From assembly GCF_000014005.1 (NCBI RefSeq), contig NC_008009.1, positions 1,178,001 to 1,242,000 on the forward strand: 64,000 nucleotides of DNA, read 5' to 3'. Position 1 is the first letter of the stretch. Each line of letters starts with the position of its first letter. Shown piece by piece: positions 1-64,000 of the stretch. A program made the position numbers and the translations under genes. The DNA is from Candidatus Koribacter versatilis Ellin345. Lineage in GTDB: Bacteria; Acidobacteriota; Terriglobia; Terriglobales; Acidobacteriaceae. Under the pieces are notes generated by a model. The model was not told the origin of the DNA and made no database searches. It saw only the letters and a list, made by a program, of their open reading frames with translations.

Positions 1-369
1 CTCTCACAACTGAGCGGTCCCGTCGAAAGTGGCGATGTCCTCGCCGTGCGCGTCACCGTCAGCGGCGGCAAATGGAAATACCTGCTCGTCGAAGATCCCA
101 TCCCCGCCGGTACCGAGTTCATCGAGCACGACGAACTCTACCAGGTGAACCAGAAGCCCACATGGTGGCGCAACTGGTATTCGCGCCGCGAATTCCACGA
201 TGACCGCGCCGCCATCTTCCAGACGTACTTCGACGGCAGCCGCGAATACTTCTACCTTTTGAAAGTCGTCAATCCGGGCATCTTCCAGATCAGCCCAGCT
301 TCGGTCCAGCCCATGTATCAACCCGACGTTCGCTCAACCACTGATCTCTCTCACGTGGAGGTGAAGTAA
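1..369 (+). CDS. C-terminal end of a bacterial alpha-2-macroglobulin-like protein (partial)
   Basis: The reading frame is open from the first base, so the gene starts upstream of the window and only the last 122 residues are seen. They include LLVEDPIPAG, a run of Tyr and Trp residues and a final YQPDVRS-type stretch, which resemble the terminal receptor-binding-like MG10 domain of bacterial alpha-2-macroglobulins. These are periplasmic protease traps, usually lipoproteins, often encoded beside a penicillin-binding protein. A transpeptidase gene does lie about 2 kb away, on the other strand. The stop codon overlaps the next ATG by one base (TAATG), so the two genes are probably coupled. The thioester and bait regions are outside the window, so the assignment rests on the tail only. 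Confidence 0.72.
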   Translation, partial: LSQLSGPVESGDVLAVRVTVSGGKWKYLLVEDPIPAGTEFIEHDELYQVNQKPTWWRNWYSRREFHDDRAAIFQTYFDGSREYFYLLKVVNPGIFQISPASVQPMYQPDVRSTTDLSHVEVK

Positions 370-1139
370 TGATTCGCAATGCCATCGCAATATTGCGCAG
401 TGGACGCGTCCTCGGACTTCACCTCGTCGGCAATGCACTTCTTCTCGTCGCTGCGAGCCTCTGGCTGCTCCTGCCGGAAGCGCATGTCTGGCAGTTGATC
501 ATCACAGGTGTTTGCGCACTCGCTATCCTGTTCCTCGCGCTCTGGCTGCACACCTCGACTCTCGAGTACGCCGCGAATCCCGGCCCGGAGAACTTCCGAA
601 TCGCATTTCGCCCAAGCTTTCTGCGCATGCTTTGGCTCTTCCTCGGCGTTGCCGTCCTCTTCTTGCTGATGTGGTACGTCGATCGTCTCACCGACCGTCA
701 ATATCAAATCGCCGACTATCTCTACGCAAAGATGCCGCCATCGCTCAGGCCAAAGGACGGCGCATCCGTCTACTATGCGCGCCTCGGAGTCATTATTTCG
801 ATCGTCTTCTGGTTCCTGCTACCGAGTCTGATGTTGCCCCTGATCGCGGCTCGCGTCATCGGTGCGCGCGTCCGCGCCGGATTGAAAACGCTCATTCGCT
901 GGCGCTACTGGCTCGCGATGATAGTCACCGTGTGTGTTGGCGTATGGCTTACGACCGTTCTTCTCAATTGGAAACCCGGTAAGAGCCTGAGCGCGCAGGA
1001 AGGGAGCTTGATCTTCCGCATGGCATTGGGCTACCTATTGGCTACTACATCTTGGCTCACGACCGCTGGATTACTGGGCTACTTTGTCCGAACTAACAGC
1101 GACATCGTTGGGAATTCCGCTCCGGAGCCAGCGAAGTAG
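369..1139 (+). CDS. Multi-pass membrane protein of unknown function
   Basis: This 256-residue protein has about six hydrophobic segments: residues roughly 15-32 and 40-60, one near 85-105, one at 140-160, and two in the C-terminal third. It is an integral inner-membrane protein, and no catalytic motif is visible. The start overlaps the stop of the alpha-2-macroglobulin gene, so it is probably co-expressed and may assist that envelope protein, which is inference. Its last 69 bases overlap the 3' end of the convergent SpoIID gene. I do not recognise the family. Confidence 0.75.
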   Translation: MIRNAIAILRSGRVLGLHLVGNALLLVAASLWLLLPEAHVWQLIITGVCALAILFLALWLHTSTLEYAANPGPENFRIAFRPSFLRMLWLFLGVAVLFLLMWYVDRLTDRQYQIADYLYAKMPPSLRPKDGASVYYARLGVIISIVFWFLLPSLMLPLIAARVIGARVRAGLKTLIRWRYWLAMIVTVCVGVWLTTVLLNWKPGKSLSAQEGSLIFRMALGYLLATTSWLTTAGLLGYFVRTNSDIVGNSAPEPAK

Positions 1140-2777
1140 TTCTCGCACTCCGTACTGCTTGGCAAACGCGGCGACCCTCGTGGTCGCCGCTTCATAGGCT
1201 CGCCGCACACTCGCTTCGTCGCTACGCGTCTCAATCGCGTGACTCATCTCATCCGTCGTCATCGGGTGTACAACGGAACTTCGCGATTCATCGCCGAGAT
1301 AAAGTACCAATCCCTCGCGAAACCACAACGGTGTTCCCGGTTTCGCATTGGATTCCACCAGCAAATGCAGGAACTCGTGCCGCAGCAGGGAACGGAGCCT
1401 TGATCCCAATACGCTCGGCGGCTGGATGCGGACGTGATCTCCGCGCGTGCTCGCCGCCACCCATCCGGGCTCGCCAGTTGCGTTGCGGAACATCTCTACC
1501 GTCGGATACACGTCAACTGCCGCACGCCCGCTCAGCACCAATCCCGATTTCTGGCTGGCCCAGGCCAGCGCCTCCTCCGAAGCTGGAAGCACACGCTCCG
1601 CATCGGGAATATTTACTGCGCGCACGTCGACCTTTCCGGCACGACTGATCCACGGAATCCCTTGCGCTGAGGCCGCATTCGCCGTGCCCGGATAATAGAA
1701 CGCCAAAATCTCGCGATAATTTTTGCCGGAGCGTGCCATCTCCGCCGCGCCCGTCTGGCAGAGTCCCACGCCATGTCCAACCCCGCGGCCTCGGAAAACA
1801 AATCGATCGCCGTTCCCACTCACCTCGTACCAATCGCTCTTCAGCGTGTTCCAGCCCAGCGCATGTCCGAGTGCAAACCGAAAACTCGATGCCGACATCG
1901 TGGCTCGTTGCTGGCTCTCTCCCACGCGGAATTCCAGCCTTTGCACACGCCCCGACGCCGTATGCGATGTGACCACAATCCGGTCCCACTTCACCGGAAC
2001 CTGCAACTTCGCCGCCTCGAGCGCCTTCGCTATCTCTTCGCGCGTCAACTCCGCACTCCAATCCTTCGAAACTCGCTTACAGTAGGGATCCTCATGCGCG
2101 ACCAGCGCAGCCGACCGTTGATCCGGCCACACCGACGCGACGTCTTCGGTCCGTCCTCCGCAATCCTTGTGGTAATAAGCCGCCAGCGGTGACCCGCGGT
2201 CCCACAGCAGTTCGTTCGCGGTCTGCGTAACCGCCTGCTGCACCGCAGGCGAGACGTCTGTCCGGAGATACTGGCAATGAGTGCTGTCGCAGAAATCGAA
2301 ATGCTCTTCCTTATGTCGTTCGCGAAACCGCGTCGCATACGAGCGGATCGCGACCGCCAATGCCTTCAATGCTTCGGGCGGCATATCTCCCGCTGTCTCT
2401 CCCTGCAGCACCGCCGCAACGTACTCTTCCGTCGGATAAACGGCGATAACGCGCAACTCTCCGCGAACTGCCGAGATCTCCAACGGCACATGCACGCTCA
2501 TCGGGCGAATCGTCCCGCCGCTGATCCTTACTGGCCCATTAATCGCGACGCGCATGGCAGCACGGTCCCCGATGCGTATCGAGCCTCCGTCTACACGCAC
2601 CGCGATCGTGCTCATGAGTTTTTCTTGTTTCCCATCTAATCGCAAAGTCGACGGTCCATCAGGCGCGATCGTTACCTCTTGCAAGTGATATAGCGACAAT
2701 AGCCGCACGCGAAACGGCGGCTGCTGCGCCATCGCCGTCGTCGCGAAGAAGAGGCACAGCCAGCGCAGCACTTTCAT
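1071..2777 (-). CDS. Secreted SpoIID-domain protein fused to a HExxH peptidase-like domain
   Basis: I place the start at the ATG at 2777, which gives a 568-residue protein with a clear signal peptide ending ATTAMA-Q and a 4-base ATGA overlap with the upstream transpeptidase gene. The longer frame would run 132 bases into that gene. A SpoIID/LytB core spans about residues 100-360, with LKALAVAIRSYA near 137-148 and RGRGVGHGVGLCQ near 329-341. SpoIID-type proteins act on denuded peptidoglycan glycan strands or stimulate amidases. The C-terminal part holds HEFLH at 467-471 and WFREG about 20 residues later, a typical gluzincin zinc site (peptidase MA-like). The pairing suggests one envelope protein with both wall-processing and protease modules. 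Activity of either domain is inferred. Confidence 0.85.
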   Translation of the reverse strand: MKVLRWLCLFFATTAMAQQPPFRVRLLSLYHLQEVTIAPDGPSTLRLDGKQEKLMSTIAVRVDGGSIRIGDRAAMRVAINGPVRISGGTIRPMSVHVPLEISAVRGELRVIAVYPTEEYVAAVLQGETAGDMPPEALKALAVAIRSYATRFRERHKEEHFDFCDSTHCQYLRTDVSPAVQQAVTQTANELLWDRGSPLAAYYHKDCGGRTEDVASVWPDQRSAALVAHEDPYCKRVSKDWSAELTREEIAKALEAAKLQVPVKWDRIVVTSHTASGRVQRLEFRVGESQQRATMSASSFRFALGHALGWNTLKSDWYEVSGNGDRFVFRGRGVGHGVGLCQTGAAEMARSGKNYREILAFYYPGTANAASAQGIPWISRAGKVDVRAVNIPDAERVLPASEEALAWASQKSGLVLSGRAAVDVYPTVEMFRNATGEPGWVAASTRGDHVRIQPPSVLGSRLRSLLRHEFLHLLVESNAKPGTPLWFREGLVLYLGDESRSSVVHPMTTDEMSHAIETRSDEASVRRAYEAATTRVAAFAKQYGVRELLRWLRSGIPNDVAVSSDKVAQ

Positions 2778-3688
2778 CGTTTCTCTTCCGCGTAGCTCTC
2801 GAAGATGCTGCGGGCAATCGCCGCGGCTTCCGTGCTCCCACGTCCGCGCTCCACGAACACCACCACCACAATCTCCGGATGCTCCGCCGGCGCAAACCCC
2901 GCCAGCCAAGCGTGGGTCTGCGGATTACGCGGATCCGCCGAGGTCCCCGTCTTTGCCGCAATCTTGATGTTGCTCGGCTGCGCTCCCTGCGCGAGTCCGT
3001 GTTCCACGGCCGCGCGCAATCCGTTCAGCACCACCTGCTGAGGCGCCGTCGCCTTTCCCGTCTGCCATCGCGCCATTTGCAGATACGCCGCAGCCATCTC
3101 CACCGGCGTCACCTGGATTCCAGCCGCTCCCACCGCAAGTAACTGCCGGTCTTCTACGGTGCGTTCGGGGGTGATCCGCCCCGCGCCTTCGTCCGGCAAG
3201 ATCCCCGGCGCTCGTGTGAAACCGTGTTCCTCGAAGTGCCGCTCCAACTCGCCCGGCTTCAGTCGCGTCGCTGCCGTAACAAAGTATGAATTGCACGAGA
3301 ACGCCAGCGCTTCCTCGGCGTCGAATTCGGAAAGCTCCGCCGGATGCGAGCACACCAGCCGATGTCCCTCGATATTCAGCGATCTCTTGCATGCGATAGT
3401 TTGTTGCGGCGTGGTCGCGTCACGCTCCAGTAGCAGTTCAAGTGTGAAGGGTTTGATCGCTGATCCCGGGGTTGCCACTCGCGTCGTGAGCGTCTTGCGA
3501 TTATGCGCTGCCAGCACCTGTCCATCGCTCACGCGTAGAACCACTGCCGCGCCTTGCTGACTGTCAAAGGCTCGATCCATCGCCTGCTGCAAAGATTCCA
3601 CGCGGTGGTCCGCGCTCGCGTCATAAAGCGCGAGCAGCGCCAGGCTAAAACCCAGCAGACATATTCTGGAGATGGAAAGAACACGCAC
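2774..3688 (-). CDS. Minimal penicillin-binding transpeptidase-domain protein
   Basis: This 304-residue protein has a signal peptide or anchor at residues 5-26 followed directly by a transpeptidase fold. The three active-site motifs of the penicillin-recognising serine enzymes are present and well spaced: SAIK at 76-79 with the nucleophile Ser76, SCN at 131-133, and KTG at 246-248. The usual N-terminal PBP2/3 dimerisation region is missing, so it is either a reduced D,D-transpeptidase or a carboxypeptidase. It is the first gene of a pair with the SpoIID protein, overlapping it by 4 bases, which points to joint wall remodelling. A class D beta-lactamase is the main alternative, but the Asn in SCN and the long C-terminal region fit a PBP better. 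Confidence 0.85.
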   Translation of the reverse strand: MRVLSISRICLLGFSLALLALYDASADHRVESLQQAMDRAFDSQQGAAVVLRVSDGQVLAAHNRKTLTTRVATPGSAIKPFTLELLLERDATTPQQTIACKRSLNIEGHRLVCSHPAELSEFDAEEALAFSCNSYFVTAATRLKPGELERHFEEHGFTRAPGILPDEGAGRITPERTVEDRQLLAVGAAGIQVTPVEMAAAYLQMARWQTGKATAPQQVVLNGLRAAVEHGLAQGAQPSNIKIAAKTGTSADPRNPQTHAWLAGFAPAEHPEIVVVVFVERGRGSTEAAAIARSIFESYAEEKR

Positions 3689-3769
3689 GCCGATAGTTTG
3701 CCTACCTCGCCGCGCCCGAGCAATGAAATTGCGCGGACGCGTACGCGTGCTGCGGAAGGGAACCGCCGA

Positions 3770-5665
3770 CTATTGCCGCACTTTGTACCAGAACACCGCG
3801 CCCTTCGTGATCGCCGGCAATACAAACGTCACGCGTCCGTTTTCTGCCGTGCCGACGACCTCCTGCTCTTCACCCATAAACGGCAGGAAAAAGCCCTTTG
3901 CCGACGTCTCCGGTACCGTCACCCGCACTCCCGTCTGCGGCGTTTGTACTGGGTTTTCGTGCGGAATCAAGCCCGAGAAGTTCGCGAAGTACACATGCGG
4001 CGACCCATCTACCCGCGCTATCGAAGTCGCCACCTGCGACGAAGCTTCAACCGCAATTCCATCCGACGGCAGCGCCGCCAAGAACTTTGCCTCGCTCTCG
4101 GTCTTTGTCCCCGCAAAATCCTTCGCCAACACCGCGTAATATTCTTTTCCCGGACAGTTCTCGAATTGCACCACATTCGAATCGGTGAACGTCGGTTGCG
4201 TCCCTGTCGCGATCACTTTCCCACCCTGCGTCGCGAATCGCTTGATCTCCGCCCGCTCGCTATCAGTCAGTACGCGCACATCCGGTAATACCAGCGCCTG
4301 TCCCTGAAACGCCCCCAGCGTCCGCGGCGTTACCACCTGGAATTCCCGATGCGACTGCATCAGAAGAATTAGAATTCCGCGATACGACTGCAGGAACTCC
4401 TCGGAATACAGATTCCGCGTCTCCGGCGAGAAGTACACTCCCACCGGCTTCATCGCCGACCGGGGCATGTAAAACACATCCTCATGCGCCGCGATCCACT
4501 TGAAGATCTTCGTTCGGGTCGTCTCGTCGTTCGAGCCCCCCATCGAGTGTCCCGGTGCGTCCCAGAAGTTCGCGTTCGCCATCACCTGCGACATCGCGAG
4601 GTTCATCATCGCCTCGCGCTTGTCCACCTTTTTGTCGCCGTCCCACGAGTAGTTCAGAATCCACGTGGGCTTGCCCTCGGCGAAAGCGCGGAACGTATGC
4701 ATGCCCACCTGGTAGTTGAACCAATCCAGCTGCGAGCGCGACGACGCCATGTGATCGCCTTCGCCGAATTCATACTCGTGCGCAATCGCGTCCACCACCG
4801 GATACAGGCTGTAGACATCTGCTCCGACCCGCACCGCTTCCTGCTCAATCCCCGGATAAATCTCCGGGATCGTCTTGATTTTCGGATTTACTTTCTTTGC
4901 GGTCGTCGCGATCTCGTTCATGAAGTCGGTAAACGTCTGAATGCGGAACTCAATCCATTTCTGGAAGTTCTTGTCGGTGAAATCGCCCAGCTTCAAGTCT
5001 TTCTTCGCATCCAAGCCCGTCTGCTTCTTGAATTCCGCTACGGTGTAATCATCGAAGCTCGCCCAGGTTTGTTCCCACCCGTCGAAGTGTGTCATCCAGT
5101 ACGGAATATCCACGTAGATACCGTCGATCCCCGTTCCCGCGATCTGCGCCACGCGTTGCATATACGTTTTGCGCCACTCCGTCGCGTACGGACTCACCCA
5201 CACATCTTCATCGCCTTTAGCAATCCAGAACGCCGACCCCGCCCCAAACACCGCCGGTTCGCCGGTAATCTTGCGCTGCAGCCAATCCGGATGGTCCTTC
5301 GCCAGCGTATGCGCGCTTTTGTCCGCATTCGCGGTAATACACTCCGTCCCCGCAATGTACACAAACGCGTAATTGCCCGCCTTGTGCGCCTTCTCGGCGA
5401 CCGCTTTAATCGCCGCCAGCTTCTCTTCCGGATGCAGATAGCTCTCGTAGCGACCCGGGATATCGTTGTCCACTTCAATCCCGAACACGCCCGTGCGCGT
5501 GGCGTTCTCGACGATCTCGTCCGCGTCGCCGCCCTTTAATCCATAACCGCCGATGCGCACATAGTTCGACCAGTCTTGCCCAGCAGGGAACTCTTTCCGT
5601 TCTCCCGCCGAAAGTGTTACCGCCGCGCACACTACGACCACTGCCGAACGCCAGATGTTCCGCAT
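3770..5665 (-). CDS. Secreted TIM-barrel glycoside-hydrolase-like protein
   Basis: This is a 631-residue exported protein with a signal peptide at residues 1-20. Residues about 30-400 look like a glycosidase TIM barrel: GIEVDNDIPGRYESYL, GIDGIYVDIPYW and PEIYPGIEQE are strand-end motifs rich in Asp and Glu. The part after residue 410 (GVYFSPETRNLYS, then LVLPDVRVLTDSE and GGKVIATGT) resembles the glutaminase-like trimerisation domain that follows the barrel in GH42-like enzymes. It may belong to the hypothetical glycosyl hydrolase 6 group. The substrate is unknown. It lies 11 bases after the Oar-type TonB receptor gene, so the pair is probably one uptake and degradation unit. Confidence 0.65.
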   Translation of the reverse strand: MRNIWRSAVVVVCAAVTLSAGERKEFPAGQDWSNYVRIGGYGLKGGDADEIVENATRTGVFGIEVDNDIPGRYESYLHPEEKLAAIKAVAEKAHKAGNYAFVYIAGTECITANADKSAHTLAKDHPDWLQRKITGEPAVFGAGSAFWIAKGDEDVWVSPYATEWRKTYMQRVAQIAGTGIDGIYVDIPYWMTHFDGWEQTWASFDDYTVAEFKKQTGLDAKKDLKLGDFTDKNFQKWIEFRIQTFTDFMNEIATTAKKVNPKIKTIPEIYPGIEQEAVRVGADVYSLYPVVDAIAHEYEFGEGDHMASSRSQLDWFNYQVGMHTFRAFAEGKPTWILNYSWDGDKKVDKREAMMNLAMSQVMANANFWDAPGHSMGGSNDETTRTKIFKWIAAHEDVFYMPRSAMKPVGVYFSPETRNLYSEEFLQSYRGILILLMQSHREFQVVTPRTLGAFQGQALVLPDVRVLTDSERAEIKRFATQGGKVIATGTQPTFTDSNVVQFENCPGKEYYAVLAKDFAGTKTESEAKFLAALPSDGIAVEASSQVATSIARVDGSPHVYFANFSGLIPHENPVQTPQTGVRVTVPETSAKGFFLPFMGEEQEVVGTAENGRVTFVLPAITKGAVFWYKVRQ

Positions 5666-5676
5666 TGAGGCCCCTT

Positions 5677-8600
5677 CTAGAATTCGAACCGTATCGCCAC
5701 TTGCATGTGGCGCGGTTGGTTGGCTTGGCTCTCCACGCGTCCGAAGCTTCCATCACCCCACGCAGAGAACGGCGTTGCAAAGCGCACCGAGTTCGTGAAG
5801 TTGAAGAACTCCGCGCGCAACTCGAGCTTCATGTTTTCGTGGATCGCAAAATCTTTGAACACTCCAAGGTCTAGGTTCTTGATCCCCTGGCCGCGGGCAT
5901 CCGACGAGAACCGCGGCGCATTGCCCGGCACTTGGTCGCCAGGGTCCGCGAAGCATGAGGCGTTGAAGTAGTTTGCGTTCGGGTCGTTCGACATGGCGAC
6001 ATCGTGCAGGCTCATTCCGCTGAGTGGATTGCACGAGAGGTTCGGCCGTTGCTGGCCGTCCCATAGCTGCGAGTTCGACATCGCAAACGGAATCGGTTGG
6101 CCCGACTGGAGGGTCAGCAGCGCGTTTACCGACCAACCGCCCACGAATCCATCCACCCATCGATTCATGTCGCCGCCAAACGTTCGAGTCCGTCCGAAGG
6201 GCAAGTCGTACACGGTCGCCAGCGTGAATCGCTGTGGCGTGTCGTTCGCTCCGATCGAATACTCTGCCTTCAGGTTGTTCAGGTCCTGCGGCTGGCCAAG
6301 TCCTGATCCGTTGAAGAAGATCCACGAGTTCGCGCCATACGAGGAATTGTCCGTCGCATGCGAATACGTGTAGCTGCCTTCAAAACTCAAACCGTGGCTG
6401 GGACGCTTCTGGAACCGGACCAGCAAACCGTTGTACCAGGAGTTCGCTGATGTCAGCGGCAGTCCCTCGAAGTCGCCGTCGAACTGCGGATACGGTTTCA
6501 ACAGGTTCACTAGCGGGATCGTGTCATTGTTGTAGATGGAATCCGGCTCATGGAAGGTCGCAGTCGGGCCAACGAACATCGACTGGAATGGATTTGGATA
6601 TAACTCGTTCAGCAAATCGCTCGGCGCCTCGCCCTTCGCGTTTGCCAAGGCGATCACTTTCTGCCGTGCCGCTGCCGATAGGAAATCTCGATTGCGCGTC
6701 GGATAGCCGTACGGCAGGTGCGTGCTGTGGTTTGCCGAGTAGTCCGCCGAAATCACGATCCCCCACGGCAACAGGTGCTGCACGCCGATGTTCCACTGGT
6801 AAATCTCAGGGTTGCGGTCTGGCAGGGTTCCCAGATCATTCGAATCCGCAAATCCCCACTCCGCCAGCTTCCCGTATGTTGTTCCCTGCGGTCCCGGCAC
6901 GGTGTTCGTCGGCAATGTCGGGAACGGATTATCCAATGTCGCGTACTGCGTCACTCCGCCGTCATTTGTGAAGTGAATCGCAGCGTCCTTGCGGAACGAC
7001 GTTCCCGAGTACTGGAAGTTGGTCGCCGTTGACAGCCCATAAAACATGCCGACGCCGCCCCGAAGTACCGTGTTCTGTGCCAATTGATACGCGAAACCCA
7101 ATCGCGGTCCCCAATTGTTCAAGTCGGAAGGAACATGGCGATTGTTGGAAGTCGCGAACACTGTCGTGCCCTTCAAATCAGTGGTTCCCAGCCCCAGCGT
7201 TGCAAGATCGGGGTCGCCCGTCGGGTTCAGGTTCAGCGACACTCCGCTGTCTCCCGTGAAATTGTCGAACTGGCTTCGGTTGTGCCGCTCCGTGTAGGGC
7301 GTGCTGAATTCGTAACGAAGTCCCAGGCTCAACGACAGTTTTGGCGTCACCTTCCAATCGTCCTGGAAGTAGAACGCGTTCTGCATCGACTTATCCGCGA
7401 CCCCGTATTTAATGTTGATCTGCCCACTTTGGGGAAACCCGAGCAGCATGCCCGCAAGGCCGGTGCCGTAGTTTGCAGGACTTCCGCCAAACGGATCTTC
7501 CGCTGTGATCGTCTTCGTGAAGTTGAACAATCCCGTCGCGTAGTCCGGTTGGTAGAAGTTGTTCAGGAAAATCCTGCCCTCCCATCCGTACTTGAAGGAG
7601 TGCTTGCCGTGTATCCAACTCATCTGCGAGGCAAAAACGTACTGCGTGTGGCCGTTGACGGTGTCCACGCAGCACTGTTGGTCGTTGAGCCCCGAGTAGT
7701 TGTCCACCGGCATTGACGGCATCCGCTGGATCCCGTTCGCGTCCATATACAGCGTCGGCAATCCGAGTGTCGTAAGGTCTACTTTCTGCGACGTGCCCTT
7801 CTGGTAATAGCGGTCAAGTCCGGCGCGGTTCGTCCACAGCAGCGTCGGCGAGATCGTCCACGTTCCTTCCAGCACCACGTTGCGCGTGGTTGTATTGCTG
7901 GTGATACCGTCGTAGAACGCGCCTGGTTGATCGAACTCGCTGTTCGCCTGGCTATAACGTCCCATCAGGTGAATGCGGTCGTTCCATTGGTGGTCGATTT
8001 TGATGTCGAACTGCGTATTCGGGCTCGTGATCACCGTTGCCACGTTGAAGTTCGTCTGCGTCCCCGGATCAATCGGTCCTGTCGCGGCGGGGTAGGCATT
8101 TACCAGGTTCTGCCCGATCGCAGTGATCATCCCAGCGGGAATCACATTCCCTACGAACGGCTGGCGAGTCTGCGTCACCGGATCGTACGCGAACGGATTG
8201 AAGAGCTGCACGGGCACCAGGTTGCCGTTATCGTCCTGCACCATCGTCTCGGAAAAATTCCCCGCGCGCTCGAGGTCCGTCGGCACGCGCCCGCTGATCA
8301 AGTTCTTGTTGTTCTGCCGAACGTGCTCAACGTCCACCAGGAAGAAAGTTTTGTTCTTGTAAATCGGCCCCGACAGCGCTCCCCCAAACTGATCGCGGGT
8401 GTTGTCGGTCCGCGGAACGCCAGCACGGTTCGAGAAGAAATCGTTCGCGTTCAGTTCCGTGCGTTGCCCAAACCACCAGCCGCTGCCATGGAACTTGTTC
8501 GTGCCCGACTTCATCAGCACGTTCACCACCGTGCCGCCGTTGCTGCCGAACTCCGCCGCGAAGCTGTTGTTCTGTACCTTGAATTCCTGAATTACTTCGG

Positions 8601-9261
8601 TCGACGGTACATAGCTCACATTCGTCGTCGCGCCTTCGCCCTGTTCCGGTCCGGTCGCCAGTCCGCCATCCAGTCGGAACTCCGCCGATCCATAGCGCTG
8701 ACCATTCGAAGAGAAATCCGTTCCATACGGATAGCCACCACCGTTGTTCAGCGTAGTCACGCCTGCGGAGAGATACACCAACTGCGTCACATCGCGATTT
8801 TGAATCGGCATGCGACTGATGAACTCATTCGTCACTTCGGTGCCGAGCGATGCCCCACCTGTATCGAGCAGCGGTGCTGTATCGACCACATCGACACTTT
8901 CATTCGCTGCCGCTGGTTTTAACTCAAACGTCATACTCGCCTGCTGATTCACCGCCAGCACAATGTTCTTATGCACGGACGTCGCAAATCCCTTCGCTTG
9001 CACCCGCAACGTGTACGTCGTCGGCCGCAATGCTGTGAAGATGTATCGGCCTGCGTCATCCGTCGTCGCCGTTTGCGAAAGCCCCGTCTCGTCCGCCGTG
9101 ATCGTCACGGTTGCATGCGGTAGCATCGCGCCGGTGTTATCGGTCACTTGTCCGCGCAATTCTGCGGTGTACGTGCCTTGGCTCACCGCGTTTGGCGCGA
9201 ATGTGAATACGAGAAGAACAACCGCGAGTGCAAAGAGAACGCCCTTCCGAATGTTGCTCAT
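5677..9261 (-). CDS. Oar-type TonB-dependent outer-membrane receptor with carboxypeptidase-regulatory domain
   Basis: I chose the ATG at 9261 (1194 residues), which has GGAGG seven bases upstream; a TTG five codons earlier is the alternative. After the signal peptide comes a carboxypeptidase-regulatory-like beta-sandwich (about residues 30-115, with GQVTDNTGAMLPHATVTI and GRYIFTALRPTTY). A plug domain follows (ISRMPIQNRDVTQLVYLSAG), and then a long beta-barrel ending in the aromatic MQVAIRFEF. Such very large receptors are expanded in Acidobacteriota and are thought to import oligosaccharides or peptides. The downstream gene is a secreted hydrolase in the same orientation. Palindromic operator-like sites lie just upstream. 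Confidence 0.92.
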   Translation of the reverse strand: MSNIRKGVLFALAVVLLVFTFAPNAVSQGTYTAELRGQVTDNTGAMLPHATVTITADETGLSQTATTDDAGRYIFTALRPTTYTLRVQAKGFATSVHKNIVLAVNQQASMTFELKPAAANESVDVVDTAPLLDTGGASLGTEVTNEFISRMPIQNRDVTQLVYLSAGVTTLNNGGGYPYGTDFSSNGQRYGSAEFRLDGGLATGPEQGEGATTNVSYVPSTEVIQEFKVQNNSFAAEFGSNGGTVVNVLMKSGTNKFHGSGWWFGQRTELNANDFFSNRAGVPRTDNTRDQFGGALSGPIYKNKTFFLVDVEHVRQNNKNLISGRVPTDLERAGNFSETMVQDDNGNLVPVQLFNPFAYDPVTQTRQPFVGNVIPAGMITAIGQNLVNAYPAATGPIDPGTQTNFNVATVITSPNTQFDIKIDHQWNDRIHLMGRYSQANSEFDQPGAFYDGITSNTTTRNVVLEGTWTISPTLLWTNRAGLDRYYQKGTSQKVDLTTLGLPTLYMDANGIQRMPSMPVDNYSGLNDQQCCVDTVNGHTQYVFASQMSWIHGKHSFKYGWEGRIFLNNFYQPDYATGLFNFTKTITAEDPFGGSPANYGTGLAGMLLGFPQSGQINIKYGVADKSMQNAFYFQDDWKVTPKLSLSLGLRYEFSTPYTERHNRSQFDNFTGDSGVSLNLNPTGDPDLATLGLGTTDLKGTTVFATSNNRHVPSDLNNWGPRLGFAYQLAQNTVLRGGVGMFYGLSTATNFQYSGTSFRKDAAIHFTNDGGVTQYATLDNPFPTLPTNTVPGPQGTTYGKLAEWGFADSNDLGTLPDRNPEIYQWNIGVQHLLPWGIVISADYSANHSTHLPYGYPTRNRDFLSAAARQKVIALANAKGEAPSDLLNELYPNPFQSMFVGPTATFHEPDSIYNNDTIPLVNLLKPYPQFDGDFEGLPLTSANSWYNGLLVRFQKRPSHGLSFEGSYTYSHATDNSSYGANSWIFFNGSGLGQPQDLNNLKAEYSIGANDTPQRFTLATVYDLPFGRTRTFGGDMNRWVDGFVGGWSVNALLTLQSGQPIPFAMSNSQLWDGQQRPNLSCNPLSGMSLHDVAMSNDPNANYFNASCFADPGDQVPGNAPRFSSDARGQGIKNLDLGVFKDFAIHENMKLELRAEFFNFTNSVRFATPFSAWGDGSFGRVESQANQPRHMQVAIRFEF

Positions 9262-9288
9262 GCTGGCCTCCGACAAACAATGACACTG

Positions 9289-9320
9289 GCTTTCAAAACG
9301 TTTCGTAAACTTTCGAAAGC
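9289..9320 (-). promoter_or_regulatory. LacI-like palindromes upstream of the Oar-type receptor operon
   Basis: The 32 bases just upstream of the receptor start hold AAACGTTT (9296-9303), a perfect palindrome with a central CG like many LacI-family operators. They also hold CTTTCGAAAG (9310-9319), another perfect palindrome, and the outer arms GCTTTC and GAAAGC pair with each other. No LacI-type gene is in the window, so the regulator is unknown. Confidence 0.45.
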
Positions 9321-9428
9321 TTTTTACTTCATCCTGAGCAGCCCGTCAATAGTTTTGCTCACATGACTTCTCCTTTCGGTTCGTTTGGCAGTCGCCTCGA
9401 CGTGTAAGATTCGCTGTTCTGGATTCCT

Positions 9429-10829
9429 ATGGCCCCTCTCGACCTCAGCCCCGCAGATTTCCGCGCCCTTTCCCGCAAAATCTCCGATTTCACCGCCGAT
9501 TACCTGGAACGTCTCCCGAATCTACCTGCCTTCCCGCTAAACGTCTCCGGCGAGGCGGTAAATGCTCTCTTTTCCGCGGAAGTCCCGATCGCACCTATGG
9601 GCGAACGCGCCTTCGATCCGCTGGCGGACGTATTCGCCTTGTCGAGGCCAAACTCCCCGCGTTTCTTCGGATACGTCTTCGGTTCCGGCCTCCCGATCGC
9701 CGCGCTTGGTGACTTCGCCGCAAGCGTTTTGAACCAGAACGTCACCGCCTGGCGCTCCGGTCCAGCCGCCGTGACCATCGAACGCACCGTCGTTGGCTGG
9801 CTCGCCGAAGCCATCGGTTGTTCTGGGTTTTCCGGCAGCCTCACCGGCGGAGGCTCACAAGCCAACCTCATGGCTCTTTGCATGGCCCGCGAAGCGAAAG
9901 CGCCCGCCAACGAAAACGGAGCCCAAGGTGGAGTGATCTATTGCTCCGACGAAGCTCACATGTCCATGCCGAAAGCCGCGATGATGCTCGGCCTTGGTCA
10001 GAAGAATGTCCGCCGTATCCCAGTGAATGATCGCTTCCAGATGGACATCAGTCATCTACGTGACGCAATCATGCGTGATCTCCGGGAAGGGAATCGTCCC
10101 ATCGCCGTTGTCGCCAGCGCTGGAACCGTTGCTACCGGCAGTATCGATCCTCTGCCCGAGATTGCCGACATCTGCTCCGAACACAACCTCTGGATGCACG
10201 TGGACGGCGCCTACGGCGCACTCGCTGCAATGACAGTTCCCGAAAAATTCGTTGGACTGAATCGTGCTGACTCGCTCTCCCTCGACCCGCATAAGTGGCT
10301 CTACCAGCCTGCGGGTTGCGGATGTCTCCTCTACCGCGATCCTGCCGCCGCGCAACGCGCGTTCTCGCATACCGAAGACTACGCACGCTCCCTTTCGACT
10401 GACCCCATCGAAAGCTTCGCGTTCTTCGAATCGTCCATGGAACTTTCGCGGCCGTTTCGCGCGTTGAAGATATGGCTTTCGCTCCGCTACTTCGGGCTTC
10501 AGGCATTCCAGCAGCGCATCGCCGAAGACCTTCGCCTTGCCCGCATTCTCGCCGACTCCGTTTCCGCCGAGCCGCAACTCGAACTTCTCGCCCCCGTTGA
10601 GCTAAGCGCTGTTTGTTTTCGCTATGTGAGGAAAAATGCCGATCTCGACCACCTGAACCTCGAGATTCTTCAGCGCATCATTCAACGAGGGAAGGTCTGC
10701 ATCTCGAACGCAACCATTCGTGGCCAGTTCGCTCTCCGCGCCTGCGTCGTGAATCATCGCAGCACGGAGGAAGACGTTAAGGCTGTCGTAAGTGAGGTCC
10801 TACATGCTGCGAATGAAGTGAGCGGATGA
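9429..10829 (+). CDS. PLP-dependent group II amino-acid decarboxylase family protein
   Basis: This 466-residue cytosolic enzyme belongs to the aromatic-L-amino-acid/glutamate decarboxylase fold-type I family. Visible cofactor residues are His177 in SDEAHMS (ring stacking), Asp259 in MHVDGAYG (pyridine nitrogen) and Lys289 in SLDPHKWLYQP (Schiff base). The length is normal for the family. The substrate cannot be fixed from sequence; tyrosine, tryptophan, DOPA and aspartate are all possible for this group. It stands alone, with the receptor operon diverging upstream and a histidine kinase gene converging 11 bases downstream. Confidence 0.9.
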   Translation: MAPLDLSPADFRALSRKISDFTADYLERLPNLPAFPLNVSGEAVNALFSAEVPIAPMGERAFDPLADVFALSRPNSPRFFGYVFGSGLPIAALGDFAASVLNQNVTAWRSGPAAVTIERTVVGWLAEAIGCSGFSGSLTGGGSQANLMALCMAREAKAPANENGAQGGVIYCSDEAHMSMPKAAMMLGLGQKNVRRIPVNDRFQMDISHLRDAIMRDLREGNRPIAVVASAGTVATGSIDPLPEIADICSEHNLWMHVDGAYGALAAMTVPEKFVGLNRADSLSLDPHKWLYQPAGCGCLLYRDPAAAQRAFSHTEDYARSLSTDPIESFAFFESSMELSRPFRALKIWLSLRYFGLQAFQQRIAEDLRLARILADSVSAEPQLELLAPVELSAVCFRYVRKNADLDHLNLEILQRIIQRGKVCISNATIRGQFALRACVVNHRSTEEDVKAVVSEVLHAANEVSG

Positions 10830-10840
10830 GTTGATCGTTG

Positions 10841-13327
10841 CTATGCCTGGCCGGTGAGTTCCTGGTCCAGAACCTCGCGCACCTTTGCCGCAAGTACCGC
10901 CGGGGCGAACGGCTTTTGCAGAAACGATCCCGATGCTTCGAGCGCAGTGCGATCGAGCTTTGAGTGCGTTGGATACCCCGACATAAACAGGATCTTGATC
11001 GCAGGCACTTTTGCCGCGACTCGCTTTGCCACTTCACTGCCGCTCAAGTGGGGCATCACGACATCTGTCAGAAGGAGGTCAATGCGTTCCCCGTGGCGTT
11101 CGCAAAGTTTCTCAATCTCACGGGGATCATCAGCCGTCAGCACGTTGTAGCCGCACGATTGCAGCAGCGTTACCGACATGGAGCGGAGCTGAACATCGTC
11201 TTCCACGAGCAAGATTGTCTCGGTTCCTCGTGCCACTGCCGTTCGGGTGTCCCCGCTTTTTCCTGCGCCGTCGCGACCGATGAGCGGCAGATACACATCG
11301 AAGCGTGATCCCGCTCCCGGCGAGCTTTGGACTTCGATGTAGCCCCGGCTCTGTTTCACGATTCCATATGTCGTCGCGAGACCGAGTCCGGTGCCCTTTC
11401 CGACCGCCTTCGTGGTGAAGAAAGGTTCAAAAATGTGGGCGATGGTCGCTTCCTCCATCCCGATCCCATCGTCACTCACGGAGAGCCGCGCGTATCCACC
11501 CGGCACGACAATCGGGTTCCGCTCCAGGCTCCGCTCATTCAGCACTACGTTCGCAGTCTCGATCCGAATCGTCCCGCCCAATGGCATCGCATCTCTCGCA
11601 TTCGACGTGAGATTCATCAAGACCTGTTCCATCTGTCCCGGGTCAGTCCGCACCGTTCCCAACTCCAGGTCAAAACTCGTTCGCAGCTGGACATCTTCTC
11701 CTACCAGCCGTCTCAAAAACTTCTCGAAGTCGCGAATCAGGGAGTTGAGGATTACCGGCCGCTCCTCCATCACCTGTTGCCGGCTGAATGCGAGCAGTTG
11801 CCGTGTGAGTCCCGCTGCTCGGTCGGAGGCGGCCTTGATCTCAGTCGCATACTCGTGGTTCGGATCGTTCGCGTCCAGGTTCGCCATTTGCATAGCGCTG
11901 TATCCGCCAATCACCGTTAAGAGATTGTTGAAATCGTGCGCCACGCCGCCGGCCATCGTTCCTAGCGACTCCATTTTCTGCGACTGCTGCAGTTGTAACT
12001 CGAGAGACCGCCTCTGCGTCATGTCAATCAGCGTTCCCTCGATCATCTCCATACCGTCCCGGTCCACAACCATCGCGCGGTGCCCCAGCGTGTGAATCAG
12101 AGAACCGTCCTTCCGTCGGTATGCGACTTGTACGCTTCGCTGCTGTCCATGCGTTCGCAGATCGCGGAGCGTCGCTTCGCGCTCTACTTTACCGCCGGCA
12201 TACAATCGCGCCGCCGAACCGTTCGCGATTTCTTCTTTCGTGTAGCCGAACATATCGCAGAACGCCTGGTTGCAATCCGTGATCTGCCCGTCAGGCGTGG
12301 ATCGATAAACTGCCGCCATATTGTCTTCGAATAGCCGGCGATACCGTCGCTCCGAATTCGCCAATTGTTGCAACATCTGGTCTTGCCTACGCTGCGCAAC
12401 CAGCACCCGCATCGTGAAGAATGCCACGGAGACGAACATCGCTGTCAATCCGACCACGACCTGCTCAAAAACGATCGTCGAGTACAACGACAGCAAAATG
12501 ACCGGAATCGCCAGCGCCGGCAGATAAATGATGAAGACCGGCGCGGAATCCGCCGTTAGTTCCGACTGCACCCCCACTCGCCCGCGTTCGCGCCAAAGTG
12601 ATGCTGCAACCGCGACGAGTGCGAACGGTATCGTCCAAGCTAGGTCAAACCAACGGACTTCATTCCAGATCTGAAAGCGGTCGGCGAAGTTCCCAACCGA
12701 CGATGCAACTGCGAACAGACTCATCGCCGCTGCGACCGGCGCTAGAAGTCTGCGGATCGCCAGTGACTTCGAGAACGCCGCGCGCATCGTCAGCGCGAGC
12801 GCCAGTGCGCCTCGCCATGCAGCAAGCAAGATCAGTCGGTGAACTGCTCCTCGCTCTACGCTCTGCGTCATGCTCGGGATCGCCACCAGCATGATGTGTA
12901 CCGCGACGATCAAAATCAGCAACTGGGCGACGTCGAGGATGACGTCCCAATGAACGCGCTCTTCGCTCTTTCCGCCTCCCATCAGCGCGGCAATGAACAT
13001 CGGGGCCGTGGAAAGAAAGATGACCAGTGCTACCCAAAGCGGAGGATCAATCAGTCCATTCCCCAGCAGGTCATAGCTGGAATCGATCAGCGATGCGATC
13101 GACCAGAAGCCAAACGTGACCGCTGAGAATTGCCAGAACATTCGCGGATATTGCTGCGACCGTTCTGAAGCCCTCCAGCACGCAATACCTGCGAGTACTC
13201 CAGCCAGAAATTGAAATTGCTGTGACGCAAGGAAGCCCCATCGCGCGTTAGGCCAAACAGCAAGCCAAATCAGGTGAGCGATGACGATTGCGGAGGCGGC
13301 CCAGGCGAGCTTACGAAACCGTGACAT
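10841..13327 (-). CDS. Hybrid sensor histidine kinase with membrane sensor, PAS and receiver domains
   Basis: I place the start at the ATG at 13327, immediately before the first membrane helix. The longer frame adds 45 residues with no membrane or domain character. The 828-residue protein has about eight transmembrane helices (roughly residues 5-270) and a further helix pair near 290-330. A PAS domain follows (RRLFEDNMAAVYRST to IDMTQ), then a HisKA region with GGVAHDFNNLLTVIGG (phosphorylatable His), an HATPase with GIGMEE and GKGTGLGLATTYG boxes, and a C-terminal receiver with the phospho-acceptor Asp in LLLTDVVMPHLSG. It is a self-contained phosphorelay kinase, and its output partner is not obvious here. 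It diverges from the YfiR operon across a short palindrome-bearing region. Confidence 0.93.
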   Translation of the reverse strand: MSRFRKLAWAASAIVIAHLIWLAVWPNARWGFLASQQFQFLAGVLAGIACWRASERSQQYPRMFWQFSAVTFGFWSIASLIDSSYDLLGNGLIDPPLWVALVIFLSTAPMFIAALMGGGKSEERVHWDVILDVAQLLILIVAVHIMLVAIPSMTQSVERGAVHRLILLAAWRGALALALTMRAAFSKSLAIRRLLAPVAAAMSLFAVASSVGNFADRFQIWNEVRWFDLAWTIPFALVAVAASLWRERGRVGVQSELTADSAPVFIIYLPALAIPVILLSLYSTIVFEQVVVGLTAMFVSVAFFTMRVLVAQRRQDQMLQQLANSERRYRRLFEDNMAAVYRSTPDGQITDCNQAFCDMFGYTKEEIANGSAARLYAGGKVEREATLRDLRTHGQQRSVQVAYRRKDGSLIHTLGHRAMVVDRDGMEMIEGTLIDMTQRRSLELQLQQSQKMESLGTMAGGVAHDFNNLLTVIGGYSAMQMANLDANDPNHEYATEIKAASDRAAGLTRQLLAFSRQQVMEERPVILNSLIRDFEKFLRRLVGEDVQLRTSFDLELGTVRTDPGQMEQVLMNLTSNARDAMPLGGTIRIETANVVLNERSLERNPIVVPGGYARLSVSDDGIGMEEATIAHIFEPFFTTKAVGKGTGLGLATTYGIVKQSRGYIEVQSSPGAGSRFDVYLPLIGRDGAGKSGDTRTAVARGTETILLVEDDVQLRSMSVTLLQSCGYNVLTADDPREIEKLCERHGERIDLLLTDVVMPHLSGSEVAKRVAAKVPAIKILFMSGYPTHSKLDRTALEASGSFLQKPFAPAVLAAKVREVLDQELTGQA

Positions 13328-13546
13328 GTCCAAAGGGGAGCCCCAAGTATAGGTTTCGTGCGTCGCCGAATCCACAACAAAGACGCACCTTTCGGCCCCT
13401 TTCGCACCGCGGTCGGAGCCCCCATTTTCGCTGGAAACCCCACCTAGAACTGCGGCAAACATCTCATTCGAAAAGGGAAACCAGTCGCGTCAGCGAGTTC
13501 TCCCGGTGAGCAACTCTGCCGTTCAATTCAGCATCTCACCCCAACT

Positions 13547-13561
13547 AGCGCTACTAGCGCT
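13547..13561. promoter_or_regulatory. Paired AGCGCT palindromes between divergent signalling genes
   Basis: AGCGCT-ACT-AGCGCT is a 15-base near-perfect dyad made of two self-complementary hexamers. It lies 13 bases before the TTG start of the TonB receptor, in the 246-base gap between the divergent hybrid kinase and that receptor. It may be an operator shared by both; no regulator is known. Confidence 0.35.
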
Positions 13562-13573
13562 CTCCCCCGAGCT

Positions 13574-15748
13574 TTGATTCGCTTCCATAGTCGCGCAAGT
13601 GTGCTCGTTGCCCAATTCCTCTGCCGATCGGGGTGGATTCTGAATATTGGCATTCAGGCCTGCAAGAACATTCTGGAGAACGAGCGCAGCGGATTCCACC
13701 TCGTGCGATTCGCCGCGCTGGTGCTGTGCCTGCCTGCGCTCCTGCACGCCGGCCAGCCCGACAACTCGCAACAAGACCTAAAGCAGATGTCCCTCGAACA
13801 GCTTTCGCAGATCGAGGTGACCACCCCTACCAAGCAGCCCGAATCCGCATTCAACACCCCGGCCGCGATCTACGTCATCACCTCGGAAGACATCCGCCGT
13901 TCCGGGGTTACGAATATCCCTGAAGCGCTTCGCCTCGCGCCCGGCGTGGAAGTCGCGCGCATCGACGGCGATAAGTGGTCCATCGGCATCCGAGGTTTCG
14001 GTTCGCGCCTCTGCCGCGATGTGCTCGTCGTGATCGATGGCCGCACCGTTTACACGACGCTGCTTGCGGGCACCTACTGGGAAGTCCAGGACTACCCCCT
14101 TGAAGACATCGAGCGCATCGAGGTCATCCGCGGTCCCGGGGGAACCATCTGGGGCCCGAACGCCGTCAACGGCGTGATCAATATCATCACCAAGCGCGCC
14201 AAGGACACGCAAGGTGGAATGGTTTCAGCCGCAACCGGAAGCTTCGACCACGGTACCGTGAACGGCCGCTATGGCAATCATCATGGCGACAACCTGCAGT
14301 ACCGCTTCTATGGTCGTGGCTTCGATCGCGGTCCACAGTTCCACTGGGACGGCCGCAACTTCGACGACTGGAGTTCGCTCCAGGGCGGCTTCCGCGTGGA
14401 CTGGAACGACAAGGCCCAGGTCAACGCCTTCACGCTCTCCGGCGACATCTACGATCAGCGCGCTGGTGAAAGCGTTGTCGCTACCAGCTACACGCCACCC
14501 TTTTCGCAAGTGCTCGATCAGGATGCCCGACTCTCCGGCGGCAATGTCAACTTCCACTGGCATCACGATCAAGGGGAAGGCAAGAGTTTCGATCTCCAGG
14601 CCTATTACGATCGCACCAATCGCCGCGAGCCCAACTTCGGGGATCTGCGCGACACCTACGACGTTGACTTCGTGCAGCACTGGCGCCTATTCGATCGCCA
14701 CAAAGTCACTTGGGGCCTCGGCGCGCGTTTCAGTCACGGCGACAACATAGAGGTCGTCTCCGGACTGACTTTCAGTCCCGCAGATCGCACCGACCGTCTT
14801 CTGACAGCCTTCATCCAGGACGAGTTCACGCTGGTCAACAAGCGCCTGGTGCTCACCTACGGCTCGAAGTTCCTCAACACCAACTTCACCGACTACGCTC
14901 CCGAGCCAAGCGCGCGCCTGCTCTGGACACCGACCGATACCACTTCCGTCTGGGCCGCAGCCACGCACGCCGTGAGAACGCCGTCCGATGCCGAACGTGA
15001 CTTCTTCCTCTCCGGATTGGTGGCTGTTCTGCCTGATGGAACGCCGTACTTCGCCCGCTTCAACGCCAACCGAAACTTCCGTCCCGAACAGATGAACGGA
15101 TACGAACTCGGTGCGCGCCACCTCTTCGGCAAGAACGTCTACGTGGACATCGCCGGTTTCTACAACCACTTCCACAACCTCTTCAGCGAAGACATCACCG
15201 GTGCGCCTTACGTGGAAGACAGTCCTGGAGTGCCGCACATTCTGCTGCCGGCACAGTTCGGCAACGGTCTCATCGGCAACACCAAGGGCTTCGAGATCAC
15301 ATCCGAGTGGCGTCCGACTGAGAGCTGGCGTCTGCGCGGCTACTACTCGTACCTGCACATGAACATCGAGCCGGGACCAGGCTCGCTCGACATCGGCAGC
15401 GCTCCGGGGATTATGGGCTCCAGTCCGGAGCACCAGGTCTTCGCGCAGTCCGAATACGACCTGACCAAAGCGCTGCAGTTCGATGCCGACATTCGCTACG
15501 TCAGTGAACTTCCGGGCCAGACCGCAGGACCGGCTGGTGCGACCTATCCGATTCGTGCGTACACCACCGCCGACGCTCGCTTCGGCTGGCAGATCGGCCA
15601 TCAGTTCGATGTCTCTGTCGTTGGCCGTAATCTGCTCCAGCCACACCATCCAGAGTTCGGCTCGGATCCTTCGGCCGATAGCAACATCGCGTTTGTGGGC
15701 ATTAAGCGCAGCGTGTATATAAAGCTGACCTGGACGAGCGCCCGTTGA
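13574..15748 (+). CDS. TonB-dependent outer-membrane receptor of the YfiR-kinase operon
   Basis: The frame codes for up to 724 residues. The start is uncertain: TTG at 13574, or GTG at 13601 or 13703, the last lying just before the hydrophobic signal LVRFAALVLCLPALLHA. After the signal, LKQMSLEQLSQIEVTT is a typical TonB-box-containing lead-in. Then comes the plug (TPAAIYVITSEDIRRSG, IRGFGSRLCRDVLVVIDGRT, VIRGPGGTIWGPNAVNGVINI) and a beta-barrel ending in VGIKRSVYIKLTW. It is the first gene of a unit with a YfiR-like protein, a histidine kinase and a receiver protein. Receptors in such units probably sense or import a ligand that feeds the signal pathway. The ligand is unknown. Confidence 0.9.
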   Translation: MIRFHSRASVLVAQFLCRSGWILNIGIQACKNILENERSGFHLVRFAALVLCLPALLHAGQPDNSQQDLKQMSLEQLSQIEVTTPTKQPESAFNTPAAIYVITSEDIRRSGVTNIPEALRLAPGVEVARIDGDKWSIGIRGFGSRLCRDVLVVIDGRTVYTTLLAGTYWEVQDYPLEDIERIEVIRGPGGTIWGPNAVNGVINIITKRAKDTQGGMVSAATGSFDHGTVNGRYGNHHGDNLQYRFYGRGFDRGPQFHWDGRNFDDWSSLQGGFRVDWNDKAQVNAFTLSGDIYDQRAGESVVATSYTPPFSQVLDQDARLSGGNVNFHWHHDQGEGKSFDLQAYYDRTNRREPNFGDLRDTYDVDFVQHWRLFDRHKVTWGLGARFSHGDNIEVVSGLTFSPADRTDRLLTAFIQDEFTLVNKRLVLTYGSKFLNTNFTDYAPEPSARLLWTPTDTTSVWAAATHAVRTPSDAERDFFLSGLVAVLPDGTPYFARFNANRNFRPEQMNGYELGARHLFGKNVYVDIAGFYNHFHNLFSEDITGAPYVEDSPGVPHILLPAQFGNGLIGNTKGFEITSEWRPTESWRLRGYYSYLHMNIEPGPGSLDIGSAPGIMGSSPEHQVFAQSEYDLTKALQFDADIRYVSELPGQTAGPAGATYPIRAYTTADARFGWQIGHQFDVSVVGRNLLQPHHPEFGSDPSADSNIAFVGIKRSVYIKLTWTSAR

Positions 15749-15774
15749 GAGGCGACATCCGTCGCAACTGAACC

Positions 15775-16383
15775 ATGACCAACCTGTCGCAGAGGCGAAG
15801 CAGTCGTAGCGGCGCGAAGCGAACATCTTCCGTTCGCGACGTCCTGCGCTGCCTGGTTCTGCTGCCTTTGTTCCACAGCCTGCTGGCAATGGCCGCTCCG
15901 CCCGCAGGACCTCCAACAGATCTCCAGGTCAAAGCCGCGTACTTGTATAAGTTCGGCGCGTTTGTGCAGTGGCCAGCGAGCGTTGCTCCGTCCGACGACT
16001 TCTCCATCTGCGTTCTCGGTCGCGACGGCTTCGGTTCCGTCCTGGACTCCACGATCAATGGCGAATCCATCGAAGGCAAGAAGCTGGTCGCCTTGCGCGT
16101 GAACTCCGTACGAGAAGCTGCGCAGTGCCGCATTCTATACATCAGCAACTCGGAAGAGAGTCGTCTGCGCGGAATCCTGGTTGAGCTCGCGAAGGCTCCG
16201 GTGCTCACCGTGAGCGACATCCCGCACTTCGCCGACCGCGGCGGAATGATCGAGTTCACCCTGCAAAGCGGCCGCGTGCGCTTCGACGTCAACGTCACCA
16301 GGGCCGAGCGTGCGGGACTCACGCTCAGTTCACAGCTTCTCAAGGTTGCCGCCAACGTGAAGCACGACGAGGCGAGGGATTGA
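15775..16383 (+). CDS. YfiR-family periplasmic protein (DUF4154)
   Basis: This 202-residue exported protein has a signal peptide ending around LLAMAA. The mature part begins with the family signature VKAAYLYKFGAFVQWP and continues with FSICVLGRDGFG, RILYISNSEE, PVLTVSDIPHFADRGGMIEF and RFDVNV, all typical of YfiR-like proteins. In Pseudomonas, YfiR is a periplasmic repressor of a diguanylate cyclase partner. Here the gene sits 26 bases after a TonB receptor and just before a membrane histidine kinase, so the likely role is a periplasmic linker that controls that kinase. The partner assignment is inference from gene order. Confidence 0.88.
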   Translation: MTNLSQRRSSRSGAKRTSSVRDVLRCLVLLPLFHSLLAMAAPPAGPPTDLQVKAAYLYKFGAFVQWPASVAPSDDFSICVLGRDGFGSVLDSTINGESIEGKKLVALRVNSVREAAQCRILYISNSEESRLRGILVELAKAPVLTVSDIPHFADRGGMIEFTLQSGRVRFDVNVTRAERAGLTLSSQLLKVAANVKHDEARD

Positions 16384-16385
16384 CG

Positions 16386-17846
16386 ATGCCGACAAACACC
16401 TCCATCGCCGCCAAGCTCACGTGGATGAACATCGCGGTCACCACGGTCGCGCTGCTCGTCGCTTCCGTCGGCTTCCTCTTCTATGACCAGTCGAACGCGC
16501 GCACTAGTCTTGTCACCAGTTTGTCCACACAGGCACAGATCATCGCCGCGAACAGTGTCTCGGCACTCGAGTTCAACGATCCCGAGTCGGCCCGCCAAAC
16601 TCTCCGAGCGCTTGCCGCGTCGCCAAACGTCGAAGGTGCGGGCCTGCTCACGCCGGACGGCCAGCTGTTCGCCGAGTACTGGCGCAGTGCCGACGTTCGC
16701 GTGAACGTGCTGCCATCGTTATCACCCGACAAGCAGCAAACCGTACTGTTCTTCAGTGAGAAGGTTACGGTCATCCGCAACATTGACTTCGGCGGACGCC
16801 GCATTGGCGCCATCTACATCCGCTCGAACCTCAGCTCGCTCAATGAGCGCCGCAATCGCTTCCTGAAGATTCTCTTCTTCGTACTGCTCGCCTGCATGGG
16901 CGCGGCTTTGATTGTCTCGTGGCTCTTCCGGCGCACGGTTGCGGGGCCGATCGCGGAACTGGCCGACACCGCGATGAAGGTGTCGCGGGAGAAGAATTAC
17001 TCGCTACGCGCGCAACCAAGCTTGGCGCACGACGAACTCTCCACGCTCATCACCGCTTTCAACGAGATGCTGTCGCAAATCCAGGTGCGCGATGCCGCGC
17101 TGCTCAGCGCGCGCAGCGAACTCGAACTGCGCGTGCAGGACCGCACCAAGCAGTTGGTCGCAGCGAACCGCGACCTCGAGGCGTTCTCCTACTCGGTTTC
17201 TCACGATCTCCGCGGGCCGCTCGAAGTCGTGAATGGAATGAGCTACATCATTCACCTGCAATACGGCAACGAGCTCTCGCCGGGATTGAAGGACTGCCTC
17301 GACCGCATCGATGACGCCTCGAAGCGCATGAACGAACTGATCGAAGACCTGCTCAATCTCGCGCGCGTCACCAAGAGCGAGATGCACCGCGAGCGCGTGG
17401 ACGTCTCCGCGATGGCGCGGGAGATCTTCGCCGAACTCAAACAACGCCATCCGCAGCGCGTGGTGGAAATCGTCGTTGCATCCGATGCGATCGTGGTGGG
17501 CGACGCGCATTTACTTCGCGTGGCGATGGATAATTTAATCGGCAACGCGTGGAAATATTCTTCCAACAAATCACCGAGCAAAATCGAATTTGGCGTTCGA
17601 CGTGCGAATGGCACCCCGGTGTACTTCATCAAGGACAACGGTGCCGGCTTCGATCCGCGCGGGATGCAGCGTCTCTTCCAACCATTCCAGCGGTTGCATC
17701 CGCTATCGGAGTTTCCTGGGACGGGCGTCGGTCTTGCCACCGTGCAACGCATTATTCAAAAACACGGTGGACGCATCTGGGCCGAAGGTGCCGTGAACGA
17801 AGGCGCTACTTTTTCCTTCACCCTCGACAACGCTCCGGAATCCTAG
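16386..17846 (+). CDS. HAMP-containing membrane sensor histidine kinase
   Basis: I place the start at the ATG at 16386, directly after the YfiR stop and with GAGGGA upstream; the TTG two codons earlier is less likely. The 486-residue protein has a first helix at about residues 12-35 and a periplasmic domain of about 120 residues resembling CHASE8-type sensors (SLSTQAQIIAANSVSALEF). A second helix (FVLLACMGAALIVSWLF) leads into HAMP, then HisKA with FSYSVSHDLRGPLEVV (His) and HATPase with NLIGNAWKYS, DNGAGFD and GTGVGLATVQRI. It has no receiver of its own; the next gene supplies one. It is probably regulated by the YfiR-like protein through its periplasmic domain. Confidence 0.93.
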   Translation: MPTNTSIAAKLTWMNIAVTTVALLVASVGFLFYDQSNARTSLVTSLSTQAQIIAANSVSALEFNDPESARQTLRALAASPNVEGAGLLTPDGQLFAEYWRSADVRVNVLPSLSPDKQQTVLFFSEKVTVIRNIDFGGRRIGAIYIRSNLSSLNERRNRFLKILFFVLLACMGAALIVSWLFRRTVAGPIAELADTAMKVSREKNYSLRAQPSLAHDELSTLITAFNEMLSQIQVRDAALLSARSELELRVQDRTKQLVAANRDLEAFSYSVSHDLRGPLEVVNGMSYIIHLQYGNELSPGLKDCLDRIDDASKRMNELIEDLLNLARVTKSEMHRERVDVSAMAREIFAELKQRHPQRVVEIVVASDAIVVGDAHLLRVAMDNLIGNAWKYSSNKSPSKIEFGVRRANGTPVYFIKDNGAGFDPRGMQRLFQPFQRLHPLSEFPGTGVGLATVQRIIQKHGGRIWAEGAVNEGATFSFTLDNAPES

Positions 17847-17921
17847 GGAACGTTTTCTTACAAACCTTTGACGTCCGTGGAACAGGCTGCCTCGTCCAAT
17901 ACGGAAGAGGTGAGAGCATTC

Positions 17922-18329
17922 ATGGCACGTAGCGCAATTGTTCCGCAGGTCCCATTCACCTATCCCGCCCTGGCCGAAGCTCCCCTGGTGCTTTGTGTCG
18001 ACGACGAGCCCGCAATCCTCGAACTCCTGGAAGATGTTCTGACCGCGTGCGGTCTGCGCCCACTCTGCACCGATGACTGCAACCTGGCGCTCACGTTGTG
18101 TGAGGAGCCGATCGACCTGGTGGTGCTTGACTACCACATGCCACAGATGGACGGCCTCACGCTGGCGACCAAGATCCGTGAACGCAATCCGAACTTGCCG
18201 ATGATTTTCTTTTCCGGTGCGCCGCTCCCGGTGGAGTCGCTGGCCCACGCCTCGCGCGTAGTTCACAAAAGCGAGGGCGCAATGCGCCTGGCCACCACCA
18301 TCCTTCAGTCCATTCGGGCGAGAGTGTGA
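17922..18329 (+). CDS. Stand-alone receiver-domain response regulator
   Basis: This 135-residue single-domain protein starts at the ATG at 17922; an upstream TTG at 17868 would add 18 unlikely residues. The receiver shows VLCVDDEPAILELL (acidic pair), LVVLDYHMPQMDG with the phospho-acceptor Asp, FFSGAP as the switch Ser, and VVHKSEGA with the conserved Lys. It lacks a DNA-binding or enzymatic output domain, so it probably passes phosphate onward or acts through protein contact. It ends the TonB receptor-YfiR-kinase unit and is the likely partner of that kinase. Confidence 0.85.
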   Translation: MARSAIVPQVPFTYPALAEAPLVLCVDDEPAILELLEDVLTACGLRPLCTDDCNLALTLCEEPIDLVVLDYHMPQMDGLTLATKIRERNPNLPMIFFSGAPLPVESLAHASRVVHKSEGAMRLATTILQSIRARV

Positions 18330-18736
18330 GGGTACCCCCTCCCCCTGGGGATCTTGATTGCAAAGGGTTTAGCTAGTGTATGTCGCGCAAAATATTCAAA
18401 ATAAATGGCTTATACGTAAAATATTCCAAAATAAGGACTTAGCCGGGGCTTTGGAAAGACAACAGGCACGGAGGCCACAGAGTTTTCAAAGAACTTGGTG
18501 TTGCTGTTGGGAATGCCCCACATGCGCAGAATAGCTAGGCCTTTGGGAAGAGCCTATGATCGGGAGCACGGGGCGTGGTGCGGTGGGTCACGGGCCAGTG
18601 TGCGGTCTTCCCGGCGCTGGTCGCGCGGATGTAGAGCCGGAGTGGGCCTTGGGCCTGGTTTTCGGACAAAAACGGAGTTCGGAACTAGCCTGCCAGAACT
18701 GGGTCGGAAGAGATTTTCTCGACTTCGGATTGGTCT
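18330..18736. other. Intergenic stretch between the YfiR unit and a small minus-strand gene
   Basis: About 400 bases follow the receiver gene. A pyrimidine run with CCCCTCCCCC comes first, then an AT-rich pair of direct repeats (listed separately). The rest is GC-rich sequence where several frames are open but none has a convincing ribosome site or recognisable product. I see no confirmed gene in it. Confidence 0.5.
18389..18441. repeat. Two direct copies of a 24-base AT-rich repeat
   Basis: AAAATATTCAAAATAAATGGCTTA (18389-18412) is followed after five bases by a near copy (18418-18441) that keeps AAAATATTC, CAAAATAA and CTTA. Both are much richer in AT than the flanks. The arrangement is directly visible. 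I have a vague recollection of similar AAAATnTT...AAAGGACTTA units in other acidobacterial intergenic regions, which I cannot verify. Confidence 0.75.
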
Positions 18737-18964
18737 TCATCTGGCGGAAGTTTCAGCACCCGGCGCCACCATGTCGCGGGAAATGCAAGCGTGGGTCTCA
18801 AGTTGCGCCTGCAGGCTGGCGGCGGCGAACAATGCGGCGCGAGGACTGTCGAGCAATTGCAGGATGCAGCCGCACTGCGAACAGCGGGCTTCGATGCGGG
18901 TTCCGTTGGACTCCAGCAGGACCGTGGGATAGCTACTCATACCTTCACCATAAGGGCGAATCAC
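18737..18964 (-). CDS. Small protein with a zinc-ribbon-like CxxC and HxC pair
   Basis: I prefer the GTG at 18964, which has GGAG five bases upstream; an ATG at 18940 is the alternative. The product is 75 residues. It contains RCSQCGC, and 26-28 residues later THAC, a spacing that could form a CCHC metal site. The hydrophobic middle (SPRAALFAAASLQAQ) suggests a helix between the two half-sites. I do not recognise the family and no partner gene is adjacent. The clear ribosome site and conserved-looking metal ligands are the reasons to accept it. Confidence 0.55.
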   Translation of the reverse strand: MIRPYGEGMSSYPTVLLESNGTRIEARCSQCGCILQLLDSPRAALFAAASLQAQLETHACISRDMVAPGAETSAR

Positions 18965-19366
18965 GTTTTCTCCTTTGCTCCCCGGCAAGCGCTTGTTGCA
19001 TAGCTAAGCACCTGGATTTATTGAAGATAACGCGAGTTGCCGATTTGCGCTGTGAGCCCGAACACGCACCAATGTGATGCGGTTAGGCGATGGCCAACAA
19101 CTGCGCCATTGCTCGGTTCGATCCACCCATTCCCCTTGGATTGCCTTTCACCGTTCGACCCGGTAGACCAGCGGAGACGCCGGCAACCCGCGATACAGGG
19201 TGTCCAGTGGGCCAATCTCCCGCTGCCGCCTATAAATATGCCTTGCTTTTCCCCGAAACAGGTGCAGAATCTTGGCAACGCTACTTCTCTTCGGGACCAC
19301 CCCTGTTCCCTATCCCCTATCCCCTTTCCCCCGACGCCAGAATCCGTTTCATCGAAAGGCAAATCT
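18965..19366. other. Upstream region of the NHL/Ig protein gene
   Basis: About 400 bases separate the small minus-strand gene from the secreted NHL/Ig-like protein. The frame is open here, but translation looks like Pro/Arg-rich non-coding sequence with no signal or domain. The middle part can fold (separate entry). The pyrimidine-rich stretch CCCTATCCCCTATCCCCTTT near 19310-19330 holds a short direct repeat. Promoters for both neighbours should lie here but I cannot place them. Confidence 0.5.
19138..19217 (+). ncRNA. Candidate structured leader RNA of unknown class
   Basis: Consecutive pairings are possible: GCG-GAGA-CGC (19171-19180), enclosed by CCGG (19160-19163) and CCGG (19180-19183). 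Then comes ACCC (19186-19189) with GGGT (19198-19201), and an outer GATTG with CAATC (19213-19217). The linker GCCGGCAACCC recalls the GGCAACC core of the SAM riboswitch clan, but the other conserved parts are not convincing and the downstream gene is not a methionine gene. I treat it as an unclassified fold about 150 bases before the start codon. Confidence 0.25.
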
Positions 19367-21832
19367 ATGCTTCAGATCGCGCTCCGAAACATCCAGAACG
19401 CAGGCATCATGGTTTGTGCTGTCCTGCTCGCTTCCACGCCAGGACTTGCGCAACCAATGGTTCGCTCGACCATTCAGTCTCAGTCCATCGTTTCCCTGGC
19501 TCCTGCTCCGAGACCACAAGGATCAAGCCTTGCCCGCCAGGCGACTGACGCAACGTTCCAGAAGGCTCCGGCCAACTTTCACGTTTTTGTCGCTGCCGGG
19601 GTAGGAGAGAACGCGGGCGCGGAAACACTGCTCTTCAATTTCTCCGCGGCAACCACCCTCACGCACATCAAGATGGCGAACAAAAACTTTGTCATCGTGC
19701 CGGGCGGCTCTTGTTATGAGGGGAACCACTACAACCGCGGTGAGAGTTGTTCGCTGCTGGTGCGGTTCACCCCACAGGGACCGGGCCACCGACTTGGCTT
19801 TGTGCAGATGACGAATTCATCCGAAACCGCGGTCACGAGCTTCGGCCTCGTCGGCAACGGGTATGCCCCGATTCTGAGCTTTACGCCTGCGCAGATCACC
19901 ACGGTGACTGGGACCGCAACCGCCGGCACCGGGACGATCAATAACGCAACCAACATGACGGTCGATGGCGGGGACGTTCTATACATCGCTGACGTTGGGA
20001 ATAACCGCATCAAAGAGATTGATTCCAGCGGTGCAATTGGCACCATCTCGCCAGCCTTTGCCACTCCCCAGTCTCTGGCCGTGGACAGTCTCGGTATCAT
20101 TTACTCCGCTAACACCGCGGGTACCTACTACTTCAGCTACTTCGCGCCTTGGGCGACCCAGACTGCGTATGGGACCACTTACGCTCCGGGGAGCTGTACT
20201 CCGAATACTCCCTGCCCATTGACCACAGTTGGCATGTCTAAGCCGGCCAATATGAGCATTGATGCTTACGACAACCTTTTCTTTGAGGAGGGAACAAAGG
20301 GCGCAGCCGAGATGCCTGTGGCCAACGTTTCAGGCGGCGCCGGATCCTTCAACTTGTGGTATCTCACGAACCAGTTCGTCTACTCCAACGGGACTCCGGC
20401 ATCGTTCGCAGTGGATGCCAGCGGAAACCTCTACAACAGCTATATCTATAACACCGCCAATACCTGCTTCCTGCTGGAGGAGCCACTCTACAATGCCGAG
20501 TACTCACCCACGGCCAACCGCGTGGCGGGGGGAGTGAAATGCGGGTTCTCCGGGGATGGCGGCAAGGCGAGCGGCGCCGAGATCAGCAACAAAATCGGGC
20601 AGATTGCTTTCGACATCGCCGGCAACCTCTATTTCGCGGATGCCGGTAATCAGCGCATTCGCCGGATTGATGCTGTCACTGGGATCATAAGCACAATTGC
20701 CGGAAACGGAACGGCGGGCAACGCCGGCGATGGCGGCGCGGCGGTTTTCGCGACGATCAGCAATCCTACCGGTCTGGCTGTCGATTCCCAAGGACAGGTG
20801 TATTTCCTGACGAACGCGCCGACGGCCGGGCCGACGCAATCGATTCGAAAGCTGGGGACCTTCGGCTATTGGAAGTGGACTTATCAAGCCAAGGGAACTA
20901 TTAGTGCTCCGAAAATATTCACCGTCTCGAATACCGGGAACCAGCCCCTCGCGCTGAGTGCGAATGCATTCTTCGGAGGGACCAATCCGACTGATTTTGC
21001 GACTGATCCGAGTACCACGAGTTGTGGACTGACTGCGGGCGCGACCCTGGCGGCAGGCCACACCTGCCAGGTCGGCATCGTGTTCAAGCCGTCGACCGTA
21101 GGTACCCGTACCGCGAGCCTTCTGTTCCCCGGCAATACCGTTGCCGGCATCAACAGCATTCAACTGGTTGGCATCGGCTACCTGGGGACACCGACGATCA
21201 CCATCACATCACCGAGCGGCACCGCAACGAAGGGAACGACGATCACCTTCACTGCCAGTGTCACATCAACGCCAACGACGAAGCCGACCGGAACCGTTAC
21301 CTTCAAAGTGAACGGAACTCAGATCGGTAGCCCGATTACGCTATCGTCGGGCACGGCATCTACAACCTTCACCGAGGCAACCGCCAACACGTACACGCTT
21401 ACGGCCACTTATAACGGCGATGTGAATTACCCTGCCGCGACAGCGACGAAAAGCCTCGTCGTTAGCGGCACGATCAAGGCTGGAGTGCAGGTGAACCTTG
21501 CTCCTGCCGTCGAGCCCGCATCCGCGTGCGGTCCGGCAAGCTTTGCGGTTCGGGTATTGTCCGCGTCGGATGGTACTCCGACCGGTACGGTCGAACTGAT
21601 GAGCGGATCCACCAGCCTGGGGTCGGCGGTTCTCCGCGACGGTATCGCGACCCTCAGCACAACCGCCAACACGCGGGGTACGCAGTCATTCTTCGCGAAG
21701 TATGGCGGTGATGACTTGCACCAGGCAGGAGTCTCAGCTTCGGTGACGAAGAGGATTCCGGCGGCTGGCGTTTGCAATGGTGAAACTCGGGCGAGAGGCT
21801 TCTCGGCGGTGTCGGCAATCCGAATTCGCTGA
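19367..21832 (+). CDS. Secreted protein with NHL-like propeller and bacterial Ig-like domains
   Basis: I place the start at the ATG at 19367, with AAAGG upstream and a good signal peptide (IMVCAVLLASTPGLAQ). The track of open frame before it is not protein-like. The 821-residue product has an N-terminal choice-of-anchor D-like beta domain (SCLLVRFTPQGPGHRLGFVQM-type motif). Repeats of NHL/beta-propeller type follow (LYIADVGNNRIKEID, LYFADAGNQRIRRIDA, STIAGNGTAGNAGDGG), then another anchor-D-like region (CQVGIVFKPSTVGTRTASLLF) and Ig-like Big3 domains (TVTFKVNGTQIGS, YTLTATYNGDVNYPAA). It is probably an extracellular or cell-surface binding protein. No enzyme motif is seen. Such proteins are numerous in Acidobacteriota. 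Confidence 0.88.
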   Translation: MLQIALRNIQNAGIMVCAVLLASTPGLAQPMVRSTIQSQSIVSLAPAPRPQGSSLARQATDATFQKAPANFHVFVAAGVGENAGAETLLFNFSAATTLTHIKMANKNFVIVPGGSCYEGNHYNRGESCSLLVRFTPQGPGHRLGFVQMTNSSETAVTSFGLVGNGYAPILSFTPAQITTVTGTATAGTGTINNATNMTVDGGDVLYIADVGNNRIKEIDSSGAIGTISPAFATPQSLAVDSLGIIYSANTAGTYYFSYFAPWATQTAYGTTYAPGSCTPNTPCPLTTVGMSKPANMSIDAYDNLFFEEGTKGAAEMPVANVSGGAGSFNLWYLTNQFVYSNGTPASFAVDASGNLYNSYIYNTANTCFLLEEPLYNAEYSPTANRVAGGVKCGFSGDGGKASGAEISNKIGQIAFDIAGNLYFADAGNQRIRRIDAVTGIISTIAGNGTAGNAGDGGAAVFATISNPTGLAVDSQGQVYFLTNAPTAGPTQSIRKLGTFGYWKWTYQAKGTISAPKIFTVSNTGNQPLALSANAFFGGTNPTDFATDPSTTSCGLTAGATLAAGHTCQVGIVFKPSTVGTRTASLLFPGNTVAGINSIQLVGIGYLGTPTITITSPSGTATKGTTITFTASVTSTPTTKPTGTVTFKVNGTQIGSPITLSSGTASTTFTEATANTYTLTATYNGDVNYPAATATKSLVVSGTIKAGVQVNLAPAVEPASACGPASFAVRVLSASDGTPTGTVELMSGSTSLGSAVLRDGIATLSTTANTRGTQSFFAKYGGDDLHQAGVSASVTKRIPAAGVCNGETRARGFSAVSAIRIR

Positions 21833-21851
21833 ACCTAACGTGGTTTTTGGG

Positions 21852-21886
21852 CCAAAGAAAAACGGGATGGACGAGAGTCCATCCCG
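21852..21886 (-). terminator. Rho-independent terminator of gdhA
   Basis: A perfect 10-bp stem CGGGATGGAC / GTCCATCCCG (21863-21872 and 21877-21886) closes a GAGA loop. On the minus strand it is followed by TTTTTCTTT. It lies 19 bases after the gdhA stop codon. Confidence 0.9.
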
Positions 21887-21904
21887 CAAGTTACCGCAAC
21901 CTTC

Positions 21905-23311
<1,407 letters not shown>

Positions 23312-23395
23312 TCACTCCTCCTCGTTTTACGAGGGCTCGATTGCACTGCAGTCAGTTATTGAAGTAAGCGCCGCTTGGGCACGCGCGAGGGGCGG

Positions 23396-23647
23396 TCATT
23401 CTTTGGGAACGCCATCGCCCGAACTGTGAAACTGCTTTGTGCTTCCCGCGGTCGCTTCCTCTTTCGATTCAAAGGGATTGTCCATGCCCCCATGCTCGCC
23501 CGCGGTGAACTCGTCACCGTATTGCGCGAGCATACGCTGCGTTTCGCGATCGTTCCATCGCAAAGCGATCAGCGCTTTGGGCATTTCGCCGTGGCCCAGA
23601 CACAGCGGGCACACGACAATATCGGTATGTTTGGAAGATTGCGACAT
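23396..23647 (-). CDS. Small hydrophilic protein with a zinc-ribbon-like N-terminus
   Basis: I place the start at the ATG at 23647 because AGGAGG lies five bases upstream; the longer frame is not protein-like. The 83-residue product begins MSQSSKHTDIVVCPLCLGHGEMP, in which CPLC could be half of a metal site, with an adjacent His. The rest is charged and probably partly disordered (EHGGMDNPFESKEEATAG). It lies 90 bases upstream of gdhA on the same strand and may share its transcript. Family and role are unknown. Confidence 0.7.
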   Translation of the reverse strand: MSQSSKHTDIVVCPLCLGHGEMPKALIALRWNDRETQRMLAQYGDEFTAGEHGGMDNPFESKEEATAGSTKQFHSSGDGVPKE

Positions 23648-24074
23648 CTGTACCTCCTGAGCTAAATGGAGGACATGCAAAGAAAGATTGTGTCCTGGCC
23701 CGCGTAACCATCTTCGGACCAAACCACTTACTGCCATGTGGCAAGCGCACTGGCACGGAAGTGTGTGCCGTTGCGAGAGTCACCAGATTACGCCGTCGCT
23801 GGCCCAGAACTGGGCCTCAAGGGGATCGAACGGCTTAGCTCAACAACTTCACTACGGCTCCGAAGTTGGAACCTTCGATAGCGCACTCATTCTTCGCCTG
23901 CGCGAAAAATCTGGCTGTGACCGGAATCACCTCAGAAGGTGAGCTAACGGCAGGTACTGTTCAATTTCGCTCTTTTGGATTTAAGCAGTGCGCACCGACT
24001 TGCTCAATTGGACAAATGTTGTCTCTTGCAGTATTGGTTCCTAGCGCGATTAAAACGATTCAAGGAGTTTCCCT
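23648..24074. other. Divergent intergenic region before the alpha-galactosidase gene
   Basis: This 427-base gap must hold promoters for the small minus-strand gene and for the plus-strand alpha-galactosidase. Short frames are open but have no ribosome site or recognisable product. A small hairpin CGAAG-TTGGAAC-CTTCG is visible near 23861-23877, and AAGGAG precedes the galactosidase start. I see no confirmed regulatory site. Confidence 0.5.
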
Positions 24075-26549
24075 ATGAACTCTTCCTATTTGCGACAGTG
24101 TCAGATCGCAGTGCTGGTGGTGGCGGGAATGGCGTGTGCCGTTTCGGCATCCGCACAGTCGCTTGCTAACAAAGCCGTATCCATCTCGGTGAATGCCGGC
24201 GACGGCTCGTATCAATTGGCGGGCGTCGATGGGAAACCGGTGCTGTCGGCGCGGGTAGGAGCGGAGGTCGATCACAAGTGGCTGCGGTCGTCGGAGTATG
24301 GCGGTTGCAAGGCTGCTGAGTCGAAGTTCAACGATGACCTTGGCGCAGGCAAGCAGATCGCGGTTACATGCGCGGGAACAGCGAGCAAGCCGGAACTCAC
24401 ATACGTGTTGCAAGCCTACGATCAGGCCCCGTATGGAACGGTGCAGGTGAAGCTTCGCAACACCACGGGGAAGAAGCTTTCGGTGCAGGCAATTCGCAGC
24501 GTCGAAGCAATCGGAGAATCGCGCATCGAATTGGGCGCGAACGCTGCGGCGGATCGCGTGCTCTCCGACAGCTTCAGCGAAGACTGGCCGGACCTGAAGA
24601 TCTACGATCTCGCGCAAGCGCCGGAGGGCCTGCATCGTGGCGTGGGCAGCCAGCTTATTTATAACCGCGAGAGCAAGCAGGGCCTGTTCCTCGGGGCACT
24701 GACCTCCGAAAAATTTCTTACCATCCTGCGCTTGAAGACCGACGGCGCAAAGATCGGGTCGTACGAAGTGGATGCCACAGGAACGACAGAAATCCAGCGG
24801 GCGCTCCACTTGGAGGACTCACCGGCGGAGGACGTCGTCGAGCTGAGCCTGCCGCTGGCTGCGGGAGAGACGATGACCTCCGATCGCCTGATGCTTGCGA
24901 TTGGCGGTGACTATCACGCGCAGCTGCTGGCGTACGGCGATGCCATACGTCGCCTGCATCATGCGCGGGTAAACGGCGAGACTCCCGTGGGCTGGTGGAG
25001 TTGGACTGCCTACTATGGCGCCATCAACCAGGGAGAAGTGCTTGCCAATGCCGACTGGCTCTCGCAGAACCTCGCGTCGCTCGGGTACACCTTCTTCCAG
25101 GTGGATGAAGGCTACCAATACGCGCGCGGCGAATTCACGACCACGAACGCCACGCAATTTCCCGATGGCATGCGCGTGGTGGGACATCACATCGTTGGCG
25201 ATGGACTGGTCTTCGGCTTGTGGACAGCGCCCTTCGAGATCACTACACGCTCGTGGGTCTTCCAGAACCACAAAGATTGGCTGGTGAAGAATGCGAAGGG
25301 CCAGCCAATCCCGATCGGCGACGTGTGGGGCCAGCACGTGGACACGCTTTACGCGATTGATACGACCAACCCCGGAGCGCAGGAATATCTGCGCCAGACG
25401 TATAAGACGATTGTGCGCGAGTGGGGCGTTCGTTTCATCAAGCTCGACTTCATGGACACCACCGCCATCGAAGGCTACTACTACAAACCGAACACCACCG
25501 CCCTTGAGGCGCAGCGCATCGGCCTGCAGATCATTCGCGACACTGTGGGTGACGAGGTCATCCTCGACAAAGACGGTAGCCCGATGTTGAACCCTGTCGG
25601 TCTGGTAGATTCCGGCCGCGTCTCCGCCGATACTGGTCACAACTTCGAGCGCACGAAAGCCGCGGAGCCTGGCATTGCCGCGCGCTTCTACATGCATCGG
25701 AACTTTTTCATCAACGATCCCGATGCGTACAACGTGACCGACAGCTATCTCATGGAGGAGCACGAGCAGAAGCCGCCCGTCACGCTCGCGGGAGCGCAGG
25801 CGTCGATTGCACTTTCGGCGATTTCCGGCGGGAACTACGAGATTGGCGATGACATGCTGTTGCTCGGTCGCGAGAAAGATCGCCTGGCGTTGGCGTCGAA
25901 TATCGATCTGATCAACATGATCCGGATCGGCCGCGCTGCGACTCCTGTGGACTTGCTGACTTACGCATCCGAAGACGAACAGCCCAGCGTGTTCTTCCTC
26001 CGCGAAGATCAACGCCAGGCCGTGCTCGTAGTTTTCAACTGGACGAAGTCATCGCGGACACACCAGTTCCAACTTGCGGATCTAGGGCTTCCGGCATCAG
26101 GAAAATTTGAAGCGACGGATGTGCTGAACGGAAATGCTGCCGTCGCGCTCGGAAACGGTGCCTTGCGAATTGCCGACCAGTCGGGCGAATCGGTGAGAGT
26201 GATCAAGATCGTGGATTCGAGCGTTCAGCCCTCGGCGCCAGTGCTGAAGACCAGCGTGCCGGAGACGGCAAAGGCCGGCGAGACGATCCATTGCAGCGTG
26301 CAAGCCGATCTCGAACATACTCCGGCGACCACCTATCGCTGGGATTTCGGCGATGGCACCCACGCTTCGGGGAAAACCGCTACGCACGCGTATCCAACGG
26401 CGGGAGAGTACAGCATCCAACTTGTGGCGGAGGGACTCGACGGCGTACCGGCGAACCAGACGTTCACGGTCAAGGTCACTGGCAATCTGCCCGTGATGCC
26501 GCAACTGAAAGACAACCGTCGCTTCGTGGAGCCCACCGAACGAAAGTAG
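24075..26549 (+). CDS. Secreted alpha-galactosidase (GH27/GH36-like) with C-terminal PKD domain
   Basis: This 824-residue exported enzyme has a signal peptide ending near VSASAQ at residue 28. A beta-sandwich N-terminal domain precedes the catalytic barrel, with GWWSWTAYYG (306-315), YTFFQVDEGYQYARG, and IKLDFMD with the expected nucleophile Asp458. RVSADTGHNFE carries the likely acid/base Asp519. A short all-beta domain follows, then a PKD domain at about 735-810 (YRWDFGDGTHASGKTATHAYPTAGEY seen in part). It removes alpha-linked galactose, probably from plant galactomannan or raffinose-type sugars, outside the cytoplasm. The PKD domain suggests attachment to a substrate or a partner protein. 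An alpha-galactoside-related specificity is possible too. Confidence 0.88.
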   Translation: MNSSYLRQCQIAVLVVAGMACAVSASAQSLANKAVSISVNAGDGSYQLAGVDGKPVLSARVGAEVDHKWLRSSEYGGCKAAESKFNDDLGAGKQIAVTCAGTASKPELTYVLQAYDQAPYGTVQVKLRNTTGKKLSVQAIRSVEAIGESRIELGANAAADRVLSDSFSEDWPDLKIYDLAQAPEGLHRGVGSQLIYNRESKQGLFLGALTSEKFLTILRLKTDGAKIGSYEVDATGTTEIQRALHLEDSPAEDVVELSLPLAAGETMTSDRLMLAIGGDYHAQLLAYGDAIRRLHHARVNGETPVGWWSWTAYYGAINQGEVLANADWLSQNLASLGYTFFQVDEGYQYARGEFTTTNATQFPDGMRVVGHHIVGDGLVFGLWTAPFEITTRSWVFQNHKDWLVKNAKGQPIPIGDVWGQHVDTLYAIDTTNPGAQEYLRQTYKTIVREWGVRFIKLDFMDTTAIEGYYYKPNTTALEAQRIGLQIIRDTVGDEVILDKDGSPMLNPVGLVDSGRVSADTGHNFERTKAAEPGIAARFYMHRNFFINDPDAYNVTDSYLMEEHEQKPPVTLAGAQASIALSAISGGNYEIGDDMLLLGREKDRLALASNIDLINMIRIGRAATPVDLLTYASEDEQPSVFFLREDQRQAVLVVFNWTKSSRTHQFQLADLGLPASGKFEATDVLNGNAAVALGNGALRIADQSGESVRVIKIVDSSVQPSAPVLKTSVPETAKAGETIHCSVQADLEHTPATTYRWDFGDGTHASGKTATHAYPTAGEYSIQLVAEGLDGVPANQTFTVKVTGNLPVMPQLKDNRRFVEPTERK

Positions 26550-26558
26550 CCCGCGAAC

Positions 26559-27461
26559 TCAGTGGAAGTGATATTCGAACGTGGCCTGCTTCGCGAAGTT
26601 GTCGTAGAAAAGCACATAGCCGCTGCGGTTGTAGTCGTCGATCATGAACAGGAGCTGCGAGTGGCCAGATTTGTCATAGTCTCCCGCGTCCACGAGGACG
26701 AGGTTGCCTCGCAAGAATTGAGTTTCACCGTTTGGATCAATGGTGAACCACTGATCGGCGAACGGATCGTTCGATGGATCGTCAACAATGCCGTCACAGC
26801 GGTAGGCGCTTAGGTGTACCGCCGCGAGTTTCCACGTTGTGCTGGCCCCATACGACTTTCCGAAGTGAAAGTCGGCGTCTGCGTAATGCCAATTTTTACG
26901 GGGAGCGGATTCATTGTCGCAGTTCTGGACAGAGGCGAAGTGCTTACTGAACTGAGTCCGAATGGCTGCCCTCTCATTTTCGGAGATATGGGCAGGCTTC
27001 CAGTTATCCGGGGCCTGAAAATTCGATCGGGAAACAGCAACAAGCGGACGCAAGATTGGGTCGCCAAGAAATCCGGCAAACTCTTCTGTCGGCTTGCCGA
27101 TCACCGGCACTTTCGCCGAAGGCAGGATCACCTGTTCCCCGACTCTCCAATAGCTTGACCACTCTGCCGGAGTGCGCGCACTGACCTCGCCCATCTTGCG
27201 GCCGTCAAATGCAATCGTCCAGTGGACCGCTTGCGGATACCTTGCCGGCAATTTGTGCAAGCACTCCTCATTTTCACAGTCCGTCGGGAAGGCCTTCCAG
27301 TCGTCGCCTTCGTGGAAGAAGAGAGCTCTAGCGGCTCGATGGTGCATATCGTTCGCGGATTCAGAAGGGACGTCTTCGAGAACTCCGAGCAGGAGCGGTT
27401 GGGTCTGCCCGAACAGGCCAACCGCGCAGAGTAGTAACAATCCAAGACAGATCGACTTCAT
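26559..27461 (-). CDS. Secreted protein of unknown function, tandem paralogue A
   Basis: This 300-residue protein begins with a signal peptide (LGLLLLCAVGLFG). It is clearly related to the next upstream gene: both share PLLLGVLED/PVVLGVFED near the N-terminus, a TEEFAGF segment, and a C-terminal core LVDAGDYDKSGHSQ, LFMIDDYNR, GYVLFYDNF and KQAT-EYHFH. The DYDKSGHSQ stretch, with regularly spaced acidic residues and a Gly, looks like a calcium-binding loop of VCBS type. Four or more cysteines suggest disulfides outside the cytoplasm. I do not recognise a named family. It follows its paralogue after 21 bases, so they are co-transcribed. Confidence 0.8.
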   Translation of the reverse strand: MKSICLGLLLLCAVGLFGQTQPLLLGVLEDVPSESANDMHHRAARALFFHEGDDWKAFPTDCENEECLHKLPARYPQAVHWTIAFDGRKMGEVSARTPAEWSSYWRVGEQVILPSAKVPVIGKPTEEFAGFLGDPILRPLVAVSRSNFQAPDNWKPAHISENERAAIRTQFSKHFASVQNCDNESAPRKNWHYADADFHFGKSYGASTTWKLAAVHLSAYRCDGIVDDPSNDPFADQWFTIDPNGETQFLRGNLVLVDAGDYDKSGHSQLLFMIDDYNRSGYVLFYDNFAKQATFEYHFH

Positions 27462-27482
27462 ATGTCTGCCGTTCTCGTCGGC

Positions 27483-28358
27483 TCAGTGGAAATGGTATTC
27501 GAGCGTCGCCTGCTTCTGGAAGTTGTCGTAGAAGAGCACGTAGCCGCCGCGATTGTAATCGTCGATCATGAAGAGGACTTGCGAGTGGCCAGATTTGTCA
27601 TAGTCTCCCGCGTCCACGAGGACGAGGTTGCTCGCGAGGTAATGGACGGTGCCGGAGGGATCGATCGTGAACCACTCGTAGTCCAGCCCGGCGGTGGCTC
27701 CGAGGTTGCTGGCATCGCAACCTTTAATTCCGAGCGAGAACAATTTCCACCCGGTCTTTGCGGCGTAGCTTTTGTTGACCTTGATTTCGGCGTCGCGGTA
27801 TTCGCGGCTTTCTTCCACTTCGCAGTTAGTGATGCGCGGATATTTTTTGCGGAACTCGGCGCGGACCGGAGCGACGTTGGCTGGCACTGCGATGAACGGC
27901 TTCCAAACGTCGGGATCGGCGGAGTTGGGTTGTGAAATTGCAACCAGTGGACGTAATACGGGTGCTCCCGGAAATCCCGCGAATTCCTCCGTTTGTTTGC
28001 CGATCGCCGGAAGAGGAGGCTCACTGATGATTTGCATCATTGCGCGCCAATCGGAGTCCGGAGGGTCGGGGGCTACGCGCGACGTGATGGTCCCAAGACT
28101 GCGCCCATCGAAAGCTAGCGTCCATGTCAGTTCGAAGGGAAATTCCGGAATGAATTGCTGCATGCACTTCCGCGTGGCGCAGTTGGCCGGCAGAACTTTC
28201 CATTCGGTCCCAGACTTGTAAAACACCGCGCGGAGACCGCGAATGTGCGGATCTTGCTCGAGCGCTCCCATGCTGTCTTCGAACACGCCGAGAACTACCG
28301 GCGACTGGGCGAACAACGCCGTCGAGAACAACAGCGCGCATAGGATCCGGCGAAGCAT
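27483..28358 (-). CDS. Secreted protein of unknown function, tandem paralogue B
   Basis: This 291-residue protein has a signal peptide (RRILCALLFSTALFAQ) and the same layout as the neighbouring paralogue. It has PVVLGVFEDS after the signal, a CATRKCMQQF cysteine pair, LTWTLAFDGRSLG, and the highly conserved C-terminal block LVLVDAGDYDKSGHSQ and FMIDDYNRGGYVLFYDNF. At DNA level the last 150 bases of the two genes are much more alike than the rest, so the duplication is either selected strongly there or refreshed by gene conversion. It is the first gene of the pair. Its function is unknown. Confidence 0.8.
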   Translation of the reverse strand: MLRRILCALLFSTALFAQSPVVLGVFEDSMGALEQDPHIRGLRAVFYKSGTEWKVLPANCATRKCMQQFIPEFPFELTWTLAFDGRSLGTITSRVAPDPPDSDWRAMMQIISEPPLPAIGKQTEEFAGFPGAPVLRPLVAISQPNSADPDVWKPFIAVPANVAPVRAEFRKKYPRITNCEVEESREYRDAEIKVNKSYAAKTGWKLFSLGIKGCDASNLGATAGLDYEWFTIDPSGTVHYLASNLVLVDAGDYDKSGHSQVLFMIDDYNRGGYVLFYDNFQKQATLEYHFH

Positions 28359-28443
28359 CGACGCGGGGAGGATAGCGCGAATGTCTGCGCGATGACAGTC
28401 AATTTCGATCAGGCGCTGTTACGCGTTCCAAAAATACCCGCTT

Positions 28444-28956
28444 TTACGGATTACCAGCAGGCAGGCGGGCTGCCTGGGCGAAGACGTAGATCCAGCCGCC
28501 GGCGCGACGCATGTAGACGTCGCTGAACACCACCCAAACGTCGAATGGCTTGCCATCCTGCGTGCCTTTCTCGTGTAGTTTGCCGGTGAGGACGGCGGTG
28601 TCGCCATAAAAACGAACGGTGCGGTCGGTGTCGTCCTGAATCTCGTAGACGACCGTGCCGGATTTCGCTTCGGCGAGCATATCGGGCTTGAAGTAGGTTT
28701 TGCCGGAACTTGAGACGAGCATGTAGTCGTCGGAGAGATGGCGCGCCATGGTCGCGGCGTCGTTCTTCTTTACTGCGGCCTGGTATTCATCATCGAGTTG
28801 CAGGATGGCGTTGCGGTCTTGTTCGGAGCCCCGGGTGCTCGTCTGTTGGCCTGCGCTTGGGAAAACCAGCATGAAAGCAATGGAAATGATGGCGAAAAAT
28901 GAGGGCAGCGTTTGGCCTGCCCTCAAACAGTTCGAGGTTGTACGGGGAAAGAGCAT
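28444..28956 (-). CDS. Secreted SnoaL/DUF4440-like protein of the NTF2 fold
   Basis: I tentatively start at the ATG at 28956 (170 residues), which leads into a signal peptide (FFAIISIAFMLVFPSAGQQ); ATGs at 29022 and 29031 are alternatives. The mature region has the DUF4440 pattern: an N-terminal helix (AILQLDDEYQAAVKKNDAATMARHL), then DDYMLVSSSGKTYFK, ILDDTD-like strands, GDTAVLTGKL, and VVFSDVYMRRAGGWIYVFAQ. Members of this fold are small alpha+beta barrels used as enzymes or ligand-binding domains. No catalytic role can be named. It diverges from the Ada-AlkA gene. Confidence 0.78.
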   Translation of the reverse strand: MLFPRTTSNCLRAGQTLPSFFAIISIAFMLVFPSAGQQTSTRGSEQDRNAILQLDDEYQAAVKKNDAATMARHLSDDYMLVSSSGKTYFKPDMLAEAKSGTVVYEIQDDTDRTVRFYGDTAVLTGKLHEKGTQDGKPFDVWVVFSDVYMRRAGGWIYVFAQAARLPAGNP

Positions 28957-29077
28957 GTCCGGAAGACGATACGACAGATGGAGAAATGTCGTTGGACGGA
29001 ACCGGACGCGAAATTGAGACATTTCTAGCATGTCCGAAAACGTCTAATCGTGGTGAAGGAAGTAGCTATCATGGGTC

Positions 29078-30511
29078 ATGCTCCTCGACCGGCAGACGTG
29101 TTCGCGGGCGCGGTTGTCGCGCGATCCTCGCTTCGACGGCAAGTTTTTCATCGCCGTCTTGACCACGCGGGTGTACTGCCGCTCGATCTGTTCCGCCCGC
29201 ACCTGTCAGGAGAAAAATGTGCGGTACTACCCAACCGCCGCCGCGGCGGAAGAGGCAGGATTTCGTCCGTGCCTGCGCTGCCGGCCGGAGTGCTCGCCCG
29301 GAACGCCGGCGTGGCTGGGAACGCCGAGCACGGTGACGCGCGGGCTTCGCTTGCTCAACGAGCGCGCTCTCGATGACGGTGGAATCGAATATCTGGCGGA
29401 GCGGTTAGGAATTGGCGGACGCCACTTGCGCCGATTGTTCCTCCAGCATCTGGGAGCATCGCCACGCGCGGTGGCTCAAACTCGGCGATTACATTTCGCG
29501 AAGAAACTGATTGATGAAACCAGCCTGCCGATGAGCGAGGTCTCGGAGGCATCAGGCTTCGGCTGCGTACGACGGTTTAATGCAAACATCCGCGCGACCT
29601 TCCATCGCACGCCGTCGCAACTGCGCGCGCTGGCGAGGAATGCGTTTGAAACGCACGAGCACGAATATGTGTTTCGGCTGCGGTACCGTCCGCCGTATCA
29701 CTGGCTCGGGATGTTGGATTTTCTGCGTCCGCGCGCGACACCCGGCGTGGAGTGCGTAACAGAAGACGCTTACGCCCGATCGATCTCGTTACACGGTAAA
29801 GAGGGAAGCTTCGAAGTGACCCACGCACCGGAGCAGCACTCGCTGGTGTTGCGCGTGAACTTCGAGGACTCGTCGGCGTTGTTTCAGATTGTGGAGCGCG
29901 TCCGCGCGATGTTTGACCTGAACGCAGACTGGGGTTCGATTGCCGGGGTGCTCGAGAACGATCGGCTACTTCGCGGACATCTGAAGGGCGATCCGGGGCG
30001 ACGTTTGCCTGGGGCTTGGGATGGCTTTGAACTCGCCGTCCGGGCCGTTCTCGGCCAGCAGATCAGCGTGGCAGCGGCGACCAATCTCGCCGGACAAATC
30101 GCTCGCAAGTTCGGACGGCCCTTGCGGAAGTCGAATGGGATCTCGCATCTGTTTCCGACTCCCGAAATTCTGGCAGACGCTGCTTCCTTGCCGCTGCCGA
30201 TGAAACGGGCGGAAACCATCCGCGCGTTGGCGTGCGCGGTCCGCGACTGCGAGCTTCAGTTCGATGCAATTACCGACGTGCCGCAGTTCTGCGAACAATT
30301 GAAGACCATCCCGGGAATCGGCGACTGGACGGCGCAGTACGTTGCCCTGCGGGCGCTACGCGAGCCCGACGCGTTTCCCGCAGGCGACCTCGGCCTGCAA
30401 AAAAGCCTGGGCGTGAAATCGTCGGCAGAGTTAGAGCGAAGGGCAGAGAACTGGCGGCCCTGGCGCGGGTACGCTGCCATCTATATGTGGAGCGCTGGAC
30501 ACTCGCTGTAA
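29078..30511 (+). CDS. Ada N-domain/AraC HTH fused to AlkA-type DNA glycosylase
   Basis: This 477-residue fusion joins three parts. Residues about 1-75 are the Ada methyl-phosphotriester domain, with zinc ligands in VYCRSIC and RPCLRCRPE. Residues about 85-180 are an AraC-type double HTH (GIEYLAERLGIGGRHLRRLF, EVSEASGFGCVRRFNANIR). Residues about 190-477 are an AlkA-like 3-methyladenine DNA glycosylase, with VRAVLGQQISVAAA and the helix-hairpin-helix LKTIPGIGDWTAQYVALRAL followed by the catalytic Asp in FPAGDLGLQ. It probably senses alkylated phosphates, activates its own regulon and excises alkylated bases. Related fusions occur in mycobacteria. The O6-methylguanine transferase domain of Ada is absent here. 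Confidence 0.94.
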   Translation: MLLDRQTCSRARLSRDPRFDGKFFIAVLTTRVYCRSICSARTCQEKNVRYYPTAAAAEEAGFRPCLRCRPECSPGTPAWLGTPSTVTRGLRLLNERALDDGGIEYLAERLGIGGRHLRRLFLQHLGASPRAVAQTRRLHFAKKLIDETSLPMSEVSEASGFGCVRRFNANIRATFHRTPSQLRALARNAFETHEHEYVFRLRYRPPYHWLGMLDFLRPRATPGVECVTEDAYARSISLHGKEGSFEVTHAPEQHSLVLRVNFEDSSALFQIVERVRAMFDLNADWGSIAGVLENDRLLRGHLKGDPGRRLPGAWDGFELAVRAVLGQQISVAAATNLAGQIARKFGRPLRKSNGISHLFPTPEILADAASLPLPMKRAETIRALACAVRDCELQFDAITDVPQFCEQLKTIPGIGDWTAQYVALRALREPDAFPAGDLGLQKSLGVKSSAELERRAENWRPWRGYAAIYMWSAGHSL

Positions 30512-30822
30512 GGCGAATCGGAGACGAAAAACAGTCCTCGCTCGCGCTTATAGTTTCGCGATTTACATAAGCCCTCAAAAGCCACAGTTATGGGGTGTGA
30601 GCTTCGTCACAATTTCAAGTGACAAGGGTCACCGTCCTTATCACATTCCGCACGGGACAATCTATGCGTGTTCGGGGCCGTTCAACGTCGACCCGTCTTA
30701 GCCTCCAATCAGCCGGGAAATTCTTATTTGAAATATCGCCATCATAAAAGTCCGAAACTGTGTTTTGCCCCAGTATTTCTGCGGGTGAATGCGGATTCCG
30801 GACAGGAAGTGAGAAGCCCATC
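30512..30822. other. Upstream region of the CoA-transferase/oxidoreductase operon
   Basis: This 311-base gap has no gene. At 30606-30632 three GTCAC/GTGAC half-sites occur: GTCAC, eight bases, GTGAC, four bases, GTCAC. Each adjacent pair forms an inverted repeat, so a dimeric regulator could bind. AT-rich sequence near 30725-30760 could hold the promoter. AGGAAGTGAG lies upstream of the first start codon of the operon. Confidence 0.45.
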
Positions 30823-31284
30823 ATGATCATGGCTTACCGATTCGTGCGGCTGATTGAAACCCACTCTGAGGGCCTGGCGAAGGCGCTGCGAAAAAAGATT
30901 GAGAACTGTCCCAAACTCGTCGATTACCACAATGTGCCTGCCGAGGAACTGACCGAGCGGGTGTACGAGGTTTACCGCCATCTCGGTGAATGGCTTTTGG
31001 GCAAAACCGAAGCTGACATCGAACAACGCTACTCGGCGATCGGGAAAAAGCGCGCGCAACAGGGAGTTCCGTCGTGCCAGGTTACGTGGACCATCTGCCT
31101 GGTGAAAGAGAACCTGTGGGACTACCTGAAACAGGAGTCGGTGATCGAGCGTCCTGCCGAAATTTTTGGTGAGTTAGAGGTGCTGGAGTTGTTGGACCAA
31201 TTTTTTGATCGCGCAATTTATTACGCCGCGGTCGGCCACGAGCAGGCCCGCGTCGAAATGGCGCAAGTGGCCATTCATTCCTAG
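30823..31284 (+). CDS. All-helical protein resembling the RsbRD N-terminal domain
   Basis: I start at the ATG at 30823, with an ATG two codons later as the alternative. The 153-residue product is predicted fully helical: FVRLIETHSEGLAKALRKKI, PAEELTERVYEVYRHLGEWL, IEQRYSAIGKKRAQQGVP and CLVKENLWDYLKQE. This pattern resembles the RsbRD/RsbR N-terminal sensor domain of stressosome-type proteins, but without a STAS domain. It begins the operon with CoA-transferase and oxidoreductase genes, 10 bases before the next start, so a regulatory or scaffold role in that pathway is plausible. The family assignment is from memory of the pattern and is modest. Confidence 0.65.
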   Translation: MIMAYRFVRLIETHSEGLAKALRKKIENCPKLVDYHNVPAEELTERVYEVYRHLGEWLLGKTEADIEQRYSAIGKKRAQQGVPSCQVTWTICLVKENLWDYLKQESVIERPAEIFGELEVLELLDQFFDRAIYYAAVGHEQARVEMAQVAIHS

Positions 31285-31294
31285 GGAGATTCGC

Positions 31295-32626
31295 ATGTCT
31301 TGGTTTGTGGAGTACGAACGCAAGAGAAAGAACAGCGCCGCCGAGGCGCTTAAGGCTGTTCAGTCGGGGATGCGCGTCTGGGTCCATGCCAACAGCGGCT
31401 TCCCGCAGGTGCTTGCCGATGCGTTGACCGCACGCGCGCCCGAACTGCGCGACGTCGAAGTCGCTCACCTGCTGGGCATGGGCAAAGCTCGCTATGCGGA
31501 GCCGGAATACGCAGCATCGTTCCGTCCGAATGCGCTGTTCATCGGTCCAAGCGTGCGCACTGCCGTCAACGACGGGCGCGCCGATTACACGCCCATCCAT
31601 CTCAGCGAGATCGAAGCCCTGTTTACCAGCGGCGCGATGCCGATTGATATCGCGCTGATCCATACCTCGCGTCCCGATGAACACGGCTTTGTGAGCCTTG
31701 GCACTTCGATCGAGACCACTCTCTCCGCCGCGCGCGCAGCGAAGTACGTGATCGCGCAAACCAACGTGCAGATGCCGAAGACCTGCGGCAACACCTACCT
31801 GCACGTCAGCGAGATTGACGCGTTCGTCGAAGTCGATGTTCCGCTCGCCGAAATGACGATCCACGAAGCCACCGCGGAGCACCAGGAAATCGCCAAGCAT
31901 ATCGCTCCGCTCATTGAAGACGGCTGCACCATCCAGACCGGTATCGGCGGCATTCCCGACGCCATCCTGCCGCACCTTATGGACCGCAAGAACCTCGGCG
32001 TGCACACCGAGACCATCAGCGAAGGCGCGATCCCGCTGATCGAGGCCGGCGTAATCAACGGCCGCATGAAGACCCTGAATCCGAATAAAGTCACGCTTGG
32101 TTTCGTGCTCGGAACTCGGCGCATGTACGACTACGTGCGTATGAATTCGATCTTTGACTTCCGGCCGAACAGCTACACCAACGATCCCTACGTGGTTGCA
32201 CGTCACGACAACATGGTCGCCATCAACTCGGCGCTCGAGATCGATATCACCGGCCAGGTTTGTTCTGACTCGGTAGGCCAGAAGTTCTACAGCGGCTTTG
32301 GCGGACAGCTTGATTTCATCCGCGGCGCTGGACGTTCCAAGAATGGCAAGCCGGTGATCGCCCTGCCGGCGACGGCGAAAAACGGAACCATCTCGAAGAT
32401 CGTCCCGATGTTGAAGCCCGGCGCGGGCGTGGTTACGACGCGCGCTGATGTTCATTTCGTCGCGACGGAATTCGGCATTGTGAATTTGCACGGCAAAACA
32501 GTGCGGGAGCGGGCGGAATTGCTGATCAGTATCGCGCACCCGAAGTTCCGCAAAGAGTTATTGGAGCATTGCGAAAAAATGAAGTGGACCCGCTCAGGAG
32601 AGTTAGTGGGCGCGGCTGCGTTGTAA
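31295..32626 (+). CDS. Acetyl-CoA hydrolase/4-hydroxybutyrate CoA-transferase family enzyme
   Basis: I start at the ATG at 31295, with AGGGAG upstream; the longer frame overlaps the previous gene by 80 bases. The 443-residue enzyme has the two-domain CoA-transferase fold. It shows the oxyanion or CoA-binding stretch [10 protein letters not shown], the motif [11 protein letters not shown] that probably carries the catalytic Glu, and [10 protein letters not shown] and [10 protein letters not shown] typical of the Cat1/AbfT group. It moves CoA between short-chain acids and acyl-CoA, or hydrolyses acyl-CoA. The neighbouring ferredoxin oxidoreductase would produce acyl-CoA, so this enzyme may release the acid or recycle CoA. 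Its exact substrate is not determined. Confidence 0.9.
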
Positions 32627-32648
32627 CAAAACTATAAAGAGGCAATCG

Positions 32649-32939
32649 ATGGCGGAAGCACGCGGTTACGTAACGGTTGATGCGGAGGAGTGCAAAGGCT
32701 GCGGATTGTGCGTTGAGTCGTGCCCTCCGAACTGCCTGGAACTCGCTCCGGAGTTGAGCCACCAGGGCGTTCACCCGGCGCAGTACACCGGGGAGAAATG
32801 CACTGGCTGCGGCATTTGTTTCTACTGCTGCCCGGAGCCGGGCGCAATAACGGTTTACAGACACACCATGCCGGCAAAACAGCCGGCTCTTTCTTCGTCT
32901 GGCGAAGGGAAGGAGACGGCCCATGCGGCAACTGTGTAA
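32649..32939 (+). CDS. 2-oxoacid:ferredoxin oxidoreductase, delta (2x[4Fe-4S] ferredoxin) subunit
   Basis: This 96-residue protein has two CxxCxxC...CP clusters: [12 protein letters not shown] and [12 protein letters not shown], each binding a [4Fe-4S] centre. This is the electron-transfer subunit of 2-oxoacid:ferredoxin oxidoreductases of the Vor/Kor type. It lies between the CoA-transferase and the alpha subunit. Its 3' end overlaps the alpha-subunit start by 17 bases, which suggests translational coupling. Electrons probably leave through this subunit to ferredoxin. Confidence 0.93.
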
Positions 32940-33975
32940 GGGAAATGTCGCGATTGTGAAAGGGGCCATCATGGCGGGATGCCGCGGGTATTACGGCTAT
33001 CCCATCACTCCAGCCAGTGAAATTGCCGAGTATGCGGCGCTGTTGTTCCCGCAAGTCGGCGGCACCTTCATCCAGGCCGAGAGCGAAGTTTCGGCCATCA
33101 ACATGGTGTACGGCGCGGCCTCCGCGGGCGTGCGCACCATGAGCGGATCTTCCGGCCCAGGCATTAGCCTGATGCAGGAAGGGATCAGCTACTGCGCGGG
33201 CTCCGAACTGCCCTGCGTCATTGTAGACATCGTGCGCGGCGGCCCCGGGCTTGGCAATATTGCCCCCGAGCAGAGCGACTACTTCGCAATGACCAAGGGC
33301 GGTGGCCACGGTTGCTATCGCAACATTGTTCTCGCTCCGGCTTCGGTGCAGGAGATGTTCGACTACACCATCAAGGCCTTCGAACTCTCCGACAAATATC
33401 GCAATCCGACCGTCATCATGACCGACGGCTTCGTCGGCCAGATGATGGAGCCGCTTGAAATCGATTTTCGCGACATCGTGCCCCCTGAGAAACCTTGGGC
33501 GGTGAAGGGAACTCACGAGACCCGCAAGAACCTGATCAGTTCCATCTATCTCACCCCCGATCAGCTAGAGGCGCACATTCGTCACCTCGAGAAGAAGTAC
33601 AAAACGATCGAAGAGAACGAGACGCTGTCTGAGACCTACATGGCCGAGGACGCCGAGATCCTCGTTGTCGGTCACGGCATCATCTCTCGCGTGCTGCGTT
33701 CCACCGTAGATATGGCGCGCGCACAAGGCATGAAGGTCGGGCTCTTCCGGCCCATCACCCTGTGGCCGTTCCCGTCGAAAGAACTGGCAAAAGCCGCGAA
33801 GAACGTGGCCTGCATCCTGACCGTCGAACTCAGTACCGGACAGATGGTGGAAGACGTGAAGCTCGCCGTGAACGGCCGAGTTCCGGTCGAGTTCTATGGA
33901 CGCTGCGGCGGCAATGTGCCGTCGGCAGAAGAAGTTAACGCAGAACTATTCAGCCGCGTCGCGAGCCTGGTTTAG
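32923..33975 (+). CDS. 2-oxoacid:ferredoxin oxidoreductase, alpha subunit (VorB/KorA-like)
   Basis: This 350-residue subunit has the pyrimidine-binding fold of the enzyme family: [51 protein letters not shown] and [18 protein letters not shown]. These are close to VorB, which serves branched-chain 2-oxoacids, and to KorA. AAGGAGA lies upstream of the ATG. With the following TPP-binding subunit it forms the active site that converts a 2-oxoacid plus CoA to acyl-CoA, CO2 and reduced ferredoxin. Whether the substrate is a branched-chain keto acid or 2-oxoglutarate is not decided by sequence here. Confidence 0.93.
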
Positions 33976-33988
33976 GAGGAGGAGAGAC

Positions 33989-35440
<1,452 letters not shown>

Positions 35441-35455
35441 CTTTTCCCTTCGAAC

Positions 35456-35487
35456 GGCGGTGGGCCTTCGTGCCTGCCGCCTTTTTG
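35456..35487 (+). terminator. Likely terminator after the oxidoreductase operon
   Basis: GGCGG...CCGCC with an inner imperfect stem around CTTCG is followed by CTTTTTG. It begins 16 bases after the beta-gamma stop codon. Confidence 0.6.
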
Positions 35488-35616
35488 TTAAAACTCTCGG
35501 ACTAATAGGTTTCCACTATGGCCTCCCAACTCGGCCACGCATAGGCTTTCCCACCAACCGTTCCTTGTGGGGACTGAGTTTCGCAACTGAACAACTGAAT
35601 CGCACCAGGAGAGACT

Positions 35617-36696
35617 ATGTCGTCGAGCGCCTCTGCCGCACCCGCTTTTGCTGTCGCCGATGTCCCGAAGAAATCTGCTGTCACCACTGCGCAGATCGTT
35701 ACCGTCATCTTCCTCGGCCTCGCCATGGCGCTCTATTTCTGGGTTGATTCGCGATACCCCTCATTGATGAAGAAGTACCACGCCGGCCACGCGGTGAAGG
35801 CTGCGGGCGCCATCAGCTTCGACGCGATCCTTCCCGTCAACCCAACCATGCCGCTGACGACACGCATCGTGCGTACCTCCGGCAATTGGCTCTATACGAA
35901 CCGCATCGGGATGAGCTTCGGTATGGGGTTCGGCGCGTTGCTGCTCACGCTCCTGCCCATGTTCGCGCGCCGCCGGTTCAAAAGCGGATTTGCCAATACC
36001 GTGCTCGGCGTCGCAGCGGGTGCGCCGCTCGGCGTGTGCGCCAATTGCGTCGCGCCCATCGGACGCGGCCTGGTGCAGGCCGGCGCTAGTCCCAACACCG
36101 CGCTCGCGACCATGATCAGTTCGCCCACGCTTAACGTTGTCGTGCTGGCGATGGCATTCAGCCTGTTCCCGCTGCCGGTTGCCATCACCAAGATTGCGAC
36201 CGTGCTCGCGCTGCTCGCGCTGGTGCCGTGGTTTGCGCCAAAGCCCGAGCCGGAATTCGCCTGTGAGATTCCGCAATCGGCAGCCGCCGGATCGGCCGTA
36301 GTGCTCTTCCTCAAGAACCTTGCGAAGATGATCGCGATCACGCTGCCGTTCATGGTGCTCGCCGGCGTTCTCGGCGCAATCCTCGCCGAAGCCCTGCCAT
36401 CGAGCAGCCTGCCCGCGCACGTTTCGATTCTCGGAATCATTCTTGTCGCGCTGATCGGCGCATTCCTGCCGGTACCGATGGCTTTCGACGTCGCAATCGC
36501 GTTCGTACTGATGTCGCGCGGGGTGGCGCTGCCCTATGTCGTGACGCTACTCTGCACCCTCGGCTGCTTCAGCATTTATTCGGCGCTGATCGTGGGCAAG
36601 AGCCTGTCGTGGAAGACCGCCGGCAAGATGTACGGCACGGTGGCCGCGCTGGGAATCGTCGCGGGATTGGTGACCGCGGCGTGGAGCGGATTCTAG
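35617..36696 (+). CDS. Predicted permease, ArsP/YraQ-like
   Basis: This 359-residue inner-membrane protein has CAGGAGAG before its start and about eight hydrophobic segments. A charged cytoplasmic or periplasmic linker (residues roughly 45-100) precedes the conserved part. The motif GAPLGVCANCVAPIGRG in the first repeat places two cysteines two residues apart in or near the membrane, as in the PF03773 permease group that includes ArsP. A second repeat has GAFLPVPMAFDVAIA in the matching place without cysteines. The family exports metalloids or small anionic or organic solutes, but the substrate cannot be named. It follows the oxidoreductase operon by 176 bases, past a terminator. Confidence 0.72.
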   Translation: MSSSASAAPAFAVADVPKKSAVTTAQIVTVIFLGLAMALYFWVDSRYPSLMKKYHAGHAVKAAGAISFDAILPVNPTMPLTTRIVRTSGNWLYTNRIGMSFGMGFGALLLTLLPMFARRRFKSGFANTVLGVAAGAPLGVCANCVAPIGRGLVQAGASPNTALATMISSPTLNVVVLAMAFSLFPLPVAITKIATVLALLALVPWFAPKPEPEFACEIPQSAAAGSAVVLFLKNLAKMIAITLPFMVLAGVLGAILAEALPSSSLPAHVSILGIILVALIGAFLPVPMAFDVAIAFVLMSRGVALPYVVTLLCTLGCFSIYSALIVGKSLSWKTAGKMYGTVAALGIVAGLVTAAWSGF

Positions 36697-37131
36697 TTAT
36701 AGGTGGACGATTTCGATATCGCCCCACTGCTCGTGTAGGTATTCGGCCGCAATCCGGCGATGGCAGTGCTCCGGCTTTTCCTCGGAGCAGAGAAGGCATG
36801 CATCCTCGAAGATTTCGCGATCGAGTGAGCCGGCTGCCTTACGCTCTTCCAGCAACTTACGAAACGCTGTCTCGTATGCCGGCCAATCCATCGCCTTCTT
36901 CTTGTAGGCATCGAGAATTTCTTGTGTCGGGGCTAATTCCGGGACATGCGTGTACTCGATACTTGCGATTGCTTTGAGGAAGTACCGCAGGTCGTCTTTC
37001 TTTGAAAAGCCCGCGAGCTGCGATGTGTTGTTGAGCCGGACGTCGATGACGCGCCTTACGCTCCCCGCTATGAGCGCGGGGAAGAATTCGTCCGCACTCT
37101 TCTTCGTAAATCCAATCGTGAACAGCTTCAT
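36697..37131 (-). CDS. DUF488 family protein, last gene of a three-gene cassette
   Basis: This 144-residue protein has the DUF488 pattern: an N-terminal FTIGFTKKSADEFF, an Asp-Arg strand end VIDVRLNN, and the C-terminal signature CLLCSEEKPEHCHRRIAA with Cys, Glu and CHR. The CHR residues are the most conserved part of the family and suggest a catalytic or nucleotide-binding role, but no function is established to my knowledge. The ATG overlaps the stop of the preceding DUF488 gene by 4 bases. It shares the core layout with that gene but differs in sequence, so the two are diverged paralogues and not a recent copy. Confidence 0.85.
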   Translation of the reverse strand: MKLFTIGFTKKSADEFFPALIAGSVRRVIDVRLNNTSQLAGFSKKDDLRYFLKAIASIEYTHVPELAPTQEILDAYKKKAMDWPAYETAFRKLLEERKAAGSLDREIFEDACLLCSEEKPEHCHRRIAAEYLHEQWGDIEIVHL

Positions 37132-37733
37132 CGGTGTTCCTCTTCGGTTTTCGTGAAGGCAATCTTCTCTTCCTGCATTTCGTAGGCGATTGCGACCAGT
37201 TCGTCTTCCCCTTTGAAAAGATGCATGGAACCGAGCGACAAACCATGCCTCAGCCGTTCGATCGTCTCCCGATGGTCTTCAACAAGCTTCTCGCCGACGA
37301 TATGTTTTATTTCGAATCCGCGGGCCGCGAGCTGCCTGGCAACCAGGATCGTGCGATGGCAATCCAGTGGTTCCTTCTCCGCGCAGAGGATCGCGATCGT
37401 GTATCCCTTTGCAAGGCCGGCATGGATGCGATCGAGTCCGTGCTGAAAGAGGGCCGTCTCCGCGAGCCGCCCATATCGCACCCGTCCATTGTCGTAGCAA
37501 CGCGTATCCTCGCTCCGCGCTCCAAGTTCCTTGCCGAGAAATATGTATTGGATCCCCGCGCGCTTCAGCGAATCTTCCAGCGGATCGCGATTGAACTGCG
37601 GATACAACCGGCTATAGGGCTGCGAGCGTACATCCGCAACCGCGGTAATCCCATTCTGCCGAAGCAATGCGATCAGTTCTTCGATCGATCGGTTCGAATG
37701 TCCGATGGTGAAGACGGTGCTCACCCGCGCCAT
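37128..37733 (-). CDS. DUF488 family protein, second gene of a three-gene cassette
   Basis: I start at the ATG at 37733 because VFTIGHSNRSIEEL, the typical DUF488 beginning, follows at once. The longer frame lies inside the upstream gene. The 201-residue protein has VADVRSQPYSRLYPQF, LGKELGARSED and AILCAEKEPLDCHRTILVARQL, the full set of family motifs, followed by a C-terminal extension rich in charged residues (about 60 residues). It overlaps the upstream gene by 13 bases and the next DUF488 gene by 4, so all three are translated together. Function is unknown. Confidence 0.85.
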   Translation of the reverse strand: MARVSTVFTIGHSNRSIEELIALLRQNGITAVADVRSQPYSRLYPQFNRDPLEDSLKRAGIQYIFLGKELGARSEDTRCYDNGRVRYGRLAETALFQHGLDRIHAGLAKGYTIAILCAEKEPLDCHRTILVARQLAARGFEIKHIVGEKLVEDHRETIERLRHGLSLGSMHLFKGEDELVAIAYEMQEEKIAFTKTEEEHR

Positions 37734-38410
37734 CCTGGAGTAATTACGCCGGCGCAGTACTTGTAGCAGTAGCCGGCGATCCACGGCTCGCCCAGGCTCA
37801 CGCATAGCAGCGCTTGTTCAAGGGGATACTCGCCTTCGCCTTCAGCCAGGTATTGCCGCTCGATCTCCGGATCGGTGATGGAGAAACGGTATTCCTCGCC
37901 ACGATAAAACAGGAAGCCGCGTGCGCGATGCCGCTCACCAAACTCCGTCTTCTCCGCGAAGACTTCCACTGAAAACTCCTCGGGTTGAATCAGCAACAGA
38001 GAATTTCGATATTGCTTCGCGTCCTCCGAGAAGATGCGGTCGTTGATGCCATGGCGGCTACTACATCCCGTGCCCCATAGCGACTCGACCTTATCCACCG
38101 CGTTGCGCAACTCGTTCCACGGACACAGACCTCGCCGCACCCAAGAGTGCCGGACGTCCACCAGGTGGTTCTCCGATTGATGTGCGTGGGGCCGCGGTTC
38201 CTTCAGCCCGATCTCGAGAATGTCTAGCAGGGAAGCATCTCCGCCGCGCGGCAGCCGTCGCTCACGCTCGTGTAGCTCCTGTGTCGGCCGGGCACTTACC
38301 GGACGAAGCCACGCCCCGAACGCCCCGTTGCTATAGATTTCTTTGCCGGCAATACATCGCCCCGAAGTCTGGCGCGAATTGGCAAGACAAACAAACCGTT
38401 TCGTATACAT
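37721..38410 (-). CDS. Protein of unknown function, possibly dual-OB-domain type, first gene of the DUF488 cassette
   Basis: This 229-residue protein begins TKRFVCLANSRQTSGRCIAG, a start I associate with proteins annotated as dual OB domain-containing; I cannot confirm this without a profile search. It has no signal or membrane segment. The charged middle (ERRLPRGGD, NHLVDVRHSWVRRG) and the beta-rich C-terminal half (FHARGFLFYRGEEYRF-like strand, LLCVSLGEPW) fit two small beta-barrel domains. OB folds often bind nucleic acid. It overlaps the next DUF488 gene by 13 bases, so it heads a tight unit whose joint role is unknown. Confidence 0.75.
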   Translation of the reverse strand: MYTKRFVCLANSRQTSGRCIAGKEIYSNGAFGAWLRPVSARPTQELHERERRLPRGGDASLLDILEIGLKEPRPHAHQSENHLVDVRHSWVRRGLCPWNELRNAVDKVESLWGTGCSSRHGINDRIFSEDAKQYRNSLLLIQPEEFSVEVFAEKTEFGERHRARGFLFYRGEEYRFSITDPEIERQYLAEGEGEYPLEQALLCVSLGEPWIAGYCYKYCAGVITPGWRG

Positions 38411-38510
38411 GCCGCTTCAAGTATCGCGACCGTCAGGGATCCGCGAAGTGACGCGGCTCACGTTGCGGATGTTCACGGGCATCCCATGATTGGGGTAGAC
38501 TCGTCGCAGC

Positions 38511-38672
38511 ATGTCTCCCAAAAAGAAGGTCTTCCGCAAAGTCACGGCCGTGAAGGCGCTCGCCCGCAAGGTGCTGGGCACCACTCCGCCCACTCGTAGG
38601 GCGCCTGGGACGAAGAAAGAGAAGACCGCGAAACACAAGCCGACGTTGGGAAAAATGTTGTCGGAAGAATAG
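38511..38672 (+). CDS. Very small basic protein
   Basis: This 53-residue frame starts MSPKKKVFRKVTAVKALARK and ends with LGKMLSEE. Almost a third of the residues are Lys or Arg, and there are Thr-Pro and Lys-rich stretches, as in small nucleic-acid-associated proteins. There is no clear Shine-Dalgarno sequence, though GGGGTAGA lies about 15 bases upstream. It sits between the divergent dual-OB gene and a convergent membrane-protein gene, which leaves it just enough space. It could also be a chance frame. Confidence 0.5.
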   Translation: MSPKKKVFRKVTAVKALARKVLGTTPPTRRAPGTKKEKTAKHKPTLGKMLSEE

Positions 38673-38678
38673 CCTCGG

Positions 38679-39047
38679 TTATCGCGGAAGCGGCAAAACG
38701 AAATTCAAAATCTCTGACACCAGCGCTGCGAGCGCCATCCCAAACACATAGGTCCGTAGATAGGTGTATTCCGTCCGGCGGGTGGCGTAGATCGCATAGA
38801 AGCCCACGAATACAGCGCTGTTAAAGGTGATGAAGAATCCGGTGGAGCGCATCATATCGCGCGCCGCTTTGTGCACGGCGACATACTGCGCCGGGGTGCG
38901 GCTCGACATAATGATTCCGTAGACCAGGATGTTCCAGGCAGCGAGGATCAGAACCACGATCAAAGTGAGTCGAAACCCGACATATCTTCGCACCAGAGCC
39001 GGTGTGTTGGTGCGCAGAAACTGTTCGGTCTTTTCCGCTACTGCCAT
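38679..39047 (-). CDS. Small membrane protein with four predicted helices
   Basis: I choose the ATG at 39047, two bases after the stop codon of the upstream phosphatase gene; the longer frame would overlap it. The 122-residue protein has helices near 25-45 (LIVVLILAAWNILVYGI), 70-92 (FITFNSAVFVGFYAIYA) and 100-120 (FGMALAALVSEILNFVL). The first 20 residues are soluble. Its immediate position after an RsbU-like phosphatase suggests co-translation and perhaps a membrane partner of it. I do not recognise a family. Confidence 0.72.
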   Translation of the reverse strand: MAVAEKTEQFLRTNTPALVRRYVGFRLTLIVVLILAAWNILVYGIIMSSRTPAQYVAVHKAARDMMRSTGFFITFNSAVFVGFYAIYATRRTEYTYLRTYVFGMALAALVSEILNFVLPLPR

Positions 39048-39049
39048 CT

Positions 39050-40195
39050 CTACACCGCTTTGATCAGCAAACACGTGATGTCGTCATGCTGGGGTGTCAT
39101 GGCGACGAACCGGTCCACGTCCGTCATGATCTGGTAAAGCATCTGCGCCGGGCCTAGCTGCAGGTTCGCGTTGACGACTGCGATCAACCGGTCTTCCCCG
39201 TATTCCTGCGCATGGTCGTTCTCGGCCTCGACTACGCCATCGGTAAAGATGACCAGCCAGTCGCCCGGATTCAAAGTCAGTGTCGCTGATGGGTAGGTCA
39301 CGTCTTCCATCATGCCCAGCGGAATGCCGCCGATATCCAACCGCTCGAGCTGTCCCGTCGCGCGCCGCAGCATTGGGTTGTTATGACCAGCATTGATGTA
39401 CGTCAATGTCCGTGTCGCCGGCGTATATTCCGCCAGGAATGCCGTGGTGAAACGACGCCCCTGCTGGCTGTTGGTGCAGGCGTATTTATTCATGCTCGCC
39501 GCGAGATCGGGCAGCGAGATGTCGGCGGTGGAGAGAGTTTTCAAGCTGGCCTGGAAGGTCGCCATCAACAGGGCTGCCGGCATGCTCTTTCCCGCCACGT
39601 CAGCGCAGGCGATCAGCCAGTGGTCGTTTCCGCCGGTGCGCGGGAAGACATCGTAAAAGTCTCCGGCCACCGTGTTCGCCGGCCGCGTAACAAACGCGAC
39701 TTCCATCCCCGGGACAATCGGAGGCGTCGCGGGCAGCAGCCACTGCTGGATTTCTTTAGCGATCTGCAAATCGCGCTTCATGATCACGCGGTCGCCGATC
39801 TCCAGGATCAGCAGCAGGAACATCAGCAGTCCGCCCCAGAACTGCGGATTGACGACGATGGTCTGGTTCTGGGTGGTGTGCCACGTGATCTGTCCGAAGA
39901 GCAACGAAACCAGCGCAACCAGCAACAGCACGCGGCGGGCGGGCGAGAGCTTTTCCATCACCGCCCAGAAGAACTGTTCCGCCATGAACCAGAACTTGTG
40001 GCCGGGCTTCATGCCCGAAGTGCGGTCCTGGTTGATTTCTTTGGAGTAGAAGCGGTAGCCAGCGCGTGTATCGGCGCGAAACTGCGACCAGAGCTGGTCC
40101 ATTGCCATGCCCTCGGTCACACGGTTCCAGAATCGAGACCAACCGGTACCGGGAAGAGGACGCGGTTTCTGCGGAGCTGGAGCGGCGCTACTCAT
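39050..40195 (-). CDS. RsbU-like PP2C (SpoIIE-type) serine phosphatase with membrane helices
   Basis: I start at the ATG at 40195; the earlier start would be a TTG at 40210. The 381-residue protein has a soluble N-terminus, two adjacent helices at about residues 80-130 (RVLLLVALVSLLFGQITW, LLMFLLLILEIGD), then a SpoIIE/PP2C phosphatase. Metal-binding acids are in VAGDFYDVF and CADVAGKSMPAALLM, and in FTDGVVEAEND near the C-terminus. Such enzymes dephosphorylate anti-anti-sigma factors and so switch on stress or developmental sigma factors. Its target is not in the window. A small membrane protein follows directly. Confidence 0.9.
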   Translation of the reverse strand: MSSAAPAPQKPRPLPGTGWSRFWNRVTEGMAMDQLWSQFRADTRAGYRFYSKEINQDRTSGMKPGHKFWFMAEQFFWAVMEKLSPARRVLLLVALVSLLFGQITWHTTQNQTIVVNPQFWGGLLMFLLLILEIGDRVIMKRDLQIAKEIQQWLLPATPPIVPGMEVAFVTRPANTVAGDFYDVFPRTGGNDHWLIACADVAGKSMPAALLMATFQASLKTLSTADISLPDLAASMNKYACTNSQQGRRFTTAFLAEYTPATRTLTYINAGHNNPMLRRATGQLERLDIGGIPLGMMEDVTYPSATLTLNPGDWLVIFTDGVVEAENDHAQEYGEDRLIAVVNANLQLGPAQMLYQIMTDVDRFVAMTPQHDDITCLLIKAV

Positions 40196-40365
40196 GAAGT
40201 GGTCTGGCAATTATAGAGGAGCGGCGCAGACACTGTGAGGAATGGGCAAAGGCATGAGACGTACATCACAGACAGCCTTTTCGCCCCGCGCGATGATTGG
40301 CTTAGCAGCGGACCCATGCAGCATCGGGACCGCGGCGAATTTTCATTGGCGACAGGGACGTACTC

Positions 40366-40686
40366 ATGAAAAAGCTACTCGTCTGCCTCATCCTGCTGAT
40401 GGCCGTTCAAGTGTGGGCGCAGGACAAAACCAAGGTCACGGTCAAAAGCACCGAAAAGAACAATGGCGTAGTCATCGTTACGATTAACATCAGCGACGCC
40501 AAAAAGAGCGTCGATCTCAACTGCAACGACGGCACTCCGAGCTGTGCGGCGCCGAAGGCCGGGGAATACTGGATGGTGAAGCTCCCCAAGAACCACGGCG
40601 TCTACGACTGCCAGTGCGTCGATCTATTCCCGGTGACCGCCGATCCCGACAGCGATCCGAAGCTCGGCGAATACTGCATGCCTTAA
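40366..40686 (+). CDS. Small secreted protein of unknown function
   Basis: This 106-residue protein has a good signal peptide (KKLLVCLILLMAVQVWAQ) and four Cys residues in the mature part (LNCNDGTPSCAAP, DCQCVDLF, EYCMP), likely forming disulfides outside the cytoplasm. The mature part is short and beta-like. CAGGGACG is a modest ribosome site. No family is recognised. It ends one base before a convergent gene. Confidence 0.7.
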   Translation: MKKLLVCLILLMAVQVWAQDKTKVTVKSTEKNNGVVIVTINISDAKKSVDLNCNDGTPSCAAPKAGEYWMVKLPKNHGVYDCQCVDLFPVTADPDSDPKLGEYCMP

Positions 40687-40687
40687 G

Positions 40688-42085
40688 CTATCCGGCCGCG
40701 ACGGCGACGCTGTTGCGGCCCTTCGCTTTCGCCTCGCCGCACGCCTTCAGCGCCGAGTCCAGAAGATCTTCTGCGCTCATTCCCGGCTTCCAATCGGACA
40801 GCCCGCAGGCGCCTGTCAGGGTGATTTCTTTGCCATCGTGCAGCCGTAACTGCGCGTTCTCAAGCGTCGACTTGAAACGGTCCAGGCTCGTCAGTGCGCG
40901 GTTGGCGTCAACGTAAGGGAAGAGCGCGACGAAATCATCGCCGGCCAGTCGCGCCACGCTGTCCTCATGACGCAGGGTGGCACGAAGTATGGTGCCGAAG
41001 TGTTTCAGGGCGGAATCTGCCGCATGCGGCCCATGTTTCGCAACCATAGCTTTCAGATCGTCGAGCGATGCGACACAGACGCTCATCGGATGCTTGTATC
41101 GACTGGCGGCTGCAATCGCCTTGCCGACGTAATTCAGGAACGCCGCGCGGTTGGGCAGCCCGGTAAGCGGATCGGTCGTGCCATCCCGCTGGATCTGCTT
41201 TTCGAGTGCCTTGCGGTCGCTTACATCGCGGAACGAAATGACCGCGCACTCGCCGTGGACCGGGTCGTTCAGGACACTCGCGTTCGACTCGATCCAGATT
41301 TCGGTCTTGTTGGGCCGCGTGATGCCGAAGATGACGTTACGCTGCGGCTCGCCGGTTGCCAGCGCTTTGTAGGACGGCAAGTCTTCGGTCGGGATCGGGA
41401 AACCGTCGGGCTGGACGGGTTTGAAATGTAGCATTGAAAACGTCTGCCCAACCATGTCCTTCAACTCGGTTCCAAGCAGAACGGATGCCATGGTGTTGTG
41501 CGCCAGCAGCCGCCGCTGCGAGTCGCGGACGATCACGCCCTCCGCCAAGGTCTCCATCACGGTGTGCAGGAACCGCCGATGGTTCTCGGCCATCGCACGC
41601 TGCCGGTGCAATTCCATCAATTGCGCCGCTTGCGATGCGAGCGTCCGCAGCGCACTCTCCTGGAACGGCTTCAATGTGCGAGGCTGGCGGTCGATGATGC
41701 AAAGGGCGCCGAGTCCAAGTCCCTTGGATACCAGCGGCGCTGCCGCATAGAAGCGAATGTTCGGCTCGCCGGTGACGAGGGGATTGTCCTCAAAGCGCGG
41801 GTCCTTCGCGGCATCGGGCACCACCATGAATTCGTTGGGCTTGAGGATGGCATGGGCGCAGAAGCTCTGTTCGCGCGGCGTCTGGTCCGATTCCACGCCA
41901 AGCTTCGCTTTGAACCATTGCCGATCGCTGTCTATGAAGGTCACGGTTGAAATCGGGGCTTCACAGATCTCGGCGGCAAGCGCGACGAGATTGTCGAACG
42001 AACTGTCGGGAGGTGTATCGAGAATCTGGAAGGAGGTTAGTTCCTGCTGTCGTGCGGCTTCATTTGCTGGAATTACGGCGGGCAT
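40688..42085 (-). CDS. GAF-PAS protein with a degenerate GGDEF domain
   Basis: I start at the ATG at 42085, with AAGGA upstream; the ATG-like start at 42142 adds unlikely residues. The 465-residue protein has a GAF domain (residues about 10-155), a PAS domain (about 170-295) and a C-terminal GGDEF fold. The signature is AGDDF (381-385) instead of GGDEF/GGEEF. The first metal-site Asp is Ser in SLDDLK, and the substrate Asn is lost. An I-site RHED (372-375) lies five residues before the signature. The protein may therefore bind c-di-GMP without making it, or have weak activity. It is cytosolic, with no membrane segment. Confidence 0.85.
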   Translation of the reverse strand: MPAVIPANEAARQQELTSFQILDTPPDSSFDNLVALAAEICEAPISTVTFIDSDRQWFKAKLGVESDQTPREQSFCAHAILKPNEFMVVPDAAKDPRFEDNPLVTGEPNIRFYAAAPLVSKGLGLGALCIIDRQPRTLKPFQESALRTLASQAAQLMELHRQRAMAENHRRFLHTVMETLAEGVIVRDSQRRLLAHNTMASVLLGTELKDMVGQTFSMLHFKPVQPDGFPIPTEDLPSYKALATGEPQRNVIFGITRPNKTEIWIESNASVLNDPVHGECAVISFRDVSDRKALEKQIQRDGTTDPLTGLPNRAAFLNYVGKAIAAASRYKHPMSVCVASLDDLKAMVAKHGPHAADSALKHFGTILRATLRHEDSVARLAGDDFVALFPYVDANRALTSLDRFKSTLENAQLRLHDGKEITLTGACGLSDWKPGMSAEDLLDSALKACGEAKAKGRNSVAVAAG

Positions 42086-42175
42086 ACGGGTTCCTTGGAA
42101 AGCGTGTCGGCTATTGTAACCACGCTCTCCCATCCCCGGCATGTGACCGAAGGGTGTAACCTGTGCGCTTAGATC

Positions 42176-43285
42176 ATGAAGCGAGCCATCATCCTAGCCG
42201 CTGTCTTGCTCTGCATGCCGGTCTTTGCCGCGCAAGCCCAGCCCGCACCGTCCGCCACCGAAGTGCTGGCGACGATGGAGCGCGTCGCCGACTGGCAACT
42301 CGCGCATCCCTCGTCTCACGCCACAACCGAGTGGACGCAAGCCGCCGGATACGCCGGCATGATGGCGCTCGCGAATCTTTCGAAGGGCCCCAGGTACCGT
42401 GAAGCCGTGCGCTCGATGGGGGAAGCCAACGCCTGGAAGGCCGGCCCGCGCACGTATCACGCCGATGACTTAGCGGTTGGCCAGACCTACGAAGCACTCT
42501 ACGTCTTCTACAAAGATCCCAAGATCATCGCGCCCCTTCGCGAGCGCCTCGACTTCATCCTCGCGACCCCGTCCAAAGTCCAGTCGCTCGACTTTCAGCA
42601 GAAATATGATCAGGTGAGCGAACTATGGTCGTGGTGCGATTCGCTTTTCATGGCGCCGCCGGTGTGGGTCGAAATGTCGGCGATCACTGGCGATCCGCGC
42701 TACCGCGAGTTCGCGATCAAAGACTGGTGGCGCACCACGGATTTCCTTTACGATCCCGCCGAGCATCTTTATTACCGCGACAGCACGTATTTCAATCGCC
42801 GCGAAGCCAACGGGCAGAAGGTGTTCTGGAGTCGCGGCAACGGCTGGGTGATGGCCGGACTTGTTCGCGTGCTTGATGCTTTGCCCCCGCAGGATCCATC
42901 GCGGCCGCGCTTCGAGAAGCTCTATCGCGACATGGCGCAAGCCGCGCTTAAAGCACAGCAGCCCGACGGTCTTTGGCACGCCAGTCTTCTCGATCCGCAG
43001 AGCTATCCACTCAAAGAGACCAGCGGCTCTGGTTTCTTTACCTATGCTCTGGCGTGGGGAGTGAACCACAAGCTGCTCGACCGCGCTGAATACGAGCCCG
43101 CTGTCGTAAGAGCATGGAGCGCGCTGGTGGCTTGCGTGGATAAAGACGGCAAGCTCACGCACGTCCAGCCCATTGGCTCCGATCCCAAATCGTTCGCCGA
43201 GGATTCGACTGAGGTATATGGCGTCGGGGCATTCCTGCTCGCAGGCAGCGAGGTCTATCGCATAGCTGAGAAGGGAAAGCACTGA
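42176..43285 (+). CDS. Secreted GH105-like unsaturated glucuronyl/galacturonyl hydrolase
   Basis: This 369-residue exported enzyme has a signal peptide (IILAAVLLCMPVFAAQAQ) and an alpha6/alpha6 barrel pattern. Diagnostic segments are DDLAVGQTYEALY, SELWSWCDSLFMAPPVW with the family Asp, FWSRGNGWVMAGL, and ETSGSGFFTYALAWGV. These fit the GH88/GH105 group that removes the unsaturated uronic acid left by pectin or rhamnogalacturonan lyases. It begins an operon of three secreted polysaccharide enzymes and is 4 bases before the next start. A unique bond specificity cannot be assigned. Confidence 0.9.
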   Translation: MKRAIILAAVLLCMPVFAAQAQPAPSATEVLATMERVADWQLAHPSSHATTEWTQAAGYAGMMALANLSKGPRYREAVRSMGEANAWKAGPRTYHADDLAVGQTYEALYVFYKDPKIIAPLRERLDFILATPSKVQSLDFQQKYDQVSELWSWCDSLFMAPPVWVEMSAITGDPRYREFAIKDWWRTTDFLYDPAEHLYYRDSTYFNRREANGQKVFWSRGNGWVMAGLVRVLDALPPQDPSRPRFEKLYRDMAQAALKAQQPDGLWHASLLDPQSYPLKETSGSGFFTYALAWGVNHKLLDRAEYEPAVVRAWSALVACVDKDGKLTHVQPIGSDPKSFAEDSTEVYGVGAFLLAGSEVYRIAEKGKH

Positions 43286-43289
43286 CGCG

Positions 43290-45770
43290 ATGGGAACGCG
43301 CCTGATCTGGCTTTTCCTCATGTGGTGTATCGCGATCTGCGCGATCGCAGAAGATGGTCATGATGCCTGGCTGCGCTATGCGCGCTTGCATGAAGCGACG
43401 GCGAAACAATTCCAATCGCTGCCGAAGTTGGTCGTCACCCTCGGCGACTCGCCCCCGATTGGCTCGGCGCAAACGGAACTCAAACGCGGTCTCGCACGCA
43501 TGTTGGGCCGCGAAATTCGCGCTTCGAAGCAAACGCCCACACAAGATTTCATCCTGCTCGGCGTGCGCGATCAAATCGAAGAAATGTTTGCGAATCTGCA
43601 CGTGCCGGAACTCGCCCCCGATGGCTTCTGGCTCGACTGGACTGAGGTCGGTGGCCACAAGGCTCTCGTCATCGCCGGCGGCTCCGATCGCGGTCCACTG
43701 TATGGCACGTTCGCGCTTCTCGGTAAAATCGCGCGCGGCGAAAACCTCGAGACGCTGGATGAAGTGCAAAATCCAGCGGCGCCGCTGCGCTGGATCAACC
43801 AATGGGACAACCTTGACGGTACCATCGAACGCGGCTATGCCGGGCCATCCATTTTCTTCGAGAACGGCAGCGTTCGTGCCGATCTCACCCGCGCCCGTGA
43901 ATACGCACGCCTGCTCGCATCGGTCGGTCTCAATGGATGCGTGGTGAACAACGTCAACGCCGACCCGCGTATTCTGGACGACGCTTTCATCCCACAACTT
44001 GCGCGAATCGCGGACGCCTTTCGCCCCTACGGCGTGAAGCTCGGCGTATCCGTGAATCTCAGCATGCCAAAAACGGTCGGTGGGCTCGACACATTTGATC
44101 CACTCGATCCGCGGGTGCAGGCGTGGTGGGCGCACAAGTTCGATGCCCTCTACCGCGCTATTCCTGACTTCGGCGGTGTCGTCGTGAAAGCTGATTCCGA
44201 AGGCCAGCTTGGCCCCTCCGCCTACGGCCGCACGCCCGTGGATGCTGCCAACGTCATCGCGCGCGCGCTGCGGCCGCATCACGGCGTGGTTTTTTACCGT
44301 GCGTTCGTCTACAACCACCATCTCGACTGGAAAGATCCGAAGGCCGACCGTGCCCGCGCTGCGTACGACATCTTTCATCCCCTCGACGGCCGCTTTGATG
44401 ACAACGTCATCGTGCAGATCAAGAATGGCCCCATCGATTTCCAGGTGCGCGAGCCCGCATCGCCCCTATTCGGCGGAGTGAAACAGACCAGCAAAGCCAT
44501 CGAATTGCAGATCACCCAGGAATACCTCGGCCAACAGCGCCACACTGTCTACCTCGCGCCGATGTGGAAACAGACGCTCGACTTCGACATGCACGTGGAT
44601 GGTCACGACACCCCGGTCAAATCTCTCCTTCGCGGCGTGGTTGGCGTCGCTAACGTCGGCATGGATGCAAACTGGCTCGCCAATCATCTCGCGATGGCCA
44701 ATCTCTACAGTTTCGGCCGTCTCGCGTGGGACTCGAATCTCAGTGCCGAAGCGATCGTGGATGAATGGATGCGCCTCACCTTCGGCAACGATCCCGAGGT
44801 CGTGCAGAAGGTCCGCGAAATCCAGATGGAGTCATGGCCGGCCTACGAGCACTACACCGGCCCGCTCGGCCTGCAAACGCTCACCAACATCACCGGGCCG
44901 CACTACGGTCCGGCGCCGGAGTCGCAGGAGAGAAACGGCTGGGGCCAGTGGATCCGCGCCGAGCACGACGGCGTCGGTATGGACCGCAGCGTCTCGACCG
45001 GCACCGGCTTTGTCGGCCAATACTCGGCGGAGGCGCAAAAACAATTCGAGACCGCGGCGGCCACGCCCGACGAGCTTCTCCTCTTTTTCCACCACGTTCC
45101 GTACACGTATAAGTTGCACGGCGGGAAGACCGTGATCCAGGCCATCTACGACTTCCATTACGAAGGCGCGGCGCAAGCGAACGAATTCGTGAATACGTGG
45201 GAGACTCTCGAGCGCAAGATTGATCCCGACCGCTATCAAGCTGTGTTGGCGCAGCTTTCGTACCAGGCCGATCACGCCATCGTGTGGCGCGACGCCATCA
45301 ACGACTGGTGCCTCCGCACCTCGGGGATCTCCGACGCGCAAGACCGAGTCGGCCATCATCCGGATCGCATCGAGGCGGAGTCAATGCATCTCGAAGGCTA
45401 CACAGCCGTGGAGCTCACCTCATGGGAAGGTGCGTCAGGCGGCAAAGCCGTTGCATGCCCGAAAGAGCGCACTTCCTGCGCTGTGGAAACGAGTATCAAC
45501 ACTGACGGTACCTACGACATCGCGGTGCAGTACTTCGATCTGAACGGTGGCGTCGCGAGGTTCGAATTGTTCGTCAACGATCAGCGTGTCGCTACTTGGA
45601 AGGCAGACCGCCAACTACCTGGCAAAGACCTAAGCGCCGATTCTTCTGTTCGCGAACACATCAACGGAATTTCCATGAATCGTGGCGACCATCTGCGAAT
45701 CGTCGGCACCCCCAACGGCGGCGACCCCGCGGCCATTGACTACATCGAGATCCAGCCGCATGCGAACTAA
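43290..45770 (+). CDS. Secreted GH67 alpha-glucuronidase with C-terminal carbohydrate-binding module
   Basis: This 826-residue enzyme has an N-terminal signal (LIWLFLMWCIAICAIA). The family motifs are RWINQWDNLDG (167-177), ERGYAGPSIFFENG, VVVKADSEGQLGPS with Glu304, and VQIKNGPIDFQVREP with the second pair of acidic residues. GH67 members are usually about 700 residues. The extra C-terminal 140 residues (from about RIEAESMHLEGY to ALDYIEIQP-like end) look like a CBM6/CBM35 beta-sandwich. It cleaves 4-O-methylglucuronic acid from xylooligosaccharides. Its last 11 bases overlap the next gene, so the esterase is co-translated. Confidence 0.93.
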   Translation: MGTRLIWLFLMWCIAICAIAEDGHDAWLRYARLHEATAKQFQSLPKLVVTLGDSPPIGSAQTELKRGLARMLGREIRASKQTPTQDFILLGVRDQIEEMFANLHVPELAPDGFWLDWTEVGGHKALVIAGGSDRGPLYGTFALLGKIARGENLETLDEVQNPAAPLRWINQWDNLDGTIERGYAGPSIFFENGSVRADLTRAREYARLLASVGLNGCVVNNVNADPRILDDAFIPQLARIADAFRPYGVKLGVSVNLSMPKTVGGLDTFDPLDPRVQAWWAHKFDALYRAIPDFGGVVVKADSEGQLGPSAYGRTPVDAANVIARALRPHHGVVFYRAFVYNHHLDWKDPKADRARAAYDIFHPLDGRFDDNVIVQIKNGPIDFQVREPASPLFGGVKQTSKAIELQITQEYLGQQRHTVYLAPMWKQTLDFDMHVDGHDTPVKSLLRGVVGVANVGMDANWLANHLAMANLYSFGRLAWDSNLSAEAIVDEWMRLTFGNDPEVVQKVREIQMESWPAYEHYTGPLGLQTLTNITGPHYGPAPESQERNGWGQWIRAEHDGVGMDRSVSTGTGFVGQYSAEAQKQFETAAATPDELLLFFHHVPYTYKLHGGKTVIQAIYDFHYEGAAQANEFVNTWETLERKIDPDRYQAVLAQLSYQADHAIVWRDAINDWCLRTSGISDAQDRVGHHPDRIEAESMHLEGYTAVELTSWEGASGGKAVACPKERTSCAVETSINTDGTYDIAVQYFDLNGGVARFELFVNDQRVATWKADRQLPGKDLSADSSVREHINGISMNRGDHLRIVGTPNGGDPAAIDYIEIQPHAN

Positions 45771-46983
45771 GCGCGTACTCGCAAGCCAAGCATTCCGCCT
45801 CCTGCTGGCGATTCTCTGCCTCGCTCAGTTTGCACTGGCCAGCGACCGATGGCAGGGCACCTGGGCCTCCGCGCAGATGATTGCCGCTCCATCCGACTTG
45901 CCGGATCTCGTATTCCACGAAGTCACTGTGCGCCAGAACATCCGCATTTCCTGCGGAGGAAATAAGCTGCGGGTGCGCATCTCCAACGAGTTCGGTGACG
46001 GCCTCCTCGATATCGGCGCGGCAACCATCGCTCTCACCGGCAAAGCGAGTTCAATCAGGAAAGCCAGTGAGAAGGCGCTGAAGTTCGCCGGTCAGAAGCG
46101 AATCAGCATCGCCGCCGGAACCGCAGTCACATCCGATTCGCTTACCTTCGCTGCGCCCGCGCTCTCACGTCTCACGATCACGCTGTACATCAAATCCGCG
46201 CCCAAACAAATCACTGCGCACCCCGGCTCGCGCACCACTTCGTATCTGCTCGCAGGCAACAGCGTTCACTCGGCGGAACTGCCGACCGCCGTGAAGATCG
46301 ACCGCTGGTACTTCCTAAGCGCGGTCGAAGTCTCGGCGTCGCACAATGCCGGCGCCATCGCCATCCTCGGTGACTCCATTACCGACGGCCGCGGTTCCAC
46401 CACCAACGGCAACGACCGCTGGCCTGATCGCCTCGCTGAGCGTCTCGCCGCCGACCCTAAGACGGCCGGCATCGGCGTGCTGAACCTCGGCATCGGTGGC
46501 AATCGTCTTCTCCTCGACGGCACTGGCCCTAGAGCTCTGGACCGTCTCCAGCGCGATATCTTCGCGCAGTCCAATGTCCGCTGGCTGATCGTGCTTGAAG
46601 GAGTGAACGACCTCGGGACCCGGCCAAAAGAAAAGGGCGCCGCAGATGCCGGGGCCACAGCCGCCGACATCCTCTCGGCCTACCAGCAGATCATCCGCGA
46701 AGCTCACTCGCACAATATCCGGGTATATGGCGCGACCATCCTGCCCTTCGATGGTGCGGCCTACGCCACGTCCGAGAATGTCGCCGACCAGCAAAAGATC
46801 AACGATTGGATGCGCACCAGCCGCGCCTACGACGCCGTCATTGATTTCGCCAAGCTCTTAGCTGATCCATCGCATCCCGACCGACTGTTACCGGCCTTCG
46901 ATACCGGCGACCACCTGCATCCGTCGGCACCCGGTTACAAAGCGATGGGCGACGCGATTCCACTGTCGTTATTCAATCCGTGA
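45760..46983 (+). CDS. Secreted SGNH/GDSL-type esterase
   Basis: I start at the ATG at 45760, overlapping the GH67 stop; a longer frame lies within that gene. The 407-residue enzyme has a signal peptide (FRLLLAILCLAQFALA), a beta-rich N-terminal domain (NIRISCGGNKLRVRISNEF) and an SGNH core. It shows GDSITDGRGS with the nucleophile Ser, LGIGGNRLL, the Asn block VLEGVNDLG, and DHLHPS with the catalytic Asp-His. It probably removes acetyl groups from xylan or pectin side chains and completes the operon after GH105 and GH67. The exact ester specificity is unknown. Confidence 0.9.
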   Translation: MRTKRVLASQAFRLLLAILCLAQFALASDRWQGTWASAQMIAAPSDLPDLVFHEVTVRQNIRISCGGNKLRVRISNEFGDGLLDIGAATIALTGKASSIRKASEKALKFAGQKRISIAAGTAVTSDSLTFAAPALSRLTITLYIKSAPKQITAHPGSRTTSYLLAGNSVHSAELPTAVKIDRWYFLSAVEVSASHNAGAIAILGDSITDGRGSTTNGNDRWPDRLAERLAADPKTAGIGVLNLGIGGNRLLLDGTGPRALDRLQRDIFAQSNVRWLIVLEGVNDLGTRPKEKGAADAGATAADILSAYQQIIREAHSHNIRVYGATILPFDGAAYATSENVADQQKINDWMRTSRAYDAVIDFAKLLADPSHPDRLLPAFDTGDHLHPSAPGYKAMGDAIPLSLFNP

Positions 46984-47106
46984 AAGTTGGATTAGGTGGA
47001 GGAACTGGCCTACGCTATGATGCGCCACCTTGGTCGCAGACTGGGCTAATTGCTGGGAATTTGCCAGGACTCTATACTTGTCCACTGGTCGAGGCGGGAG
47101 TGCCGA

Positions 47107-47955
47107 ATGGGAAAACAGACGGAGTCGGTTTGGATACCCGAGGTGCGGCCCACGGATACCGCTGTGGTGCACGAATCTGCCATGTTCCGTGTTCTGAGCG
47201 CAATGCTGGAACGGGGGACGATCGGCCGTGACCACTCATTGCTAGTCGTCTTCGGCGGAGAGTTTGATCGCGCCGTCATCGCCGAATTGGCTTTCACGAA
47301 TGTCTCCCTGTCGAACATATCGAATGCCGTGGGCGACTTGCACTTCGACGCCAGGGCATTTCCATTCCCGGACAACTCCTTTGACCACGTCATAGCGCAT
47401 GCCGGTCTCCATCATTGTTCACGACCGCATCAGGCGGTTTGTGAAATGTATCGGGTCTCGAAGAAATCAGTCATCTTTTTCGAATCGCAAGACTCATGGA
47501 TGATGCGTCTTGCGATTCGCATGGGAATGACGGTTGACTATGAGTGGAATGCAATTCTCGACCACCGTCTCCAGCGCGGCGGCGTCGACGACCTGCCCGT
47601 GCCGAACTACGTCTACCGCTGGACTCGCAGAGAAGTTGAAAAGCTCGTTCGGTCGCTCGACCCCGGTCACGTCCCTCACCTGAACTTCACCGTGCAATGG
47701 GACTTCACCTACAAAAGGGTGATGCGGAGATTGCAGCGCACCCCGCTCCGGTTCTTTCCCTCATGGCTCCTGAGTGGCTCATGTAGGGCCGTACTCGCAA
47801 CCTTTAACCTGTTGTTTTCCAGTTATGGCAATGTATTCGCGGTGCGGATTGAGAGGTCGCAGACCGAGCAGCCGTGGATGAAGGACGGGGTATTTGTGCC
47901 ACCATTCCAAGTACAATCCAGCGAAGCCGGATCCTGTGAGCACGAGGTCAGCTAA
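47107..47955 (+). CDS. SAM-dependent methyltransferase, type 11-like
   Basis: I start at the ATG at 47107, with GGGAG upstream. The 282-residue protein has an atypical motif I (LLVVFGGEFDRAV) followed by the usual DARAFPFPDNSFDHVIAHAGLHHC, which is the acidic and post-motif II region of type 11 methyltransferases, then a basic C-terminal half. A substrate cannot be named. It is not close to a sugar or lipid cluster. Its 3' end lies just before the convergent tRNA-Sec. Confidence 0.75.
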   Translation: MGKQTESVWIPEVRPTDTAVVHESAMFRVLSAMLERGTIGRDHSLLVVFGGEFDRAVIAELAFTNVSLSNISNAVGDLHFDARAFPFPDNSFDHVIAHAGLHHCSRPHQAVCEMYRVSKKSVIFFESQDSWMMRLAIRMGMTVDYEWNAILDHRLQRGGVDDLPVPNYVYRWTRREVEKLVRSLDPGHVPHLNFTVQWDFTYKRVMRRLQRTPLRFFPSWLLSGSCRAVLATFNLLFSSYGNVFAVRIERSQTEQPWMKDGVFVPPFQVQSSEAGSCEHEVS

Positions 47956-47972
47956 GCGCTGTTAAGAGCCCT

Positions 47973-48071
47973 TGGCGGAAGCGTGTGCGAGTCGAACACA
48001 CCCTCGACAGGACGAGCCTGCCGAACACCGGTTTTGAAGACCGGGGCGGTCACCGGACCACTTTCGCTTCC
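47973..48071 (-). tRNA. selC: Selenocysteine tRNA (anticodon UCA)
   Basis: The minus strand gives a 99-base tRNA including an encoded CCA. The acceptor strands are GGAAGCG and CGCTTCC. A six-base-pair D stem GTGGTC/GACCGC closes a four-base loop, which is unusual and characteristic of tRNA-Sec. The anticodon arm CCGGT-CTTCAAA-ACCGG carries UCA, read as UGA. A long variable arm CGGCAGG/CCTGTCG is present. The T arm is GTGTG/CGCAC with a TTCGACT loop. No selA, selB or selD and no obvious selenoprotein gene is in the window. Confidence 0.9.
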
Positions 48072-48079
48072 GTATCCCG

Positions 48080-48107
48080 ATTCTAGCAGTCACCCGTTTT
48101 TCACCAA
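48080..48107 (-). promoter_or_regulatory. Likely promoter of selC
   Basis: On the minus strand TTGGTG and TAGAAT (revcomp of 48102-48107 and 48080-48085) are separated by 16 bases. The -10 box ends eight bases before the first base of the tRNA. The region also serves as the leader of the plus-strand PhzF gene. Confidence 0.6.
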
Positions 48108-48126
48108 CTCCGGTATCCTTGTGCCC

Positions 48127-49017
48127 ATGACCGCCCGCACCTTCGCCTACCAGCAACTCGACGTCTTCACCAACCAGCCGCTTCAGGGCAATATGCTCGC
48201 CGTCTTTACGGACGCCCGCGGCCTCTCCGACGCCGAGATGCAGGCCATTGCGAAGGAAACCAATCTCTCCGAGACAACGTTCATTCTGCCCCGCGACGCC
48301 GAGACCGAAGCCCGCGAAGGTGTGAAGGTCCGAATCTTCACGGTGGAGGAAGAACTCCAGTTCGCCGGTCATCCCACGCTCGGCACCGCATATTTGCTGC
48401 ACCAGAGCGACGACAGCGACCAGGTCACCCTCGATCTTAAAGTCGGCAAGATCCCCGTCACCTTCACCCGCGACGCCCAGGGCCTGGCCTTCGGCGAAAT
48501 GCGCCAGCGCGACCCCGAATTCGGACAGGTCCACGACGACGCCGTTGCCATCGCACGCATTGCCGGCATTCGCCTCGACGACATCGACGCATCTCTCCCG
48601 ATCCAGACCGTCTCCACCGGAATGCCTTTCGTCATCGTGCCAATCCGCACTCTCGCGGCACTTCGCAACCTGCGCTTCAACTGGCAGGCGGCGTCCGACT
48701 ATCTCGCCAAGACTGACGGCAAGTTCTTCTATTTCGTCTCGGAAGAAACCGAGCAGAAAACCTCGTCGCTCCACGCCCGCATGATCTTCTACAACGGCGA
48801 AGATCCGGCTACGGGTTCGGCTGCGGGCTGTTGTGCAGCGTGGGCGGTGCAACATGGCGTGGTTGCGTCAGACGCGCAGGCGATCATCGAGCAGGGAATC
48901 GAGATGAAGCGAGCGAGCTACATTCATTTCCGCGCGACGAAGCGTAACGAATCGGTCAGCAATGTCCGCGTAGGTGGTCACTGTGTGAAGGTGTCGGACG
49001 CGACCTTGTCGTTTTAG
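48127..49017 (+). CDS. PhzF-family isomerase
   Basis: I start at the ATG at 48127; a longer frame runs through the tRNA-Sec. The 296-residue protein has the PhzF-type double-barrel pattern: YQQLDVFTNQPLQGNMLAVF, KETNLSETTFIL with the conserved Glu, VRIFTVEEELQFAGHPTLGTAYLL, and DPATGSAAGCCAAW. Members catalyse epimerase or isomerase reactions in which a Glu acts as base. The family is very broad and only one member makes phenazines, so the name should not be read as a phenazine role. No biosynthetic neighbours exist. Confidence 0.92.
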   Translation: MTARTFAYQQLDVFTNQPLQGNMLAVFTDARGLSDAEMQAIAKETNLSETTFILPRDAETEAREGVKVRIFTVEEELQFAGHPTLGTAYLLHQSDDSDQVTLDLKVGKIPVTFTRDAQGLAFGEMRQRDPEFGQVHDDAVAIARIAGIRLDDIDASLPIQTVSTGMPFVIVPIRTLAALRNLRFNWQAASDYLAKTDGKFFYFVSEETEQKTSSLHARMIFYNGEDPATGSAAGCCAAWAVQHGVVASDAQAIIEQGIEMKRASYIHFRATKRNESVSNVRVGGHCVKVSDATLSF

Positions 49018-49208
49018 GACCCAACAAGCGGCATGAAATGAACCACATCGCGGAACCGCAGATTTCCACATCATGCACAGGCATTTTTCTCGAAAGAGCC
49101 CTTTACACGCCCGTCATCGGCTTCTAGTATCGCCTTCGCTCTGGCTCAAAAAAACTGGTGAAAGTGAAACGGCGGACCTGCTCAAGTCCGTCGCGCAGTG
49201 TGCCCTGG

Positions 49209-49646
49209 ATGAAGCCCAAACGCACGATCTTATGTGTTGACGACAACGAACAATCCCTCTCCATCCGCAAAGTCATGCTTGAGACCCGCGGCTACCGCGT
49301 GATCACCACCCACAACGGACGCGAAGCGCTCGACTTCATCCGCCGCGGCGGCATCGACCTCCTGCTTACTGATCTCGTCATGCCCGAACTCGATGGCAAC
49401 GAGCTCATTCGTAAAGCCAAGGAACTCTCGCCCTTCACGCCAGCGATCCTTTTCTCCGGCCACACGAAGTTCATCACCACCGATAGCCAGGCGGACCTCT
49501 TCTTGCCAAAGGGAGCGCACGCCCCGATCGAACTGCTCGAGCGCATCCGGTTGATGCTCGTCCGCAAGCGCGGACCGAAGCGCCCGGCAACATCGGTGCC
49601 CATAGAAATCGCCGCCCACGTCGGCGCGAGTCCCGGCATCGCCTAA
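49209..49646 (+). CDS. Single-domain response regulator
   Basis: I start at the ATG at 49209, directly before KRTILCVDDNEQSLSIRKVM; an earlier GTG would add an unlikely Arg/Ser-rich tail. The 145-residue receiver has the acidic pair in CVDDNE, the phospho-acceptor Asp in LLLTDLVMPELDG, a Ser in LFSGHT and the Lys in FLPKGAH. The C-terminal 25 residues are basic and probably disordered. There is no output domain and no adjacent kinase, so its partner is unknown. A terminator follows. Confidence 0.87.
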   Translation: MKPKRTILCVDDNEQSLSIRKVMLETRGYRVITTHNGREALDFIRRGGIDLLLTDLVMPELDGNELIRKAKELSPFTPAILFSGHTKFITTDSQADLFLPKGAHAPIELLERIRLMLVRKRGPKRPATSVPIEIAAHVGASPGIA

Positions 49647-49670
49647 TTCAATTTTCATTCGAATAAAAGA

Positions 49671-49692
49671 CCGGCCTGCGGGCCGGCTTTTC
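49671..49692 (+). terminator. Rho-independent terminator of the response regulator gene
   Basis: CCGGCC-TGCG-GGCCGG (49671-49686) is followed by CTTTTCTTT. It lies 24 bases after the stop codon. Confidence 0.85.
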
Positions 49693-50048
49693 TTTGTTTC
49701 GAAAAGCAGCAACTCACCTCAGGTGTTTTCCCTACTATCCAGAGTTGCTGGATTTCCACATTCAGAGTAGCCGGATTAGGTGCGTTTTGCTGTAAATCCA
49801 GAGTCTCTCGTCTGTAACGCAATGAAAATAAATAAGAAATGCCGATGGCTAGTTCTGTGGAGTTAGTTCTCGCCTAGGAGATTCACCCGATGCGTTTTAA
49901 GGTTAAAACTTGAAGAACATTAAGCCCAATGGAGGATGTTGGCGGGCAACCCAAACGAATACTCTGCACAAGTCGCGAGTGATGCATCACCCAGATTCGC
50001 TCTGCCTCATTCCTAACTAGTTTTATTTGTGCAGGAGACAAGCCTAAG
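49693..50048. other. Intergenic region with a tiny leader-like frame
   Basis: No normal gene is seen. ATCCAG-AGTTG-CTGGAT (49737-49753) is a perfect inverted repeat, and ATCCAGAGT recurs near 49796. AGGAG at 49876-49880 precedes an ATG at 49890 that opens only seven codons (MRFKVKT) before TGA. This could be a leader peptide or the broken start of the adjacent decayed gene. The region is AT-rich compared with its flanks. Confidence 0.45.
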
Positions 50049-50300
50049 GTGACGATTTCAAGAGCCATCGCCATCATTCCCACCTTATCGGCCCGCTCCT
50101 TTTGCTGGTTTTCCGGTTCGCAGCTCGTGCCGGAACTTCAGAGCTCCATCAGTCAGGCGAAATTGGTCTCGATCTACAAGGCGTTCTGGCCAGAAGGTAG
50201 CAGCGTCTCGGAACTGAATGCAGCGTTCCAAATCGACGGCAACCGCTACCACACGCCGTACAGCACCGTGTTCGACAAGTTCAGCTTGTCGGCTTGGTGA
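50049..50300 (+). pseudogene. Decayed 3' fragment of a paralogue of the following secreted-protein gene
   Basis: The final stretch of this 83-codon frame aligns with the end of the next gene. ELQSSISQAKLVS matches EFQRVNGQMKFIS, and KAFWPEGSSVSELNAAFQ matches KSYNPTTSSVTELNIAVQ, with about nine residues deleted between the two blocks. ALL matching residues lie at the same distance from the stop, and both end in aromatic-rich FSLSAW and NMYAW. The N-terminal part of the gene, including its signal peptide, is absent. It appears to be the remnant of a tandem duplication, though I cannot exclude a short expressed product starting at GTG 50049. Confidence 0.65.
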
Positions 50301-50388
50301 GCAATACCGGTCACCCGACGGCAAGACTGCCGGGGACCTGCTCCACCACTTTGTCTTGGAAGTTGCAGTACTTCAGCGGAGGCAGTAT

Positions 50389-51360
50389 ATGCGTTCTTTG
50401 ATCGTTGGCCTTTTTGTGTTCGCCCTCACGGGCCTGGCGTCGGCGACGGTATCCGTTTTTTCTCCCACCAACGGATCCACCGTTTCGACATCGGTCCATG
50501 TGACCTCGACCTCCTCCTCCTCTCATGCGATCACCAAGACGATCGTTTACATCGATAACAACCAGGCCTACACCAACTCCTCCAGCACCGTCAGCACATA
50601 CGTCACGGTGGCTGCCGGCGCGCACACCATGGTCGTGCAGTCGTGGGACTCGGTCGGAACGGTCCTCAAATCCTCCGCGATCGCCTTCACTGCGAACGCC
50701 TCGGTGGTTCCTGCCAACGCTGCGAAGTACCTCAACATTGACCAGATGTCCGGATGGGAGTCCTGCGACAAATGCGCCGGCGCTGGTGGCAATGGACCGA
50801 CTGCATACCATTCGCTCACCCAGGGCGTTCTGTCGCCGGTACTAAACGGCAAGTCCACCCAGCTTTATCTCCAGCCGAGCACGGCGTACGCCAACGCTTT
50901 GTGGTGGAAGCAACTCGGGGCCAATTCCAGCGTCAGCAACTTCTCGTATGACCTGTACTTCTACATGAAGAATCCTTCTGCCTCGCAAGCCCTGGAGTTC
51001 GACCTGAACCAGTCGATCAACGGCAAGAAGTACATCTTCGGCACGCAATGCGATATCAAGAACCATCACGACTGGGACATCTACGACGCCTATAACCACA
51101 AGTGGATGCAGACCGGCATCGCCTGCTCGGTGCCGCAAGCGTACACCTGGAACCATCTCATCCTGGAATTCCAGCGCGTCAACGGACAGATGAAGTTCAT
51201 CTCCGTTACTCTCAACGGGAAGAAGAGCTACTTCAACAAGAGCTACAACCCCACCACCAGCAGCGTCACCGAGTTGAACATCGCCGTGCAATTGGATGGC
51301 GACGGATCCGCTACTCCGTACAACCAGTGGATCGACAACGTAAACATGTACGCCTGGTAG
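50389..51360 (+). CDS. Secreted protein with an Ig-like domain and a lectin-like C-terminal region
   Basis: I start at the ATG at 50389, with GGAGG upstream and a good signal peptide (SLIVGLFVFALTGLASA). The 323-residue protein has an Ig-like fold at about residues 20-105 (VSVFSPTNGSTVSTSVHV, IVYIDNNQAY, VVQSWDSVG), then a beta-rich, Trp- and Asp-containing domain (YDLYFYMKN, LEFDLNQSI, HDWDIYDAYNHKW, LEFQRVNGQMKF, PYNQWIDNVNMYAW). The second region resembles concanavalin-like lectin or sugar-binding sandwiches. It is an extracellular protein, and its ligand is unknown. A partial paralogue lies just upstream. Confidence 0.78.
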   Translation: MRSLIVGLFVFALTGLASATVSVFSPTNGSTVSTSVHVTSTSSSSHAITKTIVYIDNNQAYTNSSSTVSTYVTVAAGAHTMVVQSWDSVGTVLKSSAIAFTANASVVPANAAKYLNIDQMSGWESCDKCAGAGGNGPTAYHSLTQGVLSPVLNGKSTQLYLQPSTAYANALWWKQLGANSSVSNFSYDLYFYMKNPSASQALEFDLNQSINGKKYIFGTQCDIKNHHDWDIYDAYNHKWMQTGIACSVPQAYTWNHLILEFQRVNGQMKFISVTLNGKKSYFNKSYNPTTSSVTELNIAVQLDGDGSATPYNQWIDNVNMYAW

Positions 51361-51381
51361 ATTTTTAATAGCACGAAGTGG

Positions 51382-51410
51382 AAAGGCATGGCCGCGAGCC
51401 ATGCCTTTTT
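51382..51410 (+). terminator. Rho-independent terminator
   Basis: AAAGGCATGGC (51382-51392) pairs fully with GCCATGCCTTT (51398-51408) across the CGCGA loop, followed by more T. It lies 21 bases after the secreted-protein gene. Confidence 0.9.
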
Positions 51411-51515
51411 CGTCACCGCGAAGCCGCGTCCCAATGGCTCCATCGTGTAATATCAAAGATTACCCGGCTCGCGTCGTCCCACACCGAGAGAGTATTGCCG
51501 GGTGCTGAATACTTA

Positions 51516-52238
51516 ATGGCAGCCATCATCCAAGCACAAGAACTCCGCAAAACTTACAAAATCGGCAAGGTCGACGTCCCCGCGCTTCGCGGTGTCTCGT
51601 TCGACGTCGAAGAGGGCGAATTCGTCAGCGTTGTTGGCCCGTCCGGCAGCGGCAAATCGACCCTGTTCTACATCCTCGGCGGGTTGACCAAGGCCGATGG
51701 CGGACGCGTCCTGATCGGCGGCACCGACTTCGCCCAGCTCTCCGATGCCGAACGTACCAATCTCCGCAAGACCAAGATCGGCTTCGTCTTCCAGAAATTT
51801 AATCTGCTTCCCACCCTGACCGCCCGCGACAACATCAACATTGCGCGCGATATCGCCGGGCGCAAGGCGACGGCGGAAGATGAAGCTCTCTCGGCGCGCA
51901 TTAACGCGCTGCTTGGCATTGATAAGCGTCTCGATCACCGTCCCTCGGAACTCAGCGGCGGCGAACAACAGCGTGTCGCGCTGGCTCGCGCGCTCGTCAA
52001 TCGGCCTGCCATCGTTTTGGCCGACGAGCCCACCGGCAACCTCGACTCGAAAAATTCCGACATCGTGCTCAACATGCTTCGCCAGTCCAACCGCGAGTTC
52101 GGCCAGACCGTGCTGATGATCACGCACAATCCCGAGGCAGCGAGCTTCGGAGACCGCATCATCCATATGCGCGACGGCGAAATCGTAGCGCCGGAAAAAG
52201 ATCCGCAATGGGTCCCCAGCACTCCCAACAAACAATAG
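51516..52238 (+). CDS. ABC transporter ATP-binding protein, MacB/LolD type
   Basis: I start at the ATG at 51516, the usual start for the family; a longer frame crosses the terminator. The 240-residue protein has all ATPase motifs: Walker A GPSGSGKST, the Q-loop VFQKFNLLPTLTARDNI, the signature LSGGEQQR, Walker B AIVLADEP followed by TGNLDSKNSD, and the His switch MITHNPE. MacB and LolD-type ATPases drive lipoprotein release or export of peptides and macrolides with a permease partner. No permease is adjacent, so it may work with one encoded elsewhere. Confidence 0.92.
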   Translation: MAAIIQAQELRKTYKIGKVDVPALRGVSFDVEEGEFVSVVGPSGSGKSTLFYILGGLTKADGGRVLIGGTDFAQLSDAERTNLRKTKIGFVFQKFNLLPTLTARDNINIARDIAGRKATAEDEALSARINALLGIDKRLDHRPSELSGGEQQRVALARALVNRPAIVLADEPTGNLDSKNSDIVLNMLRQSNREFGQTVLMITHNPEAASFGDRIIHMRDGEIVAPEKDPQWVPSTPNKQ

Positions 52239-52247
52239 GCGCCGGCG

Positions 52248-54248
52248 TTACGGCAGGAACCCTACCACCTGCCACAGCGGCGCCGGATCGTACACTGCGC
52301 CAGCCGCCACCGTTCGCCAGACTTTACGTGTGTTGTGAATGTCGGCGAGCGGGTCGGCGTTCAGCAGCAGAACGTCGCCGCGTTTTCCGGCTTCCAGTGA
52401 ACCCGACTCTTTCTCCACGCCCACGGCCCTCGCCGCCTCAATAGTTGCAGCCTGGATCGCTTCCTGCGGAGTGAAGCCGGCCTCCACGTACAGTTCCAGC
52501 TCGCGGTGCAGGGAATATCCAGGAATGGCTTGGTCGGTTCCGGCGACGATCGGGACCTTTGCTTCGTGAAGCGCGCGCAGCGTGGCGATAATCGCCTTCC
52601 TTCGCGCATCGGCAATTGCGGCGCGGTCTCCAGTTGGCGGCGGACTATCCAAAGCCTCGCGCAATTGTGGTGGAAGGTGGTCGACGCCCGGCTCAACTTC
52701 GTGGAGCGGCACCGTAATCGAGAAGCTCTCATACAACGCCGCCGTCGGGTCGAGGACGGTGTGGTGTGCTTGCAAGGTCGAGACCAGGTCCTTCATCCGC
52801 GCCCCTTCCAATTCGAGCACCGCCGGCTTGGAACGGTCCGGTTTGCCATCAGCGCCGAAGATGGGACGGGTCGAGTACTGCAGTTCGTAGCTGATGTGAT
52901 TGATCTGGTCCATTCCAAGGTGGATGCCCTGAATCGCCGTCATTCCTTCAGGGATATGGCCAGTTACGGTCATCCCTTTTGCGTGTGCTTCGGTGGTAAT
53001 CGCCTTCACGATCTCCGGCTTCACTGAGCTGTAGATCTTGATTTGCCTTGCACCCGCAGATGCATATTTGTCCACCCATTCCCGCGCCTGCTCGGGCGTG
53101 TCGGCAATGGTCACGCCGATCGTCAATTGTCCCGATCCGTCAATCACGCCCGCAAATTCAAGGTGCGGACCAATCGCGGGATCCTGCTTGCGATCAAGTT
53201 CGTCATGAAGTGTCTGGATAAACTCAAACTCATTCCCGACGTCGCGGACCGTGGTCACGCCAGCGGCAAGGTAAATCGGTCCCCACTCCACCTGTTCGTA
53301 GTGAGCATGCATGTCCCACAGTCCCGGGACTGCGAACTTGCCGGTGGCGTCTAGCACTTTCGCATCGCTGGGTATCGTGACCTGGTCTTTCGGGCCCACA
53401 GCTCGAATAACTCCATCTTCGATCAAGATCACGCCATTTTGGATCGGCGGCGCAATCGAGTCTTCGATCGTCGCGCCGACGATAGCGAGCCGCCGTGATG
53501 GAGCCATGCGCGCGGTCGCACTCAGCTTCTTCAAATTCGCAAGATCGGCCTTCACCGCGTCCGCAATAAACAGATTGAGGCTCTTCGCATACTTCTCGCG
53601 GACGGCTTCGAAGTGATCGAATTCCGCATCGATGCTGACCAGCGCGACCAGGTTCTGCGCGTCGTCCATCCACAACGATTCCTGTCCCCAGATCAAGCCA
53701 CTTACCGTGTATCCGTGCGTCGCCTTACCGTCGATTGCCAGCGTTCCCGCAGGGGTGATACGAACCGTCGCCTTCGATGGATAAGCAGTGAACTCCTGTG
53801 GCTTTCCATGCTTCAGCCACCAGCGCATCATCTGTTCCTGCATCGCCACCGGTGAATATCCGTCCACAACGAACCATGATTTGTCGGCTTTTTGCGTCTC
53901 GGATTTGCCGCTACGCGTGATGGATACGGTGTCGCCCGCCACTGTAACCGAGTCATCCATCTCAGCCTGACGCGAGGGCTTGCCCTTCGCGCTGAACGAG
54001 CGCGGCGCCATGTCGCGCGTGCCGGCGACAAACGTAGTCTCCAGCGGGACCTTCGTACCGCGATCCGTAAACAGAAAATGTGAAGTCAGCGTGTAGCTGT
54101 CTTTGTCCGTGGCGATGGAATAGGTCTCACTGCCGATGGGACGAGCGAACTTATGCAGGACGAAACTGCCGGAGGTGGCAGTCTGCTGCGCCAACACGAT
54201 CGCGCCAGAGAGGAAAAAGCACACCAGGAGAAAACGAGCAAAACGCAT
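52248..54248 (-). CDS. Secreted amidohydrolase-family protein
   Basis: I start at the ATG at 54248, which has GAAGGAGA upstream and a signal peptide (FARFLLVCFFLSGAIVLAQQ); the longer frame is non-coding. The 666-residue protein has an N-terminal region of about 230 residues unlike known enzymes, then an amidohydrolase barrel: IVGATIEDSIAPP, GLWDMHAHYEQV with the HxH metal pair, HIPEGM, and GTDQAIPG with the metal Asp. The final strands read RGDVLLLNADPLADI, typical of the imidazolonepropionase/prolidase-like branch. Its substrate is unknown; exported members often act on peptides or amidated compounds. It has no operon partner. Confidence 0.87.
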   Translation of the reverse strand: MRFARFLLVCFFLSGAIVLAQQTATSGSFVLHKFARPIGSETYSIATDKDSYTLTSHFLFTDRGTKVPLETTFVAGTRDMAPRSFSAKGKPSRQAEMDDSVTVAGDTVSITRSGKSETQKADKSWFVVDGYSPVAMQEQMMRWWLKHGKPQEFTAYPSKATVRITPAGTLAIDGKATHGYTVSGLIWGQESLWMDDAQNLVALVSIDAEFDHFEAVREKYAKSLNLFIADAVKADLANLKKLSATARMAPSRRLAIVGATIEDSIAPPIQNGVILIEDGVIRAVGPKDQVTIPSDAKVLDATGKFAVPGLWDMHAHYEQVEWGPIYLAAGVTTVRDVGNEFEFIQTLHDELDRKQDPAIGPHLEFAGVIDGSGQLTIGVTIADTPEQAREWVDKYASAGARQIKIYSSVKPEIVKAITTEAHAKGMTVTGHIPEGMTAIQGIHLGMDQINHISYELQYSTRPIFGADGKPDRSKPAVLELEGARMKDLVSTLQAHHTVLDPTAALYESFSITVPLHEVEPGVDHLPPQLREALDSPPPTGDRAAIADARRKAIIATLRALHEAKVPIVAGTDQAIPGYSLHRELELYVEAGFTPQEAIQAATIEAARAVGVEKESGSLEAGKRGDVLLLNADPLADIHNTRKVWRTVAAGAVYDPAPLWQVVGFLP

Positions 54249-54330
54249 GAGTCTCCTTCGAATTGCAAAGAGAGCATTCTTGTCCATCATTACGTTGGAA
54301 TCAAGCTGGTGGGAGGCAAAGCAGCAACTG

Positions 54331-54362
54331 TCATTGCGAGGAGCGCAGCGACGTGGCAATCC
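54331..54362. repeat. Dispersed REP-like repeat, copy 1
   Basis: TCATTGCGAGGAGCGCAGCG continues into ACGTGGCAATCC. It is almost the same as a second copy at 62338-62380, which keeps TCATTGCGAGGAG and GACGTGGCAATC. TTGC and GCAA at its ends make a short inverted pair. It lies in a non-coding gap. Confidence 0.75.
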
Positions 54363-54471
54363 CCAAGGTCTGTCCACGCCACAACCTCGGAAAGTCTTTC
54401 CCACTACAGCCGACGCCAAATGACAAAAGGCGGCCGACTAGGCCGCCCATTGCGATGGTGCAATCTTCAAA

Positions 54472-55164
54472 CTAGCTTACCGGTTCCGCCAACCGCTGGT
54501 TGATCGCAAACAGCGCCAGTTCCAACCGGCTCGACACGCCCACCTTGTCGAAAATGTTCGTCAGGTGATGCTTCACGGTGTCTTCGCTGAGGTTGAACTT
54601 CTTCGCGATCTCCTTGTTGGTAAAGCCCGCGACAATCGTTCCGAGAATTTCCATCTCGCGCTTGGTGAGCCCGAAGTTCTTGGCCTGCGAATCCGCCTGT
54701 GCACCGGCCGCCGTGGACTTCAGATACTCCACGATGTCGTTCACGCTCTCGCGGCCCACCCAGTACTGGCCGGCCATCACCGAGCGAATGCCCTTGAGCA
54801 GCAGCTGCGTCGCAGACTCTTTCAGGATGATGCCCTTCGCACCGGCCTGCAGCGCTTGCACGATCTGCGCTTTTTCAATCGCAGCAGTCAGAATGATGAT
54901 CTTCGTCGAGCTGTCGTCGGTAGTCAGCTCGCGCAGCGCATCCAGGCCGGGAACGCGTGGCATTGCCAGGTCGAGCAGCAATACGTCAGGTCCCAGCCGT
55001 CGCGCCTGCTGGACCGCTTCTCCGCCATCGGCAGCTTCGCCGATTACATCAAACTCCGGCTCCGATTCCAGCAGCCGCCGCAGGCCGTCGCGAAAAATAG
55101 TGTGGTCGTCGGCAATCAGTATGCGGACGGTTTTCGTTGCTGTGCTCTTATCCATGGCTTGCAT
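54472..55164 (-). CDS. NarL/FixJ-type response regulator
   Basis: The start is the ATG at 55164, with AAAGGA upstream; the ATG three codons later is an alternative. The 230-residue protein has a receiver (ILIADDHTIFRDGLRR with the acidic pair, VLLLDLAMPRVPG with the phospho-Asp, IILTAA, ILKES with Lys) and a LuxR-type HTH at about 165-225 (LTKREMEILGTIVAGF, NKEIAKKFNLSEDTVKHHLTNIF). It binds DNA when phosphorylated. It follows the kinase gene with a 17-base overlap, so the pair is translated together and functions as one two-component system. Confidence 0.95.
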   Translation of the reverse strand: MQAMDKSTATKTVRILIADDHTIFRDGLRRLLESEPEFDVIGEAADGGEAVQQARRLGPDVLLLDLAMPRVPGLDALRELTTDDSSTKIIILTAAIEKAQIVQALQAGAKGIILKESATQLLLKGIRSVMAGQYWVGRESVNDIVEYLKSTAAGAQADSQAKNFGLTKREMEILGTIVAGFTNKEIAKKFNLSEDTVKHHLTNIFDKVGVSSRLELALFAINQRLAEPVS

Positions 55165-56926
55165 GTCCTTTCTTCGGAACCATTATCTCCAGGCGCGATC
55201 CTTCGCCGGGTGTCGATTGGATAACGAGTTCTCCGCCGATTGACCGCACCCGCTCCTTGATGATGGCCGGGCCGCGGCGAATGGTATCCAATTCTATGAG
55301 GTTGCGGCGTCCTGTGAAGTCAAATCCTCTTCCGTCGTCGTCAATCATCAGGAGCCAGTGATTATTTTCCTGCGCGAACCGCACCATCGCGTTTCGTGCC
55401 CCGCTGTGCTTTCGAACGTTAATAAGTCCTTCCTGCACCACCCGGGTCAGCTCGCGGCAAACCTTCGGAGTCAGTGTAACCTCCTGCAGGTCGGTCACGA
55501 ATCGCACGTAAATGCCAGTGTCGCGCCGGAAGCGGTCAACATAATCCGCCAGGTAGTCCAGGAACTGCTGCGGCCCCATGTCCACAGGCTTCATCTGCTG
55601 CATAAGCTCGCGCAGGTTAATCACTTCCTGCTGCAACAAATGCTGTACCCGTGCGAGTTCCGCCGCCAATCTCGCCGACTCTCCCACTGACTGCCGCCGG
55701 ATCACATCCACTTGCATTTCGACGGCAATCAACGACTGGATGGCACCATCGTGTAGTTCGCGGGCCACGCGGGCCCGTTCAATCGCCCCCGCCCGCGTAC
55801 GCAGCCTCCGCAACAGATACACGCTATACAACGCGGGGCCTACTTGTCGGACGATGTTCTGCGCAAAACGTAACTCCTGCTCCACGTCGCGGCCCAGTTG
55901 GGGATCGAGCACAATCATCCGCCCCGCCCACTCCTGGCCGAAATTGAACGACAGACTGAGCAAACTCTGCGCTCCGTCAGGAATTGTCAAGCCTTGCGGA
56001 GTTTCATGTTTCACCCGCGTGCCGTCGCGCTCGATTGCCGAGTAATGGGCGCCGCTGAAGCGCGGATTCGTCGTATAGAAGAAGGCGTCTGCCGCAGCGG
56101 TCGGATCGTAGATCCCCACCTCATTCAGCGACACTTCGCGCACGAAAGCGCGCGCTTCCGTTGCGTCGCCATGGGTCTGCCAAAGAAAAATCCTGCCGCT
56201 ATTCACGTCTCGCGCCAGCATCAAGGCGCGATCGCCACGGAACACATCGGAGAACCCGGTCATGACCGTGGTTAAACTGTTCGCCAGCCCAAAGTCCACG
56301 CGAATTCGACTCAACATTCGCGTAATCAATCCGTTTTCCGCGCGCAGTTCTTTCTCGCTCTCCGCGAGATAGCCGATCATTAAGCCCGCCAAAAGCAAGT
56401 ACACGCAGCGGATGATGAACTTGTTGACCTCAAGATCGCCGGCCTCGAGATCGCGCCACGCCGCCGGCCCTTTGACCAGCATCACCGACTCGAAGCCGAG
56501 GATACCCACGCTGGCGATTGACGTCGCGGCTGTCTCCCACAGCCCCCAGCGGAAGGCCGCCGAAAGCAGCGAAAACAGGTACAAGGTAAAAAACGGACTG
56601 TCCGCGCCATCGGTATAAAGACAGAGCAGGGAAGGCCAGATCACGTCGCCGATGTGGATGAGGTGCACGAAGTGCCGGTTCGCTCGCCGCCAGCGCAGCG
56701 CAGCGGAGATCGCCGCACTCCACGCCGTATAGCACAACAGCACCACATAGGCAGTCTGCCGGTATTTCTCGGGATCGGTCGGGTCCACATGCACCGCGAC
56801 CAGCGAGGTCAGGGCAACAATGACACGGGCGGTGGCTAGCGCCCGCTCAACGCGCTGCTCCTCTTCTGCGGAGAAGCCGGGACTCAACCGACGCAAAAAC
56901 CGATGTCTGAAAGATAGAGCGAGCAA
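55148..56926 (-). CDS. Membrane sensor histidine kinase of the NarX/LiaS type
   Basis: This 592-residue protein has about five hydrophobic helices in its first 200 residues, a GAF-like region (about 205-350), then HisKA_3 with ARVARELHDGAIQSLIAVEM (phospho-His) and an HATPase with VVQEGLINVRKHSGA, DDDGRGF and TPGEGSRLEI. It phosphorylates the NarL-type regulator whose gene overlaps its 3' end by 17 bases. The sensor may detect a small ligand or redox state through GAF, but the signal is unknown. Confidence 0.93.
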   Translation of the reverse strand: MLALSFRHRFLRRLSPGFSAEEEQRVERALATARVIVALTSLVAVHVDPTDPEKYRQTAYVVLLCYTAWSAAISAALRWRRANRHFVHLIHIGDVIWPSLLCLYTDGADSPFFTLYLFSLLSAAFRWGLWETAATSIASVGILGFESVMLVKGPAAWRDLEAGDLEVNKFIIRCVYLLLAGLMIGYLAESEKELRAENGLITRMLSRIRVDFGLANSLTTVMTGFSDVFRGDRALMLARDVNSGRIFLWQTHGDATEARAFVREVSLNEVGIYDPTAAADAFFYTTNPRFSGAHYSAIERDGTRVKHETPQGLTIPDGAQSLLSLSFNFGQEWAGRMIVLDPQLGRDVEQELRFAQNIVRQVGPALYSVYLLRRLRTRAGAIERARVARELHDGAIQSLIAVEMQVDVIRRQSVGESARLAAELARVQHLLQQEVINLRELMQQMKPVDMGPQQFLDYLADYVDRFRRDTGIYVRFVTDLQEVTLTPKVCRELTRVVQEGLINVRKHSGARNAMVRFAQENNHWLLMIDDDGRGFDFTGRRNLIELDTIRRGPAIIKERVRSIGGELVIQSTPGEGSRLEIMVPKKGHASHG

Positions 56927-57282
56927 TGTGCTCCGGAGAGGCCTTTTCGGCCTCTATACGCAGATTATCGGCCACCCAAGCGCCTACCGGCAACCCACAA
57001 GCGTGCCGATTCGGGTAATGACTCGTATCTCCCCGGTCAAGAATCACAAAAAAATGTGATATCTCTCACTGCGAATTGTGCGAAGCTCTCCTACGCTGAA
57101 TGTAGCCAAACCGGGATATGGCCCTAGTGCCGCCTCCCGAACGCAAGGCATGACTTCAGCCAGCAAACCCGTCGCGACCAGCTCTTCGCAATCGCATGCC
57201 CGGGTGCAGCATTGCGAACCCCCGCTGACCGCGCCGCGCCTTTGCTCGTCGAGTAGGTCCTGGTTGGAAGGAGGTACGCAAC
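56927..57282. other. Divergent region before the OB-fold protein gene
   Basis: This 356-base region lies between the divergent kinase and the small exported protein. AGAGGCC-TTTTC-GGCCTCT (56938-56957) is a perfect hairpin within 35 bases of the kinase start and could affect its translation. Elsewhere the sequence is GC-rich with no recognisable gene. GGAAGGAGG just before 57283 is the ribosome site of the next gene. Confidence 0.45.
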
Positions 57283-57702
57283 ATGAAATCAAAACAACTC
57301 TTTGCGACTCTGCTGCTCCTCGCCGGATGCATGACACTCATGACATCCTTCGCGCTTGCACAGAGCAATGGCCCAAAGTATGACCCGTCTACCGAGGTGA
57401 CTCTCAAGGGCACCGTGCAGGAGATCAAAATGGTCCCCGGCCCCTATGAGGGCGTCCACGTCATGCTCAAGACTTCCACCGACACCATCCTCGTGCATCT
57501 CGCGCCGCAAGGCTTCCTCAAGATGCTCGACTTCGACGTCAAGGTCGGCGATTCCGTTGAGGTCACCGGCTGCAAGATCACCGGAGAGATGGGTCCCGAG
57601 ATCCTCTCCAAAGACGTGAAAGCGGGCAACAACGAAATCACCCTCCGCGATAAGAAGGGCGCTCCCGCCTGGGCAGGCATGAAATTTAGCTCTGGAACTT
57701 AA
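57283..57702 (+). CDS. Small exported OB-fold-like protein
   Basis: This 139-residue protein follows a strong GGAAGGAGG site. The signal region has LLLLAGC, a possible lipobox, and also a later ALAQS site, so it may be either a lipoprotein or a secreted protein. The mature part fits an OB-like beta barrel: VTLKGTVQEIKMVPGPYEGVHVML, ILVHLAPQGFLKML, VKVGDSVEVTGCKI. Similar small exported proteins are common in Acidobacteriota. I do not know its ligand. A terminator follows. Confidence 0.75.
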   Translation: MKSKQLFATLLLLAGCMTLMTSFALAQSNGPKYDPSTEVTLKGTVQEIKMVPGPYEGVHVMLKTSTDTILVHLAPQGFLKMLDFDVKVGDSVEVTGCKITGEMGPEILSKDVKAGNNEITLRDKKGAPAWAGMKFSSGT

Positions 57703-57722
57703 GCGATGCCACGCTGTGCACG

Positions 57723-57756
57723 AAAGGCGGGACTACGGTCTCGCCTTTTCTTTTTT
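57723..57756 (+). terminator. Rho-independent terminator
   Basis: AAAGGCGGGAC and GTCTCGCCTTT (57723-57733, 57738-57748) pair with one wobble across TACG, followed by a run of T. It serves the OB-like protein gene. Confidence 0.88.
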
Positions 57757-57770
57757 GCGCGGAGCCGGCT

Positions 57771-57894
57771 CACCACAGAGGTACAGAGACGCAGAGATTT
57801 TAGGTGTGTAGAGCAAATTTAAACCAGAGCTTCGCATTTCGGAAAAGGCAACTGAAACTTTCCCAATCCTCTGTGCCTCTGCGACTCTGTGGTG
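57771..57894. repeat. 124-base element with 26-base inverted terminal repeats
   Basis: The left end CACCACAGAGGTACAGAGAC continues into GCAGAG (57771-57796). The right end (57869-57894) is nearly its reverse complement, differing at only a few positions. The 72 bases between them have no frame of interest and are AT-richer. The layout resembles a small non-autonomous inverted-repeat element; no target duplication is evident. Confidence 0.7.
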
Positions 57895-57916
57895 AATTGA
57901 AAGCCGAAGAGAACGG

Positions 57917-58309
57917 CTATCTCTTCCGCTCGCGCTCCGCCGGCACAATCGTCCTTCGCGTCGGCACCAGCGCTCCCTGCGAGGGATCCACTGCCTGGGC
58001 GCGATGCATAACTTCCTTCTGGATGTAGGTCACGAACTCCGACATCTGTTTCTGCATCAGTTCCATCCGCTCGCGCATTTGCAGGATGATCGCAATCCCC
58101 GAAATGTTCACGCCGAGGTCACGCGCCAGCGACAGGATGAACTCCAACCGCTCGATGTCTTCGTCGGTATAGAGCCGCGTATTTCCCTCGGTCCGCGACG
58201 GTTTCAGCAGCCCCTCGCGCTCATACAGCCTAAGCGTCTGCGGATGAATGTTATACATCTCCGCGACGGTGGAGATCATGTACGCGCCCTGTTTACGCTT
58301 GCGAGCCAT
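57917..58309 (-). CDS. MerR-family regulator of the HspR type
   Basis: I start at the ATG at 58309, before ARKRKQGAYMISTVAEMYN; the longer frame overlaps the permease gene and is not protein-like. The 130-residue protein has a MerR HTH at its N-terminus (ISTVAEMYNIHPQTLRLYEREGLLKPSRTEGNTRLY) and a short dimer helix region. The spacing and IHPQTLRLYEREGLL block are typical of HspR, the repressor of dnaK/dnaJ operons. No dnaK or grpE is adjacent, but dnaJ lies 3 kb away. It has no CxC metal ligands, as expected for HspR and not for metal-sensing MerR. Confidence 0.83.
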   Translation of the reverse strand: MARKRKQGAYMISTVAEMYNIHPQTLRLYEREGLLKPSRTEGNTRLYTDEDIERLEFILSLARDLGVNISGIAIILQMRERMELMQKQMSEFVTYIQKEVMHRAQAVDPSQGALVPTRRTIVPAERERKR

Positions 58310-58392
58310 GTGTAGGGATAGTGTACGACAAGGGTTCCGGCGTCCAAAGTAAAAGGCCGGAGCACCTGCCCCGGCCCAAGAAGTACGAAGAA

Positions 58393-59805
58393 TTACGCCG
58401 CGACCTGCTCCTCCGGCGAACTCTTCACAAACCATCCCGTCGGATGCAGCAGCCGCTTCAGACCATAAGCGACCACGCCGCCCGAAACCACGAGCAAGCC
58501 GAACCACAACGCGTTCATGCCCATCACCGTCTCGCCCTGGCCGTGGTAGATCGAGAACCCAAGCAGTGCCATCGGGGCGATGCTCAGCGCGATCGCGCCC
58601 CATAGTCCGCCGGGAACTTTGTACGGACGTTCCATGTTCGGCGCCTTAATGCGCAACACGATCAACGCCAGGAACTCCAGTCCCAGGCTGCCGCCATAGA
58701 GCAGGATATCGATAGTCACCAATCTCTCGAAGCCGAGGCCGAGGCACATCGCCCACGCCACCGCGCAAGCCACAATCGCCACCCAGGGCGCGCGTGTCCG
58801 CGGCGTCATCTTGGTGAAGACGTGTGGCATCAGGCCGTCCTGCGCCATCGCCAGCGGCAACCGCGAGTAGCTCAGCACCAGCGCGTTAAACATCCCAAAC
58901 GCCGACAGCATGCCGCCGACAACAATCGCCATTCGCAGCGCTGGGCCGCCAAGCATCCCGGCAATATCGGCCCACGAGCCCTCGCCAAAGGCCGAGGGGC
59001 TGATGCCGGTGACCCACATCGCCGCGAACGGCAGGGTATAGCTGATCGCTACGATCGCCACCGCCACGCCCATCGCCCGTGGATAAGTCTTCTGCGGCTT
59101 ATGCACTTCGCCGGCGACGGTCGTCGCATTGTCCCAACCCATGTAGTTCCACATGCAGATCAGGATTCCGCCAATCAGTCCAACGTCGGATGTGCTATGC
59201 CCGGTCATGCTGCCCGCAAACGCGCCATGCTTCAGCGGCGCGAGCACCGCGATCGCCACAAACGGGATCGAGAGCAGTACGAACAGCCACAAGGAAGTTG
59301 TCGCCACGACGCGAATGCCGGCGATGTTCATCGCCGCACAGATCACCACGATCGCCAAAGCCACCACGACCCCGCGATGTCCGATGCCGAAATACGGAAA
59401 CAGCTTCGTCAGGTAGGTGACGAAGAGCGTCGGGTAAATCGCCATATCGAAAATGCTCGCCGCCAGCGAGAGCCAGGCTTCCTGGAATCCCCAGAAATTG
59501 CCCATCGCACGGCGCACCCACACGTAGTAGCCGCCCTCTTCAGGCATGGCCGATGCAAGCTCGCCGATCATCAGCGACGTCGGCAGGCTCCACAGGATGG
59601 GCGTGATCAGCAGGATCAAAATGCCGCGCGCGAAGCCGGAGCCTCCAATGATGTCCTCGGTACCGTAAGTACCGCCGGAGACCATGAAGAACGTTGCGGC
59701 GACAAGCGGCCACAAGGTGAGCTTCTGCGAATTCTTCGGGAACGAAGCGGGGCGGGAGACAGAGATGGTCGGGTTGGGGCGCTGCTCAAGCGTCGAAGTG
59801 GCCAA
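58393..59805 (-). CDS. APC-superfamily amino-acid permease
   Basis: This 470-residue protein has about twelve hydrophobic segments. The first, VAATFFMVSGGTYGTEDIIG, has the glycine-rich break typical of the APC family, and PEEGGYYVWVRRAMGNFWGF follows. It imports or exchanges an amino acid or amine across the inner membrane. The substrate cannot be predicted. The gene stands alone, with a divergent small gene upstream and an HspR-like regulator gene 83 bases downstream on the same strand. Confidence 0.9.
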   Translation of the reverse strand: MATSTLEQRPNPTISVSRPASFPKNSQKLTLWPLVAATFFMVSGGTYGTEDIIGGSGFARGILILLITPILWSLPTSLMIGELASAMPEEGGYYVWVRRAMGNFWGFQEAWLSLAASIFDMAIYPTLFVTYLTKLFPYFGIGHRGVVVALAIVVICAAMNIAGIRVVATTSLWLFVLLSIPFVAIAVLAPLKHGAFAGSMTGHSTSDVGLIGGILICMWNYMGWDNATTVAGEVHKPQKTYPRAMGVAVAIVAISYTLPFAAMWVTGISPSAFGEGSWADIAGMLGGPALRMAIVVGGMLSAFGMFNALVLSYSRLPLAMAQDGLMPHVFTKMTPRTRAPWVAIVACAVAWAMCLGLGFERLVTIDILLYGGSLGLEFLALIVLRIKAPNMERPYKVPGGLWGAIALSIAPMALLGFSIYHGQGETVMGMNALWFGLLVVSGGVVAYGLKRLLHPTGWFVKSSPEEQVAA

Positions 59806-60051
59806 TTCCTATGGGGTCCTCCTCAGGACTATCGAAAATTTCGATCCGGGACAAAAAGAATACAAGGAATTGGATTCCGAACGCTAAGAAAATATGCAGA
59901 GACTCGTATATTTTTGCATTAGCGTTTCCCCCTTCGCGTCAGCTGGCCGAGCTCTCTTCGACTCCCTCGCTCTCTCCTGCTCCTTGAGCCGGACGTAAGT
60001 CCGGCGAAGGATCTGCTGTCCCTCTTCCCCTCGGCGTATGCTTTTCCAGTT

Positions 60052-60342
60052 ATGACTGCCGAGCAATTCCGCACCTCGCTCTCCCTCGACGCTCCCCCCG
60101 CTGACCTCCCCGTCCCGCTCGCCGCTCTCTGGTACGACGCCAAGGGCACTTGGGAGAAAGCCCACTCGCTCGTCGACGAGCTCGAGACCAAAGACGGAAT
60201 GGCCGTCCACGCCTACCTCCATCGCAAAGAAGGCGCCGCATCCAACGCCGAGTATTGGTACCAGCGTGCGGGCCGCGACCACTCTCGTCCCGCGTTCGAC
60301 GACGAGTGGCAGTCTCTCGTCGAATACCTTCTCCCTCGCTAG
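60052..60342 (+). CDS. Small conserved protein of unknown function
   Basis: This 96-residue cytosolic protein contains DLPVPLAALWYDAKGTWEKAH, AVHAYLHRKEGAASNAEYWYQRAGR and a final EWQSLVEYLL. This is a pattern I recognise from widespread short hypothetical proteins. The compact, Trp- and Tyr-rich sequence suggests a stable helical domain, and the repeated His and Arg residues may be functional. There is no strong ribosome site and no operon partner. The function is unknown. Confidence 0.8.
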   Translation: MTAEQFRTSLSLDAPPADLPVPLAALWYDAKGTWEKAHSLVDELETKDGMAVHAYLHRKEGAASNAEYWYQRAGRDHSRPAFDDEWQSLVEYLLPR

Positions 60343-60467
60343 AAAGCTGCTGCTCCCTGCGGGCTGCTTCTCATCCCTCCCGGTGGAACAACGCCGTTGC
60401 AACTGCGTAATGCTCTCCATGCGCGGTAGCAGTGGGCAGTGCCGCTAATTCACATTCGGAGGACGTT

Positions 60468-60863
60468 ATGAAAAAGATTCTTGGTTTTGCCATGCTCGGC
60501 TTGGCGGCCATCCTCTCGTGCAGTGCGAGCGCACTGGCCCAGGACGGCAGCGAAGTTGTCGCCGATATTCCATTCAGCTTCACCGTCGGTCAGCAGCACC
60601 TCGCTGCCGGCACCTATCACTTCCGCACCAGCGGCGATCGCCTGCTGTTCCGCGACGCCCATGGCACCAACCTCGCCCTCGTCGCAGCGCTCCACGAATC
60701 GAAACTCGATACTTATGGACAGAGCGCCGTTCGCTTCGTGAAAGAAGCCGGCCAGTTCGAGTTCGCGGGTGTCCAGACCGCCGGTGACAACTACGAGCTG
60801 CAGTTGGCGAACCCGACCCACCACACCCACGTGGAAGCCTACGAAATTGTCAAAGGGAAGTAG
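60468..60863 (+). CDS. Small secreted beta-sheet protein
   Basis: I start at the ATG at 60468, with GGAGGA upstream. The 131-residue protein has a signal peptide (LGFAMLGLAAILSCSASALAQ). The mature part has alternating strands: VVADIPFSFTVGQQHLAAGTY, FRTSGDRLLFRDAHG, LALVAALHESK, and FEFAGVQTAGDNYELQL. It resembles a group of short acidobacterial exported proteins of unknown role. A terminator follows, so it is transcribed alone. Confidence 0.8.
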   Translation: MKKILGFAMLGLAAILSCSASALAQDGSEVVADIPFSFTVGQQHLAAGTYHFRTSGDRLLFRDAHGTNLALVAALHESKLDTYGQSAVRFVKEAGQFEFAGVQTAGDNYELQLANPTHHTHVEAYEIVKGK

Positions 60864-60926
60864 TTCACTTCAGAGGAAAGGACGAACGCCTATCGAGTAA
60901 ACGTTCACACAGACTAGGGAAATCCA

Positions 60927-60959
60927 AAAGGCCGGCGCACACCGGCCTTTACTTTTTTT
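60927..60959 (+). terminator. Rho-independent terminator
   Basis: AAAGGCCGG (60927-60935) pairs fully with CCGGCCTTT (60942-60950) across CGCACA and is followed by ACTTTTTTT. It lies 64 bases after the small secreted-protein gene. Confidence 0.9.
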
Positions 60960-60982
60960 AAAGCTAATTAGTTTTTGGCTCT

Positions 60983-61030
60983 GTCATCCTGAGCGGAGCA
61001 GCGCAAAGCGCTGCGGAGTCGAAGGACCCC
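60983..61030. repeat. Dispersed-type repeat with a GC-rich hairpin
   Basis: The segment begins TCATCCTGAGCGGAG and contains GCAGCG-CAAAG-CGCTGC, a perfect hairpin, then GGAGTCGAAGGACCCC. It lies between the terminator of the secreted-protein gene and the 3' end of dnaJ. It looks like the TCATCCTGAGCGGAG-type repeats I associate with acidobacterial genomes. Only one clear copy is in the window. Confidence 0.6.
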
Positions 61031-61055
61031 TATCAATCCCACAACCCTGGAGAAG

Positions 61056-62261
61056 TTACACCTGTCTCCACAACTCTTCCCGCGGATCCTCCGGATTCAG
61101 CTTCTGCAACTCGCGCAGAATCTCCTTCGAGCGCTCATCGCTCACCTTCGGCACGATGAGCTTCACCTCGACAATCTCATCGCCGCGCTTCGTTCCGTCG
61201 GCAGCGTTCGGAACGCCTTTTTCGCGCAGCCGCAGCTTCTGTCCGCTGTTCGTTCCCGGCGGAATCTTCAGCAGTGCGCGTCCATCAATCGTCGGCACTT
61301 CGATCTTCGTTCCTAGCGCCGCTTCCACCGCCGACACCGGCACCGTCACGTAGACGTCATCGCCCTCGCGCCTGAATACCGGATGCTCCCCGGCCTTCAC
61401 AATGATGTACAGATCGCCGCTTGCGCCACCCATCGTGCCGGCATTCCCTCTGCCCGCAAGACGAATGCGCTGACCATCGCGCGTACCGGCCTTGATCTTG
61501 AATTCCAGCGGCTCGTTGCGCGTGATCGCGCCTTCGCCATGGCACACCGGGCACTGGGTTCGCGCCTTGCCGGTGCCGTGGCACGTCGGACACGTGACGT
61601 TGAACTTCATCGGCCCGCCGCCCGTCTCGATCTTGCCCTTGCCATGGCATTGCGGACACGTATGCGTCCCGCCGATTTCGCCTTCGCCATGGCAGTTCGA
61701 ACAAACTTCGCGCCGCTGGATGTTCAGCTTCACCGTCGTCCCGCGGATCGCATCCCAGAAGGGCACATTCACCTGGTACTCAAGGTCGGTTCCTGCCTGC
61801 GGCCGCGGACGCTCCTCGTGTCCACCGCGCCCTCCGCCAAATAGGGAAGAGAAGATATCGCGGAAGCCGCCGCCGCCGGACGGTTCGCCCGCTTCCTGCG
61901 AAAAATCAAATCCACTGAAGTCGAACGGAATGTCCTGCCCGCCCTGCGCGGCCCGCGGATCGTAACCGCCAAATCCACCCGCGCCCGTCGCGCCGTTACG
62001 CGCATACGCCTCGGCCGCAGCCGGATCAATGTTGTCCGAATAGAACCCGAGCTGGTCGTAAATCTTCCGCTTCTTTGGATCGCTCAGGACTTCGTTCGCC
62101 TCGGAGATTTCCTTGAACTTGTCTTCGGCCTTCTTGTCCCCGGGGTTCACGTCCGGGTGATATTTGCGCGCAAGTTTGCGGAACGCCTTGCGGATCTCCT
62201 CCGCCGAAGCATTCTTCTTAACCCCTAACGCGCCGTAATAATCTTTGGTCTGTGTTGCCAT
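61056..62261 (-). CDS. dnaJ: DnaJ chaperone
   Basis: This 401-residue protein has the full type I layout. The J domain is at residues 6-75 ([18 protein letters not shown] with HPD), followed by a Gly/Phe-rich linker ([26 protein letters not shown]). The zinc region has four CxxCxGxG units: [24 protein letters not shown] and [10 protein letters not shown]-terminal substrate-binding region follows. It stimulates DnaK ATPase and hands over unfolded proteins. No dnaK or grpE is nearby, which is unusual, but an HspR-like regulator is 3 kb away. No HspR-type inverted repeat is visible upstream. Confidence 0.96.
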
Positions 62262-62337
62262 TAGTTAACCGATTCTACTGCTCTGTTCCAAATACTTTGT
62301 GATTAGCGCCAATTGCCAATGCCACCGCACTCTCCTG

Positions 62338-62380
62338 TCATTGCGAGGAGGACGTTAGTCCGACGTGGCAATCTGCTCCC
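62338..62380. repeat. Dispersed REP-like repeat, copy 2
   Basis: TCATTGCGAGGAGGACGTTA continues into GTCCGACGTGGCAATC. It shares its first 13 bases and the CGACGTGGCAATC end with the copy at 54331. The middle GGACGTTAGTCC is a small palindromic insert. It lies between dnaJ and the PIN gene. Confidence 0.75.
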
Positions 62381-62420
62381 AATCCAAGCTCTCCGGGATG
62401 AAAAGGAGGCAGCAACGCGT

Positions 62421-63695
62421 CTAATCGCATAGATCGACCTTCATGTTTAACTGGCCTTCGAACGGCTTCGGGTAATTGGCAGCCACAATTCGGTATTTGA
62501 ACCCAAACGAGCGCACAGAGGTTATCCTCGGAAAGTGCACGTGGACGGTTGGCAGGGCCTCCTTCATGGTGTGTTTTAGTCGAGCAACCACGAAGTGTAC
62601 AGAGGAGGACGCCCCTCTCTGAATCTCGACTAATCGCGCATTCGAGGGTTCGTCTTCCGGTTCTTGGGCGACTTTGGAGTCAAAGAAACCGGCGGTTGCT
62701 GGATGCCGTCTTTCGCCAGGATGCTGAGGAGGATCCGGCTCGACCGGTGGCTCTAGGAAATCCTCATCAGAAAGCAAATCCAGATCCTCCGGGAAGTCCA
62801 ACCAAACATCGATATCGTCTGCAGGAATGCCGCCATCGTTTCGAAGCACAAGTGAAATGGATCTCGTTCGCTCGTTCCAATTCTCTGATTCGACTTCCTC
62901 AATCAAGAACTTCTCGTAAGCTTTAAAAAACTCGTTTAACTCGCCGTTGTACCTCCTGCAGATCTCTGGACCGCCCTGGAAATACGCGTAGCCCGTTGGG
63001 CCGAGAGTGGGCGCAAGATAAGGGTATTGCTTCTTGAGTTGCCCAATCTCTTCCGACAATTCATTGAGCGTTAGTTGCTTCTCCGCTCGGCTGATCCGAG
63101 TACTCCGAAATAGGTCACCGTCTTCGAACATAAGCGTCAGCTTAGGGCTGCGAGCGGTAAACGCTTGAAGTTGAGATTCCAGCTCTGCGATGCGCTTTTC
63201 TTCCGGTTCCAATTCTTGGGGTATCCGCAAGGACTCATCCATCGCTAGCATTTTCACGTTGATCTTGGACTTACCTTTGATCGTGAGCCCAAGGTCAGCT
63301 GAGGTTACGAGGACGCGATCACTCGGTAAAGTGTGGTCAAGTGCGTACTCGATAGCAGACGCGAGCAGACGATCGTCGGGGATGTCACTCGAAAGCCGGT
63401 GCTCCGCGAAGTTGATCAGAGGTTCATTTGGCAAGAACAGAATGTCCGTCCCGGTCCTCACCGTGGGGGTTCCTCCCAGGCGCTCGTATGTACTGAGAAG
63501 TCTGATCGCCGTTGCTGCACGCTGCTTTAGCCGAGGCCGGTTTGCACCATCCTTGTGACGATTTAGCTCGCCAATCGTAACTGGCGAAATCACTAGAGTC
63601 ACAGAATCGCAGTCCGCCAGACGAGGCCAGTCGATGTCGGTAATCGGAGGGAAATGCTCAAAGATGTTAGTGTCAAGAAATACGAACTTATGCAT
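62421..63695 (-). CDS. PIN-domain protein with coiled-coil and C-terminal beta-rich region
   Basis: This 424-residue protein begins FVFLDTNIFEHF with the first PIN Asp. The other acids follow in VTIGELNRHK (Glu43), DIPDDRLLASAIEYA (paired Asp near 127) and VLVTSADLGL (fourth Asp), so the RNase active site looks intact. A Glu-rich coiled coil spans about residues 165-240. The C-terminal 180 residues are beta-rich (ISLVLRNDGGIPADDIDVWLDF, SVHFVVARLKH), like an Ig-like domain. It is probably a metal-dependent endoribonuclease. It has no antitoxin partner. Codon use and lower GC than neighbours suggest transfer, but I could not measure this. Confidence 0.8.
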   Translation of the reverse strand: MHKFVFLDTNIFEHFPPITDIDWPRLADCDSVTLVISPVTIGELNRHKDGANRPRLKQRAATAIRLLSTYERLGGTPTVRTGTDILFLPNEPLINFAEHRLSSDIPDDRLLASAIEYALDHTLPSDRVLVTSADLGLTIKGKSKINVKMLAMDESLRIPQELEPEEKRIAELESQLQAFTARSPKLTLMFEDGDLFRSTRISRAEKQLTLNELSEEIGQLKKQYPYLAPTLGPTGYAYFQGGPEICRRYNGELNEFFKAYEKFLIEEVESENWNERTRSISLVLRNDGGIPADDIDVWLDFPEDLDLLSDEDFLEPPVEPDPPQHPGERRHPATAGFFDSKVAQEPEDEPSNARLVEIQRGASSSVHFVVARLKHTMKEALPTVHVHFPRITSVRSFGFKYRIVAANYPKPFEGQLNMKVDLCD

Positions 63696-63704
63696 CTCTC
63701 CCGC

Positions 63705-63893
63705 CTAATTCACTTTCTTCGTTCTCTCCGGCGCATCCTCATCACCGCCGATTGGCGCAATGAACATCGGTCCATCGTCGTGCACAATCTTCATTCGCTC
63801 AAAGTCCTCGCCATCCTTTTCGAACAGCGCGAAGCTGCCCTCACCCGGCAAGAACGTCAATACATACGCCTGACCATTCACTTCGAAATTCAT
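63705..63893 (-). CDS. Small beta-rich protein of unknown function
   Basis: I start at the ATG at 63893, which has GAGTAACGAGG upstream; the longer frame is doubtful. The 62-residue protein reads MNFEVNGQAYVLTFLPGEGS, then FALFEKDGEDFERMKIVHDD, a compact antiparallel pattern with an acidic tail (GGDEDAPERTKK). It lies 9 bases upstream of the PIN gene start on the same strand, so the two may form an operon. It could be a partner of that protein, but no toxin-antitoxin pattern is established. Confidence 0.65.
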   Translation of the reverse strand: MNFEVNGQAYVLTFLPGEGSFALFEKDGEDFERMKIVHDDGPMFIAPIGGDEDAPERTKKVN

Positions 63894-64000
63894 CCTCGTT
63901 ACTCCTGACCCCTTATACCGCTGCCCGTTCGGACAGGTTCCATAACATCGGCTGTCCCAGCGGCGCCGCACCAATTCTGTAAATCCCGCTCGACAGCACA

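Follow-up and report, generated by a model that had tools for sequence, protein, structure and literature searches.

The window, the whole stretch of 64,000 nucleotides that was analysed (genome positions 1178001-1242000 of Candidatus Koribacter versatilis Ellin345), carries a selenocysteine tRNA (tRNA-Sec) gene on its minus strand between two plus-strand protein genes. The locus is composed as follows.

48127..49017, plus strand: upstream neighbour, divergently read, a PhzF-like protein (PF02567) outside the Sec system
47973..48071, minus strand: tRNA-Sec gene (selC), anticodon UCA (ARAGORN; RF01852, 66.4 bits)
48064..48071, minus strand: acceptor-stem 5' strand GGAAGCGA, its eighth base, A at 48064, opposite A at 47984
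48046..48061, minus strand: D arm, 6-bp stem GUGGUC/GACCGC with a 4-base loop
48035..48037, minus strand: anticodon UCA (ARAGORN)
48002..48026, minus strand: long variable arm (RF01852 alignment; helix 4 of the 26-row alignment)
47985..48001, minus strand: T arm of 5 pairs, the first of which, G-C, is helix pair 9 (49-65 in E. coli numbering)
47977..47984, minus strand: acceptor residues, including A at 47984, the mismatched partner in pair 8
47976-47973, minus strand: G73 and the encoded CCA
47050..47955, plus strand: downstream neighbour, a methyltransferase-domain protein (PF08241) outside the Sec system

ARAGORN called tRNA-SeC(tca) at exactly 47973-48071 on the minus strand, its sole tRNA in the window. 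The covariance model RF01852 matched over its full length at 48071-47977 (E 2.5e-11, gathering cut-off 47), and the scan of 4227 Rfam families gave no other gathering-level match in the window. The identity that the initial annotation had read from the sequence is thus borne out, as are the 6-bp D stem, the UCA anticodon and the long variable arm, all of which are present. The acceptor had also been said to fit tRNA-Sec; it does so in having eight residues per strand and seven Watson-Crick pairs, but its eighth pair is an A.A mismatch. The promoter-like pair that had been reported found no support, since a scan of 47700-48300 for sigma-70 consensus promoters, the type sought, gave 0 sites where 0.2 were expected from shuffles. 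We rejected a pseudogene or a prediction artefact on the grounds of the Rfam score, the selA, selB and selD genes elsewhere in the genome and the intact tRNA-Sec of relatives. The gene is a genuine, complete tRNA-Sec.

In the selenocysteine pathway, SerRS loads serine on tRNA-Sec, SelA converts it to selenocysteine with selenophosphate from SelD, and SelB takes the Sec-tRNA to SECIS-marked UGA codons. The genome, a single contig of 5,650,368 bases, contains selA (E 3.5e-168), selB (E 1.3e-107) and selD (E 1.9e-108), and the sel genes are not linked to one another (selC at 1.23 Mb, selA at 5.36, selB at 5.48 and selD at 0.10). Selenoprotein genes were sought in two families, selD and fdhA. One in-frame TGA is present in selD and in each of three formate dehydrogenase alpha genes (fdhA, genome positions 541965-544979, 1082157-1085375 and 2712700-2715729, outside the window). 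The predicted selenocysteine codon lies in the context AAGUASKLSP in SelD and QAR(V/L/I)UH in the three FdhA. We folded the RNA downstream of these codons, without a SECIS model or shuffle control. Hairpins were predicted with a GGUCU loop in one fdhA (L144), with a GGUC loop whose U is paired in a second (L143) and with a GGUCU loop in one of three stretches folded in the third (L140), and they presumably resemble the SECIS of E. coli fdhF. The selD fold, likewise without shuffle control, gave a hairpin without a GGUCU-type loop. With selA, selB, selD and selC, the genome carries a complete selenocysteine system, in which the window selC would serve the predicted UGA sites of the three fdhA genes and selD. 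These genes support the earlier suggestion that this organism reads some UGA codons as selenocysteine, and the genome coordinates of the genes found agree with the statement that the window holds no selA, selB or selenoprotein gene. Failure of the tRNA-Sec covariance model and absence of all selenocysteine synthesis genes had been named as the findings that would speak against the call; both were checked, and neither occurred. Because a complete tRNA-Sec gene, selA, selB, selD and genes with in-frame TGA are all in the genome, a tRNA-Sec here is an ordinary finding that confirms a known trait. Acidobacteria are already counted as selenoprotein users in the available part of PMC1794560.

The initial annotation had further warned that frames ending in TGA in the window may be incomplete, and none was seen to be truncated. 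Among 46 greedily chosen window ORFs with 120 codons or more, 10 stop at TGA; in four of the 10 the frame stays open for at least 25 codons past the TGA, and judged by eye none of these extensions appears to continue the protein. Selenocysteine at window TGA codons was thus considered and is unsupported by the ORF-extension scan, and a simple scan of the window for selenoprotein candidates showed none. Two tandem paralogous genes on the minus strand at 26559-28358 share a near-identical C terminus, YVLFYDNF..QAT.EYHFH, and both end in TGA; the post-TGA extension of the first gene reads in frame into the second.

The window tRNA-Sec resembles tRNA-Sec of the E. coli K-12 type (selC, RF01852) in its UCA anticodon, 6-bp D stem with 4-base loop, long variable arm, G73, eight residues per acceptor strand and 5-bp T stem. 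By residue count its acceptor/T helix has 13 layers (8 + 5 residues per strand), but the eight standard acceptor pairs of the canonical 8/5 form are not present. Layer 8 is A.A, layer 9 is G-C and layer 10 is U-A, whereas layers 8 and 9 of E. coli are C-G and G.U.

We then evaluated how widespread the mismatch is among relatives. A tRNA-Sec scoring at least 64.6 bits was found in 27 of 41 genomes (the own genome and 40 relatives), and selA is present in all 27 and in 33 of the 41 overall. Raw matches were obtained in all 41 genomes and include tRNA-Ser and other tRNAs; the cut was set in the gap between 64.6 bits and the next listed score, 58.1. Pair 8 of the 27 tRNA-Sec (own included) is mismatched in 15/16 members of family f1, 4/9 of f2, 0/1 of f3 and 1/1 of f4. 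An alignment of 26 rows, A2, leaves out L010 (paired at 8 and misaligned in the earlier alignment A1), L019 and L020, and adds L112 and L119. Pair 8 is broken in 18 of its rows, while every other acceptor, T-stem and D-stem pair holds in all; of the remaining pairs, two in the anticodon stem and two in the variable arm are broken in 1 to 6 rows. As a control, 14 tRNA-Ser (from the own genome, 12 of the same order and one of the same class) showed no acceptor or T-stem mismatch and had G.U at the second T pair.

The mismatch was also frequent in a search of named genomes with a pattern modelled on tRNA-Sec sequences of the family to which the window belongs, in which pair 8 was left free. The pattern matched 96 stretches, of which 80 were listed, all titled as Acidobacteriota groups; L111, cut by a contig end, was excluded, so that 79 complete tRNA-Sec (64 distinct sequences) remained. 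Among these listed matches, pair 8 is mismatched in 75 of 79 (C.U 43, C.A 19, A.A 13), and the other seven acceptor pairs and the five T-stem pairs are formed, as standard pairs or G.U, in 79/79. The four listed tRNA-Sec that are paired at 8 are L068, L112, L119 (Edaphobacter) and L123 (Granulicella). This set shares organisms with the genome sets.

For a broader survey, 396 Acidobacteriota genomes were searched. Stricter filters applied to every search covering more than 40 genomes, that of the 41 included. A tRNA-Sec model built here matched in 236 of them (E 1e-9 or better); this model, R1, was trained on mostly mismatched tRNAs and may favour mismatched forms. We read 169 of the 236 matched genomes (6 already in the set, 26 with given loci, 88 fetched and 49 genus-distinct), which with the 27 earlier tRNA-Sec gave 191 tRNAs, genome G371 contributing two. 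One of them, L309, was dropped for a 5' end misplaced by the parser. In L240, L244 and L247 (family f73), the 5' strand of the T stem apparently has one bulged base, and these T stems were re-read with the bulge before counting. In the resulting 190 tRNA-Sec, which fall into 75 families by labels transcribed by hand from the survey table, pair 8 is mismatched in 133 (C.A 49, A.G 41, A.A 24, C.U 9, A.C 5, U.C 3, G.G 2), and almost every tRNA is paired at its remaining acceptor and T-stem positions. We found no description of a pair-8 mismatch in Acidobacteriota in the literature searched, including the available parts of PMC7609411, PMC5330540, PMC4607533, PMC1794560, PMC9976931, PMC6267555, PMC5311926 and PMC8124441, and we regard its novelty as provisional.

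Outside the phylum, we assembled 12 tRNA-Sec from E. coli, whose selC was taken from the annotation, and from 11 of 12 selA-holding records of a plasmid collection; the twelfth record was searched and its tRNA-Sec was not found. A blastn search of E. coli genomes with the tRNA-Sec of a relative gave no match. A pattern scan of viral_contigs returned 35 stretches that were all rejected, 32 being unparsable as tRNA-Sec and three parsing but making no sense as tRNAs. Pair 8 of the 12 outside tRNA-Sec comprises 5 mismatches, 6 A-U and 1 C-G, and pair 9 is G.U in three; further mismatches occur at pair 4 in two and at pair 6 in one. With mismatches in 5/12, the pair-8 mismatch is not peculiar to Acidobacteriota. 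Exactly one of layers 8 and 9 is non-Watson-Crick in 6/12, neither in 5 and both in one, and G-C or C-G at both layers occurs in 0/12.

Rudinger 1996 is reportedly the source cited for the SelB/anti-EF-Tu element of E. coli tRNA-Sec. According to the available portions of PMC9976931 and PMC6267555, this element consists of C7-G66, G49.U65 and C50-G64, and the latter source places the anti-determinants against EF-Tu at the final pair of the acceptor stem and at T-stem pairs one and two. The E. coli discrimination pairs are helix layers 8-10; thus, the mismatch sits where discrimination is known to act. The window tRNA-Sec shares with the E. coli element the same layers and one non-Watson-Crick pair among layers 8-9. 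The irregular pair is the layer 8 mismatch here and the layer 9 G.U in E. coli, so that the window tRNA-Sec has A.A and G-C instead of C7-G66 with G49.U65; layer 10 is U-A as opposed to C50-G64. Since the mismatch lies at the discrimination site and tends to exclude the E. coli G.U, we tentatively propose that it is an alternative form of the SelB/anti-EF-Tu element, carried here by the selC of a complete Sec system, a reading drawn from sequence comparison that we hold to be quite possible, if short of probable. Bacterial tRNA-Sec would be under selection to keep layers 8-9 weakened or distorted, at the site where in E. coli C7-G66 with G49.U65 favours SelB and repels EF-Tu. Most Acidobacteriota lineages read may satisfy this by mismatching layer 8 and keeping layer 9 Watson-Crick, the window tRNA-Sec apparently keeping the bacterial 13-layer helix length with layer 8 mismatched, while a minority would use the E. 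coli form (a pair at 8 and G.U at 9) and a few an A-U pair.

The strongest competitor is a relaxed constraint at the acceptor/T junction, under which helix length alone would matter and layer 8 would drift freely. The seven mismatch types among the 133 tRNA-Sec and the mismatches outside the phylum would suit such drift, which we consider almost as possible as our proposal; what counts against it is how layers 8 and 9 go together. Among the 190 tRNA-Sec, 125 combine a mismatch at 8 with a Watson-Crick pair at 9 and 39 a Watson-Crick pair at 8 with G.U at 9, whereas 18 are Watson-Crick at both layers and 8 have a mismatch at 8 with G.U at 9. Thus, exactly one of the two layers is non-Watson-Crick in 164/190, and G.U at 9 accompanies a paired layer 8 in 39/57 but a mismatched one in 8/133, a dependence that free drift fails to predict. 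It equally fails to predict the scarcity of strong pairs, G-C or C-G at both layers being observed in 7 tRNAs versus 35 expected from the single-layer frequencies. Among the 18 doubly Watson-Crick tRNAs, the other 11 have A-U at one layer, and two of the seven strong-paired ones carry a mismatch next to these layers, at pair 7 in L281 and at pair 10 in L184.

The counts for layers 8 and 9 are partly non-independent because the tRNAs share ancestry. When one random member was drawn per family, the state with exactly one irregular layer averaged 61.2/75, versus 41.5 after shuffling. Fisher's test of the association gave p 4e-17 on the raw 191 rows and p 7e-6 on family-collapsed states, both values ignoring deeper kinship, and contrasts on a rough tree made from the tRNA itself gave 11 for, 2 against and 7 equal (p 0.022). 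The dinucleotides opposite the two layers point the same way. Facing a 5' C at 8 and G at 9, residues 65-66 are CA in 49, UG in 36, CU in 8, the fully paired CG in 2 and UA in none. A single transition converts either CA or UG into CG or into UA, so two rare states stand between the common pair. Drift does not predict so few CG beside the CA and UG. Shared ancestry could explain part of all three departures from free drift. Where the 5' side instead reads A at 8 followed by G, residues 65-66 are CA in 24, CG in 12, UG in 6, CC in 4, CU in 1 and UC in 1, and the doubly weak state occurs in 7/48.

Six families mix pair-8 states, and these count in favour of drift. Their 12 paired tRNAs have G.U at 9 in 2 and are Watson-Crick at both layers in 10, of which seven have A-U at layer 8 or 9, one has a pair-7 mismatch and two are fully G-C. 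Because only 2/12 show G.U at 9, recent switches appear mostly to bypass the E. coli form, an A-U pair being the more frequent outcome. The exact rule therefore holds less well in mixed families, as it does outside the phylum, and with 18/190 Watson-Crick at both layers and 8 at neither it is a tendency, not a law. A stronger version of our proposal would make the mismatch at 8 and the G.U at 9 two mostly exclusive, exchangeable forms of the SelB-versus-EF-Tu signal, a single imperfect step at layers 8-9, with evolution passing between them while avoiding fully paired and doubly weak states; as worded, this version is rather unlikely.

The weak step could instead serve another partner: charging by SerRS, which prefers 12-bp acceptor domains, correct cutting by RNase P or bending by SelA. 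Placed at the junction, either a mismatch or a wobble pair would make the additional layer more pliable, and the statistics of layers 8 and 9 fit this explanation equally; we nevertheless judge it improbable, as the function given for these pairs in the accessible parts of PMC9976931 and PMC6267555 is discrimination between SelB and EF-Tu. It is very improbable that the window tRNA is a 12-bp (7/5) tRNA-Sec of the kind published for Epsilonproteobacteria, the Cloacimonetes type and other lineages (in the portions available of PMC4607533 and PMC5330540), for although it likewise forms only 12 Watson-Crick or wobble acceptor/T pairs, seven in the acceptor and five in the T stem, in the 12-bp class of the latter source seven residues separate the T stem from G73 where this tRNA has eight, the eighth facing a non-partner, and relatives with the same eight residues attain full 8/5 pairing.

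If the layer 8 mismatch is indeed an alternative discrimination element, the E. coli 8/5 structure would be one of two solutions, and Sec-tRNA would be told apart by an imperfection at a fixed place and not by fixed bases. This could aid tRNA-Sec gene finders that assume eight pairs, as well as efforts to engineer tRNA-Sec for use with EF-Tu or SelB.

Returning to the 41 genomes, six of the 33 with selA (G001, G002, G008, G032, G036 and G037) yielded no strong tRNA-Sec. In the 14 genomes without one, the best match was a partial gene in G001 (45.1 bits) and the others reached at most 39.8 bits; the first three of these weak hits proved on inspection to be the G001 fragment, a tRNA-Ser and a tRNA-Leu. 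As the six assemblies are 73-93% complete, missing sequence may be a sufficient explanation for the absent genes. In G001, selA itself is split, with one piece at the end of each of two contigs.

The fragment from G001, a genome of the same genus, is a 70-base block (L385/L395; contig C94, 401-470) that is 93% identical to window 47973-48042. It covers the 3' half of tRNA-Sec, anticodon stem through CCA, and lacks the 5' half. Candidate origins are an integration (att) remnant, a truncated copy and a chimeric assembly. Inspection by eye showed no integrase among ORFs of at least 150 aa in the first 7 kb of the contig, which starts 400 bases upstream of the block. We also observed, in three genomes, genes similar to tRNA-Sec whose variable arm is long but whose anticodon differs: L347 in G001 (GCG by ARAGORN; 8/4 by hand reading), L348 and L350 in G023 (GCG and no anticodon called, respectively) and L349 in G012 (UAU). 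These genes resemble the allo-tRNAs of Acidobacteria described in the available part of PMC7609411.
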